Positions 1 through 64,000 of a stretch of DNA of 64,000 nucleotides are shown here, piece by piece. The position numbers and the translations under genes were made by a program. Each line of letters opens with the position of its first letter. Within the stretch, counting starts at the first letter, position 1. Source of the stretch: Climacium dendroides (lineage: Eukaryota; Streptophyta; Bryopsida; Hypnales; Climaciaceae); contig OX467090.1 of the NCBI GenBank assembly GCA_950106755.1, forward strand, positions 5,208,001-5,272,000. The letters are read 5' to 3'. The notes under the pieces are model-generated. The model did no database searches. It worked only from the letters and a program-made list of their open reading frames with translations, and was not told the origin of the DNA.

Positions 1-702
1 ACCAAGGTTGCTACTCAAGAATGATCAAATTTTTGGCCCAATATATACATTCTTCATTTCTACAATGATCTTGAAAGTCATCCCTTGGCCACTTTTTGAC
101 CTCAACTTTCTTAAAAGGCCGATCTATTTTTTGAATATTTAAAACTTCACAACACAATATTTTATCTCTTGGATTGTACAATGAGAAAGCTTCTTGATGA
201 ACTTTCAACCCTATGAAATAATGTTATGCCTCTCATAGTTCACATAGTGCCTATGTAATACTCCCTCCATCCCAAAATGATCTTTCGTTGCACCTTGTTA
301 TGTAAGAGAAAGAGTGAGTGCAATGATAAACTTGTAAAATCCTTTCTTTCCAATTTCTTAAATACTATTCACTCTCAAGGAAGCCCAAGTTGATGCATGT
401 TTCTCTTGAAGGTAGCAAATTACACTAAATTCCATAAACTACTAGTTCTTGGATCATTGCCTCCTACCATTGTAGTATAATATGGGCATGATGGATTCTG
501 TGTACTATAGGAGCGTTATTCTCGTATTTGAGTGCAATCATGAATTGAAATTGATGACCATGGGGTGTTTCTAGGTGTAGCAAATCTGCAATGCATTTTA
601 CTTTGCGTGTTCTTTTGTTGCAGTTGTAATGAGGGCTAGCTATTGTTTTGGGTTTCAAACCCTAATTCCTTTGATCTGTTGTGAGTGCAGTTATCGACAC
701 AT
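1..702. other. AT-rich stretch, no gene recognised
   Basis: Short open frames here have no recognisable protein family and no supporting splice structure. I see no RNA gene or clear repeat boundary. Confidence 0.5.
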
Positions 703-864
703 TATGGGCAATTTCATTAAAATGGCGGTAATTTTTTGCCATTTTTCATACTCCGTGTGCCATTCTAATGGAATGTCATGTCATCTTTGACATGTTCATT
801 GCCATTTTTATGGAATGTAGTGCCATTCTACAAAAATACCGCCATTTTAACAAAATTGCCCATA
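703..864. repeat. Foldback MITE (TATGGGCAA ends)
   Basis: The ends are inverted copies of one another. The left arm begins TATGGGCAATTTCATTAAAA and continues into GGCGGTA. The right arm runs TACCGCCATTTTAACAAAAT and ends TTGCCCATA. The element is about 162 bp, non-coding and palindromic over most of its length, as in miniature inverted-repeat elements. The GGGC start recalls Tourist/PIF-type MITEs, but I cannot find a clean 3-bp target duplication (flanks read TAT and ATA), so the superfamily is open. Confidence 0.7.
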
Positions 865-1015
865 TTTCTGGTTTGGGTTTGGTAACAAGATGATGTAGAT
901 TGAGAAGAGCGATCCTGTTGTTGCTAGAAAATTGCAGCTGTAGTAGTCTCATGAAATATTGGCAATGCCGATGGAATGATAAGCTTAGTTTTGTTCCAGT
1001 ATGTTTGCATGTAAG

Positions 1016-3712
1016 GTAGAACTACCCATTACCCCCATTTATCCAATTCCCCCACCTACAGGTTCCTCCCATTTCCGTCACTAGCCCACGATAATCTTAT
1101 TCATCCATGATTATGATGGCAATGCACTGGGGAGTGGACACATCCGCCCACGCTTCAACAATGGTCTGGTCATGCTTTACCAAGGGTCTACTCACAGTTT
1201 TACATTTCAGCTTTGTAAATGACCTATTAGGATTTCTTTTCGTGAGTTTGAGTGTTATTTTTGTGTGTGTTTTGTTTATGCTTTTGTTTATCTTTTGAGT
1301 GAATGATGTTCCAAATGGGTAATTTTGATGTATATTAACCTATTGGAGGGTCAGTTTTTGAAGTTAATTTCCAAGTCGGGGGTAGTGGGGGATGCTACTG
1401 GGAGGTGCGGAGTTTCAGTCGTAATTCAAAATCCAAGTTGGAATTGCAAACTGTGTATTCCAAGTGGAATGGTCTGGGGTAATTTCCAAGTCGGATTTGC
1501 CTTGTGCGTGATAGTCGTATCCAGTTGGTTTGCGAAGTGCAGTTGTTATGGTGTGTGATTCAAGTTGGTTGTGTAGGGAGAGAGTGCCAATTTGGAAGTT
1601 AGGTTTTTCAGTGCAATGGGCGGTTGTTGTTCGAGGTTCCTATTTGATAGTTCGTGAATTTTGAGATGATGTCCAAGTTGGTTGGGAAACTGCCTGACTT
1701 GGGGTTAAACTGAAGATTTCCAAATTGGAAGGCACCCAGTGTTGAGAGAGTCCGCTGCGAGTCCCAGCCGAGTTGGTGCTGTGTATTTTCGTTTGTTTGA
1801 GTGAGTCAAGCAGGTGCTTGATTTTTTTGTTTGCTTGAATGCATGTGTGTGTGGAATTTGTGTCAAGTCAAGTGTGGCTTGTGTGTTTTCCAATTGGGGA
1901 GTGTTTGTGATTATGTCTGTATAAGTCCAAGTCGAAAGATGTAGATGAAGGCCAGTCCTGGTGTTTCTCGTGGAGAGATGAAGATCTGAGTGAAGATTTG
2001 CAGAGAAGCTGTGGAGTTTGATGAGCTGAGAATTAGATTTCATACCAAATTGGAAGTTGAAGAGTTTGGGTGATGTCACGAGCCTGTGCTGTGGTTTATA
2101 AGTCCAATTTGGGGAAGATGAATTGCAGTATGGACTAGAATTTTCCAAGTAGATTTAATTTGCTGTGAGAGCAGATTGGAGATCTAGTTGGCATGGTGAA
2201 GTAAAGTTGGAATTTTAGATTCCAAATTGGTTAAATGCCAAATGTTGAAGAAGGAAGAGTGTAGAAATTTCTCGTGGAGAGAGAAGAAAATATCCAAATC
2301 GGAGTGAATCTGTGAGCTAATTGGAGATGTTATGAAAAATAAAATAAAAATGTGTAAACGGTGATTTATTCACCAACTCGGTTTAATATGATAGAGATTC
2401 ATATTCAGTTGGTGTTGTTATGTGTAATGCGAATTATATGTTTGGTTGTGATGTAAGTCAATTTGAGGTTGTTTGTATGAGATTTCAAATTGGTTTGTAT
2501 GTGCGTCCAAATTGTGTGTGAGGCAGAAGCAGTTGGAGTGTATATGGTTTTGAATGCTGAAATAGCAGGGCCTAATAGGATATGAATGTTTATGATGTAT
2601 TCATTAATCTCCAACTTGGTCTGAGAAGTTAAAGTTTCTGTGTCCAATTGGGCAGTTGGAACTCTATTGTCACAGGGAGTTCCCAATTGGTTAATATACC
2701 GAGTGGAATGTGTTAAGTCCAATTTGGAATCAGAAGTGTTTGGTAACTGAATGATGTCTTCAAAGGAGTCCAATTTGGTGATTGGAGTATATGCAATTAA
2801 TATGAGAGGAAGTGATATCTCATGAGTGAATTAAGTGAGAGAAAAGTCTAAAAAAATGGAGAGTAAGAAAATTTCCGAGTGGGTGGAAAGAATGCAAATT
2901 CTGTGAATGTCAAAGTTTTGAAGGACTGAGGTGTGAAGCTGAGAGTAAAAATACCAAATTGGTCAGGAGATATTAATGCCGTGAAGGCAGGAGACAAGAC
3001 CAATTTGGTTGGTGAGCTTTCTTGAGTCGGGTGTAAGGATAACTCATTGAAAAAGGAGCCTCGTGATTAATTAAAAAAATCAAGTTGGAGAAAGGAAGGA
3101 AGTAAGTGCTGAGCCCCAGTTGGAGTTAAAAGATAAATCACAAAGCAAATGCCGATTTGGAGGAAGACAGCAAGATAAGCTTCGCCAAGTTGGAGGATTG
3201 TTGTTGTATTTGTACCAGGAAATGCCGATTTGGAGAAAGACGAAGGAGTCCAATTTGAAGAATAAAGATCAAGCCTAATTGGGTGATACTTAACCTTGGT
3301 GGTTATAAGAGTGAAGAGTAAAAAGAATATGAAAAAAATAAGTAAATAAAAGAATTAACAATTAATCACGTAATAGTGAGTTAATTAAATTAATTCTAGT
3401 TGGAAGTATGACTTAGTTGGGTATTTTGTTTCCCTATTAGTTGTCTTGTTGTCGATGTAGAAGTGATCCTATTAAAAATGGCCTCCCTAGGAACGAACTT
3501 TACTATTGATTTAGAAATTCTCAATTAGGATCTAAATCTTATCTACAAGCTTTGAAAAATCACAAAAAATTCAATTCTTGTCAAAATGTCTTCATTTTTT
3601 TTTTGCAATTGACTTCTCTCAAACAATTCCATCTCTGAAAAATATGAGAGCTCATAAATAGCTTCTCCAAAGTACATAGATAGCAAATCTGTATGGTAAT
3701 GGGTAGTTCTAC
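1016..3712. mobile_element. Small TIR element interrupted by a solo LTR
   Basis: The 18-mer GTAGAACTACCCATTACC at 1016-1033 recurs as its exact reverse complement at 3695-3712. The solo LTR at 1214-3547 lies between the two. Removing the LTR and one copy of its AGCTT duplication leaves about 358 bp, a typical size for a non-autonomous terminal-inverted-repeat element. No coding sequence is seen in the outer parts, and its own target duplication is not evident. The true ends could lie slightly further out. Confidence 0.55.
1214..3547 (+). mobile_element. Solo LTR-like element, copy 1, with dense CCRANTYGG motif
   Basis: The unit begins TGTAAAT and ends CTACA, so it has the TG...CA ends of an LTR. 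It is flanked by a 5-bp direct duplication AGCTT (1209-1213 and 3548-3552). It is homologous along its whole length to the inverted copy at 58266-60385, for example at 1619-1790 and 3290-3540. No internal duplication, primer binding site or gag/pol frame is present, so a solo LTR left by recombination is the simplest reading; a non-autonomous element is possible. By eye it holds about 20 exact matches and a dozen or more near matches to CCRANTYGG, roughly one every 50-100 bp from 1371 to 3284. Exact examples start at 1371, 1433, 1587, 1673, 1720, 2045, 2222, 2611, 2954 and 3185. Confidence 0.85.
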
Positions 3713-4070
3713 TTTATTTGAATCAGTTGCACGTTATTTTGATCTTGCCCTAATAATACTGGCTGGCGAGTTTTTCAGGAATTTATTTCAATACTTTAAT
3801 CCTGGAGCTATTCGTCGTTTCCAGTCCTGCTATGAGATGTAGTAGTGATGTGTCAATAATATTTTGGAGCCGGGTCTCAATTGCGAAGCCATAACATTTA
3901 GTAGCAACGAGAAGGACTGCCTTCCCTTAGACAAAATGATGTGAAATATTCTATACCATTTCATCCCTAGATGATATGGTGTGGAGTATTCCACATTCCA
4001 CACGTGTCACAAATCGTCAAAAGATTGAAGCTCGCTTAGCTAGGTACCTGGGATAAAACTGCAATTAAGT
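3713..4070. other. No gene recognised
   Basis: AT-rich spacer between two small transposons. No coding frame or structured element is apparent. Confidence 0.5.
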
Positions 4071-4222
4071 TTAATCCATTAAGGACCAAGTCGATGAAGG
4101 GAGTAAAAAAGTGGCTGTAACTGACATGTTTTCATTAGTAGCCACTTCAGCTATTAATGAAAACATGTCAGTTTTAACTACTTTTTCATTTCTTGTCATC
4201 AATCTGGTCCTTAATGGGTTAA
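4071..4222. repeat. Short TTAA-ended foldback (TTAA family, minimal form)
   Basis: The left end is TTAATCCATTAAGGACCA and the right end is TGGTCCTTAATGGGTTAA. The arms continue inward: AACTGACATGTTTTCATTA on the left pairs with TAATGAAAACATGTCAGTT on the right. The whole 152-bp unit is nearly one hairpin. Its ends match the larger TTAA-family elements at 10239, 13195 and 47338, so it looks like a stripped-down member of that family. Confidence 0.7.
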
Positions 4223-4520
4223 TAACAAAATGGGTTACAAAAAAAACAATGCATTCAACTAGGTTAGAAACAAATTCAAATGTTTAAGATTAAAAATCTC
4301 ATGAAATTAGCATTCTACTTATTTAAAATAATGTTTTAGTTTCCTCGTTGTGTTTTGAATGCCTTTCATGATTTGTGATTTAGAAATGAGAAGACAAATC
4401 TTTATATACATATGGGTGGTAGGTGGTAAAGTAAACAATGTGGGATAAATAAATTAAAGTTAGTAAAAGCTCAATCACTCATAGTTAAGTCAAATTAAAG
4501 CAAAAATTCTATTTGAAGTA

Positions 4521-4861
4521 AAATTCTAAGCCTCATTTAGTCTTAGTAAAATAAAAAATTTCAAAAACTTTGGACTAAGAAAAGTTGGGAAATCTATTTG
4601 AATTTTATCCTTAAAAATTTGTTTGATATTTTAAGCCTCCAATCAAAAGTTATGAAAAAATTTCAAAGAGAGGTTGAAAGGGACTTTTTCTATTACATTT
4701 TGAAACATTCTCTTTAAATTTTGTTCAGAGCTTTTGATTGGAGGCTTCAAATATCAAACGGATTTTTGGAAATAAAATTCAAATATACTTCGTAACTTTT
4801 CTTAGTACAAAGTTTTTTGAAAAAAATTATTCTATCATGACTAAATGAGATCTGAAATTCT
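4521..4861. repeat. Foldback repeat family, copy 1
   Basis: Inverted arms start near AAATTCTAAGCCTCATTTAG and end near CTAAATGAGATCTGAAATTC. The arms continue through TTTTGATTGGAGGCTT and its inverted partner AAGCCTCCAATCAAAA. It is non-coding. The same palindrome recurs at 15881-16240 and 62915-63292. Flanking sequence at about 4410-4520 is shared, in reverse orientation, with 63510-63600, so the full unit is longer than the palindrome. Confidence 0.75.
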
Positions 4862-4865
4862 GCAT

Positions 4866-6068
4866 AAACATAATTTTGACATTTTGACAATAAGTGGTTT
4901 AACACTCTTTTTTGAATTATCCCATATTCTTTGAAGATTTATGGTGAAAAATCAATTTCAATATAAAAACGACATCTCCCAACCTTCATTCCGTCAAATG
5001 TTTCCTATTCAATTCCTTCATAGTGCTACCAAAATTAGTTTTTGGATGGCGGAGGGTTAAATGACATTGGGATTTTGATTCAAAGGATTCTCATGGTGTT
5101 TAACAAATCATCTTAATGTTTTTTTTTGAATATTTATTTGGCTGGTCTGAGATTTAGAAGGAAAAAAAAACATAAACCATATGTTTGCTACCACGGTCTT
5201 GGCACCCGACACTGGAGCTTACTTTAATTTCCCTTATGGATGTTGTTCGTAGATGATGCCTCTCGAGAAGGAGAGGCAACCTCTCTAAAGGCTACTGAAT
5301 GTAAGTTATGTCAATTCAATTCCTCGGGACAAGTCAACAATTCCAACATAAGATGTGAACTTGAGTCATGATTATAGTATATAGCTATCTCTTCAAAATT
5401 TTGTGGATATATTATAAAAATACCAAACTACAGATGCGATGTTTCAAAAGTCATCTATACAACTTATTCCATTTTATAGATATCATTGTCGCTAAATACA
5501 ATGTTGTATTTGGGACTATGGAGTCCAACTTATATTAGAGATTTTGGTGTTTTTAGCCCCAAATTTTGATTGGTGTTTTTGGGCCCTTGTTTGACTATTG
5601 TTGTGGTCATTTCAAGTTCATGACGGTTTTGTGAATCTCATTGCACCTTGTGTCTTCTTGTGCTATTTATTCTAAGTCTTTTTAGAGTGTTGAGTGTCCA
5701 TTTCTACTACCCCTTGTGAAATTGTTGTTCTCACATTCTTTAGGAGTTCCTTGTCCCTCTTTTTCTTCTCATTGTATTAATTCTAAAGCAACCCCATTGT
5801 ACTTTGACAATGCCACTTTTGGGGGGGGCCTTTCGTGTAGAGTTTTGAATGTTGTATTAACCCATCATTGTTCTAACTTGAGACACTCCGTATGTCCTAG
5901 TTACCATGTTCAACTAACCTTATTTTGAACTTTGTAAGTATTTTTGTAGGCCCCATCGGGATGACAAAGCTTTGAACCCCCCTAGGTCTTGAGGTCTTAG
6001 CTTGTGTGTTAAAAACAAATTATTAAACGATAGAGTCTGAATGATAGTAGTCAACAAAGTCTTAGATT
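4866..6068. other. No gene recognised; possible old LTR
   Basis: This is AT-rich non-coding sequence. The part from about 5500 to 6057, just upstream of a primer-binding-site-like sequence, could be a decayed LTR, but I cannot fix its boundaries. Confidence 0.35.
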
Positions 6069-6081
6069 TGGTATTAAAGCC
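6069..6081 (+). mobile_element. Degenerate LTR-retrotransposon primer binding site
   Basis: TGGTATTAAAGCC differs from TGGTATCAGAGCC, the usual plant retrotransposon site complementary to initiator tRNA-Met, by two transitions (C to T and G to A). Such changes are expected from deamination of methylated DNA. The sequence AGTCAACA a few bases upstream could be an LTR end. No gag or pol frame follows, so at most this is a relic. Confidence 0.35.
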
Positions 6082-6341
6082 AATCTTACACCAAAGCATT
6101 GGCCCCACAATGTGGATAGCTCCAAAATTTAGGTTCCAAAACATTTGAGAACCATTCCAAGGTTTAATATCGAAAATAGGGGGACGTTGAGGTCAAACCA
6201 GTTATAAAAAAGGGAGACTCTATGCTAGGACCCCAAAGCTAGTTCCTCCAACTACCACCCTAATCCCAGTGATTATTCTTTGTACGTCCTCAGCTAGCCA
6301 TTTATAAGTTTTAGTTGCTTGATTGTATGTAATGAGACATG

Positions 6342-6361
6342 TATATATATATATATATATA
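6342..6361. repeat. (TA)n microsatellite
   Basis: About ten uninterrupted TA dinucleotides after GAGACATG. Confidence 0.9.
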
Positions 6362-9300
6362 AGTACAAGAAGTGGATATAATTTTGTAGCCTCTAATCTT
6401 GCCTCTATTCCAAATTCTATGAAACTTGGCTTGTATTTACCAATATCTCATTATGTAGGGCAAAATGTGAATCTTTAACACGTATATTCCAATGGTATAG
6501 CTTCCATAGAACATATTCATTGCAATTATAAACTTTACATACATAGCATATATTGCAATATTTTTTCAAAACAAATTTTACTACCAAATGAGCAATAAAT
6601 TATAGAAATTTTTTTTAGCTCATTTACAAAGTTCAAGCAACAATTATAATTGACAAGGGTCATGTATTCTTGAAAAGTGCAAGCGTTTACTTTAAAAGTC
6701 AATGTCTCTCACTTTTGAGATAGACTTTGACTTTTGTGCATAGCATTGTAAAGCCCTAATATTTATTATAGGCTTCAAATTACAAATAGATATTTGTATT
6801 GCTACATGCATTTTAAAGTGGATTCTATATATAATGTTATGAATGGAGATGGGGTGCACTATTGGAATAAATTCTTTCACAGGATAAAAGTTAAAGTCTA
6901 CCCTTATTTTGTGTTTGACTAAATTTTTTATTTCCTTTCTTCTTCACTATATTTGAAGACTTTGGGTCCAATTTTGATTTCAAAATTTTCAAAATGAATC
7001 ACACAATCGTATATAGTTAAAGAAATTACACATGGAATGATCTTTATGGGCATTTGAACATCAATTTAATTATTAACCCCTAAAGTCCTAAACTACGTTC
7101 TTTGATGGTATAGAGATTAAGGCAATTCACTATGAACAAACTGTTTTTTTTCTTTGAAATTTTTGCACAACATGTGGCTTCAAAATGTATCTTAGGCCCA
7201 AAAAATTTCATAACTTGTGACTACATGGTAAAAAAGGTATTGTATGATATGTAATTTTTAGCATTTGGCAGTTAGCTCAAGCAACAATAAAAAACTCTTA
7301 AAAATTATTCTCTTAAGAAATAGAAATTTGAAATTGGTTCTGTAGATTTAAATATACATGAAAAGATTTAAATCATTCCATTTTGATTAATGAGATGAAA
7401 TTTTATAACTACCCACAACTAAATCTCCTCATGAATTTCTACTTTAAAATAAACTTTGAAGTTTTTATTTAACACAATTTTCAATATTTTTGGAAAGAAA
7501 TAAAAATACTAGGTGTACATTGTTTATTACAACATTACAACCATTGGGATTGACATTTTGCGATTTCATAAATAAATGGTTATCAATTTAGTATTTTGAA
7601 TCATTTTCTACTTCTTTCTACTGACAATTTTTTTACTAATGTGTTGTACAATTCCAAACGATTTGAAATTTTTTAAGCATGTAGCCAATTTGCTATAAAG
7701 AATGAATCCAAAGAGTTACAACCATTTTGGACATTTTTCATAATGCTCTAACCTTGTGAAGTGCAAGTGCTTGGTTTTTTTATAGGCCCCCCAAAAGGAT
7801 TTTTGCTTCTTCAAATGCTAGTATCTTGCAATCTACACAGAGGGAATTTCTGAAATTTTTATAACATCTTCTCATACCAATGTACCACAATATCCCACGG
7901 TTATATGTGTCCAAAAATGTTTTTTTCCCTAAAATTTGGTACTTGTACTAAAAATGGCAGTTTTGGATTGTTTTGGGAAAAACAATTTAAGGATAAAACT
8001 ATACGAAATAAACCATCTAAAATTTGACCAAGACTTGCTACCAGAAGTTGAAAGGCTATTGTAGATTCTCCAAGAATGACTTTAATTTTATTTGTATAGC
8101 AAAAAAATAAGTATCATAAGAATTGACCTTTGGTTTTTAGGAATAAAAAAGATGCATAGGATGTGGCAAGACATTTGTAGAGGTTGATTTGAGAAACACA
8201 ATGCATACTAAGTGTAGTTATTTAGGTTGTTACATTTCAAGATACCTTTGAGGGTGCACACTCATGTCAGTTTATTTTTTGGTATGAAAAGAATTTTGAG
8301 CTTGAACTGAAGTGAAATGCAAGTATGTGTGTATGGCTATGGTAGGATGGATAGCAGGAGGCAAATTAATTTGTAGCTGCATTTGTAAGTATGTGAAAAA
8401 AGAGCTATAATTTCTTGAGGTCCTGCAGTACAATGCATTGGATGCTCTATAATGAATTTTGTGTTGCTAGTAGAAGTAGGCTAAGCATATAGTAGTGTAT
8501 GTTGTATTTAGTATTACATTCCCTTGTGAACATTCTAAAATATATGGGGATGCCAATCCAATTAATTTGGTTTCTAATTTAGTAAAGCTAGGAGAAGTTG
8601 TTCGTATTAGAGTTAATTGTAAAGATCTCCCCAATTTGAACCATTGGTGTTAGAGGAAGGTTTACCTCAGAATAGTACAAAAGAAACATATAACACCAAA
8701 CTCCATTAGATCCCAATTTTGATGCTTCAAGGAGCTTCGTCTTGTGTTTTCTCGAACTCTAAGAAAGGTAGGAGGTCCACAAACTATCCCTTCAAACCTA
8801 CCTACGACATCAATGACAACAATAGATATTTCAAGGAACATGTCACTCATTTTTAGATAGGGGCCACATTCAAAACCAATTTAGTTTTATCATGGACATT
8901 CTACCTTAAACTCTTTATCCCTCATTGCACACACTTTATGATTAACTCTATTGTGTATAAGGTTTTGTCACAACTGATGTGTGTAACTGATTAGGTCCAA
9001 ACATGTTGAGGGGAAGATGTAGTTGATAGAGTGTTGGTTGTTTTTTCAAGAGCTTGGGATTTTGGGTGCGTAATGTACTACTAATTTTGGGAAGTGTGGT
9101 AAAAACTGACCCTCTCCTTCAAAAAGATCCTATTTTATGGGGAAGAATCAAGATGAGGTGATCCTCGAATGGATCACTTTAGCAATTGAATGCATCAAGG
9201 GAATTTTTTTCCTATTGTAGGAGGTGTGTAGGAGCCAATCATAGTCTTTAATTTTACACACATTTCTTTACAAGTTACAAGTAGACAAATTTTGGGAGAC

Positions 9301-9751
9301 CTATAGTCACAAATAGGTGCCTTTGCCCCAAATCTTTGAAAATTTATAAGTATATATGAATGCTTGGAAAAATACAAAACCACTAATGTTAGTTTTCATG
9401 TTTATTTTTCTTTCTGTGAAAAATGATATAAAATTCTTCTTGTCCATGAAAACCTAAAAAAAAGGTGAACCAGCGTTTAAATGGTCACTTATAGACCAAA
9501 CTACCTTGATTGAAAATTGTGCACTTCACAGGACCATTTTCTGAGTCCCAGAGTCGTCAGTCTCACACCCGAACACATTCCTCTCCGTGGACTGACCCAA
9601 AATAAGAAAAATGAGAAGGACTGAAAACATGGCCCCTCAGTCTGTCTTCAGCAGCATTCGTCCTTGGTTGGGCTTTGGCTGGCTGGTTTGATTTTCCTCC
9701 AGGCGTGTAATTTTACCTTTGCAATGAAATTCCTTTCCATTTGTTTCCCTC
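6362..9751. other. AT-rich DNA without recognised gene
   Basis: No frame resembles a known protein and no spliced gene is apparent. At about 7780-7990, sequence including CAGTTTTGGATTGTTTTGGG and a preceding block around 'cccacggttatatgtgtcc' resembles the 3' half of the TTAA-family element at 10239-11205, so a truncated copy is likely there. Confidence 0.45.
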
Positions 9752-9784
9752 TCCCCCCACCCCCCACCCCCCACCCCCCACCCC
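9752..9784. repeat. CCCCCCA minisatellite, G-rich on the minus strand
   Basis: Five C-runs separated by single A residues form a sharp GC island in AT-rich DNA. The minus strand therefore carries consecutive G-runs split by single T residues, a pattern able to form an intramolecular G-quadruplex. Confidence 0.85.
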
Positions 9785-10238
9785 AAAAATGACTAGAAGT
9801 TGACTAAATTAGCATTGAAAGAAATATCCAAATCCACAGAACCGGCAATGCATTGGTTCAGACCAAAAACATTTAATTTTTTTTGTCATACAAGACATCA
9901 TTCCTTGTAAGGTAGTTGGCTTTGAAAGCCACCATTTGAAGGATTGGTCTGCCTTTTTTTAATAGGCTTTTGTAGACAAGAAGATTTCTAGCTCATTTTT
10001 CAGACAAAGAGGAATTGATGTGGCATGTCACATGGTTGATTTCATATTTCATGAAGACTTATTTAACTATTTATGAATTTTCAGAGATTTATATTGTACG
10101 CACCTATTTGTGAGGCCATAGGTCTCTTCAAATTTGTTCCCTTGCAACTTGTAAAGAGATGGGGAAACCTAGAACGATTAGCTCTTGCAATTTAATAACA
10201 ATTTATTCTCGATGCACTCTTTGGCTAAAGAGGTTGAT
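9785..10238. other. No gene recognised
   Basis: AT-rich spacer before the TTAA-family element. Nothing else is seen. Confidence 0.45.
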
Positions 10239-11205
10239 TTAACCCCTAAAGGACCATTGTCCCTTCGGGGGACAAATTGGATTTCGGGTAGGTACCTACG
10301 GGCTGAAATTTTGTCATGATTTTTTTAAACTTTTTTTGAAGATAGGAAAACTGATGAGCTTTGTGGGAATATAATTTTTTTCACATTTGGTGCCCGGAAA
10401 CAAAAGTTACAACCAAATAAGCTCAAAGTAGGGGACGGGGGGCAGTCCGGGCAGCAAAAAAAATTTTACAAAATTTTGAATTTTTCTTTTTTGGATTTTT
10501 CTTCTTGTAGATTATATTTTTGTCTACATGGGAAGCTTTGATTCATTCCATTTGGACATATTATGAGAAAGTTATGGACAATCTTGTTTATCGGATAGTT
10601 AGAGCATCTTCCTGAAAAAATAACTTATAGAATTCATTTCTGAATGCAATTTTTACAATTTTTCTGAAAAGAAATTTTTACAATTTTTCTGAAAAGAAAT
10701 TTTTACATGATTTTTTTTGCTTGCTAGAACAATCTCACCATTGGGATTAGTGCATTTTAATTCCATCTTAAAGATATTAATAATTTAGATTTTCCTTCAT
10801 TCTCATACCTACTTCTACTTAACAATTTTTTTAAGCATGAAAATTATTTTTTTTATTAAAATTTTCTTTTTCCCTAGACTCTCAACTCAATTTCCCACAA
10901 CAAGGATTTAAAGCTCAAAACTCTGTAGTGCAAAAAGTTTAAGTTAAAAAAGTTCAAAGTCATATAATCCAGTCCTGCAAGATGCTGAAAAAATTGTTTT
11001 TTTCACTTTAAATGCAAATATTTTTTAATCTATGTGGTCAAATTTTCTGAAATTTTTTCCACACATTTCCATACTAGTAAGGTATAAGATCCTACGGTTG
11101 GATGTGCAAAAAAAATAATTTTCAAATTTTTTTACTCTTTGCTACAGAAATGACAGTTTTGAGTGTTTTTTGGCAGAAATAAGGCCTTGGTCCTTTAGGG
11201 GTTAA
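10239..11205 (+). mobile_element. TTAA-family non-autonomous transposon, longest uninterrupted copy
   Basis: The ends are TTAACCCCTAAAGGACCA and TGGTCCTTTAGGGGTTAA (the right one preceded by T), a near-perfect inverted pair. The 967-bp interior is non-coding. It has landmarks shared with other copies: GGAAGCTTTGATTCATTCCA near 10530, ACCTACTTCTACTTAACAA near 10809, CTCTCAACTCAATTTCC near 10880, and GACAGTTTTGAGTGTTTTTT near the right end. A 30-bp block is tandemly repeated near 10655-10710. TTAA at both borders with CCC...GGG ends resembles the piggyBac pattern, but no transposase is present, so the superfamily is inferred only from the ends. Confidence 0.75.
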
Positions 11206-13194
11206 GGAACTAATTGTAGGGTCCATCTGAAGAAGAGGGTTGCATTTAGAAGATGACAAGCCTTCTGTAAGGTTGCCTAGCAATATACTTAGGGATAAAT
11301 CTAAAATTATGGTTCCTATTCTATAGTTATTAATTTTGTGTTCTTCAACCTCCACAAACTAAATCAAGATATTGATTCTAAGCATGAATTTAAATTTTTC
11401 AAAATATGACCATTAATTCTAGACAATGGTCCTTCTCCAAAGTAGAATTTTTTCTCTCTCATTTATAGAATTGCCATCTACATATAAGGTAACTACAAAT
11501 ATCAAGTCCTTTTTCAAAACTCACTTTTATAGATCCTTGCCTAAATTCTACAATCTCTATTCTTAAAAATTCATGCTTGAACTTCTGAACACTTACTTTT
11601 GCAGTACTTTAGAAAATCCAAAGTTCATTCACACTAAGTCACCAAAATGTATCCTATGAGAATCTAGAAATCCATTCTTTTTTTAATACCAACAAGATTC
11701 TATAATAGAAACCATGTATAAATATTTATTTGGATTAATTAAAACCTTCTTTGCGCCAAATGTCTATTGACCTATACACAAATAAAAATAAATACTTGTG
11801 AAATCAATGACCTTGCCTTGTGGAATATGGACAATTGAATTTTTTTTTTTTTACAATTGCAACACTTTCATGATGCCTTTGTCAATTGGTACAAACTTAC
11901 ACCTGCATCTTACAAATTTGGCTAACCTCATCAAGCAAATACTTGAATAGTCAAGGCTAAAGCTTCTATGGTATATAATTTGAATTTGTGGGTTTTTTAT
12001 ACCACATAGGAATGTAAGGGGACAAATGTAAAAACTTGGTCCCTAGATTAGATCCTTGGTTTTTGTGTTTTGTAAATTTTGCTAGCCAACTTGAGGTCTT
12101 TGATTCCAAATATGAATACAAAATTTTCTAATTTAATCAATTGGTAGTAAATAATATTCATAGTAAATACCTACAACTTGGCATTGTTGCCCAGAACCAT
12201 CAATGATTTGAATTATTCACATTCCTTGAGTAATGAATTAATATAAAAAAATTCTAGATTTGGTATAAGCTCACTGAAGTTTTAAAAATGCAAATTTGGT
12301 TTTTGAAACTTAAAATGAAAATGAATTCAGTGCACATGGATCATTCAAGAAAATGTCCAATTTTTTCTTAACATCCTTCAATTAGTTATAACCAAATTTT
12401 GAAGTTTACAAAATAGTTTGAGAGGCACTGTAATTGGGACCTCAACATTGCCTTAAAAGAATTTATAATCAACAAAGCTTTGCATGGTGGGAGCACTACA
12501 GGGCACTTTTTAGAACATATGATGTACTACCGGCTTTGATAACACAAGGTTGAACTTTGGCTTGAATAGGGATCCAGTTTTTGGATTATAGGGCCCGGGT
12601 GACTTGACCCCTCATTGATGAAATTTGGAAAATTGGAATTCATATTTGCAATCCAAAGCCTAAAATGAATTTCAAGAGCTAAAGAAATACAAAAATATGG
12701 GGCACAAAATAGGGACAATGTTTTACATTTGTTGTTGGTTGGGGCAATGTGGGGGACAATCTTCCCTAGCCTTTCTTAAGAGGCCATGAGGAAGGTGATT
12801 TCTGGTAATTTCTGGTTGTAATACCTGAAGAATTTCTGTAACTTCACTGAAGGTGGTTTTACTACAAACAATCCATCCCTCAGTTGAATGACAAGGCTGT
12901 TACAAATAGCACAGAGGGAGGCTTGGATTATGGATGATATAGGAAGACGCTCAAAATAGTTCAGGCACTAGCAATCATCTAAATACAAGTGGCAGAACTA
13001 GAGAGAGAACAATGAATTAAAAGAGCCAAGTGTTTGGAGTGATCTGTCTGCATGCTTTTACAACCCTATAGAGGTGGTAGGAGTGACTGTAAAGTGTGGC
13101 AATAGAGTGGGAATGAGTTATTTACTGCTTCAAGCTAAAAGCAAAGGAATTTAATGTAGTGTGGTATTTTTTTTATAGGTGGGAGGGAATGGAT
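11206..13194. other. AT-rich DNA without recognised gene
   Basis: Only short open frames without family resemblance. No tRNA, structured repeat or splice pattern was recognised. Confidence 0.5.
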
Positions 13195-13775
13195 TTAACC
13201 CGTAAAATCCCATTGTTCCCTAAAGTTCCCAAATGGATTTTGAGCAGGCTCCTATGATCTCAATTTTTACTAAAACATTTTTGAAACTTTCTCATAAGAT
13301 AGAAAAACTTTCTCATAAGAGCTTTATGAGAATATAATTTTTATTTCAATCGGTGCTTGGTAGCAAAAGTTATGCCACAATAACCTCAAAGTGGGGGAGA
13401 CTAGGCAGCAAAAAAATCCACAAAAAATTGAAATAAATTTTTTAATATATATGTTTTTTAAAATTATGTTCTTTTTGGAAATGGAAAGCTTTGATTCATT
13501 CCATTTGGATTAGAGATGTGAAAGTAAGGGAACGTTTTATTTTGTGGGTAATCATAGCGACTTCTTAAAAGTAATTTTTTTTCTTTTACTATGAATGCTA
13601 ATATCATTCAATCTATACAGTCAAAAGTCACAATCACATGATTTAAGACAAGTGTAGAACAAGATCCTATGGTTAGATCCTATGGTTTTAAATTTTATTT
13701 TGTAGGTGATTGTAGTAGAAGTGGTAGTTTTGAGTGGTTTTGGTAGAAAAATGGGCATGGGACTTGAGGGGTTAA
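13195..13775 (+). mobile_element. TTAA-family transposon, internally shortened copy
   Basis: It starts TTAACCCGTAAAATCCCATT and ends GGGACTTGAGGGGTTAA. The interior shares 'gaaagctttgattcattcca', 'aagatcctatggttagat' and 'tagttttgagtggttttgg' with the 10239-11205 element in the same order and orientation, but the middle is missing, giving 581 bp. A tandem duplication of CTTTCTCATAAGA lies near 13290-13322. It is non-coding. Confidence 0.75.
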
Positions 13776-14576
13776 GATTTCAATTTCAAAACTTCTTTCC
13801 ATTCATTACTACCCTAGTCTATGCCCAATTATAGCAACCTACACTATTGTCACTTTGGAAAATCACCATTAAATCACATAAAGTTCATGAAAACTCTCAA
13901 TGGACTTTTGTTTTCCCTATCCACCAAAATTCTTTCAAAAATATTTGCTTCCATATTCTGTTCTGTAGAGGCCAAAAACTTCTGAAGTGGTCCATTTCTG
14001 GACCTCTTAATACCTTAGCTTGTTCAACGAAATTATTCCAAATTCAACCAGAACTCACGCTTCTATTGGAAGATCACACGATTCCAAACATGGCATCTTG
14101 TTGGGGAATCTCAGTCTTCTAAATGTCTTTCACTTGAAATGCATATATCATTCAATCTATATGGTAAAATGTCTTGAAAATTTTACCACCTCTTCTTTTT
14201 CTTTAGCCATAGAACAATTCACTTATATTCACTTTTTGAAGTTATCCTATGGCTTACTTTAGGATAAAACAATATAAAACCAGTCATTTATTTCTATAGC
14301 TTTTGTTGTGGCTATAGTCAATTCTTTCTTTGCCTTGGATTCAATTCTTGATTTGTTTTCCAGTATTCTCAAATTCACACTTGTAGATAGTAACCTATCA
14401 TTACTTCTTTATAGAAAAATGCTTCTTTAGGATGGGCTCACATCCATATGGATTTTATATTAAATACATTGATCTGTGTTATTTAGATACGCTACAAGTC
14501 TTAAAATCCTTATACATTCACATGTAGTTTCCCAATAGTACATGGTTTTTAATTTTAATAGCCTTCTTAGAGGAAA
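13776..14576. other. No gene recognised
   Basis: AT-rich sequence with short frames that I judge to be chance. Nothing else is seen. Confidence 0.45.
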
Positions 14577-15190
14577 ATACCACCCACCCACTAAGGGTGA
14601 CTAATTAATTGGCTTATGTCCACCACTTTTGGCATAATGAGTAGGTGTAACTACTCCATTATGGTCATCTGTGGCTTTTTCCTTCCAAATTTCAAAATAG
14701 TTAACATATAGTGGCTTCCTTGTCTCTAAGTTTTCTTCTTGCATTGTGATGGTTGATTCTTGATGTGGTAATTTTTACTTGGGTGCAGCCTTTGAACTTC
14801 CATGACTTGTACTTCACAAGAATGGCAAAAATCATTAGGCTTGTGGACTATGTTTAGGATCACGTTGTATTCACCAACTTGTAAATTTTTATGTAATTTT
14901 TTGGTTTTTATTGACTTGTGACATAGATAGCAATTGGCTATAGTTGAAGACACCTCTTACAACCTCACTAACATAACATTGGCTTACTGTGTGTATTGGA
15001 ATAGGTATAGATGAGGCTAAGCCTTCATTTCAAGTCCCTCATGTTTTGGAGCATTTGGAACAAGTTTATATTGATATTTGGAGTACTTGTCTACGCTCAT
15101 TTCACATGGACATTTTTATGATGATGTATCCAAGTGCTAATCACTTTTTTGTGATTAGCACTTGGATACATCATCACAAAGTTTAGACCT
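14577..15190 (+). repeat. Dispersed repeat, copy A
   Basis: It begins near 'taccacccacccac'. It shares several blocks with 17280-17760 ('gacatagatagcaattg' and 'acaacctcactaacataa') and with 19510-19745 ('tttttacttgg.tgca.cctttgaactt' and 'gagcatttggaacaagt'). No protein is evident in any copy. It is probably a remnant of a transposon family. Confidence 0.6.
15119..15176. repeat. Perfect 26-bp hairpin with 6-base loop
   Basis: The arms at 15119-15144 and 15151-15176 are exact reverse complements around a TTTTTT loop; the right arm begins GTGATTAGCACTTGGATACA. The related copy near 19700 has only the right arm, following directly on a run like 'gatatttttgtgattag'. The left arm therefore looks like an inverted copy inserted into copy A. 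The arms have not diverged, so the event is recent. Confidence 0.9.
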
Positions 15191-15880
15191 TGTGGATTGT
15201 CAATAAACATCATGTGGTTACTATTATTTCATGAATGCACACATTAATTTACAACTTATTGCATGGTTATGATGCACACTATTATTGCAAAGAATTGACA
15301 CTACTTTGTAATCAATATTAACTATGTGACTTCTATATGTTAATCACAAGTGTGCAAAAGACACAAATTATGCACAAAAAATTATTAGCTTTGTTATGCA
15401 TTTTATGTGCGTTGAAGTACACAAAACTCCACGACAATAATGTCATTTCTGTTTGTATTACAACAATACTTATTAAATGATATCAATGTTCCAAAAAATA
15501 TGGTCAATGTTCAATTGTTGATCACAATTCTAATTAATAGTAATTTTTTTCTTAAATAAATTTCTTGCATTTTCTTTGTCAATATTTGATAAGTATACAT
15601 TTTAATAAATTCTAATTTGCAACTTAATAATTGCACAAAATAATTGAACTAAATCCATCATTATTGTAAGCCATTAAATTTTAGCTTGAACTAAGTTCAT
15701 CAATAGGTTACCAAAAAATTCAATGGCACAGTGACGGAATCAATTAATTGATATTTAGTGTGAATGGAGTGTGGAAGGCTTCTTTTTATATTGAAATCCA
15801 TTCAATGAACACTCAAAGGATATGACTTAACTTAAAGATGAGAGCTTACCTGCTAATTGTTAAAATGTAGGACTTGTGTG
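15191..15880. other. AT-rich spacer, no gene recognised
   Basis: No coding or RNA feature is seen. The last 100 bases share 'aaagatgagagctt' and neighbouring words with the sequence just left of the 62915 foldback, so this is probably an outer part of the same repeat. Confidence 0.45.
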
Positions 15881-16240
15881 TTGAAAGTATAAATTCAAAC
15901 CTCATTTAGGCATAGTAAAATAACTTTTTTTTTTAAACTTTGAATTGAAAAAAGTTGATAAATCAAGTTAGTTTTTATCTCCAAAAATGTGTTTGAAAGT
16001 TATAGCCTCCAATAAAAAGATATGGACAATGTTCAAAGACAGGTTGGAAGGGACATTTTTTTTACAGTTTTAAACATTCTCTTTGAATTTTGTTCATGAA
16101 TTTTAATTAGAGGCTCTAAATCTCATATATGATTTAAAAAAAATTAAAGATAGCTTGATTTACCAAATTTTTTCAATTCAAAATTATTTGAAAAGAATTA
16201 TTCTACTATGCCTAAATGAGGTCTAAATTTCTACTTTCAA
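15881..16240. repeat. Foldback repeat family, copy 2
   Basis: Inverted arms run from TTGAAAGTATAAATTCAAAC to the matching right arm ending AAATTTCTACTTTCAA, with CTCATTTAGGCATAGTA pairing with TACTATGCCTAAATGAG. The layout is the same as at 4521-4861 and 62915-63292. It is non-coding. Confidence 0.75.
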
Positions 16241-16599
16241 TACAATCTTGAGTGCTTTTCAATCGACTTAGTACTAAAATGTGAAAGATAAAAAAAATGA
16301 AATGTTAGTGCAATAATTTTGCAAAGACATGTTGTGTGATTGTTGCACTAACTTTATATGCTTTAAATAAGCATTAATGTTGCATGATGTCAGTCATCGA
16401 CCACTAAACTACTAAAGTCATATATATTTTGTCATACATAGTTATCATGCAATTTTAGCACTTCAAACTCAAATATCAATGACATGACTAAATTGCATGG
16501 TATTAATGAATGTAAATACTATATTGTAACAATATTTTCAAATGAATTTATGTAACATAAAAGTAATGTTCAACAATAATCGTACATTTATTGTTGACA

Positions 16600-16815
16600 A
16601 TTTTGTCGTAGAACTTTGTGATGATAGGATTGGATTAGAAAATATTGTATCTAACTTTGCACTTGGTGGGATTTGATTGACAATGTTAAGCACTACTCTA
16701 TATTATGCCTTATCTTGTTGGCTATATAGTTAGGCCTTGATCTTGTTGGCTATATAGTTAGATTTTGGAAAGATGAGGCTATGTTTCATGGATGTTATGT
16801 CTTAGTCTTTTCTTC
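16600..16815 (+). repeat. Dispersed repeat shared with 19720-19885
   Basis: Shared blocks include 'gcacttggtggg', 'gaatgttaagcacta', 'ctatatagttaggttttggaaagatgagg' and 'ggatgttatgtcttagtct' (small differences between copies). A 27-bp segment containing ATCTTGTTGGCTATATAGTT is duplicated in tandem at about 16711-16763 and is single in the other copy. Confidence 0.65.
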
Positions 16816-17279
16816 TTCTTTGGCAATTATCATGCATTAATTTTCCAAAATTGAGGCTCATTCTATTTTTTGGACACAATAATTTGTCATGTGAAGACAT
16901 GCTAGGACCTTTTGCCTTTTTTGGAAATGATTTTTCCTTCATAATTTTTCAAACTCCTAAATCCCATTTATTATTATTATTTTTGTCCCAATAATTGATT
17001 TAAAGCACATACATAATGAAACTTTCTACCCATTTATGATTTTTAGAAATTTTTGTTTCTTTCCTAATACATTATGGACTAAACATTTAGATAATAAATT
17101 ATTCCAATTTTTATCGTGCCTCCACTATTTAACTTGAAATGGTGATGTTTTTTAACACTCACATGAGAAATCCCTCTATGAATTTTAGTTGATTTAATTA
17201 GGTAATTTGATATTCTTATGGTCCAATGCTATACTGCTACGAAATTTTCAAATGGGATTAATTTAGGCCTAATGGTTCA

Positions 17280-17760
17280 AAATACCACCCACCCAACCCA
17301 CTTTGGGTGTGACCTTAATTACAATAATTCCACCATTAAGGTAGATAGTTATTACTAACTACTGCATTATGACTTCTTTGGAGTACTTTCCTTCCAATTT
17401 GTTTAAGCATGAAATAGCCTTCTATTTCACTTATCTCATCTTTGGGCTTTGGTTGTAGTGATTCACTTTGGTGTGAAGTTTTTTTGTATATTAATTCTTG
17501 GGCTTCAATCAAATCATGGAAATGGCAAAGGTCTCTTTACTTTGTAGTTTTGTGAATTAATTTAGGAGTTTTGCTTTGACGTTGATGCCTTTTACCTTGT
17601 GAACTTTTTTACTAGTTCCTATTTTTAGTATACTAGATTTGTAACATAGATAGCAATTGTTTGCACCTAAAGACACTTGTTACAACCTCACTAACATAAT
17701 ATTGGTTTATTGTATGTATTGGTATGGATATAACTAGGTAAGGCTCAACTTTCAAATTTG
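17280..17760 (+). repeat. Dispersed repeat, copy B
   Basis: Diverged copy of 14577-15190. It begins 'aataccacccaccca' and holds 'aacatagatagcaattgttt' and 'acaacctcactaacataatattgg'. No coding frame is conserved. Confidence 0.55.
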
Positions 17761-19509
17761 AATTCTCCATCATGAAATTGGTATAAGATTTAACTGTCAA
17801 GCATATGGATTTCTTCTTCTTGGACTCCTTTTTCTATAGTTGAAACTTGTGAATAGATTTAGATGGGCCATGGCATTTTTATTAGTCTTAGGATTTATAA
17901 ATAACCATTATATCTTTGATTAATATCTAACTTGATACTATTAGACTAAATTCTATGTTGATGTAAGGTGAAGTATTTTTCTAGTAAATATGTGAGCTAC
18001 CGTAGCGGCTCACAATTAAGACTTAATGTAAATACAATAATTTAGGAGAATTGAGGAGTAGGAAAATTTAGTGTTAAATCATGAAGTAAAGGTCTTTCAT
18101 TAAATAGCAATGAGGAAATTAGAATAATGGTGTGAATTCTACAAAATGCAAGTATATAAAAATAGTGAGAAAATTCTAAGAAAAAACTAAGAATTTAAAA
18201 TCAAGAAGACATTAAGCAAAATATGTAATATGTAAAATTAATTGAATTAGGCAAATGAGAAAAATGAGAAAAAGAAAAAATCAATTACAATAAATAGAAA
18301 TGAAAGTCAAACTATGAAGAAATGAAGGTGAAGACTAAGAAGAATGAAGATTAAAAGAAACAAAGATGAAGATGTAGATGTAGGCATTGGATAGATGGTG
18401 GAGAGTAGGGTTTGTAAACCACTTCTTTCTTTCTCCCTCTCTCTCTTTGGATTTTGTCTCTTGCATTTGTGTTTTGGAAGAAGAGAGTGTGGTGGAGATA
18501 GATTTGTAGGTGTGAGGAGAACTAGGAAGATGAATTAGATAGGGGAGATAACAAATTTGTTGAGTAGGTTCATCTATGTGGAGAAACAATAGGTGAAGAG
18601 TGAAGAGGGTGTTGAGAAATGAGAGAAAAATGGTCAGCCGCCGCTGCCCATGGAAGTTGTCTACTTTAAAGAGCTATAACTTTCGGACAATAGTTTCAAT
18701 GAGATTGAAATTTGGAGAGGTGGTAGATCATAAATCCAGCTTTTCAAAAAATCTGGACTCAATGGATTTCAAGCAAGGACGAAGACACAGTAGGCAATTT
18801 ATTGAGAGGGTGTTGGTTGCCAATGACATTCAAGACAGCCAACTTCATAGGTCTATATTTCATGAACAAAGAAGCAAATGGAGATGAGTTTTGAAGAGGT
18901 TATAGATCTTAAAGATCAAAGACGTAGCAACCAATCTACTCCAAAGGTGTTGATTGCCTTTTTGGTTGTGAGTAGATTCGTGGTTTATTTTGTTGAAAAC
19001 ATTGTTCTTTTGGAATTGGAGGCCATGGGCCTTAAATGTTCATAAACACTACTTTGAAGGAAACTTGTTGATTGTATTTATTTATAATGAATGAAATGTA
19101 TTTGAATTTTTAATAGTTGAGGTGTAAGTAAAGAATCTTGTTTCATATAGATCTTAATTAAGTATGGAGGTACCACCCAAGTTAGGTTAAGATTAGGATT
19201 AGTTAGTGAAAGTGTTTTGATGGGAATACTAAGAGTGTTTAAAAATGAAGGTTAGGTGGTTAGTGGTAGATCTAAGGACTTGAGAAAGTAAATGATGTCA
19301 ATGCATGTGGAAGATTAAGTGTTTGGGTGATTGATTGTATGTTGTTTGTTCTATTTAGGGCTCAAGTTTAGCTCATTTGGACCTCTAATTGCAATTTCTA
19401 AATAAGTTTTTGATGTAAAAGGGTTGCCTTAGCTTTTAAAAGATGTATTAGAATGTTTGTAGAGTGATAAAACACACAATTAGGGATGTTGCTCCCTTTT
19501 TGCTTAAGG
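17761..19509. other. No gene recognised
   Basis: The stretch at 18330-18960 is less AT-rich and contains an open frame at 18600-18887. Its product matches no family I know and has no splice or codon signature that convinces me. The remainder is AT-rich. Confidence 0.4.
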
Positions 19510-19885
19510 CTATTTAGGTGTGGTGATTTTTACTTGGATGCAACCTTTGAACTTCTAGGACTTTCACTTGAACGGAATGGCAAAGGGAGATGGGTACAAG
19601 CGAGGTTGAGCCTTTTGGTCAAATCTCCCATTTTTTAGAGCATTTGGAACAAGTCTATGCTAGCATTTAGACAACCTTGTCTATGTTCATTTTACATAGA
19701 TATTTTTGTGATTAGTACTTGGATACATTAGAATGGTTTAGAAAATATTGTACCTATGCACTTGGTGGGTTTTGATTGAGAATGTTAAGCACTATTTTGT
19801 ATCATGCCTTGATCTTTTGGACTATATAGTTAGGTTTTGGAAAGATGAGGCCCTATTTTAAGGATGTTATGTCTTAGTCTCTTCC
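19510..19885 (+). repeat. Dispersed repeats: copy C joined to the second copy of the 16600 repeat
   Basis: 19510-19745 matches parts of 14577-15190 and ends at the single-arm version of its hairpin. 19720-19885 matches 16600-16815. The two blocks are adjacent here but about 1.4 kb apart in the earlier region, so they belong to one longer repeat disrupted there. Confidence 0.6.
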
Positions 19886-19889
19886 TTTT

Positions 19890-20010
19890 AGAAGATCTTA
19901 TGGTTCAGTTTCTAAAAAATACATTTTGTTAAAAATTTGGATGTATGCAATAGAGATGGTAGTTTTGAGTGTTTTTTGACCAAAAAATGGCCTTGGTCAT
20001 GTATAGATTA
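19890..20010 (+). repeat. Truncated right end of a TTAA-family element
   Basis: The order 'aaatttggatgtatgcaa', 'gatggtagttttgagtgttttttg' and 'aaatggccttggtc' matches the right end of the 10239-11205 element. The terminal GGGGTTAA is lost (the sequence reads ATGTATAGATTAA) and no left end is found. Confidence 0.55.
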
Positions 20011-20610
20011 ATTAAATATGCCAAATTGCACTTGCCAACTTTAATTAACCTTTTTAAGGACTAGGGCCTTTTTGGAATTAAAAACATCATTGCTTTTGAA
20101 GTCATGATTATACAATCTTGTAGTGTACATGCTATAGATGACATGAATCAAATTTGAAGTCATTTGGTCTCATAGATTACAAGATTATAATATTTTAGTG
20201 TAGAAAAAGGATACTGAAATTTTTCTAACAACACCTTGTTTTTGAAAACCTTTAAATCTATTCTACAAAGTTGTAAAACAAAATTTGACTTAATACTTGG
20301 TTCACATTTGGAGGTGAAATTCAATTTCTAAATCTACTCAAATGGAAAAACTTTAAAATATAAAGCAATTTAAAACTAACACACAAACACATTGGTGAAA
20401 GAAAATATCATTTGATTGACTCATTGTATTTGTAAAATGGCTTTGAAATGTCAAAAAATAGTAAGGAAAGTTGCAAATCACTACAAGAGAATTCAATTTT
20501 TCTATTGTTGTGGTCGTGTTGTCTTGGACATAAAACAACAAGAAAGTGAACCAAATCAAGAGATTATTGGTTTAATCAACAGAAAATTGTTCAAGACAAC
20601 ATAACCAAAA
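20011..20610. other. No gene recognised
   Basis: AT-rich. Small open frames overlap on both strands, which argues against a real gene. Confidence 0.4.
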
Positions 20611-21176
20611 TCAATAGAAAAAATGAATTCTCTAGTAGTGTTAAAAACACATTGAGGGCTAAATCTCCTACTAAAACACTTCTTAGTCACTCATAATTTC
20701 TTGAATTGATATGAAATTTTAACCACACAAATTAAACTAATATGTGCAACTTTCTCAAAAACATTTAACACTACTAAAGAAAATGAATTCTTTAGTAGTG
20801 TTAAAAAACACATTGAGGGTTGAATCTCCTAGAATGCTTCTCAACCACTCATAATTTCTTCGATTGATATGAAATTTTAACCATACAAACTAGACTATTA
20901 TGTGCAACTTTCTCAAAAACATTTATTAAAAACACACTGTATGAAGAAGAAATAGGCTGCCAAAGTTTTGATATGAAATTTTAACCACACAAACTAGACT
21001 ATTATGTGCAACTTTCTCAAAAACATTTATTAAAAACACACTGTATGAAGAAGAAATAGGCTGCCAAAGTTTTGATATGAAATTTTAACCACACAAATTA
21101 GACTATTATGTACAACTTTCTCAAAAACATTTATTAAAAACACATTGTATGAAGAAGAAATAGGCTCCCAAAGTTC
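20611..21176. repeat. Tandem repeats, including three copies of a 104-bp unit
   Basis: The word TGATATGAAATTTTAACCA occurs at 20865, 20969 and 21073, giving a period of 104 bp. The 104-bp unit also contains GTGCAACTTTCTCAAAAACA and GAAGAAGAAATAGGCT. Upstream, an older copy at 20611-20770 shares 'ttagtagtgttaaaaacacattgaggg' and 'actcataatttctt' with 20790-20860. A palindrome AACACTACTAAAG...CTTTAGTAGTGTT sits at 20767-20802. Confidence 0.85.
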
Positions 21177-21380
21177 ACCGTAATTGATCCAAAAATGTCC
21201 ATGTTTGGCTGAACTTTGAATTACTCCCAAACATTCAAAACACCTTGGATTGGCATGCTTCAAGGGGCCATCAAATTTTACTGAAATCAGACATTAGATG
21301 AAGGGTTTGAAATCAGACATTAGATAGAGATACAATCCCCCAAAGTTGAGCAATCAAAATGCAGTTTGGTGAACTCAAAT

Positions 21381-21540
21381 TGAACCTCTGAACATTTAAT
21401 GGCTCCCAAATTGGGATAATTGAACCTCTGAACATTTAATGGCTTCCAAATTGGGATAATTGAACCTCTGAACATTTAATGGCTTCCAAATTGGGATAAT
21501 TGAACCTCTGAACATTTAATGGCTTCCAAATTGGGATTGA
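21381..21540. repeat. Four tandem copies of a 40-bp unit
   Basis: Units start at 21381, 21421, 21461 and 21501. Each begins TGAACCTCTGAACATTTAAT and ends with CCAAATTGGGATAAT (the last copy is altered at its end, and copy 1 has one base different). Each unit contains one CCAAATTGG, the same 9-mer class that fills the two solo LTRs. Confidence 0.95.
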
Positions 21541-22558
21541 TCTGTCCCACCCAATTTCCCACCCAAACTAGAAGACAACATATATTTCCCAACAAGTTTG
21601 ATTGAATTTGGACATCGGATGCAAAAGTTATAGGACTTCCAATGGGACTTCCAATGGGACTATATGCGGACACTTTTAGGCCCCAGGGGCAGTGGGGTTA
21701 ATTTTTCATATTTGTCTTCAAAATTGCTCCTTCAGTTGTTAACTTACTGTTGTAAAACTCAAAAGAATTTACAAAATTTAGAAAATTCAGATCTCAGACT
21801 CATCTTGACATCAGACTTAAGACATTATCTTTTGGCTCACAAGTCTGCACGTGCTGCAGATAAGGCAGCTAAAGTTAATCCAAAAGAGGATGCTCTAATC
21901 TCGACAGGAAATCATATGTAGTCCCTTGGAGCTCTGGAACAGAATGACACCACCAATTTGACGATGAAGTTTGGAAAAATAATCATGAAAGAAGCTCCCT
22001 CACCTTCAAAATATAACCATGTGCAGGTCTATCCAAATCATGACACATGGCACAAGCATGACAGTCTAAGCTACTGTCAGCACCTCACAAAGCTACTGGA
22101 GTAACGGATGAACATGGTCTACGACACATACTCTATCAGCAGTTCACACTTCATGGAACTCTTTCACAATGGAACAGAAATACGAGGGTCGAAAATCAGG
22201 GAACAGGTCCATTTCCATTCATGTGGATGTTTACAATAACTCAGGGTATTCTATTCTGTCTGCCAACCTGCTAGCTTTAGTATTCAGACAGCGAATTGAA
22301 GTCAAAGCCCTGACTACTCAACCAGAGCTTGAGTAAGCTTAAGCACTTCAGCTTCAGGTGCAAATCAATAAAGTCAAACATAAAAAGTACAGGTGCAGGT
22401 TAGCTTGGATTATGAGGCCAAAGGTGCTTGTTTGTCAAAAAGACAGGTACAGCGCATCTACCAATGCCAACATGGAAACTATTTCCTATGGGCAGTGGCT
22501 TCCTGTGCCATGTAAAGTTTCAAATTTGATTTTCTGAGGAATGCCGAGCAAGGTGGTC
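21541..22558. other. 3' flank of the CLASP gene
   Basis: The region adjacent to the CLASP stop codon is less AT-rich than the repeats beyond and probably includes the 3' untranslated region. I found no AATAAA on the minus strand close enough to fix the transcript end. No other gene is recognised. Confidence 0.4.
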
Positions 22559-25500
22559 TTAGAGCGGCTGTGTTGATGGTGAGGCTGACCCCTTTCTTGC
22601 CTGGTCCAAAACAGTTTCGATCAGTAAAATTGTTAAAACATCAGCAGCTTTAGAACAATTAAAGGAAGTTTGAGTTGAGCACCAACACCAGACATGGATT
22701 TTGAAAGCACTTTGAATCTGATGATACGAACGAAAGACACTCGATATCATAACGTCAATACTGAAACACAAAAATTTGAAAGTCGTGGAGCACCTGGGAA
22801 ATGCGATTTGAGTAGATGGTGACTAATCGTCGCTGTGTGCTGCTAAGACTTCCAAGATATGGATCAAACGAGTTGCCCAAAACGATATGTATCTCCACCA
22901 AACAGAAAACCACAGTCTGCAGAACCAAATCCAAGATCAAACAGCATCAATTTGATAATAACGTTCAAGTTAGGATAAGAGAGACTAGCCACATTGCAAC
23001 TTCACAGTTGTTGGCTATAACGTTTACTTCCTGTCTAGAGGAAGGTACTTTAGGCTTTATCAAGTTGAAGGAGTTTCTTCCAGCATCAAAAGACATCATC
23101 AAGCAGTGGAATTACAGTACAAATGGAATTACAAGTAACGGCATCAGAAAATTTATAAGTTGACTTTTCATGCTTTCACACCAATCACAGGCAAGAGACA
23201 GGTTTCAAACCTTTCGAACATCTGCATCCTGATGCCCGAAGGCATCAAAGAGCATTGGCAAGAAAGAATTTAGCTTCGACGTTAATTCCTCTGGAGGAAG
23301 CCTGCTTACGAGCTGCAGAGGCAAAAATAATGACGTAAGCAGATATGATGCAGTGTAAGCGTAACTCACGTTTTAAACAACACGCTGAGAGTTTAGTGAA
23401 GACGACTAGGTATTGTAAGTGAAAAGTGTGCCAGCTTCAAACAAAATGTACTTTCGAAACATAAGAAAGTTCGTAGCTTAATCTTGCATTACATTGAGTG
23501 ACCATATAAGTAACGCATATACAGAACTCTAGCATCTCTCATTCCCAATCCGCTCTTTAAAGAAAGGCATGATAATTTCAGAAAATTGTGACGATACAAA
23601 CTGCAAGTGAAAGGAAAAACGTACTTTGGTCAGGCAGCTGATGCAAGTCACCAACGTCTTCTCATTTTCGGACACTAAAAGTGGTACAACAACCTGCCAA
23701 ATATCAAGGACACTTTAATAGACGATACAAAGGACGATAAAAAGGACTCGGTCAAGGACATGGAAAATGTCTGCAGTGTACGATCAATGCATAGGGAGTG
23801 TCATGCGTAAGGTACGAAAAACTTACCGAAAGGCATCGATAGGTGTCTAGCTCCGTCAAAACAGTATTCAAGCAAAGATCAGCCGCAGCACTCACCTGCA
23901 TTTCATATGCACGTGAGTATCTGACCGTCTCCAGAGCTTATTAGTCCAGAAAGCAACGCCATTTAAAAGGGTTAAACTACATGATTCCACTTCCATACTC
24001 TTCAACATCTTATTCAGTAAATGTATCTCATATCAAGCCACGTATTGGATGAGAAATTTGCAGAATCAGTTCCATATTTAAGAAACATCTACATGATGCA
24101 AAGAGAACCTTCGCATGCATCAGCCAGACACATTCATGCCAAACAGGATGAGCCAGGATTCACTATTGAGAATCATGTTACCTTAGCGTCAGTGTCTCTA
24201 GCTGACTGTAAAAGTTTCTCTAGCAAAACTTCAGTATCCTTGTCTAGTCTGTCTTTCTGCATTGAAAAAGTGAGATTGCGTCAGAAGTTAATTTGGAAAA
24301 TGCCTGCAATGGACTGAGCATGACTACCGTTGCAATTATTAATTTGCTGTAACAGACAAAAGGTAGAGCACGATTGAACTAAAATAGGACATGAAAATGA
24401 ATAAATGAAATCAAAGCCATAACGATTGCACTCGATCAAAGCTTAGTTAGAATAAGCGATAGGCATGCTCTATCTTGCAGGTTAAAGGCCCTGAGATGGA
24501 AGGGGAAATAGTAAGTTCTCAATCCTTTACTGGAAGGGGACTGAGACGCAATCACCAACTAAACTTCGGAGTTCAACAAATTAGACTGAGATGATGTCAG
24601 ACAAACCTGATTTTTGAGCATCTCAAGCATGACTGATGCAGCAAGCTCTCTAATTGTTGCTTCAGGATCATCCAGAGCCTCCAGCACCAGTGTTATAATC
24701 TGGTTATAGAACTGCATAACAAACCCCATTCTCGTCAGAAAGCCCTACCAACAGCACCATTACACTGAGAGGGTATGTGGAAACATCTGACTAGTTCCTG
24801 AATGAATACAGAGTGGCTAGCATTCTAGACGTAATTCCATTAAGTAAGCCAATCGCCTCATAACCGATTCAGACTCAAAAACCAAATATGTTCTTAAAAA
24901 TCATAAACAGACAGCAATAACTAAAGGTAAAACAACCTATTGTGGTCAGAATTAGAAGTTTGACCTCATGTTGTTGCTGAAATTTTTCAATTTTTTTTTC
25001 CACATTAATACAAGTCTGAGAAATAGTGAGAGCAATTGAAATTATGTTTTTTTGACAAAGTATGAATTTGCTGTGAATTTTTGAAGTGTTCAATGCATCA
25101 TGGCCCAAAAGAGTCTGTAGACTACCTTAGTACCAACAAAATCTGAATCCATCATGTTCATTTTGTTCACCTAAAGCAGTCATTGTATTTTCTAACATAG
25201 AAAGTCTAAAAAGTTCATTCTTACAATGAATTCACACAGAAAAGTAGGAAGTTCCTAATGAAGTCACTAATCACTCCATTACTGTCACGTAAGACATGCA
25301 TTGTGGTCAAAATTTCACATACTGAAATAAACCATGATGGGGTCATTCCCTAGGTGTCCACTATGAGTCATTTGACCACAATGGGTTGTTCTACCTTACT
25401 TCTCAGAATCAGCAAGAGGGAAGTAGCAACGCGGCCCACCTTAGCCCAAGTAGTAGAATCGTTGTGATGCGAGAGCTCCAATAGTTGCTGAAGTGCGTTT

Positions 25501-28500
25501 TCTTTCACTGCCATTGCTTTCCCACCATCCCAGCTTGACATCTGAAAAAATGACTCAGGAAAGAGCCGCAAAATGAGTTCAAATGTAATAACTACGAGGA
25601 GCATGGACAGTAAGGCATTTACCATGTGCACAAAACATGTTATACTTTAGATAAACTAATTAGTAAGGACATTGACTCAGGAAAGGTTGGAAGGCATTGA
25701 AGCACAAGAGCTTCCAAGTTCACTGGCTCAAATCGGTGACAAACATATAAGTACTCCAAACATTTAGACAAAAACAATCTCACCTGGAGAACACCACTTG
25801 AGGAATCTGATGGTACTGGACTCAGAGACTTTGAATTCATCTTCTGATGGTAAAAATCGACCTCGTCTTTGTTGTGAATGTTGGCTGATAAGTCGGTGAA
25901 GTGTAGGTTACCAGAATTGGTCACCATGCCAAGCCCTGAATCCAAGTTATTACCACCCTCTGAGTTAACTAAGGGTGAAACATTATGCCTAGTATCCAGA
26001 CCCAGGGACTGTTGAACCTGGGTTTGATTGAACCATGAGGTAGTGATTTCTGCACTGCTGCTTACGTTATTACTTGAGTCTTTGGCCTTGGTTAGGGAAG
26101 GAGTAGATGAGTCTCCAACAAAAGGAAAAGGGGGATATGAATGTCTAGACTGCTCAGTCATAGAGGGCATTACACCTTCCTGATGTGCCATGTTCATTGC
26201 GTCAGGCTGAGCAGTGGGAGCCCACTTTCGACCTATATTACTCAAAGCCACAGGCGAGTAACCTCCCACAATCTGATTCCTCTCTCCAGTTGGAGACACC
26301 TGCTCAATATAGTCCTCGTCTCTCTCTTCCAGGATTGATGAGGTGGAAGGTCGTTCATGACCAGGCTTTGTCTTACTCCGCTGGCTTCTGTTCTGCATTA
26401 AGATCATAAGATCCACCTCTATCCGAGGAGTATAGTGCTTGAGCGCTCGTCGCAAAGTACTCTGTTCCTCAATGGACAATCCAAGAATGAAGTTCAGAAC
26501 TATGGGTGATTCAAAATGAGAATACACGGATATGAGGCCTGTCACAGCTGTCTCCTTCAATTTCGCGTTCTTGTCGTGAACAAGAGGGGCTAGTTTAGCA
26601 AGCCAAAGCTTCAGCAGCCCACTCCCACCTGATGCTTCTCCGTTCAAGGCCAGCTTTGCAAATGCAGCTATAGCGAATTCGATAACGGCCATCTTTGCCT
26701 TTGGAGATCGCTGCTCATCCAACGACCGAAGTAAAGCAGGCAGAAGTGCGTCGATACTGTAAGTATTACCCACCGTCTCAAGAGCAGATGTGCTGAGCTG
26801 TCGAATGACCTCTTTTGCATCCACAAGTCGTGCAAACACGTGTGGTAAAATCCTCTCCATGTAGGTCTCAAACAACTTCCGGCATGCTGGCACCAGCTCC
26901 ACGAGAGTAGAAAGAGCAGCCTGTGCTACTTTATGATGAGGATCATCCAGATGCTCAGAGAACAGCCTCATGACCCTTTCAAAGCTTTGACTTACTTCTT
27001 GAAGACCTTTACTCCCTTGCTGAAGGAGTTTCTTGAGAAATGTAAACGCAGCAACTCGGGCCGACCAGTCTGAACCAGGAGTCAAGCCTTCGGTTAAAGC
27101 ATCGTTTAATGACATCAAGCCATCCATGTAAGTGAACACCTCCCCAGAAGAATTCATAACAACAGTCGGCAGGTTGTCCTCTAAGCTACTCCTATTACTT
27201 CCTGTCGACCTTCCTGACACGGTTTGTCGAAGAAGGGGCCTCTGATATGCTGGTACTGCATGTGAATTCCCATCTGATACGGTTCTGTCAACATGGCCTT
27301 CCGGCTTTGGAATGCGCTTAGCTTGTTTGGGCTCGTCATAATCACCATTAGAGCTTCGGGTACTGTACTTTTGGGCACTCATTGGTATTCTCTTCGCTGA
27401 TTGTGTCTTCCCTAAGCCTCGTGCAAAATCCTGGTTCATGTCACCCCCAAGCTCAGCTTCTCTACTCATCCCTGTAAAGTCTGCGAATCTTCCAGCGTCC
27501 ATGTCGCCAAATGCCAAGGGTCCACTTAGTGTTCTTCCAGCACTTCCAGGTCGAAAGCCTGACAGATTAGGTTGATGGTATGGTGCAGCACCCGATGCTT
27601 GATGAGGAGGATCCCTAGAGGAAGGGGGATCAACCCCGGCACGTAAGGGCCAGCTTCCACCAGTGGAATGAATCTTGGAATAACTGTTTTCAACTGGAAA
27701 AAAAGAATGGTGTCAGTTAGTTCATACACAAAACTCCCTAGAAACAGAAAGAACCTTCTGCTTGGTAATGCACACAAGTACGAAAAATTCAGGGGGCGAA
27801 AAATAGGGCATATTCTTTGTTGACTCGAGCAATTACCGCTTGCTTGGGAATTTGAATAATATGACCCTTGATCGTCAACAGAAACACCCTTTAGCATACT
27901 CTCAATAGCATTTACTTGTTGTTGACTGGCTTGTAACACACTTTGTAAGCTTCTTTCAGGAGGACCTTCTGATGACTTCCTCTGCAGTATACTTGACGAT
28001 GGCCTCGATACAGGATTAGTATTATAGCCATTCATAGAAGCAGTTTGAAGCCCATTTGACGAATTAGATAGCCCAGATGATATAGTATTGTGAGTAATCG
28101 CAAGAGCTGGTATGCCAGTGGAATTGCGAAATGGAATGCCAGGAGGATTGCGAAATTGGTGAGTATCATGGACGGTAGAGTGGCCATATTTCTTGAGGAT
28201 CCCTCCATCCTCATCATTTATTACCTGCAAAAAAGGGAACACATTACAAATTTACAATATTCAAGTTGGAGAGAAACAGAAAGAAATACAAGAGCATCAC
28301 GAGAGCATTTGGGCATTTGATTAATGAAATTACAGGCAGTTCACATGCCATAAATCTCACCCTCTGAGTAACAGGGTCGAATGCTTGATAAAGACGGCGT
28401 GCCCGATCAGGCCAGCACCTAGCAAAAACCCGATAACACTGCCTCGCTAAAGAGCGCACCTGCAACATAATCGACAGGAGAATTCTTGGGATGAGACTAG

Positions 28501-31500
28501 GATGTACCACTCACCCAGAGCGTAGACTTCATAGTTTCCATGTTCGTACAAATTTAGACAAATGTACTCCAAAACATGGTTGGTCCAACAAGCTAAATAC
28601 AATGAACCGCCCGGCAATGCAAGAGGAGTACCTGACCACAACTACACCACAGTATCGCATCAAGATAGCAAGACCAACTGTACCTCACTCATCGCATCTC
28701 CGCAGCAGCATTTGATAAGATCCTCATAAAGCTCGGCTGAGCGCTGCATCTCCGGTGAATCAAACCACTGCTCCAACACCAACAGCAAGTACTCACAGCA
28801 CCTTCAAGGTCAAAAATTTACACAATTAGGTTGCAGAAAGCTGTACCGGTCAAGATTTATAACATTCTCAACCATACAACGATATCCGTCCCTCTCAAAT
28901 TTTGAGGGGTTGAAGGTAAGCTCTGCTGTCTTGGTTAACACATATAAATCAAACGGAATACCTCGCCCGCAGCACTGCATTCCGGTCATGTTTCGCCAAT
29001 TCAACCATCTTGGGAAGAACTCGGGCAACTTTGCAATGTTGCAGCATCTGATGCACCAGCAGACAAGCAATGAAGAATTCATAACTAAATTCACTTTCTT
29101 CACATTGCAGACTCTGAGGCTATGAACCATTCTTCCAATACAACATTCTACTAAGGCGATATGGATTTTAGAGGCAAATTCGTAGGTCGTTCAAGCGACT
29201 AACAATTCACCAATATCGAACCTCATGATCTATACTCAGCGGAGACATTGATGTGAGCAAACGCTAACCGACACTCTCAAAGTACCCAATATATCAGGAT
29301 GAACAAAGAAAAAAAAGTAACGTAACGGTGTAAGGGTATTAAGTGATAATACGAGGTTCTGCTTCTAGGAATCAAAGAGAATACAAAATAAGGAAGATAA
29401 CCAACGACAAAGCCTTTTCAGAGACTGACCGATTTGATGCAGGCGTCCGCTGACTCGGCAATAACGAGAACTGTTATAACCACCAGCTTGAAAAGCATCT
29501 GAGCAGTGAGCCATAAGACATTTTTAAACCCTTGCTGAAATCTAATTTGAAGGATATATTCTCAGTAAAGAAACACTCGGTATAGTTACATTAAATTGAC
29601 TTCCTCCCACACGATTGTACAAAATTTTATGTGGGACTCACAGGTAGAAAGGATTCTGCAAATGCTTCGAAGTCTTGTTTGAGCTCTTTGGTCAGCACTT
29701 TCAAGAGTTGGCATGCCTGCACAAAGGTAGAAAAACCGCTAGCTAGTAAGCCAAATCAAATTCAAGTGCACATGCCTACATTCTCTACGAGTTTGCCTCT
29801 AGTCAACGGTTTCCTTAGTTAAGAAAATGATTCATTCGGTTGCTATGCCTGGACACTGCAACATAAGACAAACCAGGATGGCAATGCTACTCTCTTAAGC
29901 ACTGTTTAGTAGTACCTGTTTCACAATGCTAGATCGACGATCAGCTAGCTGATCACAAAGAGGATTGACAAGTTGCTTCAATAATTGCAAAAAGCCGCTG
30001 TACTTTGTTGCACCTGTGAAAGAACAGTGAACAGACATCATATAATAAAATCCTAGTATCCCATGTACACACATTCCTCCAATTTCTCTCAGTGTCGCTG
30101 AGAAAGCAAAAAGAACCAACACTTCTATACACTCCGTTCAATCCACGCACAGCTGACCAAGTGTCAATGGATGCCCGTTGACACAAAACACTGAGAAACT
30201 CCTATGTCGGAGTCATTCTCTCAATAATTGTTTGACCCTCGATACTCATCAAAATTAGAAAATACGATACCTGTCAAAATACGATACCTGTCAAAATAGA
30301 AAGATGGGCATACAAGTCATTTCCGCAATGTTAACTAGCACGTACCTCCTGCAACTATTCCTTCTATTCTTTGCAAGGCTGACATCCTTATCGACCAATC
30401 TTGCGCCGGTGCAAGCATGCTTGCTGCTTTCTCAAACTCCTTCGCCAAGTCCTTCTCAGAAAAAACTCTAATAGGATCAGCTGGCTTCTCGACCATGGCA
30501 CTATCACCTGCAGAATGACCAAATTAGTTCAAGATCACCAATACTCTTTATGCCTTTAACAATTGCTACAACTGATGATACACAAGGAATCGCCTCCACT
30601 GCATTTTGCTTAAACCAGTCCTGAAATTTGTCAAGATAGAACTCATAATACTACCTTCTGAAACTAGCTTCGACTTTGGACTGTTGCCCCTCGTACTTCC
30701 TCCCAACACAGCAACTTTCAACTCAGATGCAGGCCAATGCTGATTTGATACAGCTTGCTGAGCAACAGGTTTGTTCTGGATGGCAGGAGCGGAAAATCGA
30801 TTTGGTGGAGTGACGCACTGAACGGACGAAGACTGTTGCTTGTCAAACCTGTTCCTCAAAGGTTCAATTTTCTCAAATCTGGCGTTTATTTCTTTGAGCT
30901 GCAAACGAAGGGAAAATTTGAGAATCAGATTGCAGTACCGTCAAATTCCTGACTCCTGACTGACCCCTGTATAACCAAATTCACTTTCAAGTCAGACCAC
31001 AGATGCGATCCAAAAGCTTTCTACACAATAAAAGCTACAGCCTGGTCAAAAACATCAGAATCTTCCAGTGGGATCGTACTTTATATATTGCTAAGGTTAA
31101 ATTGCATATAAAGATGCTTTTAGAGTCATCGCCCACTCAACGCTTGCAACGTACTGTCGCCTCAAATCCTCTTTTTTACCCATATTTTATTATTTTAATT
31201 CATCACAAGCAATCACTAAGTGTGGACCAAAGCATTACCTGAGATGCTCGTAACTGGTGGCGTTGAAGTTCATCTCCAAATTGTTGTCCGCCCTGCCGAT
31301 ACATTTCCTGTAATGCCATATAATTAACAATCTAAGTGCCTCACATTTCCATTATAATGGTTCACATTTCAAACACCCGAATAAAGGTCAACATCGCCAG
31401 AGAAAACAGAGGAGATGCTAAGAATCCTGATTGACAACGCCGACTTCCAAGACTGATTCCAAAAAGACAGTGTGACAGAATGATGTGCGTAACACAAAAT

Positions 31501-33314
31501 GAAGAAAGAAGAAAGAGTGATTCGCCCTTTGAACGATCCGGAAACACAACAATGGGTTCCAGTACCACAGCACTCGAGTTGTGGGACCCAAAAAGTGCAA
31601 TCCCAAAGTCCACAACGTACGACACGGCATTCTCAAACCAACTGACGTTCTAATACAAGCCAAATAGGATCGACGACTGTGTCATTGATGAGAACATACT
31701 TCGAGACAAAGCATAGCTGCTTCCCTCACGCTGCTGTTTGAGTCCTCCAACAGATGAAGCACCTGCAATCGACTTACAAAACAACACTTGAGACACAACA
31801 TACCAACACAGGTGAAGGACTCGACATAGGTCCTTCGACAACTACGGTCAACATAACCACGAAAGCAAATGGAGCAACTGCAAATTGGAGATAGCTCATG
31901 CTACGGTACAAGTCTTGAGTAACAAGTCTGATTGTCAAAGCAAGATTGCATACAACATGAGTAGCTAAGATTAGAGTGCTCACTACTACCAATTGATAAA
32001 GTCTAACAAACTATGACTTCCATAATCCAAGGCCAGCTTTCGGATTGGATATCCAATAGCAAGAATCTGCACGTAGGTGGATGTAACAGTGTTGCTTAGG
32101 ACTTTTATACCCATTTCACTGCAAAGATGACAGAAGCGATGGTCATGAAACAGAACAAATGATCCTAAATTTCTCATAATCGTACCGAAGGAAGGATAAG
32201 TCGCTGGAATGGAAGCTCCGCTGCAGTGAATAGATTTAAAGCTGAAGCCGCTGTGCGGGCAAATTCCTCCCGCACCCTCCAATTTTTATGACTCCATGCA
32301 TATGCACCAGCTCTCTCCACAATGGTGGTGGGTGATGAAATCTGGCACAGAATCAATTCTCAATTTTGAGCACATGATATTGTTATCCAGCACGAATGTG
32401 TTCAATATGAATCCGTAGGAGCACTCGTACAAACTGGCAGATAAAATCGGTAACATCGTCGAGACTTACGTAACATGTCCTCGAACAAACCAATAGCATT
32501 CTAGCCAATCGTTTATACAGCAACGAACACAAATGCGAGGCCAAGGAGGGACTTCGCTGCATGAGGGACACCACCACTGGAATGTCTCCCCGGCGAACAT
32601 AAGATACTCTTTAGATGTACTTGAGGAGTACATACGAGGGGCTGGTGTAAACTCCGCAGCAGTCGTCTCGAATTCCAGACTAACCTAATTAGAGCCTGAC
32701 CAAAAACCCTAAACTTTCAAAAATAAATTCTTAACGCATTCCGCTCAATATGGGCAATTTCTACGACATAAGAGTCGAAGCCCTCCCTAAACTGGAGGCC
32801 ACAGATTCGACAAATGTAGGCGGTATCGGGAACCGATAAACCAGCATTCCCGAAGAGGAAAAGAATCGTACGAATTGCCCTGCATTATTCTCTCTCCTTT
32901 CCAATCAATCAATGCACAACACTCACAGCCATCAAACGGAAATGCCCGCTGCTCAAGATTTCAAGAAACTCAATCTCCCACCTCCATAAGCGCCAGAAGA
33001 AAGCGCCGTCCGGCATCGCGCACAGGTTGTTTGCTGTCCCCCAAGCGCTCCACTGTGGCCGGTAACAAGGCATTGAAATGCAGCTTGAGGTGCTCCCCCG
33101 CCAGCGCAGCTGCGGACGCCAATGCCTGCAGCGCCCCTTGCGCTACTTTGAAGTTGTTATCCTTGAGCAAAGAAATGGACGCGTCCACGAGGCCGGAGAC
33201 TTCGGCGGCAGTCAAGCTCTTGCGACATTGCTCCAGCAACGTCTGCAACCTCTCCACCCCGGCCATTCGCTCCTTCGTATCCTTCGCTTGCAACTGCACC
33301 AAAGCCTCCTCCAT
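22559..33314 (-). CDS. CLASP: CLASP (CLIP-associated protein), microtubule-stabilising TOG-domain protein
   Basis: CLASP proteins bind microtubule plus ends and the cortical lattice through TOG domains and promote rescue and attachment. In plants they shape cortical arrays, cell division and expansion. Twenty-two coding exons, all with GT-AG borders and consistent phases, give about 1518 aa (Arabidopsis CLASP is about 1440). Exons, 5' to 3': 33314-32982, 32341-32186, 31762-31700, 31307-31239, 30898-30655, 30507-30346, 30013-29916, 29716-29642, 29498-29430, 29047-28962, 28801-28684, 28459-28361, 28224-27837, 27693-25784, 25541-25440, 24711-24607, 24256-24182, 23895-23827, 23693-23625, 23312-23211, 22916-22794, 22600-22559. 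Residues 1-230 form TOG1 (MEEALVQLQAKDTKERM start; GEHLKLHFNALLPA), about 300-530 TOG2 (DWSIRMSALQRIEG), 530-830 a Ser/Pro-rich linker, 844-1090 TOG3 (LDDPHHKVAQAALSTL; SLDEQRSPKAK), and 1290-1505 the C-terminal CLASP domain (TIYSNRISQ), followed by a short tail ARKGSASPSTQPL. The start codon sits in ACCATGG. Family identity is seen directly; exact ends of small exons are my reading of splice sites. Confidence 0.95.
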
Positions 33315-34100
33315 GGTGATAACAACTCAACGTTCCTCCTCCTCCTAAACTTCAAACCACTACCACTCATCTGTCTCCGCCCTGGCAAGTCGCACACCGC
33401 AATCCACACATCCATCGACGACTCCGCATCCTCACCTCCCTGCCCGGCACCCCGCTCAGCAGCAGCTCCCGACTCGACAACATCCCTTCGAAATCCCTAC
33501 CCCAAGATCACCCCTGACGCGCCGCACGCGCCACCAAACGAAGGAATCTGACACTCTGCCAGGCAACCACGAGCTCAGCAATGCCGAGAGTCGACAAAAC
33601 GCAATAATAAGTAACAACGAAGCCGCTGCTGCCAGAAGGCACAGACATCCGAAAATGTGCTGCAGAAGATTGGATGCAATCTGATGATGAGCAATAAAAC
33701 TTGCAAGTGAAAGAACAGCGTCACCGAGAAAGAAAAGGTTGAACTAACGTCTCAGTGCAGCGTTTTTCTTCCGGATTTTTTCGCGGCGACCACTCTGTAG
33801 CGATTTCCTAAATCTGCTGCATGAGGAGAATAGGGATCGGATCGACAGGAGCAATGCGACAACGGGACCGACACACCATCGCCGGCGAGCTCTGGCCTCG
33901 GGGCTTGCAAGGACATGGCCAAAGCTTTCCCCCCTCCCTTCGTCTCTCTCTTCTGTCACTTCTGTCACTGAGGATGGACAGAAACTCGCGAAGGAATGGA
34001 AAAACGTGGACGACATTCGTTCAAGTGATGAACGAAGCTGTCCTACCCCTGTGACCGTTTGGAACCGCCGTGGATGAGAAACGTCGACGTATGCGCGAGG
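33315..34100 (-). promoter_or_regulatory. CLASP 5' flank, GC-richer region
   Basis: Immediately upstream of the CLASP start the sequence turns noticeably richer in G and C for several hundred bases, then returns to AT-rich repeats after about 34430. This suits a 5' untranslated region and promoter of a broadly expressed gene. I cannot place a TATA box or start site. Overlapping frames on both strands here look like compositional artefacts. Confidence 0.35.
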
Positions 34101-34739
34101 TACAATGATGGGGGGGTCGTTCTATAACCGTGCCAGCGCAAAAGTGTGACCTGTCGTTTCAGGCTCCCCAGTACGAACGCCATTACCGTGCGCGGATGGA
34201 TGAACAATGACCACTGACTGGATGGAGAGTGACGGAATTCCAGGGATGAATGAATGTTGATTGGATGATGAACCAATGGTAGGGATGAATGAAGAACATT
34301 CAATGGATTCAAACGGGGGTGACGGATGTACTGTACTAATTCACAATGCATGATTGGACGAAGTGCACTTGTTGCTGTGGGTTTCAAATCAAACAGAGTG
34401 ACAACACCCAACTGGGGGTTATAAAATCTTCAATTCATACAAGATTTTCTTTGAATCTACAAACGACATGGATTTTGTTGCAATAAAAAGTGAAATGATG
34501 GGGTACCCACAATCAGTGCTGTTTTTTGATAACTTACCAGGTTGGATGTTTCAGTTGATTGGGTGGCTATAAGGAGTATTTTCAAGTGAAAAAATGAATC
34601 CATCATATGGACAGTACAGTTACAGGTGTTGGATTATTTCGAAAAAACAGGCTGTTTCAGTGTGAGTTTGTCTGAAAAATTGAACTTGCTGCTACTACTG
34701 AAGTTGATGAAAAAGCTTGAATTGCATGCCTCAAGTGGG
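34101..34739. other. No gene recognised
   Basis: It includes loose repeats of 'gatgaatgaa' type near 34195-34290. No coding evidence. Confidence 0.4.
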
Positions 34740-34949
34740 TTAACCCTTAAAAGGCAAGGGGGTGACTTTGGAAATCACTTTAAAAGCTTAAAAATTTATA
34801 AAAGCGCTCATTCCAAGACAAACTACTATAGAAGACCTCCACTTTTCTTGCAAAATTCTAAGGATGAATAGTTGCACTTCTATCCTACATAGATAGATCT
34901 TTTGTCATTCATCGTTCACAAATCGTCCACCTCAACGTGTAAGGGTTAA
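34740..34949. mobile_element. TTAA-family element, 210-bp copy
   Basis: The left end is TTAACCCTTAAAAGGCAAGG and the right end is CGTGTAAGGGTTAA, with TTAA at both borders. The interior is non-coding and not clearly related to the long copies, so membership rests on the ends. Confidence 0.5.
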
Positions 34950-37547
34950 AGGCAAACATACCCATTCCCACCCCTTGCACCCAATTCTATCCTCATGTAT
35001 CGATGGAGTGCATTCTAAAAAGAAAATGTACACTATTGGTACATAGGGGAGGAATTTTCAAAGTCACCAACAAGGTACACAAGTTGTTGCAACAATATGC
35101 TAGGAAACACTATATAAGTGAGCATAAGGTGGGACCCTTCTAACTACATCATTGACCCAAAACCACCATCATCATCACATTACATACATCTCCAAAATCA
35201 ATATGTACCTATGTGGGAAAAATAATCCTACAACTTCTACCCAAATTGTCATGTCTCTACCCTCCATAACTATTACATACAGTATCCAAATGTCATAGTT
35301 TTGGAACCTCCCTTCACTTGCCAACAAAAAAAGATATGCAAAAATCTATCCCAACTAATGATGGCAACTATTTAAGTAAGCAAAAAGTGGTAGTTTGGGG
35401 GTACCCACTTCATACATGTTGTACCCACGTAGAAGAAATAATCCCATAACCTTTACCCAAACTATCACATTTTTACCCTTCATAACTTTTGTATAAAGTG
35501 GCAGTTTCAAGGTGCACATCCTACATATTGTCATGAAGTGGCAGTTTCAAGGTACCCACATCCTACATATTGTGTGACATATGTACCCATGTAGAAGAAA
35601 CAATCATGGAACTTCTCTCCAAACTATCACTGCTTTCATCCTTCATAGCTTTTGCATGCGATATCCAAATGTGACGTTTTTGCTTTCATCCTTCATAGCT
35701 TTTGCATACAATATCCAAATGCAATGGTTTTGGGTGCGTTGGAACCTCCCTCCACTCACCATCCCCCCAAATATGAAAATTTTGGCCTTTCTACTAACAA
35801 TAACTTAGCGCAGCCAAAGCCAAAAGTGGCAGTTTTGGAGGGTGTCCCCACCTTGCACATTTTATTTGTGACTATTGTTGAGTGTGTGTATGTTGTGCAA
35901 ATGTTGTGGTAAGGTAATCTGCTCTAAAAGTAACCATGTTCTAAGTGCAAACCCTATCTAGGAATGGGTGACATGTTACTTGAAATATCTATTACTGTCA
36001 TTGATGAGTTAGGTAGGTTTTAAATGGTCGCTTTAAGAGCAGGCTACCTTATTTGTTTTCAAGAAAGAAGTCCTGATTTTTTTGTGTGTGTGATGAGTGT
36101 TATGTGAACTGTTGTGGACCCAAGTGATGCCGGTGGGTGAGGAGTGAGGACAGGGTAGGGCAATAATGTGGCGAGTGGGGTCTGGAGTTCGTTTGTCCCA
36201 TAGTTCGATATTTGGCTCTTTTACGACTTGCATGTGTATGTGATTGCAATGGCTAAGAATCTCTCACTTTGTTGTGAGCTTTTTGCTTCTTTTTTTTAAA
36301 CTTTTTTTTGGAGTGTGTGTGGGATTTGATATGGTGGTACAACTGTTCCAACATTTGCATTCCACAATCTTTATAAGAATCAGAGATATTGTTTTAGTTT
36401 GCCATGAATAATTGGATTTTAACCACTGGGGAATGAAGTATTTGTTCAATGTATGTAAGAAATCTGGGGTAGGTTCCTATGAAGTCAATATTTGTCAAAT
36501 GTTCATGAAATTTTAGCACAAGGGTGTGAAGATGTACCCCCCCCCCTTAGTGATAATTTCATTTTTTTTTGTTGATTGGATGCCCTGATTAAAAGTTATG
36601 TTGCCCTAAGCTTTGGGGATAGCCTAAGTAGCTTGGGGTAGCATGGCCCAAATTCTTCTTATAATTTTAAAAGTTGGCAAGTATATAACTTAAATGTTAC
36701 AAGATGCAAATGTAAATTTGTTTTTAAAAACAAATAAAAAAAACATGTGTAGTGTTAAAATCTCACTTTAGGAAGGGTTAAAAAGTTGTTGTCTCTATTA
36801 GTCAAAGTTAGAAAAAAAAAACTTTGTTTTGAACTTCAAACATTATAATCTTTCAATTAGTATATTTAGAGTTTCTAAAAAAAATTGTACACTACTATTT
36901 TGGGGGAAAAAAATCTTTCATTGACCTAAAAAGTGGCAGTTTTCACTATTTCTATTTGAAATGTGTTGTAGTCCTTTAAGGTTTATATTCAAAATAGCAT
37001 TCAAATATTAGACAAGGGTTTGGTTGGATAAATGTATGATTATCTTCAGTGGAAGAAATTGTGACAACAAGTTGTTGTAGTTTGTACTTACTATAATGGA
37101 TACATGGATAGATGTAGGTTAAGTGAACAATTATGTTTTGAATTATGAGGTAGAAGCATGTATTGTGGCTAGATGAAAGAGAATTCCAAAAATAAATAAA
37201 TAGTCTTAACTCCTTAGCTCTTGAATTCGTTCTTGAATTTATGTTTGTTTTTTTACATCTTTACATGTTGGTTTGGATGAATGAAAAGTATTATAGTAAA
37301 AATAAAGTCTTAGAACATCTTTGTTCATTGTTCAAAACTAGAACGTTAGAGCTCCTAGGGTTAATGTCTTTATCCCTAAATGAACTTGAAGAAGTCCAAA
37401 TTTTCTTCTAAAGTGGATTTAGGTTATAAAGTGTAACATAGTGATTAATGGTGATTTTTTAAATAAAAGGTTGTAAACTATAACCTATACATCATATTCA
37501 ATTGGATTACCATTACACTAACTAATATTTGTTAGTAAAATTTAACT
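34950..37547. other. AT-rich DNA with short local duplications
   Basis: 'aagtggcagtttcaaggt' followed by 'cacatcctacatattgt' occurs twice at about 35497-35575. 'tgctttcatccttcatagcttttgcat' occurs twice at about 35631-35706. Words like 'tacccacgtagaagaaa' recur across 35180-35610, so this is an old, diverged repeat. No gene is recognised. Confidence 0.45.
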
Positions 37548-38652
37548 TTAACAACCCCCTACAATTCTAAGGCCTTTTTACATCAAATTTCACTCGAAAT
37601 TGACAATTCTATTGCAAAGTGCAAAAAGTATTTGAAATCATTTTTCCTGCATATTTTACAAAATGATCTTGTTCTATATTAGTACAAAAATGTCTAGAAA
37701 TTGTTTTAAAAACTTTCACTCCAAGGATTGCAAAATATTTGCATTTTAAATGAAGAAAACCAATGTTTTGGCACCTTGCTTGCCTAGATTTTAAGGCTTT
37801 GAATCTTCTTAGCTTATACTTTTTGCAGTATTTATGTTGAAATTAAATTTTTTATGTTGAAGAATTGAGTTGAAATTCTAAGAATTCAATTAAGAAAACA
37901 TACACTAGATTTTCATTCTTTCAAAAATTATTGAGTAGAAGTAGGTTCAAGATTGAATAAAAAAAACTATTCTTTAATAGCTCTAAGATGGAATTGAAAC
38001 AAAGTAATTCCAATAGTGAAATTGTTCTAGCAACTAATTTAATCCTGTCAAACAATTTTTTCTAATTTTGTTTTGAAAATTTCATTCAAAAATAAATCCT
38101 ATAAGTTATTTTTTTCAACAAAATGTTTAGATTTCTTGAAAAACAAGATTGTCCATAACTTTCTCATCACTAATCCAAATAGAATTCATGAATCAAATCC
38201 TTATATCATTAGAAGAAACCCGTTTTAAAGTTGACGTATTTTTTTGGACATCATGTTACATTAAACATCACTATTGACATAAAAAGATAAATCATGATGT
38301 TCAATGTAACATGATGTCCAAAAAAATATGTCAACTTTGACACAGGTTTCTTCTAGGTTATGTAGACAAGAGTATTTTATATGAGAAATAAAATTTTGAA
38401 AATTTCAATTGACTTTTTGTGATTTTTTTGGGTGCTACCCAAACAAACTTCATGTAGGACTTATAGTGGCAAAAAAATTTATTTGGGACAATAATTGAAA
38501 TAAAAAGTTTATTTCCTAAAATTTGATGTATTTTCCTATCTCAAAAAAAATTCAAAAAATCTTGATGAGAATTGAGACTACTAAGAGCCTACCCAAAACA
38601 TTTTTTTTCCAAAAGGAATAATGGCAAGGACTTTAGCAATTTAAGAGGTTAA
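37548..38652 (-). mobile_element. TTAA-family transposon in reverse orientation, carrying a foldback insertion
   Basis: Read on the minus strand it begins TTAACCTCTTAAATTGCTAA and shares the landmarks of the 10239-11205 element in the same order, for example (plus strand) 'attgtccataactttctcatcac' near 38148, 'tagaagtaggttcaag' near 37937 and 'aattgagttgaaattc' near 37863. The other border reads TTAACAACCCCC and is degraded. A 144-bp palindrome at 38211-38354 interrupts it between conserved blocks. Confidence 0.65.
38211..38354. repeat. Foldback MITE nested in a TTAA-family element
   Basis: The left arm AGAAGAAACCCGTTTTAAAG and the right arm ending GGTTTCTTCT are inverted copies. The long inner pairing TTTTTTTGGACATCATGTTA with TAACATGATGTCCAAAAAAA is perfect. 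The host element's sequence stops and resumes on either side, so this is a later insertion. It is non-coding. Confidence 0.85.
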
Positions 38653-39686
38653 ATAAATTGAAACAATAGTGGTTTTCATCAATTTCACTTTCAAACAAGG
38701 TAGAAAATAATGTGACACCCAAAGTAGAGACCTTTTATCCTCCAAAAGAATAGATGTTCAAAATTTTGAATAATGAAGGAATTTAATTTAAAACGCAACT
38801 TAGAAAACAAACATGTTTTATACATGTAGAATCTTTTATTAGTGCTTTTACATTTTTATGGTATCAATTTTCACAACTTTCCTTTGTAGTTCACAAATAC
38901 TTATATCCTCAAATGCTAAGATTTTTAATTCGAAAAATCACCCTTCCAAAGACGACTTCAAAAAAAAGTAAATGAATATTTTAAAATTTTAACATAATTA
39001 AAATTTAACATTTTGAACTAGAAAAACATCTTGAAAATTATAAATATTCAATCTATTGTCAATTTTAGAAGGATTTTTTAATTATTGGTTTCAAATTTTA
39101 TTGAAAAATTGTGGTTTGTATGACAACTAATCTAACCATATGGATATGATCAATCTATGTATCATATTCTATAAAAATTACTGCCATTTTTTGCAACACA
39201 ATCCTTATATAGTAAATATATTAATTAAGGACTTTTTCAAATCTCATAGTTGTATCACCATAAATCTAATTGATTCTTTTTTGATCTAAATATAGTTCAA
39301 ATATATTTGTACTAATTATAAATTCTATTTAAACCCAAAGGATCTATTTATGATATTAAAATATGATAAACATAGGATATTTTAAAGTGCTTAAGAGAAG
39401 TCATTTTAAAACCTATAAAGTCCAAAATTCATGCAAAACCCCCAAATTTCCAATTTAATAAATATAGTGTTAGCTCTCCTATGCTTCAAAATGTTGTCAT
39501 GATAGTGTTCATCAACTTTGGAATCTGCCCAACTTGTTCATAAGTGTAGTCATTATATTTGGAGTGTTTTCAAGATCCAAATTCATGTGTCAATTCTAAA
39601 GTTGTAACAACACTTTCATGTGATTTGTTAATCTTTTGAGGACTAGAGTAAACTAGCCATTCATCACACACATCCAAGAAACTCAC
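38653..39686. other. AT-rich DNA without recognised gene
   Basis: Very A/T-rich up to the Harbinger border. No coding or structured feature is recognised. Confidence 0.45.
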
Positions 39687-40222
39687 TAAGGGTCGCTGCA
39701 CACCTGCGCGATTGGCCAAGTGATTCGGATTGTACACAGTTGATATTAGATTTTGCATTTACACTTGTGATAGCTATAGTACCCGACCCTATATGGCAAT
39801 CTGATGTGGCGTTCCCGAACCGACGTGTATGGCATCGTGAATACTAGTTAATGAACCTTCTATTGCAATTAACGAGAAATTTACTTACATGCGGTGGTTG
39901 ATTAAAAAGTATAGATTTAGTCAAAAATCAACTGATAACGTAGATTTAAGGAAAAAAACGCGGGGTTTGTAAAATTGACAGCATCACCCCGCCTTAAGTC
40001 TCCTCGTCGCAGCAGCTTCAGTCCGCTGCTTTCTTGTTTGTGTATTGCGCAAGATTTTTTAGTGCGTTCATTGGAGTAATTGCATTGTGATTTGAGCAAT
40101 TGGTAGTACATTTGCGAGTATGTTCTGAGTCTCAACGACTACAAATTTGACAAAATTCTTGGAGTTAGCAGTGATTTGGTGTTGTAATTGAATCGTTGTT
40201 TTTTGTTTCAAATTCTCAGAAG

Positions 40223-42367
40223 ATGGTAGAAACCGGTAGCGAGGATTCACACAGCAATGGAGATCTTCCTGCTTACGCAACAAATTCAACAAATTCAATT
40301 CATAGCACTGAAAGTAAGTACTCAATTTCATCTCTACTTGTTATTTATGGCAATATATAATGAAATTCAAGTACACAGAGAGAGTTCTATTGTTATTCAT
40401 ATGCTAGAGGCACTATTTAAACAAATTTCATATGCTATTCTATCATGTACTTAGTCTCTTCTAATTTGGGTTGAACGCTCCATTACTACTTTTAAATTTT
40501 GAGTGATGCTATTTAGCTTCTACTGGCCTTGGTATAATGACAATGGAAATCATACCTCATTGTTGGGAATGCCAAATGATCAGAATCACTGAAACTTCAA
40601 TCCTTCAAGATAGTTGAGAATAGTGTTGGCTGCTGCAATTGGGACAATAAAAGTCTGATGCCTTGCACAGTAACTTTATAATTCTGCCCATCTTTCTGTA
40701 ATAAGAACTAGCATTTGTCTTAGAATTTGCGTAATAATCAAGAGGGGAGGTCGGCCACATACTAGTTAGTATTTATCATAACTTACGTGCTTGAATTTTT
40801 TAATATGAGTATGTTGTACGTAAGAGGAAGAGAATTGCTCACTGTTCATCTTGGATGACAGTATTCTAGAAAAGCACACTTGATACTTTGGTTCAAAGTT
40901 TGATTCATGGAAGAATTCAAAAAAGGGATCATCTAAGCATCCATCGATCCATTGAACCAATTCATGAGGCAAATGAGAAGAGCTAGTTTCAATAATTTAA
41001 AGAAACTCATAGTTTTGTTATAGATACTTACCTTGACATTGATGATTCAACTTGCAGGTGCGCCTGGCCAGCCGATCTGTGTAACTAGTCAGAGGGGGAA
41101 AAGGAAGATGGGAACCATGGCCTCTACACCATGTGCACCTCGTCCACCTAAGCGACCTCGCAAGGAACGTCAACCAAATTGGACTCAAGTAGAGATCTCT
41201 GCACTCATCCGTGCAAAGCGTGAGAAGTTCTTTGACGAATTGGACAATGTTCATGAACCTAATCTCATGCGGCGGGAGAATACACAATGGAGATCGATTG
41301 CTGATAGGGTGATGGAAATATGCGGCCAATTGGCAGAGTGTTTTCGAGATTCTGGAGCATGCAAAGATAAGTGGGCTACACTCCTGGTAGACTACAAAAA
41401 AATACACGATTATCATAATGGCACTGGTATAAATGAGGACTACTGGTCAATGAACTCACCTAAACGTGCAACGAAGCATCTTCCTCGCAACTTCCTAAAA
41501 GAGAATTACGATGATATAGATGATTGGTTCCGCATTCGCCCGATCATGAACCCTCCGCATTCTCGTGATCTCAGCCAGCCTGGAGATGCTGTCTACAACT
41601 GTGCTACAGTATTACATCGTTACAATGTACCGAATGAGGAGAGCAACGATGCAGATCCTATGACTGGTGGAGGCATTAGTCTCGGCCTTGGAGCCTCGAC
41701 AAAAGTACCGGTAGTAATTCTTGCTCGTATATCTACCCCCACTAGTAGCATCCCTGGAGCAGCACCTACTCGTGTATCTACTCCCGCTTGCAGCAACCCT
41801 GGAGCAGTACCTGCAAATGCTCTCGAGGTCTTGTCATCTTCCGAAGCCTCTTTTCAGGAACTAACTCGAAAGTTTGGCAACACAGGTCATAGGCGGAAAT
41901 CTCTTTCAGGGTACACAAAAATTGCAGAAGTAACACAGACATCTAGTGACAAGCTTGTAAGCACACTGGAGAAATTAAACGAATGAGATACTCAATTGCA
42001 ATGGAAGATATTTCAAGAACAACTCAACTACAACAAAGAACAAGACTTGATTGCCCAAGAGAATGTACGTTTGACTCATGCCAATCAAGGTTCTCTTGTA
42101 CAAGCAATCACTGGCCTCACAAGTGTTCTAAGCCTTGGTTTGCGACCTCCAATGTATCCTCGAGCAGCATTTGGGGCTCCATCGGCTCACCAAATGTATG
42201 GAGGTCGAGCTCCTAATTGCCCTCCAAATGGAAGTCAAGCTCCAAATTACCCCTCAACAGAAGGTCAAACTTGGAATTATGCTCCTAATTACCTCCCTGA
42301 TGGTAATGTAACAAATCAATCTTCTACACCTCCTATTGAAGATGACGATGCTCCAATGTTCAACTGA
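40223..42367 (+). CDS. Harbinger ORF1, trihelix/Myb-SANT-like DNA-binding protein, with in-frame TGA
   Basis: ORF1 proteins of this superfamily bind DNA, and characterised members assist nuclear import and targeting of the transposase. Two exons: 40223-40313 and 41058 onward, joined in phase 1 across a GTAAGTA donor and TTGCAG acceptor. After a basic stretch (KRPRKERQ) comes a trihelix-like domain at about residues 60-170: NWTQVEISALIRAKREKFF, then WRSIADRVM and ACKDKWATLLVDYKKI. A TGA at 41984-41986, after about 339 residues, ends the frame. The same frame then stays open to 42367 for 126 more codons with a plausible glutamine-rich amphipathic helix (QWKIFQEQLNYNKEQDL) and a Pro/Asn/Tyr-rich tail. 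I therefore read the TGA as a recent nonsense change or, less likely, a readthrough site. If 339 residues is the natural length, the downstream frame is chance, which its composition argues against. Confidence 0.8.
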
Positions 42368-42498
42368 GACACTTGTGGATTCACCTGTATGATGACAACA
42401 ATCATTTACATGCAGATAAACATAAAGTGTAGTATTTGCTTTGTTGCTAGAATTAAAAAAGAATTGAAAAGGTGTAGGTAATGTGTACTTACTTTTCA

Positions 42499-43749
42499 TC
42501 AAAGAATGTTACGTTGCCTGCCCAGATACAGTCCCAATTCTCGCCGCATTTCTTGGGCCTCTGGAATTTGAAGGTTGTCTTCTTGTGGTGGCGGTAAGTC
42601 CAAATCTTCAGTATCATTGTCATTGGTTAAACCCTCAATCTGCAATCGTTCCATAAGTAGCTCTACCTCCTGAGGATCTTGACCGAGGAGCATGTTGTGA
42701 AGGTAGCAACAGGCCATCACAACATCTGGTAGAAATGTCACATGAAGCTCAGATTTTTTCATTAACTCCCGAAAACTTTGTTTAAGTATTCCAAAGGAAT
42801 TTTCAACAACACTCCTTCCTCGCTTGTGCTTTCTGTTGTAAACTTCCTCTAGCACGGTCAACCTCCCTTCTCTGTGCGGTATCATAAGCCAGGGAAGAAG
42901 GGGATATCCTTTATCTCCGAGGAGATAAGGAGAAAATCCTTCATGACGAATTGGAGGACCATTGATGAGATTTCCATCTCTGGCTTTCCTGTAAAGGCCA
43001 GACCTCCTCAAAACTCTGACATCGTTCATGCTCCCTGGTAGTCCCACATAGACATCGAGAAATTTCTTTTGTCTATTGACAACTGCTTGACAAACCATGC
43101 TATATCCATTTGTCTTGAAGTAAAAATAATCCTCTGAAAAGTGGCTTGGCTTTGAGATACTAAAATGGGTCCCATCAATAGCGCCTATGATTCCTGGCAA
43201 CCCACACCATTCTTGAAACTCTCCCATATTGACTTGTGCTTGAGTATGATCTGGCCATTTGATTTCATTTCTGAAGCATTCGTTAATAGCAGCCACAACT
43301 TCTCGCAAAAGTTTCGACACGGTGGATAATCCTATAGCGAAATTTTCTGACACTATCAATAGTGGAGCTCCTTGAACGAGCTTGTAGATTGCAACTGCTA
43401 CTCGAACACAAACAGGAATTGCTTGGCGAAACTTAGTATCTTGTTTTTCAATGTAGGGCTGCAGAATGCGTGCCAAGTTGAAGACTGCTTGCTTTGTCAT
43501 TCTGAAATTGTCTATCCATCGCTCGTCATCATACACGGTGAGTAGAAAAATCGAGAACCAGACCTTGGAACATGGTTTTACCCACCACCCTAAGTCCTTG
43601 TCCAACAAAATCTCGGCATTACTAATACGGAAATTATGTAGTACAGACGAGATGATATAGTCCATTTCATTCAAGGTGCTATGCACACGATGGAAAGGTT
43701 GAATCCATGTTGCATCTTCATCTCTTTCCGTCTCTTCAGATGTGGCCAT
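42499..43749 (-). CDS. PIF/Harbinger transposase (DDE superfamily endonuclease)
   Basis: Catalyses excision and integration of the surrounding element. The open frame extends up to 43899 (466 aa). I prefer the start at 43749 (MATSEE, 416 aa), because the first 50 residues look non-conserved and the context there is AACATGGC. Numbering from the longer frame: a helix-turn-helix-like segment at about 165-205 (IYKLVQGAPLLIVSENFAIG), the first catalytic Asp242 in GAIDGTHF, a conserved Asp293 in GSMNDVRVL, Asp329 in GDKGYPLLPW, and Glu366 in SVVENSFGILK. All acidic motif positions of the family are present and there is no frameshift or stop. It runs convergent with ORF1, with 131 bp between stop codons. 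A 5' untranslated intron between 43750 and the right end is possible. Confidence 0.93.
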   Translation of the reverse strand: MATSEETERDEDATWIQPFHRVHSTLNEMDYIISSVLHNFRISNAEILLDKDLGWWVKPCSKVWFSIFLLTVYDDERWIDNFRMTKQAVFNLARILQPYIEKQDTKFRQAIPVCVRVAVAIYKLVQGAPLLIVSENFAIGLSTVSKLLREVVAAINECFRNEIKWPDHTQAQVNMGEFQEWCGLPGIIGAIDGTHFSISKPSHFSEDYFYFKTNGYSMVCQAVVNRQKKFLDVYVGLPGSMNDVRVLRRSGLYRKARDGNLINGPPIRHEGFSPYLLGDKGYPLLPWLMIPHREGRLTVLEEVYNRKHKRGRSVVENSFGILKQSFRELMKKSELHVTFLPDVVMACCYLHNMLLGQDPQEVELLMERLQIEGLTNDNDTEDLDLPPPQEDNLQIPEAQEMRRELGLYLGRQRNIL

Positions 43750-44529
43750 GTTACTATGAATGTTTTGAAGTAGCAGAATTAGAGCTGTGAGGAACCCTAC
43801 AACCTCCGCAGGCTCAGAAAACAACATTCTGAAAGATGTAAAGTAAACCAAGAATTCACCGGGAGGGCCACTTTCACTCCACCTACCCACATACATCACA
43901 AGGCATAATTATTAGCAACTCAACTAGAAAATTAGCAAATTCAAAAAGAAACAAACTAAAGAACTCAACCTCCAACACAAACTCAACTGCACAAATTAAT
44001 GTACAATAGGGAAAGGTTTGTCGCATGGTTTACTTGAAGAAAATTACTTCAGCCCAATTCAAATCAACAACGGCTCTTCCTAAACTAAGACACAATCAGC
44101 TCAACAACATCACAAGAATGCTCAAGAATGCCGAACAAAAAAAGCGCACAATATTCAAACCCTTGCAACTCGTACTGCAATTTCCAAAACGAATCACAAG
44201 AAATTTGGGCGCCTAGGAATTTGAATTCAAAATCGGCGAGCACAGTTGCGAGCTTAGAAGAAGAGAGAAGTAACTTAGTGTGAAATTGGCGCTCTAATGT
44301 GAACACGTCAATACGCATACGGTGATAGATAACCAAAAAACCCTAAACTACGCTCTGGTGTGAAGAGTAGAAAACGTAACCCTACCTTGGCAAAACCCAC
44401 AAACCTTCGTGAATTTGGAAAAACCAGTTCCAATATGTGCCGTGTAAACAAGACAAGATATTTTGAGAACTTGCGATGTTAGACTGTATCACTGTTGCGA
44501 TAAGTGAGCCTGGTGTGCAGTGACCCTAA

Positions 44530-47337
44530 CTTCACAATTTGACTATCAATTCAATTGTGATGGAAACAAAATTTTCTATCACCACCCAATGATTGCACAC
44601 ACCAAACTTCAAAACATACAAGTCTCTATATTTATATGGAGAAGGATTTGAATTTTGCCTATGTGGCAATTGGCAAGTTTACTGTAGGCATTTAAATTTT
44701 TAAGTAATAGATGAATGCAAATGGCACATCCTAAGCACACAAAAATGTTCCCAATGCTTTTGATTGTATGGTGGCATTTGACAATTTTCATCAATTTTTT
44801 TTTCAAAGTAAACATTTCAAGATCTCATACTTTGAGCATGATACATACCTCCAACTTTTAATGGTTATTCTATAAAGACCTAAGGGTTTTGGGATAAAAA
44901 AAACAAGTGTTAAAAAAATATAAGTTCCAATAATTATTTTGGAGCTTGCATCAAAGGAGACAATGTTAAGCATAAAGAAGGAAATATTTGTCCTTTGAAG
45001 ATTTCAAAATGTTTATAGATTTATTCAAATCAATTTTGAAGATTTAATTTCAGATATTACCAAAAATACAATCAAATTTTATGGCATTTGAAAAATTCTA
45101 TGAATGGTCAAAAGTGTAATTTCAATTGATTTGTGAAAAAACTTAATGATGAGAATATAACATATTCTTCAAATAATAAACTTTTCAACACTAAGCATAT
45201 ATAATATACTATGTACACTTCTCCTGACAATTTTTTATTTAGCAATTAGCAATCTTACTTACAATTGATAAATAGAAATGAGCGCAATCTAGTTTGTATT
45301 AAATAAATTAAAAATTGAAAAAAAATCTACTTGAAGTGTTTTCTAAAATTGGACAACAATTACAAAATAGCTGATTTGACACTTAAGAGTTAAAACTATA
45401 AGCATGTGTATGAAAAGCAAGTTCAAAGATATTTAAAATAACATTGTAATCACATCATTTTTATATACAATACGGTTTGAAAATTTTTAGCAAAAAAATA
45501 AGTTTCATTTTAGCAAAGCATTACTACTCAAATCACATAAATATAATGTACATTAAAATGATTTAGCAACCATTTTCATTTCAATGGTATTTCGACTTTT
45601 ATACAATGGTTTAAAAAAAATTGGAATATATTCTAGGATAAAGCAAGAACAAATGGCAAAAAGGCAAATGTCAATTTTTGTTAATTATAATAAAAATGAG
45701 ATGCTATGAGCAAAACATTGTTTTTTTTATGAATTTCCAAAGGAAGTCCTAGAGACCAAAGGAGCAATAGAAAGGCAAGACTAAACTGTATATGAAGGAC
45801 CTACAAACGGGTTTCTTGAAGTCAGAATGACTTTTCAAAATCTGCCTAAACTACTATTTTTTTCAATCGAGACTTTGTAATAATGCTCAAAGATAAAATA
45901 TGAAAAGAATTTTAAAAGAAGTAATTTAGTGAAAAAGTTTGACAAACCCTTTTTTTGCAAATGCATAGATTTGTAAGGATTCACCTCCAATGCATTCAAG
46001 TTTTTATGTATAGGCAATAAAAATACTAATCATCAAACATAACTAATATATTAAAGTATGCTTAACAACACTAAAAGTTGTACACTTGTAATATAATTGT
46101 GATTAAAAAGTGAAAAATATTCAATTATCACAATCAATTATTAATTAACAAAAGTGCTCACAAAAGTGTGGTTTGAAATACCTTTGTAAGGTTGGAGATG
46201 CAATATTTTCAGTAACCACGGAACATGTATTTGCATTGCAAGTTCTAAAAAATTCACTAGATTGTTGGTTGCATTGGGTACATGACAAGCTGTTATTATT
46301 TTTTTATCAAATGCAATTTGACCTTGAAAAACAATCTTGATTTTTATTTCATACCACGTATATAATTACGCATCATAATTATATCTATTATCCATATAGA
46401 TTTAGAAAATAAAAGGCATGATCTTAGTATTAGGGGCCTCGGATCTAGACCTGGGATCTATTGATTGCACTTGCTATTTGGGAAGTTCAGAGTCTTTGGC
46501 AGTCTATTTTGGAACACTATGATAGACTTCTAAAGGTTTTTTTAGAAAACTTCAAACTATAAAATGGGGCCAGTTTTCTTGTGGAGTTTTCTTTTGCTAC
46601 ATGTCGTACATTCATATAAGACTAATTTTTCAAGGATTACTGCCACCCCACAGAGCACCTTGAAATTTCATGAAGAAAAAGGCTTTTTTATATCCCTACT
46701 AAAAAAACTATGAGAATTGTGAGATGGAAGAAGTTTTTTTGGAACTAATCATGAAAACCTAATTTCTCTCAAGTCTCTCCCAAAGTCTCTCTATGTTGGT
46801 TGTCTCACTAATTGCTTTTTTATAACTTACTACCTATCTTTCTGTAAAGGGCCCATGATTTGGATCCCAAGGACCCTGAATACAAGGACTGTGCCAAATA
46901 AAAAAATCAAATCTAAAGAAATAAAATACAATTGCAAGCTTAGTAGATCATGACCTAGAATACCAAGAAGAAGAAGCTACTAATGATGTTTTCAATCAAA
47001 AAAATTAATAATATCATCTTAAATCTTGTTGATGCTTGTATGTTTGTTATGTTTATTGTGTGAAAATTTCAAAGAAAAATAAAATAAAATCTCTACTCAC
47101 ATGTACCTACCTCCAAAAGTTATTTTTATGGAGTTATAAATTCAACATTTTGGGTGGAAAAGGTTTGTGGTAAAAGTTAAGGATTGAATTCTACATAGTA
47201 AGTTCATGCATTGATTGTGTTTACACAAATTATTTCATTCAATAGCAATGTTTATAGAAGGCATTCATGAGAGCTTCTTAGACAAGGCCAATAAACAAGA
47301 AAACAAAAAAAGTGAAAAACAAAATGAACAACCTAAT
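44530..47337. other. AT-rich DNA with one repeat shared downstream
   Basis: No gene is recognised. The part at about 46560-46870 ('agagcaccttgaaatttc.tgaagaaaa', 'atgaaaacctaatt', 'tgtaaagggcccatg') is related to two blocks at 55770-55930 and 56695-56810, which suggests a dispersed repeat that is split in the second location. Confidence 0.45.
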
Positions 47338-47983
47338 TTAATCCCTAAATGTCCAAAGCACCAAATTTTAGTGTTGACAATACTTTGAAATTAAATAGGA
47401 TCCAACTAAGTTGCTAAATTTAGAAGTTTATATTTTTGAAAAATTCTTCTTAAAGTCTAGTTTTAGCATCAAAAATATGATTTTGAAAATGAATGATTAT
47501 AATTTTTCTATTCAAAATTTTGTGCAAGGGTGTCCATTGCAATTTTGACTTTCCATAGTGTTGAGGGATCTTGAAAATGAACCTCAAAATACATTGGATC
47601 TTGGAGAAAAAATCACAATAGAAATTCATTTAAAAAAATTGTAGAATAGATTTTGAGAAGCTATAAATTGATTGGGGTTATGCATGTTAGGCCCTTTAAC
47701 TTCATATTTTTTTGGTGACTGACATTTTAAATTTGACATGCAAAAAAAGAACTGAAAGATTTTCAAAGTTTTGACACTTTCATGATCAAACACTATAATC
47801 TTTCAATCCTTAAATGATATTGTTGTGTTTTCTTTTCCCATATGATCTCTAACACATCTAGCTTGAATTTGTAAGGTTACAATTAAAAAAAAGTTGACCC
47901 AACTTATCAAAATGTTGACTTTTTGTCCAATTTAGAACAAATTCCAAGAGGCTCAAAACAGGCCTTGGGCATTTAGGGGTTAA
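47338..47983 (+). mobile_element. TTAA-family element, 646-bp copy
   Basis: It begins TTAATCCCTAAATGTCC and ends GGGCATTTAGGGGTTAA, a good inverted pair with TTAA at both borders. The right end (CCTTGGGCATTTAGGGG) parallels CCTTGGTCCTTTAGGGG of the 10239 element. The interior is non-coding and more diverged. Confidence 0.65.
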
Positions 47984-48597
47984 GGTGTAGATTCTACATG
48001 TTTTATGCAAATTCATGGATGGAAGTAGCTTTCTCAATTCATGGGAGATCGCAACTTGCACTTTGGCTATCAATTCCAAATGGGCGATACAAAGTGCTGA
48101 TTTAATTAATTAATTACCTCCAGCTAGAGATCTGGAAGCAATCTTATACAAAGAGTCTTATAAGCTTCTTCACAATCACATGGCTCACTTTTGCTCCGGC
48201 AAGGCTACATGCCTGAAAAATTCCACCATTGCTACTTGCAATACAGAGGCCAGTTTGTGGGGAAAACCAGAGCAGTATGCTAACAAATGAAAGGTTATGG
48301 CATGAACACTTCTTAGCCTTACATAAACGGTGGGCGAATAGTAGCGATGCAAGCAACTTGAAACATCGTCTTTCCGACGAACATTCTAACATCATCTTTC
48401 TGATGGACAGACTAGGAAAACCGCGGTTTGACTACACAAAGAATTTACAACAATCAACAAATGGCAATTCTACATGTCTCTGGATTGCTTAGAATTGTGG
48501 GTATAGGGTAGAGATTCTTATCACAGCAACCTAGAAATTCTTTACACCACCTGCAGGATTATAAAAGAAAAAGAGAAATGATCCCGAGTGCACGAGG
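47984..48597. other. Region downstream of phytoene synthase, no gene accepted
   Basis: Base composition is more balanced here. A frame at 48229-48492 is open on the plus strand, but it overlaps a comparable frame on the other strand, matches no family I know and begins just after an in-frame stop. I see no firm feature. Confidence 0.35.
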
Positions 48598-48603
48598 TTT
48601 ATT
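48598..48603 (-). terminator. Candidate poly(A) signal for phytoene synthase
   Basis: TTTATT on the plus strand reads AATAAA on the gene strand, about 250 bases after the phytoene synthase stop codon, a plausible 3' untranslated length. Plant poly(A) signals are loose, so this is suggestive only. Confidence 0.35.
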
Positions 48604-48852
48604 TGATAGATAGAAAAGATTGCTCAGCTATGCACAATTAAATGAACGACCAGCTCACTTACTAGTCAACTATCCACCTACAAAAGATCGGCAACCTTGC
48701 CAACTTGACTGCATCTACAACCTTTGAATCTCTCTATAAGCTCTAGGGACTTCAATGTCCGTCCAAAAGCGCAATAATAGTACAGCCCATGCATGATTCC
48801 ATGGAATAGCAAGTCCGGGTGGACCTCGTGATTTATAATATTGTACAGCAGT

Positions 48853-51722
48853 TTACACTGACCGTGCTAACCTTGGTAGAGCATCTGGTGGTGGAAGCAA
48901 TGCTCGGCCGTAGGCTACGGGAAGAGATGCAAGCTTCTTCCACTTGCCCACGTATGCTCTTTTCGTGAAGTTATCGTAGTCATTGGCTTCGAGGGCGTCA
49001 AGAATTTGTTGATAAAGAATGAGAGCGGACCAAACCTGGTAATAGGAAAATAAAAAATAAGAACCTTGGAACAGATACTGATAAAAGGAAGTAAATTTCC
49101 CCACAATGGTTCAGCACTGATGAATCTCGTGAACTATTGATTTCTATTCCTCTAGTTTAGACTCGAAAGAAGATGAGCAATATGAACCAGCGAATTAAGC
49201 TCCGTACCCGTAACTAAAACCATATACTCGACCTCCACAGAAAGTAGAGGAGAAACGACATCCACTCATCTACATAAGAAACGAGAGGATAGTTGAGGGA
49301 TTCAGACGAGAGGAGAAATTCTTCCTTACCGGCCAGCGGCTGTCTTTGTCGAGTTCACGTACACCCTTCTCTGCTTCAACAAAAAATACCCTAGCCCTCT
49401 TAATCTGATCTTTCATAAACGCCCTCCATTTATCAGTGACCTTCCCAGCAAAGATATCTGCATCCGATAGTCCAAAGCGTGCCAGTTCATCTTGTGGAAG
49501 ATAGATTCTCCCCCGTCGCGCACTGCAAACGAAAACATTTTTCAAAGTAAGGGTCAATTTGATATAATCACCAGAAGTTTACGTCGATATGCTGAGACAC
49601 TTTAAAAACGTGGCTCCTACATGGAATTCGGTCGAACTGAAAATGAATGTAGCCAGTATCCTTCCAATCTATTTATTGCAGACTACTGAACTTTCCATCC
49701 CACAACAGCTGCATCATTCTTAAAGTCGGACCTTGTGAAGTTGACCTGAATGTAAAATGCCATTTAACACATGGGCAGATGGAAGAAGAAGAACTCTTAC
49801 TCTTCTCCAACATCCCGCAGAATATTTGTGAGCTGATTAGCGATTCCCAACGCCAAAGCAGCGTTGTAGATATTTTGAGTGGTGTCTTTAGACTCGGGCG
49901 CGATGCCCATAACAGGTACACTCATCAAACCCACTGTGCCGGCCACGTTGTAACAATACAAATAGAGTTCGTCAAAGTTTGCATATCGTGATTTCACCAA
50001 ATCCATCCTCATCCCATCAATCATATCTCTGAAGGGCTGCGGTAAAGAAACACAGGAAAATAAATTCCAACACGTACAACATTGAGGACACAATGATAAG
50101 CTTCACAAAAATGACGGGGAATTATAAACTGGGGAGAGTTCTATAAACTAGTACTCAACACAGTCAATGCCAGCTTACATGGTCCGCCCAGAAGTAAAAC
50201 ACGCAACATACAGTACGATCGTAATGTAGATTAGTTTCCGCGCAGAGAAGCGCAGGGAAGATTTGCTAGGGAAATAATGAGCGACCGTCAATACCTGGAT
50301 ATCCACAGGAAATTTGGTGACTGTATCAGAAAGAGCAGCATCTAGCATATCATAAGGCTGGCCGCGAAAAACGTCCTCTAGCCTATCTTCCCATCTGTCA
50401 AGGGCAGTAGGGGTGATGCGAGACGCATTCGGTCCATCTACAAGTTCGTCTGTCCTCCTGCACCATACTGCACCAAGCAAAGAGACTTTTAACCTATTTG
50501 TCGTTGCAAAAAACAGTCGTACCTTCGACAGCTACTGACCGCCACACAGTTTCATTTTCATAACAATGACCTAAATTTTATAAAACGGGAGGTCTAAAAC
50601 GCTCTTCTCAGAATCTTCTGAAAAAAAGGATAAGTGAGACTACACCAGTCAGCATCAATAAGCAGCAGTACACTCTCAACCTCTTTCATACCACCCTCTA
50701 GGATCACACGTTGTGTACACATGTAATCAACAAGAATCCCCACATGTCAAGTTCTAAACTATGTGATATCATGTTGGGGAGTCAAAGGATGACATGAAAG
50801 GGAGTCCGTACTGTACATATCAACCTGATACCCTAAAGCTCAAAGCTCCAGACATTCAAATGACACCATCTAATCATCCAAAAGGCAAAAAGACCTTGAT
50901 ACTCAAACAAAGCCCTATCCGGTAAAGGATTTACCATAGATAGCCCAGATAGCGCGTTGTCTCTCGGGAGTCATGAGTTTCGTTCCTGCAAGATAAAAAA
51001 GCAACCATTGATCAATATCGCTAACTAGATTATACTATCGAATTCAAACCAATCTTCACTGTAATCCTTCCGCTAACATAATTCCCCCGAAAAAGAATGA
51101 CCTCATTCCGCAATGACGTAGTCTGTCCACAAGTACGATACCGATTCGAAGCAATTTCAACAGCATTTCAAAGCAAACGATACCGATTGTTGCCACTTCA
51201 AACCAAACGATAGCGATTCGAAAGAATTTTCTTAAACAATTGCGCGACTAGAACCCAGGCACTAAACCAAAGAAGAGTATTACCTAAGTAGAACGTCTTC
51301 GCGTACTCCGCACAAACCTCCCCGCACCGCTCATACGCCTCCTCCAGCAACTCCACCGCCCCTCCCGCCGTCGTCAAGTCCGGCCTCACCTCCTGCAAGG
51401 AATTTCCACTCCGCCGCTGCTGCTCATCCACCATAGCCGCCTGCTTCGCCACCACCTCAAACACCTTCTGCTCCGCCGACAAGAAACTCCTCTCCGACGG
51501 CTCCGTGGTCACACTAGACTGCACACGAAAGCCATGTAACCGCAAACTCGCGGCGCCTGCCCTGATCCCTGCACTAGAAAGAAGCTTCAAAGAAAATCCG
51601 CCATTGCCATTGCCACTGCCATTGCCATCGCCATGGCTCCAAAGCTCTTTGGACGCTCCCACGAGTACACTCTCTCGGAACGAGAGGCTGGATGCCGCAG
51701 GACCGACTCGCAAGACCTGCAT
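48853..51722 (-). CDS. PSY: Phytoene synthase, plastid carotenoid biosynthesis
   Basis: Condenses two geranylgeranyl diphosphates to 15-cis-phytoene, the entry and main control step of carotenoid synthesis, in the plastid. Six coding exons with GT-AG borders and matching phases (51722-51284, 50985-50935, 50467-50295, 50036-49801, 49522-49330, 49035-48853) give 424 aa, the usual plant length. Residues 1 to about 65 are rich in Ser, Ala and basic residues, as in a transit peptide. The mature enzyme starts near [16 protein letters not shown]. Trans-isoprenyl-diphosphate synthase signatures include [12 protein letters not shown], the first Mg-binding motif DELVD at 170-174 (in [15 protein letters not shown]), and the second, DVGED, at 296-300 (in [13 protein letters not shown]). 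Also present are YLPQDELA and [13 protein letters not shown]. The second motif is split by the exon 4/5 junction (GA|T of Asp300). Exon 1 has a six-base repeat near 51600-51635 coding Gly-Asn/Ser/Asp in the transit region. Squalene synthase is excluded by the PSY-specific sequence. Confidence 0.97.
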
Positions 51723-52024
51723 TGCGACAAAACGAGTTAGCTCTGTTAATTCTTGCGAGCTCTGGACTGTTTTCGGCGAGGTTTGGCCTCAGATTGTGCG
51801 CGTTTGCGTGGACTGGAGAGAGAATTGTTTGGTGCGAGAGAAAGAGGACATGTCGAAATTTTTTTTTCTTATCTGATGAAGGGAATTCAAGTCGAAATCT
51901 AGAGCTGCAACCAAAAACTAAAGGGTGGCAAGCGGAAGCGGAAAGCGAAGACGGAGGGGGCTGCGTGAGCCAACCAGTCAGCGCGATGCACATCACTGCG
52001 CCGGGGACTAGATAAGAATATGCC
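51723..52024 (-). promoter_or_regulatory. Phytoene synthase 5' flank with possible ATCTA element
   Basis: The roughly 300 bases upstream of the start codon are GC-richer than the repeats beyond and probably hold the 5' leader and proximal promoter. On the gene strand ATCTA occurs at 52009-52013. On the opposite strand it overlaps GATAAG, an I-box-like word. ATCTA is a known element of the Arabidopsis PSY promoter, but a 5-mer here may be chance. Confidence 0.25.
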
Positions 52025-55000
52025 CGATGGTTTAAGGAAATTCTCCGTCTTCGCGTTCTTGGGTTTCGTCCGTTTCACATTTTCATCAAAAAAAATTTAA
52101 AGGTGGGTACCCCCGCAAACTTTTTGCTAGCGTGCCTACTAACTATTATTAAAATAGTCAAATATTCATGTTTTTTTGTTGACAAATGAAAAGAGGTTCC
52201 ACCGTACCAAAGAACATGACATTTGGATACCATATGGGAAAGTTACAAAGGATCAAAGTAATTTTTAGTGATGTTCTAGAATCATTTCTTCCACAAAGGA
52301 ACATATTGGTTTTGGAGATGTATTAATATAGTGATGATGGCGGTTTTAGGCAAGGTGCGATTTTGGGTGTATTCATCTTAGAGTTTTGACTTCCAAAAGT
52401 ATTGGTTTTCATTAGATGGATTATAAATGACTTTGAGAGCTTCATGTGGAAGATATGGGAAACAGATGAAGTGCATCCAATATGTTGAAAAAACAACGTT
52501 TGTTAAGATGAAGTGCGTTCAAGTGTCTTGGAAAAATGACTTTTGTCTATTTGTCCATGTTGTGACCAGCATGGCTGCTAGGTGTTTTTGGATTCTTGTA
52601 CAAACCCTTTCCTACTAAGGATTTTTAGGGATAATTCTTTCATACCTAAACTCTTTGATTTTATTTCATCTTCATCTTAAAATCTTTTTTTTTCCCCAAA
52701 GCTCTTGGCATTTCCCATAACTTGTTCTAAATGCAAGAAAACCAACAAACATTTCTTACAAATCTACAATCACTTGGGTCCCTTTGCATCCCATGGATTG
52801 AAGCTTTGGGCTTTCATTAAAAAAAACTTGAATCCTAGTTGGCCTATGAATAATACAAAGAATAATTCTTTGAACAACATTAACATAGATCAACCTCCAT
52901 ACTTCCTCCTTCAAGAATATTATACACCTTGGTTTGTAACTTAAGGTATATTCACACTTGGTGTTAAAGGTATTGTTATTGAGGGTCTTAGGGATGAATT
53001 TAGACATACTTTTTGACCTAATTCATATTCCAAACAATACCTCTAATACCAAGTGCAAACATAACTTTACTATATTACCTTCAATCCAATCACAACTGAA
53101 GTCCAATTCCAAGTGTGCAAAAGCAAAAAGAATCTCCATCATTTTTAATACCCACAAAGCTCTAGTTTGTTGACCAAAAAGTAGCCCATTTGGTGGAGTC
53201 ACCATCCCCGGTAACGTAAATAAGCATGTGCGCAATAGAGAAGCTTCTCTAATGGGTCCATGCATTCCTTGCACACATTTTTCATCAAAAAAAAACCTTG
53301 CTGGCATGTGCAACCCTTGTGGGCTCTTTACTAACTTAATGTACAATATTTTTTCACGCCACTGTTTTGGCTGTCAATTGTACATGAAAAAGGTGGGTAT
53401 GGGAAAAAAAAAAAAAAAGAACAATTGACTCCTGCCTGTATCTTGACTTGCCAAGGGAGGCTTGTTCCAGTAATCCAATGATCTGCACAACAGGAAGTTA
53501 TAATTTTGGGGATTGGCTTCCCACTGCCACATGGAATTGAGTGACATCCACAGTTGGGCTTAACCCTGCAAGGACGCATCCCATGACCAAAGGTAGTCAC
53601 CAAAACTCTCTGATTATTGAACCAATAGACCCATTCGCTTTTGCTGCAGTCAAGAGTGAAGTCATCCATCAGACCATTGTGGTCTGCAGCATTCATATAG
53701 GGTTAAGTGATGCGACCAACATTCTCTTGCATCAAGGTTTGGTCGGTCTCTGTTGAGCTTAATTTAATAAGTGTAACATCATGCACTGTGATCCCCAAAC
53801 TAAGTTAATTTATGAAATTTAGTGCAATATGCTACCTTCAAGACAAACAAGCATCAACTTTGACTTCTTTGAGAGTGAGTATTGGAAAATAAAATAGAAA
53901 AGAAAGGATTTTGCAAGTTGTGAAGGATTCTTGGGAGTATTATAACACAAAACTGACTAAATAGATGCTAATTCCAGTGTGGAGGAAGTTGCAAATTGGC
54001 TATCAAATTTTGTTGTTTGTTGCAGTCTTGGTTACAATCTAATTTTTTCAAAGGTTTCCTTTAAGGTAATAGGCTCTAAAATCACACAGGCTCTAAAATT
54101 GGCCACATCCTCAAAATGTATACTCTGTGTATATGTTGCTTTTTCATAGCCTATTTTCATACTCTGTGTATATGTTTCTTTCTCCATATTGATTCAATCA
54201 CCTGGTTTCTTCACAAAGCTGCTACGCACTGTTAGTACTGCATGGACTTCAATTTGATCAACAATTATATTCTGGCCAACCTTTCCTACAAGTTACTGAA
54301 ATTAGTCTTATTTTTTTGAAATAGCACAATAGACGAAGGTTTCAACGCAATTTAGGTGATTGAATTAGTTGATTTTACACAAACTTTCCTAAAACCAAGC
54401 CAACACTGCACACATTGCTGATATGTTCATACTGTATACAATACATGCAGCAAGCTAATTAAATTACTAGGGTTGCTCTTTTCCTCGTGTGCATAAGTGA
54501 TTCACATCAACCTTTGAACCATGAGAATTTTAATTTAATTACTATGTGATTGCACTATTTACCAGTAATTGAGGTTCCTCCTTAAAAGTTTTGGTAATGT
54601 GTGTGTATGATGTTTTCCTACTGTAGTGGAATTGTTGAACAAGAGATAGTCTATGAGATAATATGGTTGTGTATTTTTTGCACATGCTATACCAAATTGA
54701 CACTGGTTGGGTTTTCTGCATGCCTTGTACGTGAGGCATAGTGAAGAGATCACAAGACTACATTGCACAAAGATAATTTCAGCACATTCATTCAATGTGT
54801 ACAGTACAAATCCTGTGACTTGAAAAACTCAGTTCTCCATCACATGAAGAGTGTCTGACATATATAGGGCACTCATTGATTGGAAAACAACAATTGAAAG
54901 ATAATAACTTTGCCTACTGTAGTTCAATAACATTTCACAAAGGAAGAATTCATGATATTCCTATTTGAAAAAGAGGATTCAAATGCACACAAATCTAAGC

Positions 55001-57854
55001 TACAGTAGTTTTGAATTGAAATTCTTAAATGCATAATTTCTTGTGAGTTCAAATTGTGTCAAGGTGCACTAAACTACAGTGTCTGCTATATATGTATAGC
55101 AAAGATAAAATCCCCATAACAACCATTGCCACATTGTACAAGATTCCTTCCAAGAGCAAGCCCAATAGTGACAACGAACAAGGAAACAACTGAACAAGCT
55201 TCCAACTTGGCAATGACAAGCAAATTCAAGTACATAAACTATGAGCCTGACTATGTTATGGTATGTTGAGCCTGCAAGTGAGTATCCCATTCTGTTGTCT
55301 ACTTTTTGAATAACAAACTGCTTGTGTACATGAAGTTCCAAAGTGATGTAATGAAAGCCTAGAAACCTTGACAAGAGAGGACTGTGTCGCAGTTGAAGGA
55401 GGAAGATCACACAAAGCGAAGGGACAAGACGAGGAGCACAATGATGAAGTCTACATATCCATTTCTTCTAGAAGGGAGCTTTTGTGTCCTAGCCTTGCCT
55501 CGGAAACAAGTTCAGTGGCAAACTGTGTTACATTGGGTCCCCTTAATAACACTGGAATTCGAACTAGCACAAAGTGGAAACGTACCCTTAGTTTGAGTGG
55601 CCCCCAAGGTTCACACCCGGTCATACCACTATTCGGAGACTATAGAGACTTTGACAAACTTTAGAAATTTTCTTGCACATCCATAGGACTTTGAAGGAAA
55701 ATTTTCACAATAAACTTTAGAGAGCATTTTATGATGGAGTTCCTTTTTGCAAGTTTTTTGGAGCTCTTTTGGCAAGATTTTTTTTAGTTTTATTTTGTAG
55801 GTTCAATAGAGGCCCAATTGTAGCTCACTTGGGCTGATTTTTCAGGGATTCTTCCCACTCCAAAGAGCACCTTACCTTGCATTTTCCTGAAGAAAAGAGG
55901 CCATATTCTTGTTGAGAGAAACTATGATAGATGTAAAGGAGGATGCAGAGAGAAATTAGAAGCAAAAAAGAGTAATGGAAGAAAGATATACAAACAAGGA
56001 GGATGCAAAGCTACTCTTTATGTGAGAAAAGACATATTCTTCTCTTTTTTTCACCTTTCTTTCCAAAAAATGCTCATAATCATGTACTATACAATTAGAA
56101 TGGGGGCTTCTCTCAAGCATCTACAACATTGGATTCTTATACAAACAAGAATACCTTGGTGGATTGGCATAATTTCTATGGAGATATTTGCAACAAAGCT
56201 CTACAACAACAAGAAGTGAAAAAGATAGGTAGAGTGGGCAAGGTTGATGAGAAAAAAGAATGGACAATGGGTATTTGGAGGGTTTGAGAGAAGGAATGTA
56301 AGATCCATATTTTTGGCTACAATTCTTGAGAGTAGCAAAGAAATCCTAACAAGCCTATAGTGGGAGCTTGTTAAAAGAGGCACAACAATCATAAGTGATT
56401 GTTGAAAGGCACATGACACTACTTGGTTGAATCTATTGGATTATGAGCATTTCAAAGTGACTCACTACTAATTCTTCAAAGATTCTATTAGTGAAGCTCA
56501 CATAATTTCTATAAAAAGAATTTGGATGCATGTTAAGAAATTGTTGAAGCCTAGTATATCCAATCATCTCCAAGAAACTTACATGAATGAATTTATATAG
56601 AAAACAAAAGTCTGTGAATGGAAGAAATAGAGATGTTTTTTTGACTTTTTGTGATCATGTTGCTTAATACCACCTTGATGTAGTTCATGTAGAGGAGTAA
56701 AACTAATAATGAAAACCTAATTGTTCTCGAGCCTCCCCCTATTTGAAGTCTCACTAATCACATTTTAGTTATTTATTGCTTGTCTTTTGTAAAGGCCCAT
56801 GTATTGATCTAAATCATAGGGGGGGGGGCAGCATAATAGGATCGTGCCCTTTCTAGTTCATTTCCTCCTTCCATGAAAATAGACTTTTTTTTCTTCATTG
56901 GTCACTCATTGCATCTTCTCAATTACCAAAAGTGTCACTTTATTTTTTGCAATGTCAATTTCTTACTAGTCAATATTCTCCAAATTGAAATTGGGACTTG
57001 TTAAATTGCTAGATTGTTGTAATGTAAAAAAAATTCCAAACTAAAAGTACTAATTAATATTGCGTCTTTGGCAAGAATTGAAACTAATGTAGCCTTTTGT
57101 CATTTGAAGGTCAAGGATCCTTTCAACTCATCCTAGATGGAATTGAGAATAGCATTACATGCGTTTTCAGCCCTTTGGAGGGCTACGAGTTCTCAGCAGT
57201 TTCCACATTGCAAGAACTGCCCTGTAGAGGGCTGCAAGAGCTTGCTGATGTGGTCGAGAGACTACCACGTCAAAAAAAATGAATTTTTTTCCAACTTTTT
57301 TCTTCATTTCAAGACTGTAAAATTTAAATTTATTTATTTATTTATTGAGAACAACCATTCCCTAGAATCTACATAGAAGACCAACGTTGGGAATAGGCTT
57401 GAAATAGCCCTCCCAGACCCCCCAAACTCATCTAATCGAGTAATAAAAAGTTTGGGTGAAATCAAAAGAAATTAAGAATCAAAGTTTTCACCTTCTTTAA
57501 ATGGTTTTTATATTGCCCTTATAAGATACTGCTCAAGATTGATATATAAATGTCAAAATTCACACTAGTAGAAATTTGGTCTTTAACAACTACTATCATT
57601 TACAATAACTCAGACATAACAACTTGTTTATTATAAATAAAAAAGTTGTTTTTTAATGACGTCCATAATAATTTTTTCAAGAGTTGCTTGTACATAAGTT
57701 GCAAAAGACTAAATTTCTACCGATGTGAATAGAACTCTTCTACAAGATATGGATGGCATCCACTAGACTATCAAAGCCTTTTGTTGTTCTTTCCAAGGTC
57801 AATTGCATGACACTATCTAGATTTATTGTTGTCATGTAATTTCAAAGTTTCTAC
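52025..57854. other. Repeat-derived DNA without accepted gene
   Basis: A foldback lies at 52951-53060. A 360-base frame on the minus strand at 53331-53696 has a fairly balanced, Cys-rich product (for example CRVKPNCGCHSIPCGSGKPI) but no family that I recognise and no clear exon borders. 55770-55930 and 56695-56810 are related to 46560-46870. A G-run lies at 56820-56828. The remainder is AT-rich without features. Confidence 0.4.
52951..53060. repeat. Imperfect foldback
   Basis: TTCACACTTGGTGTTAAAGG at the left pairs with the reverse complement of CCTCTAATACCAAGTGCAAA at the right; the arms also share AATACC/GGTATT. The size of about 110 bp suits a small MITE. No target duplication was identified. 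Confidence 0.6.
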
Positions 57855-60790
57855 TTAACCCTAACATCTGAAGACCATTTTTTTGTCAAAAAACACTTAA
57901 AAGTCAAAACCATTATTTTCAATGCGAATAACAATTTCTTTTAAACATTTTTTTCTTTTACATATCAAGCCATAGGATCTTTTACTAGACTAGTATGAAA
58001 TGTGTGGAAGAAATTTCAAAAGCTTTGATGATATCTATTATAAGATGTAAACATTTAAAGTAAAGAAAATAAGGTTAATATTTGCTTCTAGTCTAACTAA
58101 ATTATAAGGCTTTGAATCCTCTTTAATTAAAATTATTGCACTATAGATTGTGAATTGTAATTTTTTGATGTTAGAAAATTGAGTTGAGAGTTCAGGAAAT
58201 AAAATTGAAATCAAAATGTGATTTTTATTCTTCAAAAATTTGTTAAGTAGAAGTAGGTACGATATTGTAGTTAAATCTAGATCCTAATCGGATTATCTAA
58301 ACAAATAGTTTAATTCTGTCCTAGGGAGGCAATTCTAATAGGACTACTTCTACAACGACATAAGAATGTACTAATAAAGAGTTAAAACACACAAGGAATG
58401 CATACTTCCAACTAGTATTAATTAAATTCCTCACAATTTCTGTAATAATTAATAATTTAATTATTCACTCCACTCTTAAAACCACCAAGGTTAAGTATCA
58501 CCCAATTGGAATTGATCTTTAATCTTCAAGTTGGATTCTTTCGTCTTTCCACCAAATCGGAATTGGTGTTGCTGCTGGTACATGCTCAACAACGATCTTC
58601 CAACTTGGCTAGGCTCAGCTTCCTGTCTTTCTCCAAATCGGATATGTCACACTTCAGCTGGTCCTTGTCTCCGGCTTTGGCTACAACCATGGTCTCCGAT
58701 TTGGATTCTTTTATCTCCTTCTTAAACTTTAATGTGACTCTTGCACTTGCAGAATTTATCCTCTCCTTTTACTAACTTGGAATTTTATTTTATTTTATAT
58801 ATTTTTTTATCACAGTCTTCTCTCTCTCATACTATGTTGATTTCCTAATTGGATAAATTAATTTCTCACACCCATTCGGAAACTCTCAAATTTGAGACCT
58901 ATTGCTTCGGCTTAACAGACCAACTTGGGATCCTAACTTAGACAACATTCAAACTTTATAAAACCAACTTGGATAAGCACTCATGACACCATGCATTCCA
59001 GATACAGAGTCTTTTCAATTTGCTCATATCCATAACTTCAATCAACTCTCAGTCCAATTTGAATTTCAACAACAACTGTCAATTCCTCACTTGACCAATT
59101 CGGCACTTATTCCAATTTCCAAATTGAAACCACGCATACAACCACTCAGCGATTTCAATTTAAACATACATTCTCATTCAGCACAACCAACACCTATTTG
59201 CTTGAATTACACTTTTCATTAAGCCGAATTGGTGAGCATATCACCGTTAAAAATAATGTTTTCTTTAGCAGTTAATCTTACTGCTCTTGCTTTACTCCAC
59301 TTCAACTTTCTGATTTGGATCTCCTATTTGCTATCCCAACAATTAACTCTCTGACTGATCCTTCCAAATCAGACTTCACTCCATTACCCAAATTGATCTT
59401 ACAGCTATAATCTATTCGGGCTCACATCACCCATATACTTTTCAGCTCCGAATTGGATCCTATTTCCATCACTTAATGCTTAATAAACTATCACTGTACT
59501 TCTCCAAATTGGAAATCAGCTCCCTACAGTGACTCTCACCACTCTGCATAACATTTCCGACTAGGACACACTTCTTAATCTGCTCCTCATTTCATCCTCA
59601 TTCACTTCACCGCTTAACTCCACATCACCAAATTGTTTCCGCTTCAAACTTCATCATCTGTACACTTCTCCAAATTGTATCCAACCACTCCAGAGGTACA
59701 TACTCACACTCACAACACACCAATTAGAACACACACTCATCAAACATCTGACTTGGAAAAACACACACACACACAAACAAGCACAAAAACATCAAATACG
59801 CAGCCAACTTGGACTGGGACTCGCACTGGACTCTCTCAAACAGTGGGTCCCTTCCAAATCGGAAAACTCAACTTTAAAACCCCAAGCCAGGCAGTTCCTT
59901 AACCAACTTGGCATCACCTCAAAACTCGCAAACTGCCCATTAGGAACCTCAAAAATAACCGTCCCTCAACTACACATACAAATTCCCAAATTGGCACCTG
60001 CAACACCGCGCACAACCCTAACTGCCGACCACAAGCAAACCAACTTAGAAACCACAACAGCTCCGACCTAGTTGGCTACAGACAGTTCCTACTTGGACAA
60101 AAACACAGAACATTCCAACTTGGAATTGTCATCCTGCATTACAAGTAGGAATTATCCTCAGACAACTCAAAACTGCCTTCACTCTTCGAATTGGCTTCCC
60201 CACCAATCCCATCACCGTGGCTCATGCTTGACTGCATCCGGATAAACACAAAGAAATAACTTCCAAATTGGTTAATAACATTCAAAAATCACCCATTTGG
60301 AACACCAATCAAACAAAACATAACTAAAACCATATAAAAACACACCAAAAAAAATGAAACTAAAAATCCAAATAGGTTATTTACAGATATTATAAGGAAA
60401 ATTAAATTATTGATAGCTCTATGATGGAATTGAAGCATACTAATCCCATTTGTGAGATTATTCTAAAAAACAAATTAAATCATGTGCAATTTTTTTTAGA
60501 ATTTCTAAAATTAAATTTATAATCAAATTTAATACATTATTCTCTCAAAAATTGATAAGATTGCAAGTAAAACAAGAAGTTTCAAAACTTTCACATCACA
60601 TATCCAAATGGATTAAACCAAATCTTTCCACATAGACAAAAATATAATCTATAAGAAATATTTTTAAAATTATTTCAAATTTTTGTGAATATTTTGCCGC
60701 CTGCCCTTACTTGTTTTTGGCTTATTGTAGTATAATTTCTGCTCTTAAGTACCAACTAAAATAAAAATTATATGCCTAGAAAGCTAATAA
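57855..60790 (-). mobile_element. TTAA-family transposon split by a solo LTR
   Basis: The left border is TTAACCCTAACATCTG. Read on the minus strand, 60790-60386 and then 58265-57855 together follow the 10239-11205 element in order: 'gattatatttttgtctatgtgg', 'ataatctcac.aatgggatta', 'acctacttctacttaacaa', 'gaactctcaactcaattt', 'aagatcctatggcttgat'. The solo LTR at 58266-60385 interrupts it. The far end near 60790 is eroded and has no recognisable CCCC/TTAA border. Confidence 0.7.
58266..60385 (-). mobile_element. Solo LTR-like element, copy 2, inverted, with dense CCRANTYGG motif
   Basis: The plus strand starts TGTAG and ends TTACA; on the minus strand this reads TGTAAATAACC ... CTACA, as in copy 1. 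A 5-bp duplication GATAT flanks it (58261-58265 and 60386-60390). Homology to copy 1 is clear through most of its 2.1 kb, for example the block containing GAGAGAGTCCAGTGCGAGTC on the minus strand near 59830 against GAGAGAGTCCGCTGCGAGTC near 1745. About 16 exact CCRANTYGG words were counted by eye, including 58600, 58920, 59095, 59504, 59803, 59904, 60116 and 60263. No coding region; open frames here are not conserved with copy 1. Confidence 0.85.
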
Positions 60791-62914
60791 ACTTTCTACT
60801 AGTGTTAGTGGAATTCTTTCACAAATCAAATATCATATTAGAATCCTTCTTTCCATCTTCAATCCACAATAAATCCAAGAAATACATAATAGGGAGATTA
60901 GGCTCTAAAAAATTTGCAAAGACTACAAGACATCCTTTAGTAGAAATATCATTGAACTCATCAATTGGTAAGTAAAAAAAAATTAGAACATCTAATTCTA
61001 TCCCAAACTTTGCTTTGAATGACACAAGAAAGACTAAATACCATTTTAATACAAATTTTTTTAATCATAATAAAGTTTTTTTTAGTGATGGGAGCTTTGT
61101 AAGAAAAAATGAGCACATAAACTTTGAAATTTGTAAAAAGGGAGATTTTCTTCCCCATGAAGTAGGCAACCCTAAATAAGGATAGCATTGCCTTGTCACA
61201 ACTATTGCAACTACAACACTCTTTTGCAAAAAAATATTTACCCTTGTACTTCATCCAAGACAATTTTTTGTGTTCTACAATTTTACCATGGTCTTATTGT
61301 TCAAATCTTTATATTTGTAAAATCCTCAATGGCATATGCAAACTTACTTCCACCTTTGGTACAATTCTTACAAAATCCTTCCCCAAGTCACAATTGAATT
61401 CCACTTAATCATACAACTCATACCAAGAATCTTTCCAATCTATATTGATTTTCTTTATGTCATTGGGTTCCTTATTAAGAGGTGTAATGGATGAATAAGT
61501 AAACCCATGCATGTCCATGAAGCCTCTACTAGATCCAACCCTACATAATGTATCTCTCATGGTTCTCTACTTTTTAGCCAAAAAAATTGAAAACTCCCCT
61601 CAAAATGATCAATTTTTTTTTCTAAAACATGTAGCAATTAAGAAGACTTTAAACTTTGGAGACCTTGAGTTTTAACAATCAGCAACAATACTTGAACACT
61701 ATAGTACAACCAATTAGTAGTAGCATGAATGAATATGGAATCAATGCTTGAGCGAGAGCATCTCAATGGCTACATCATCACTAAGTAGGATTAGGAGTAG
61801 CAGGCGGACAATACGACATCAATAGCAATGGGAATCTTGGAGTAAGAGTGGCAAAAATGGAGGCAACAATAATAAGGAACAACGTAGGAGAGGCTACAAG
61901 AGCTTGCTAGCAATGACAAGTAAGGAACCCTGATCCACCCAACCTAAATGAGTATACTCCTCCACAATAAGTACCCTCTTGATTGATACCCTAACTATTT
62001 CAAGTATAACTGTTGCCTTGCCTAGATATCAGTCAATGAATATTATCCTATGGCAACTAAAATTCACCAAGTGTTGAAAGCAAGCGAGTCAAATGTCCTC
62101 CAATTTTATGGGAATATTGGTTAATTTTTGACTTGACCAATTTCCTTCCGATTTTACATCCTTTGTTTTCAAAGTGTAGCTATAATTTTTCCCACTTTCA
62201 TTAGCTAACTTTGAACTAAGTTAGCTACCAATTTTTCCTAGCCATTGGTGTAGAGGTTATTAATGATAAGTTTCTGATATTGTCTACATGTTGCATGTAG
62301 CATTCAAGTTAGTGAACAGGGAGTTTTAGGGGGGACTCAACTTTTTGTTGTTCATTTCAAATGTCATTCGGCAGTTCACCATTGTCATTTGGTTGTTGCC
62401 TAAGTTTAGTCATTTGATTCGGTTAAAAACCTAATATTTTTTCACCATTCTGGTCATTTTTTAAAATTTTGCAAAAGCATTTGGTTAAAAAATTCATAAT
62501 TAAAATACAACTTAGTTCCAATACTAAGTTCAAGGCATCAATTCAACAAAATTTATTTGCACACTACCATACTTAGATAGCAAGCTTAGTTTAAAATTAT
62601 TAAGAAAAAGTGTCATTTTTTTTGCTAAATCTAGTTGGACCACAAAGACAGTCCTACAGATAAATGTAAACATGATTTGATGTAGATTTTTAAGAAAATT
62701 AATTATAATCCATTGAGTCAAAGACAAATTTATCATTTGACCATCTACTATTAAGAAATTTTTTGATGGCAAATTGAAGGAATTACTTGTTGGCATTTAG
62801 TGAGAGTAAATAGTTGAGAGGTCTTTTCAAAAATGAATTCTAGTTTGGGTTATAAATCCTTAAAGGATATGGGACAATTTGAAGATGAGAGCTTGATTGC
62901 TCATTGTCAAAAAC
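60791..62914. other. AT-rich DNA without recognised gene
   Basis: No protein family is recognised. The stretch near 61720-61960 is purine-rich and less AT-rich but has no convincing frame. Confidence 0.45.
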
Positions 62915-63292
62915 GTAGGAATTGTGATGAATGTAGAATTTCAAACCTCATTTTAATATAGTAGGATATCTTCTTTTAAAAAACTTTGAATTAAAAAAAG
63001 TCGGGAATCAAGCTAAGTTATATATCCAAATTTTTTTTGAGGTTTTGAGACTCCAACTAAAAGTTATAGACAAATTTTAGAGAGGGTGTTTGAAAATGTA
63101 AAAAAAAAATTCTTTCTAACCCCTCTTTGAAATTTGTCCATAACTTTTAATTGGAGTCTCAAAACCTCAATCGAACTTGTGCATATATGACTTAGCATGA
63201 TTCCTCAACTTTTTTTAGTTCAAAGTTTTTGAAAGAAGATATCTTATTATGAATAAATGAGGTCTGAAATTCTTCTTTAAACACAATTCCTG
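62915..63292. repeat. Foldback repeat family, copy 3
   Basis: The arms run from GTAGGAATTGTG through TAGAATTTCAAACCTCATTT on the left to AAATGAGGTCTGAAATTCTT and CACAATTCCTGC on the right. The internal pair GAGACTCCAACTAAAAGTTA and TAACTTTTAATTGGAGTCTC is perfect. It is the same palindrome as at 4521 and 15881. It is non-coding. Confidence 0.8.
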
Positions 63293-63300
63293 CATTTCAC

Positions 63301-63519
63301 TTAACCCCTCAAAACTCAAAGATCTCCTTGTTTGACCATTATAATCTTTTTAACAGTACAGTAAAAAGACGTGTCCTTTTCCCTATAGCCCCGGCCCTAT
63401 CTCTACTGTCAATCGGTACAGTCAATTTATGTAGATCTCATTTTATATGATAGTTTGATTGGAATGAATTGAGAAGGGTCTGAATTTTGGCAAATATAGT
63501 CTGGGCACTCAAGAGTTAA
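63301..63519 (+). mobile_element. TTAA-family insertion with an identifiable empty site
   Basis: It begins TTAACCCCTCAAAACTC and ends TGGGCACTCAAGAGTTAA. The flanks continue the foldback-family sequence: copy 1, read on the minus strand from about 4520 to 4470, passes straight through 'gacTTAACTATGAGTGATT', whereas here the same sequence is interrupted between 'cacTTAA' and 'TTAACTATGAGTGATT'. One TTAA in the empty site became two. The 219-bp insert is non-coding. Confidence 0.65.
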
Positions 63520-64000
63520 CTATGAGTGATTAAACTTTTCATAATCCTAAATTTACATATCCCACATGGGTTGGTTTACCTCCTACCACTCCACTTATAT
63601 AACGAGTTTGCCCTCTCTCCTCAAATCACTTATGATTATTGGCCTTGGAATCTGTTTGTGACAATCAATTAACATTTACTTCTCACTTGAAGTTCAAGGA
63701 GGTTATATCCTTGGGTTCCTCAACTAGGAACCAGTAGGTGCCTTTTGGGGTAGTTAAAATCTGGTTTTATTCAATGGAGAAAGGATAAAAATCCATCATT
63801 TTATTTTCATAACTAGTTCATTTTCCTATACTATTTTTCTATTCAGATACACGACCTAAAGTTTTCAAATTAAATCGATAATTTACCAATTTCACTCGGC
63901 TGATTTTCTATTGGCCGCCGGATCTCCCCGTGCATTGATCCAAGTGTTGTCCAGTCGCCAAATTAATGTAACAATCAGCCTCACAATGACTGCAAGATAA
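63520..64000. other. No gene recognised
   Basis: 63520-63600 is shared in reverse with about 4410-4500. The last 150 bases are less AT-rich and could be the edge of a feature beyond the window, but nothing can be supported. Confidence 0.4.

Follow-up and report, generated by a model that had tools for sequence, protein, structure and literature searches.

Among the non-coding stretches of a 64,000-nucleotide (64-kb) segment of the moss Climacium dendroides genome (assembly GCA_950106755.1, contig OX467090.1, positions 5,208,001 to 5,272,000; hereafter the window), one LTR-like element raises a simple question: why is it filled with copies of a single short palindromic word? An initial annotation, made from the letters of the DNA, had recorded about 20 exact copies of CCRANTYGG in this element, and had suggested by analogy with the VANC proteins of Arabidopsis VANDAL transposons that they could offer a dimeric DNA-binding protein a landing platform. 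We analyzed the element, a second copy of it in the same window, and the distribution, base tolerances, layout and conservation of the word.

Two Solo LTRs of One Retrotransposon Family

The borders given for the element by the initial annotation proved exact. It is a complete solo LTR that begins with TGTAAAT and finishes with CTACA, and a second copy lies on the opposite strand near the other end of the window (copies A and B; Table 1). The direct duplications that flank the copies are identical at 5/5 bases in each case. When the flanks of copy B are joined, they form one continuous alignment to a related, unbroken repeat elsewhere in the window (71% of 632 columns) from which the insertion is absent. 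Neither copy has an adjoining internal region. The termini and duplications of both copies, together with the empty related site for copy B, identify the two copies as solo LTRs from a single LTR-retrotransposon family. A self-comparison of the 64-kb window (matches of at least 150 bp) yielded no further copies of the LTR, and one pattern taken from its conserved 3' block gave 0 matches to viral contigs.

Table 1. Coordinates of the two LTR copies and associated features in the window.
Feature	Position	Strand	Remarks
Target-site duplication, left of copy A	1209..1213		AGCTT
Copy A, solo LTR	1214..3547	+	2334 bp, TG...CA ends
Main CCNANTNGG array, copy A	1223..3282	+	44 merged sites
Conserved 3' block of LTR, copy A	3262..3547	+	From A/B alignment
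Target-site duplication, right of copy A	3548..3552		AGCTT
Paralogous empty site for copy B	10502..11126	-	Related unbroken repeat
Target-site duplication, left of copy B	58261..58265		GATAT (minus strand: ATATC)
Copy B, solo LTR	58266..60385	-	2120 bp, TG...CA ends, 40 merged sites
Target-site duplication, right of copy B	60386..60390		GATAT

Both LTRs contain antisense open reading frames (149 and 141 aa in copy A, 168 aa in copy B). We rejected the 149-aa and 168-aa frames as coding sequences, since the A/B alignment contains one-base as well as longer uneven gaps where they overlap. A TATA-like TTATAAG is found at about position 3303 of copy A, with TTTTAAG as its counterpart in copy B; the conserved 3' block probably comprises the promoter, R and U5, with the position of the promoter being our guess. 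The sense strand is strongly skewed in both LTRs (C 11%, G 27%), and about a quarter of all their C residues sits within copies of the word. By eye, copy A is surrounded by an inverted repeat, GTAGAACTACCCATTACC (1016-1033) and GGTAATGGGTAGTTCTAC (3695-3712); the LTR may thus have inserted into a small terminal-inverted-repeat element, for which inspection by eye revealed no clear target duplication.

Other Contents of the Window

Open reading frames and Pfam matches identify a CLASP gene, which an unrooted tree places on the side of Physcomitrium, a placement that is ambiguous by CLASP alone and comes from a set of relatives whose length limit left out full-length proteins. The window also contains a phytoene synthase gene. 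Its top match overall is 89% identical over 91% of the length, while the match from Ceratodon purpureus is 92% identical over 86% and that from Physcomitrium patens 78% across the full length. These phytoene synthase matches settle the placement of the host among the mosses. On its own, the first exon of the gene hit no Pfam family. At 41024-43908, a DDE_Tnp_4 transposase (469-aa ORF, minus strand) adjoins a Myb/SANT-like ORF (320 aa, plus strand), a pair that we take to be of the PIF/Harbinger type. A related repeat of the MITE or hairpin type, about 450 bp long and an inverted repeat of itself, is present three times, at 4484-4942, 15783-16258 and 62852-63305. Three head-to-tail units of 104 bp (95-99%) occupy 20864-21175, with a 69% copy at 20706-20809.

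A Dyad Word Is Concentrated in Both LTRs

Exact CCRANTYGG occurs 20 times in copy A (spanning 1371-3233) and 16 times in copy B, compared to six times across the 54.7 kb between the LTRs. First-order Markov models gave means of 0.08, 0.06 and 3.0, respectively, based on 100 resamples for each LTR, trimmed by a few bases at its ends, and on five for the inter-LTR DNA. The original estimate of some 20 exact words where less than one is expected is therefore borne out for copy A, as is that of a dozen or more near copies: words with one mismatch and clear of the exact ones number 14 in copy A and 21 in copy B. None of 15 control dyads occurred more than twice per LTR. When dyads of three or four bases with gaps from 0 to 12 were ranked, CCAA-N1-TTGG led the list for each copy (Poisson p of 7e-26 in A and 4e-17 in B), and masking of the motif left no comparable second word or dyad in the LTRs.

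The most constrained part of the word is the A/T pair around its center. The inner A/T core was present in 29/31 words of the form CC-N5-GG in copy A and in 26/27 in copy B (55/58 jointly), compared to 11/86 between the LTRs. While the dyad character of CCRANTYGG was confirmed, this consensus had been too tight at position 3 and had not brought out the A/T core as the sharpest feature; we widened it to CCNANTNGG, i.e., CC-N-A-N-T-N-GG, in which the A/T core is invariant and the outer C/G soft. A symmetric EM model recognized about 103 sites in 4454 bp of LTR, with 53 (A) and 51 (B) at a posterior above 0.5, and 142 sites across the 54.7 kb between the LTRs, a density about nine times thinner. 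All these figures describe two LTR copies in one 64-kb window, and we refined our definitions of a site with the data already in view.

Four of the six exact words between the LTRs (21406-21534) belong to an array of four tandem 40-bp units at 21378-21537, each with CCAAATTGG; this array is probably a coincidence, a single word that was multiplied. In the literature searched, no paper carried the consensus in any of six IUPAC spellings. Exact words and other IUPAC spellings do have matches there, and in one case the passage concerned gives the word as the end of a probe.

Base Tolerances and Half-Sites

Where just one key base of a word was wrong, the deviations were not evenly distributed over the dyad. 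Across both LTRs, the wrong base was the outer C/G in 36 such words, the inner C/G in nine and the core A/T in none, whereas the Markov means were 4.6, 4.5 and 2.8, respectively. The outer base was replaced by T in 25 words, by A in seven and by G in four. Position 3 of one half-site equaled that of its partner in 24/55 words (shuffle mean 24.6); the half-sites vary independently at this position and show no covariation. Variants of the word are also found near both termini of both copies (CCTATTAGG / CCTATTTGG and TCAATTAGG / CCGATTAGG), in copy A at 1223 and 3521 and in copy B at the corresponding ends.

The Sites Keep Their Distance from One Another

For the analysis of spacing, a site was defined as a word with all six key bases right or with one outer base wrong (50 in copy A, 41 in copy B), and words shifted by no more than 2 bp were merged, leaving 47 and 40 sites. 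The 47 sites of copy A consist of those in the main array (Table 1) and three with a wrong outer base at 3395, 3433 and 3521. After merging, not one of the 46 start-to-start gaps in copy A or of the 39 in copy B was shorter than 15 bp, while a non-overlap null model gave means of 5.7 and 4.4 such gaps (P 0.003 and 0.006). The coefficient of variation (CV) of the gaps was 0.57 (A) and 0.50 (B), compared to 0.92 under unconstrained placement. The spacing, previously described as irregular, is indeed so, but this description has to be refined by the lack of close pairs. The layout looks like room kept around each site rather than like a repeat unit, and no helical phasing at 10.5 bp was detected (R 0.25 in A, 0.16 in B).

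This result depends on the definition of a site. With exact six-key sites only, the effect was weaker (gaps below 20 bp, P 0.008 in A and 0.025 in B; gap CV, P 0.006 in A and a not unusual 0.36 in B). For CCRANTYGG alone, neither gaps below 20 bp (P 0.09 and 0.22) nor the CV were significant, but the smallest gap of 33 bp is large (P 0.003 in A, 0.027 in B). The looser EM set contained three close pairs in copy B (gaps of 6, 7 and 13) besides 1-bp overlaps.

In both copies, the dense array stops about 20 bp upstream of the TATA-like box, and since it ends short of this box, it probably fills the U3 region upstream of the promoter. The three sites of copy A outside the main array are located past the box.

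Conservation and Turnover between the Copies

According to the initial annotation, the words survive while the sequence between them has diverged, and it had proposed a comparison of words with their flanks. In well-aligned blocks, 83/86 key columns (96.5%) were identical between the copies, compared to 781/1046 other columns (74.7%) and 34/42 free columns within words; in these counts, for which blocks were chosen without regard to words, both directions are included and conserved words are entered twice. Counted in one direction at four thresholds, the difference between key and outside columns gave Fisher P values of 5.5e-5 to 0.036, while that between key and free columns inside words was weak (P 0.014-0.10). 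Hence, for two copies and their alignable blocks, the words are more conserved than their surroundings.

Over the whole LTR, the statement holds in part. In an alignment made with the sites masked, 21/47 sites of copy A coincided within 1 bp with sites of copy B; a circular-shift control gave a mean of 2.6, and none of 1040 shifts reached 21. The other 26, mainly in the middle of the LTR, had no partner within 1 bp, and in our first set of sites 23/36 lacked a partner within 2 bp in the other copy. Sites near the LTR ends are kept in place. In the middle, either density is held at different positions or the region is unalignable.

The copies differ by roughly 20-25% in alignable blocks (52 transitions, 53 transversions). 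The words number some 100 and hold about 200 core A/T bases, yet in none was the core alone changed, although a long period of free decay after insertion should have left such words in the solo LTRs. Most of what separates A from B was therefore probably acquired in lineages that were still alive, a stage at which the word is open to selection.

Alternative Origins of the Word

Could the word be a by-product of mutation or composition, generated by a decayed tandem array or by skewed base content? The skew of the sense strand would fit such an origin, as would small local repeats in copy A (25 bp at 92%, 21 bp at 95%) and TRF units of 11 and 22 bp (A) and of 2, 5 and 7 bp (B). However, dinucleotide-matched models produce merely 0.08 and 0.06 words where 20 and 16 are present, and we discarded skew as their source. 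In-register flanks of 28 words in copy A had an identity of 0.285, only marginally more than the 0.278 of random positions (8% of random sets were as high), and those of 24 words in copy B 0.280 compared to 0.276 (21% of sets). These values uphold the earlier view that the words are not a tandem array, and when both LTRs were searched for a tandem origin through their in-register flanks, by self-BLAST and by TRF, small local repeats were all that emerged. Gaps more even than random and the lack of words broken solely at the A/T core also speak against a by-product. This explanation, which we regard as extremely improbable, is largely contradicted by the data. A role at the level of RNA is hardly more attractive, and we judge it very unlikely. 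Retrotransposon RNA carries U3 at its 3' end, CCRA and TYGG could pair between words, and the words might thus be pairing or protein-binding elements in the 3'-terminal part of the genomic RNA; yet a loop of one base is too short for a hairpin inside a word, and position 3 lacks the covariation between halves. Moreover, CCRA is part of a complete dyad in 20/32 cases in copy A and 16/32 in copy B, compared to 6/377 between the LTRs. The two halves are thus held together.

Comparison with Known Systems

VANDAL elements are Mutator-type DNA transposons. Passages of PMC5735166 describe the motif of VANC21, YAGTATTAY, as packed into the non-coding DNA of VANDAL21, where its copies share one orientation and are often part of tandem repeats. 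It is rare in other transposable elements, and its density is thought to be important for recognition, according to passages of PMC5735166 and PMC10398659. The moss LTRs resemble this system in that a 9-base motif is crowded in the non-coding DNA of one transposon family and is rare elsewhere, i.e., in the rest of the 64-kb window. They differ from it as LTR retrotransposons with spaced, non-tandem dyad sites, whereas the VANC21 motif, as given in those passages, is non-palindromic; the moss word is palindromic and has unrepeated flanks instead of one orientation and tandem repeats, and LTR ends with 5-bp duplications take the place of VANDAL-type termini. We treat VANDAL/VANC as an analogy and not as a group to which these LTRs would belong.

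Passages of PMC3907296 describe a heat-response element, nTTCnnGAAn, in the ONSEN LTR that is bound by HSFA2, with a 51-bp fragment comprising the complete element; they give the LTR as 440 bp in length and devoid of CG and CHG sites, and contain no description of tens of heat-response sites. The ONSEN LTR is thus, as portrayed there, a plant LTR whose binding motif is symmetric and serves a multimeric factor, as is proposed here. The consensus is different, however: the strongest dyad of the moss LTRs is CCAA-N-TTGG, and nothing comparable, nTTCnnGAAn included, was enriched after masking. Furthermore, the moss LTRs hold 36 (A) and 32 (B) CG sites, whereas ONSEN is reported in these passages to have none. 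We rejected an ONSEN-like avoidance of CG and CHG, with observed/expected ratios for CG of 0.52 (A), 0.50 (B) and 0.49 (between the LTRs) and for CHG of 1.11, 1.27 and 0.79.

Two families of plant factors were compared with the word. The CArG box of MADS-box proteins, CC(A/T)6GG, has the same CC...GG ends and an AT-rich middle, but it is 10 bp long with six inner bases, whereas the LTR word has five, with a free center and G/C allowed at position 3; the box misfits the spacing of the word. LEAFY is a homodimeric plant factor with the core CCANTGG, a dyad with CC...GG and an A-N-T center. Its CC lies at +/-2,3 of this core, compared to +/-3,4 in the moss word, and the site of type I LEAFY misfits the spacing. 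Mosses carry type II LEAFY, as stated in passages of PMC8742948 and PMC6588583 that give no DNA consensus for it; this type may be a lead. In the passages of PMC7466625, a paper on Physcomitrium transposons, the word 'motif' is absent.

A Candidate Landing Platform for a Dimeric Protein

The independent halves of the dyad, its obligatory core, its soft outer base and the lack of close pairs form the trace that would be expected from a protein dimer. Judged by sequence evidence, we consider it rather likely that the LTR carries a U3 landing platform, read by its density, for one dimeric DNA-binding protein that would drive or protect LTR transcription. The array, of roughly 40-50 sites, would serve a single dimeric, sequence-specific protein, with each half-site (C-C-R/N-A) read by one subunit. 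The A/T at -1/+1 would be obligatory, the outer C/G merely preferred, and the center and position 3 loose. Bound along some 2 kb of DNA ahead of the promoter, many dimers would mark the LTR by motif density, and transcription of the marked element would be switched on or kept unsilenced. Protein binding, the location in U3 and the activating or anti-silencing effect are all inferred, the last because the element would profit from it and the array could thereby be maintained in live lineages. The landing platform proposed by the initial annotation has thus gained support from the dyad, its independent half-sites and core, the lack of close pairs, conservation and the rejection of a build-up by tandem repeats; control of expression or silencing, like the analogy with VANC, stays a suggestion.

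Who might bind? Dyad sites with a loose center are common among plant dimeric factors. If a dimer binds, the chance that it is an ordinary moss transcription factor, with the array acting as a homotypic enhancer tied to tissue or stress, approaches an even one. The recruitment of HSFA2 to the ONSEN LTR through its heat-response element, described in passages of PMC3907296, provides a precedent, although about 40-50 sites with no comparable second motif go far beyond the 51-bp fragment reported there, and the literature searched provided no paper with any of six IUPAC spellings of the consensus. Our slight lean toward a host factor reflects a prior and not a result. Alternatively, again provided that a dimer binds, the autonomous element may encode a protein that binds its own LTR, reads motif density and strips silencing in the manner of VANC, a version that we find possible but rather doubtful. 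One short motif dense in the non-coding DNA of the element, with nothing comparable enriched, would fit it, and the retention of the word by two diverged lineages agrees with the density logic of VANC21 as presented in passages of PMC5735166. Against it stand the lack of an internal region in both solo LTRs and the orientation and frequent tandem arrangement of VANC21 targets in that account (PMC5735166), neither of which applies to the moss words.

The landing platform for a dimer would have its widest significance if density-coded self-recognition had evolved here independently of VANDAL, through spaced dyads, a dedicated dimer (element-encoded or domesticated), anti-silencing, and sites that turn over at a held density; we regard this as unlikely on present data. 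To our knowledge, recognition of a transposon's own non-coding DNA by motif density is known from VANDAL only, where the motif was built up by tandem repeats. If true, an LTR element dense in a dyad site of defined tolerances, without tandem repeats, would indicate that this strategy has a wider distribution and can emerge through point-wise selection. The sharpness of the consensus would allow the binding protein to be fished for directly in mosses, organisms in which the removal of genes is easy.
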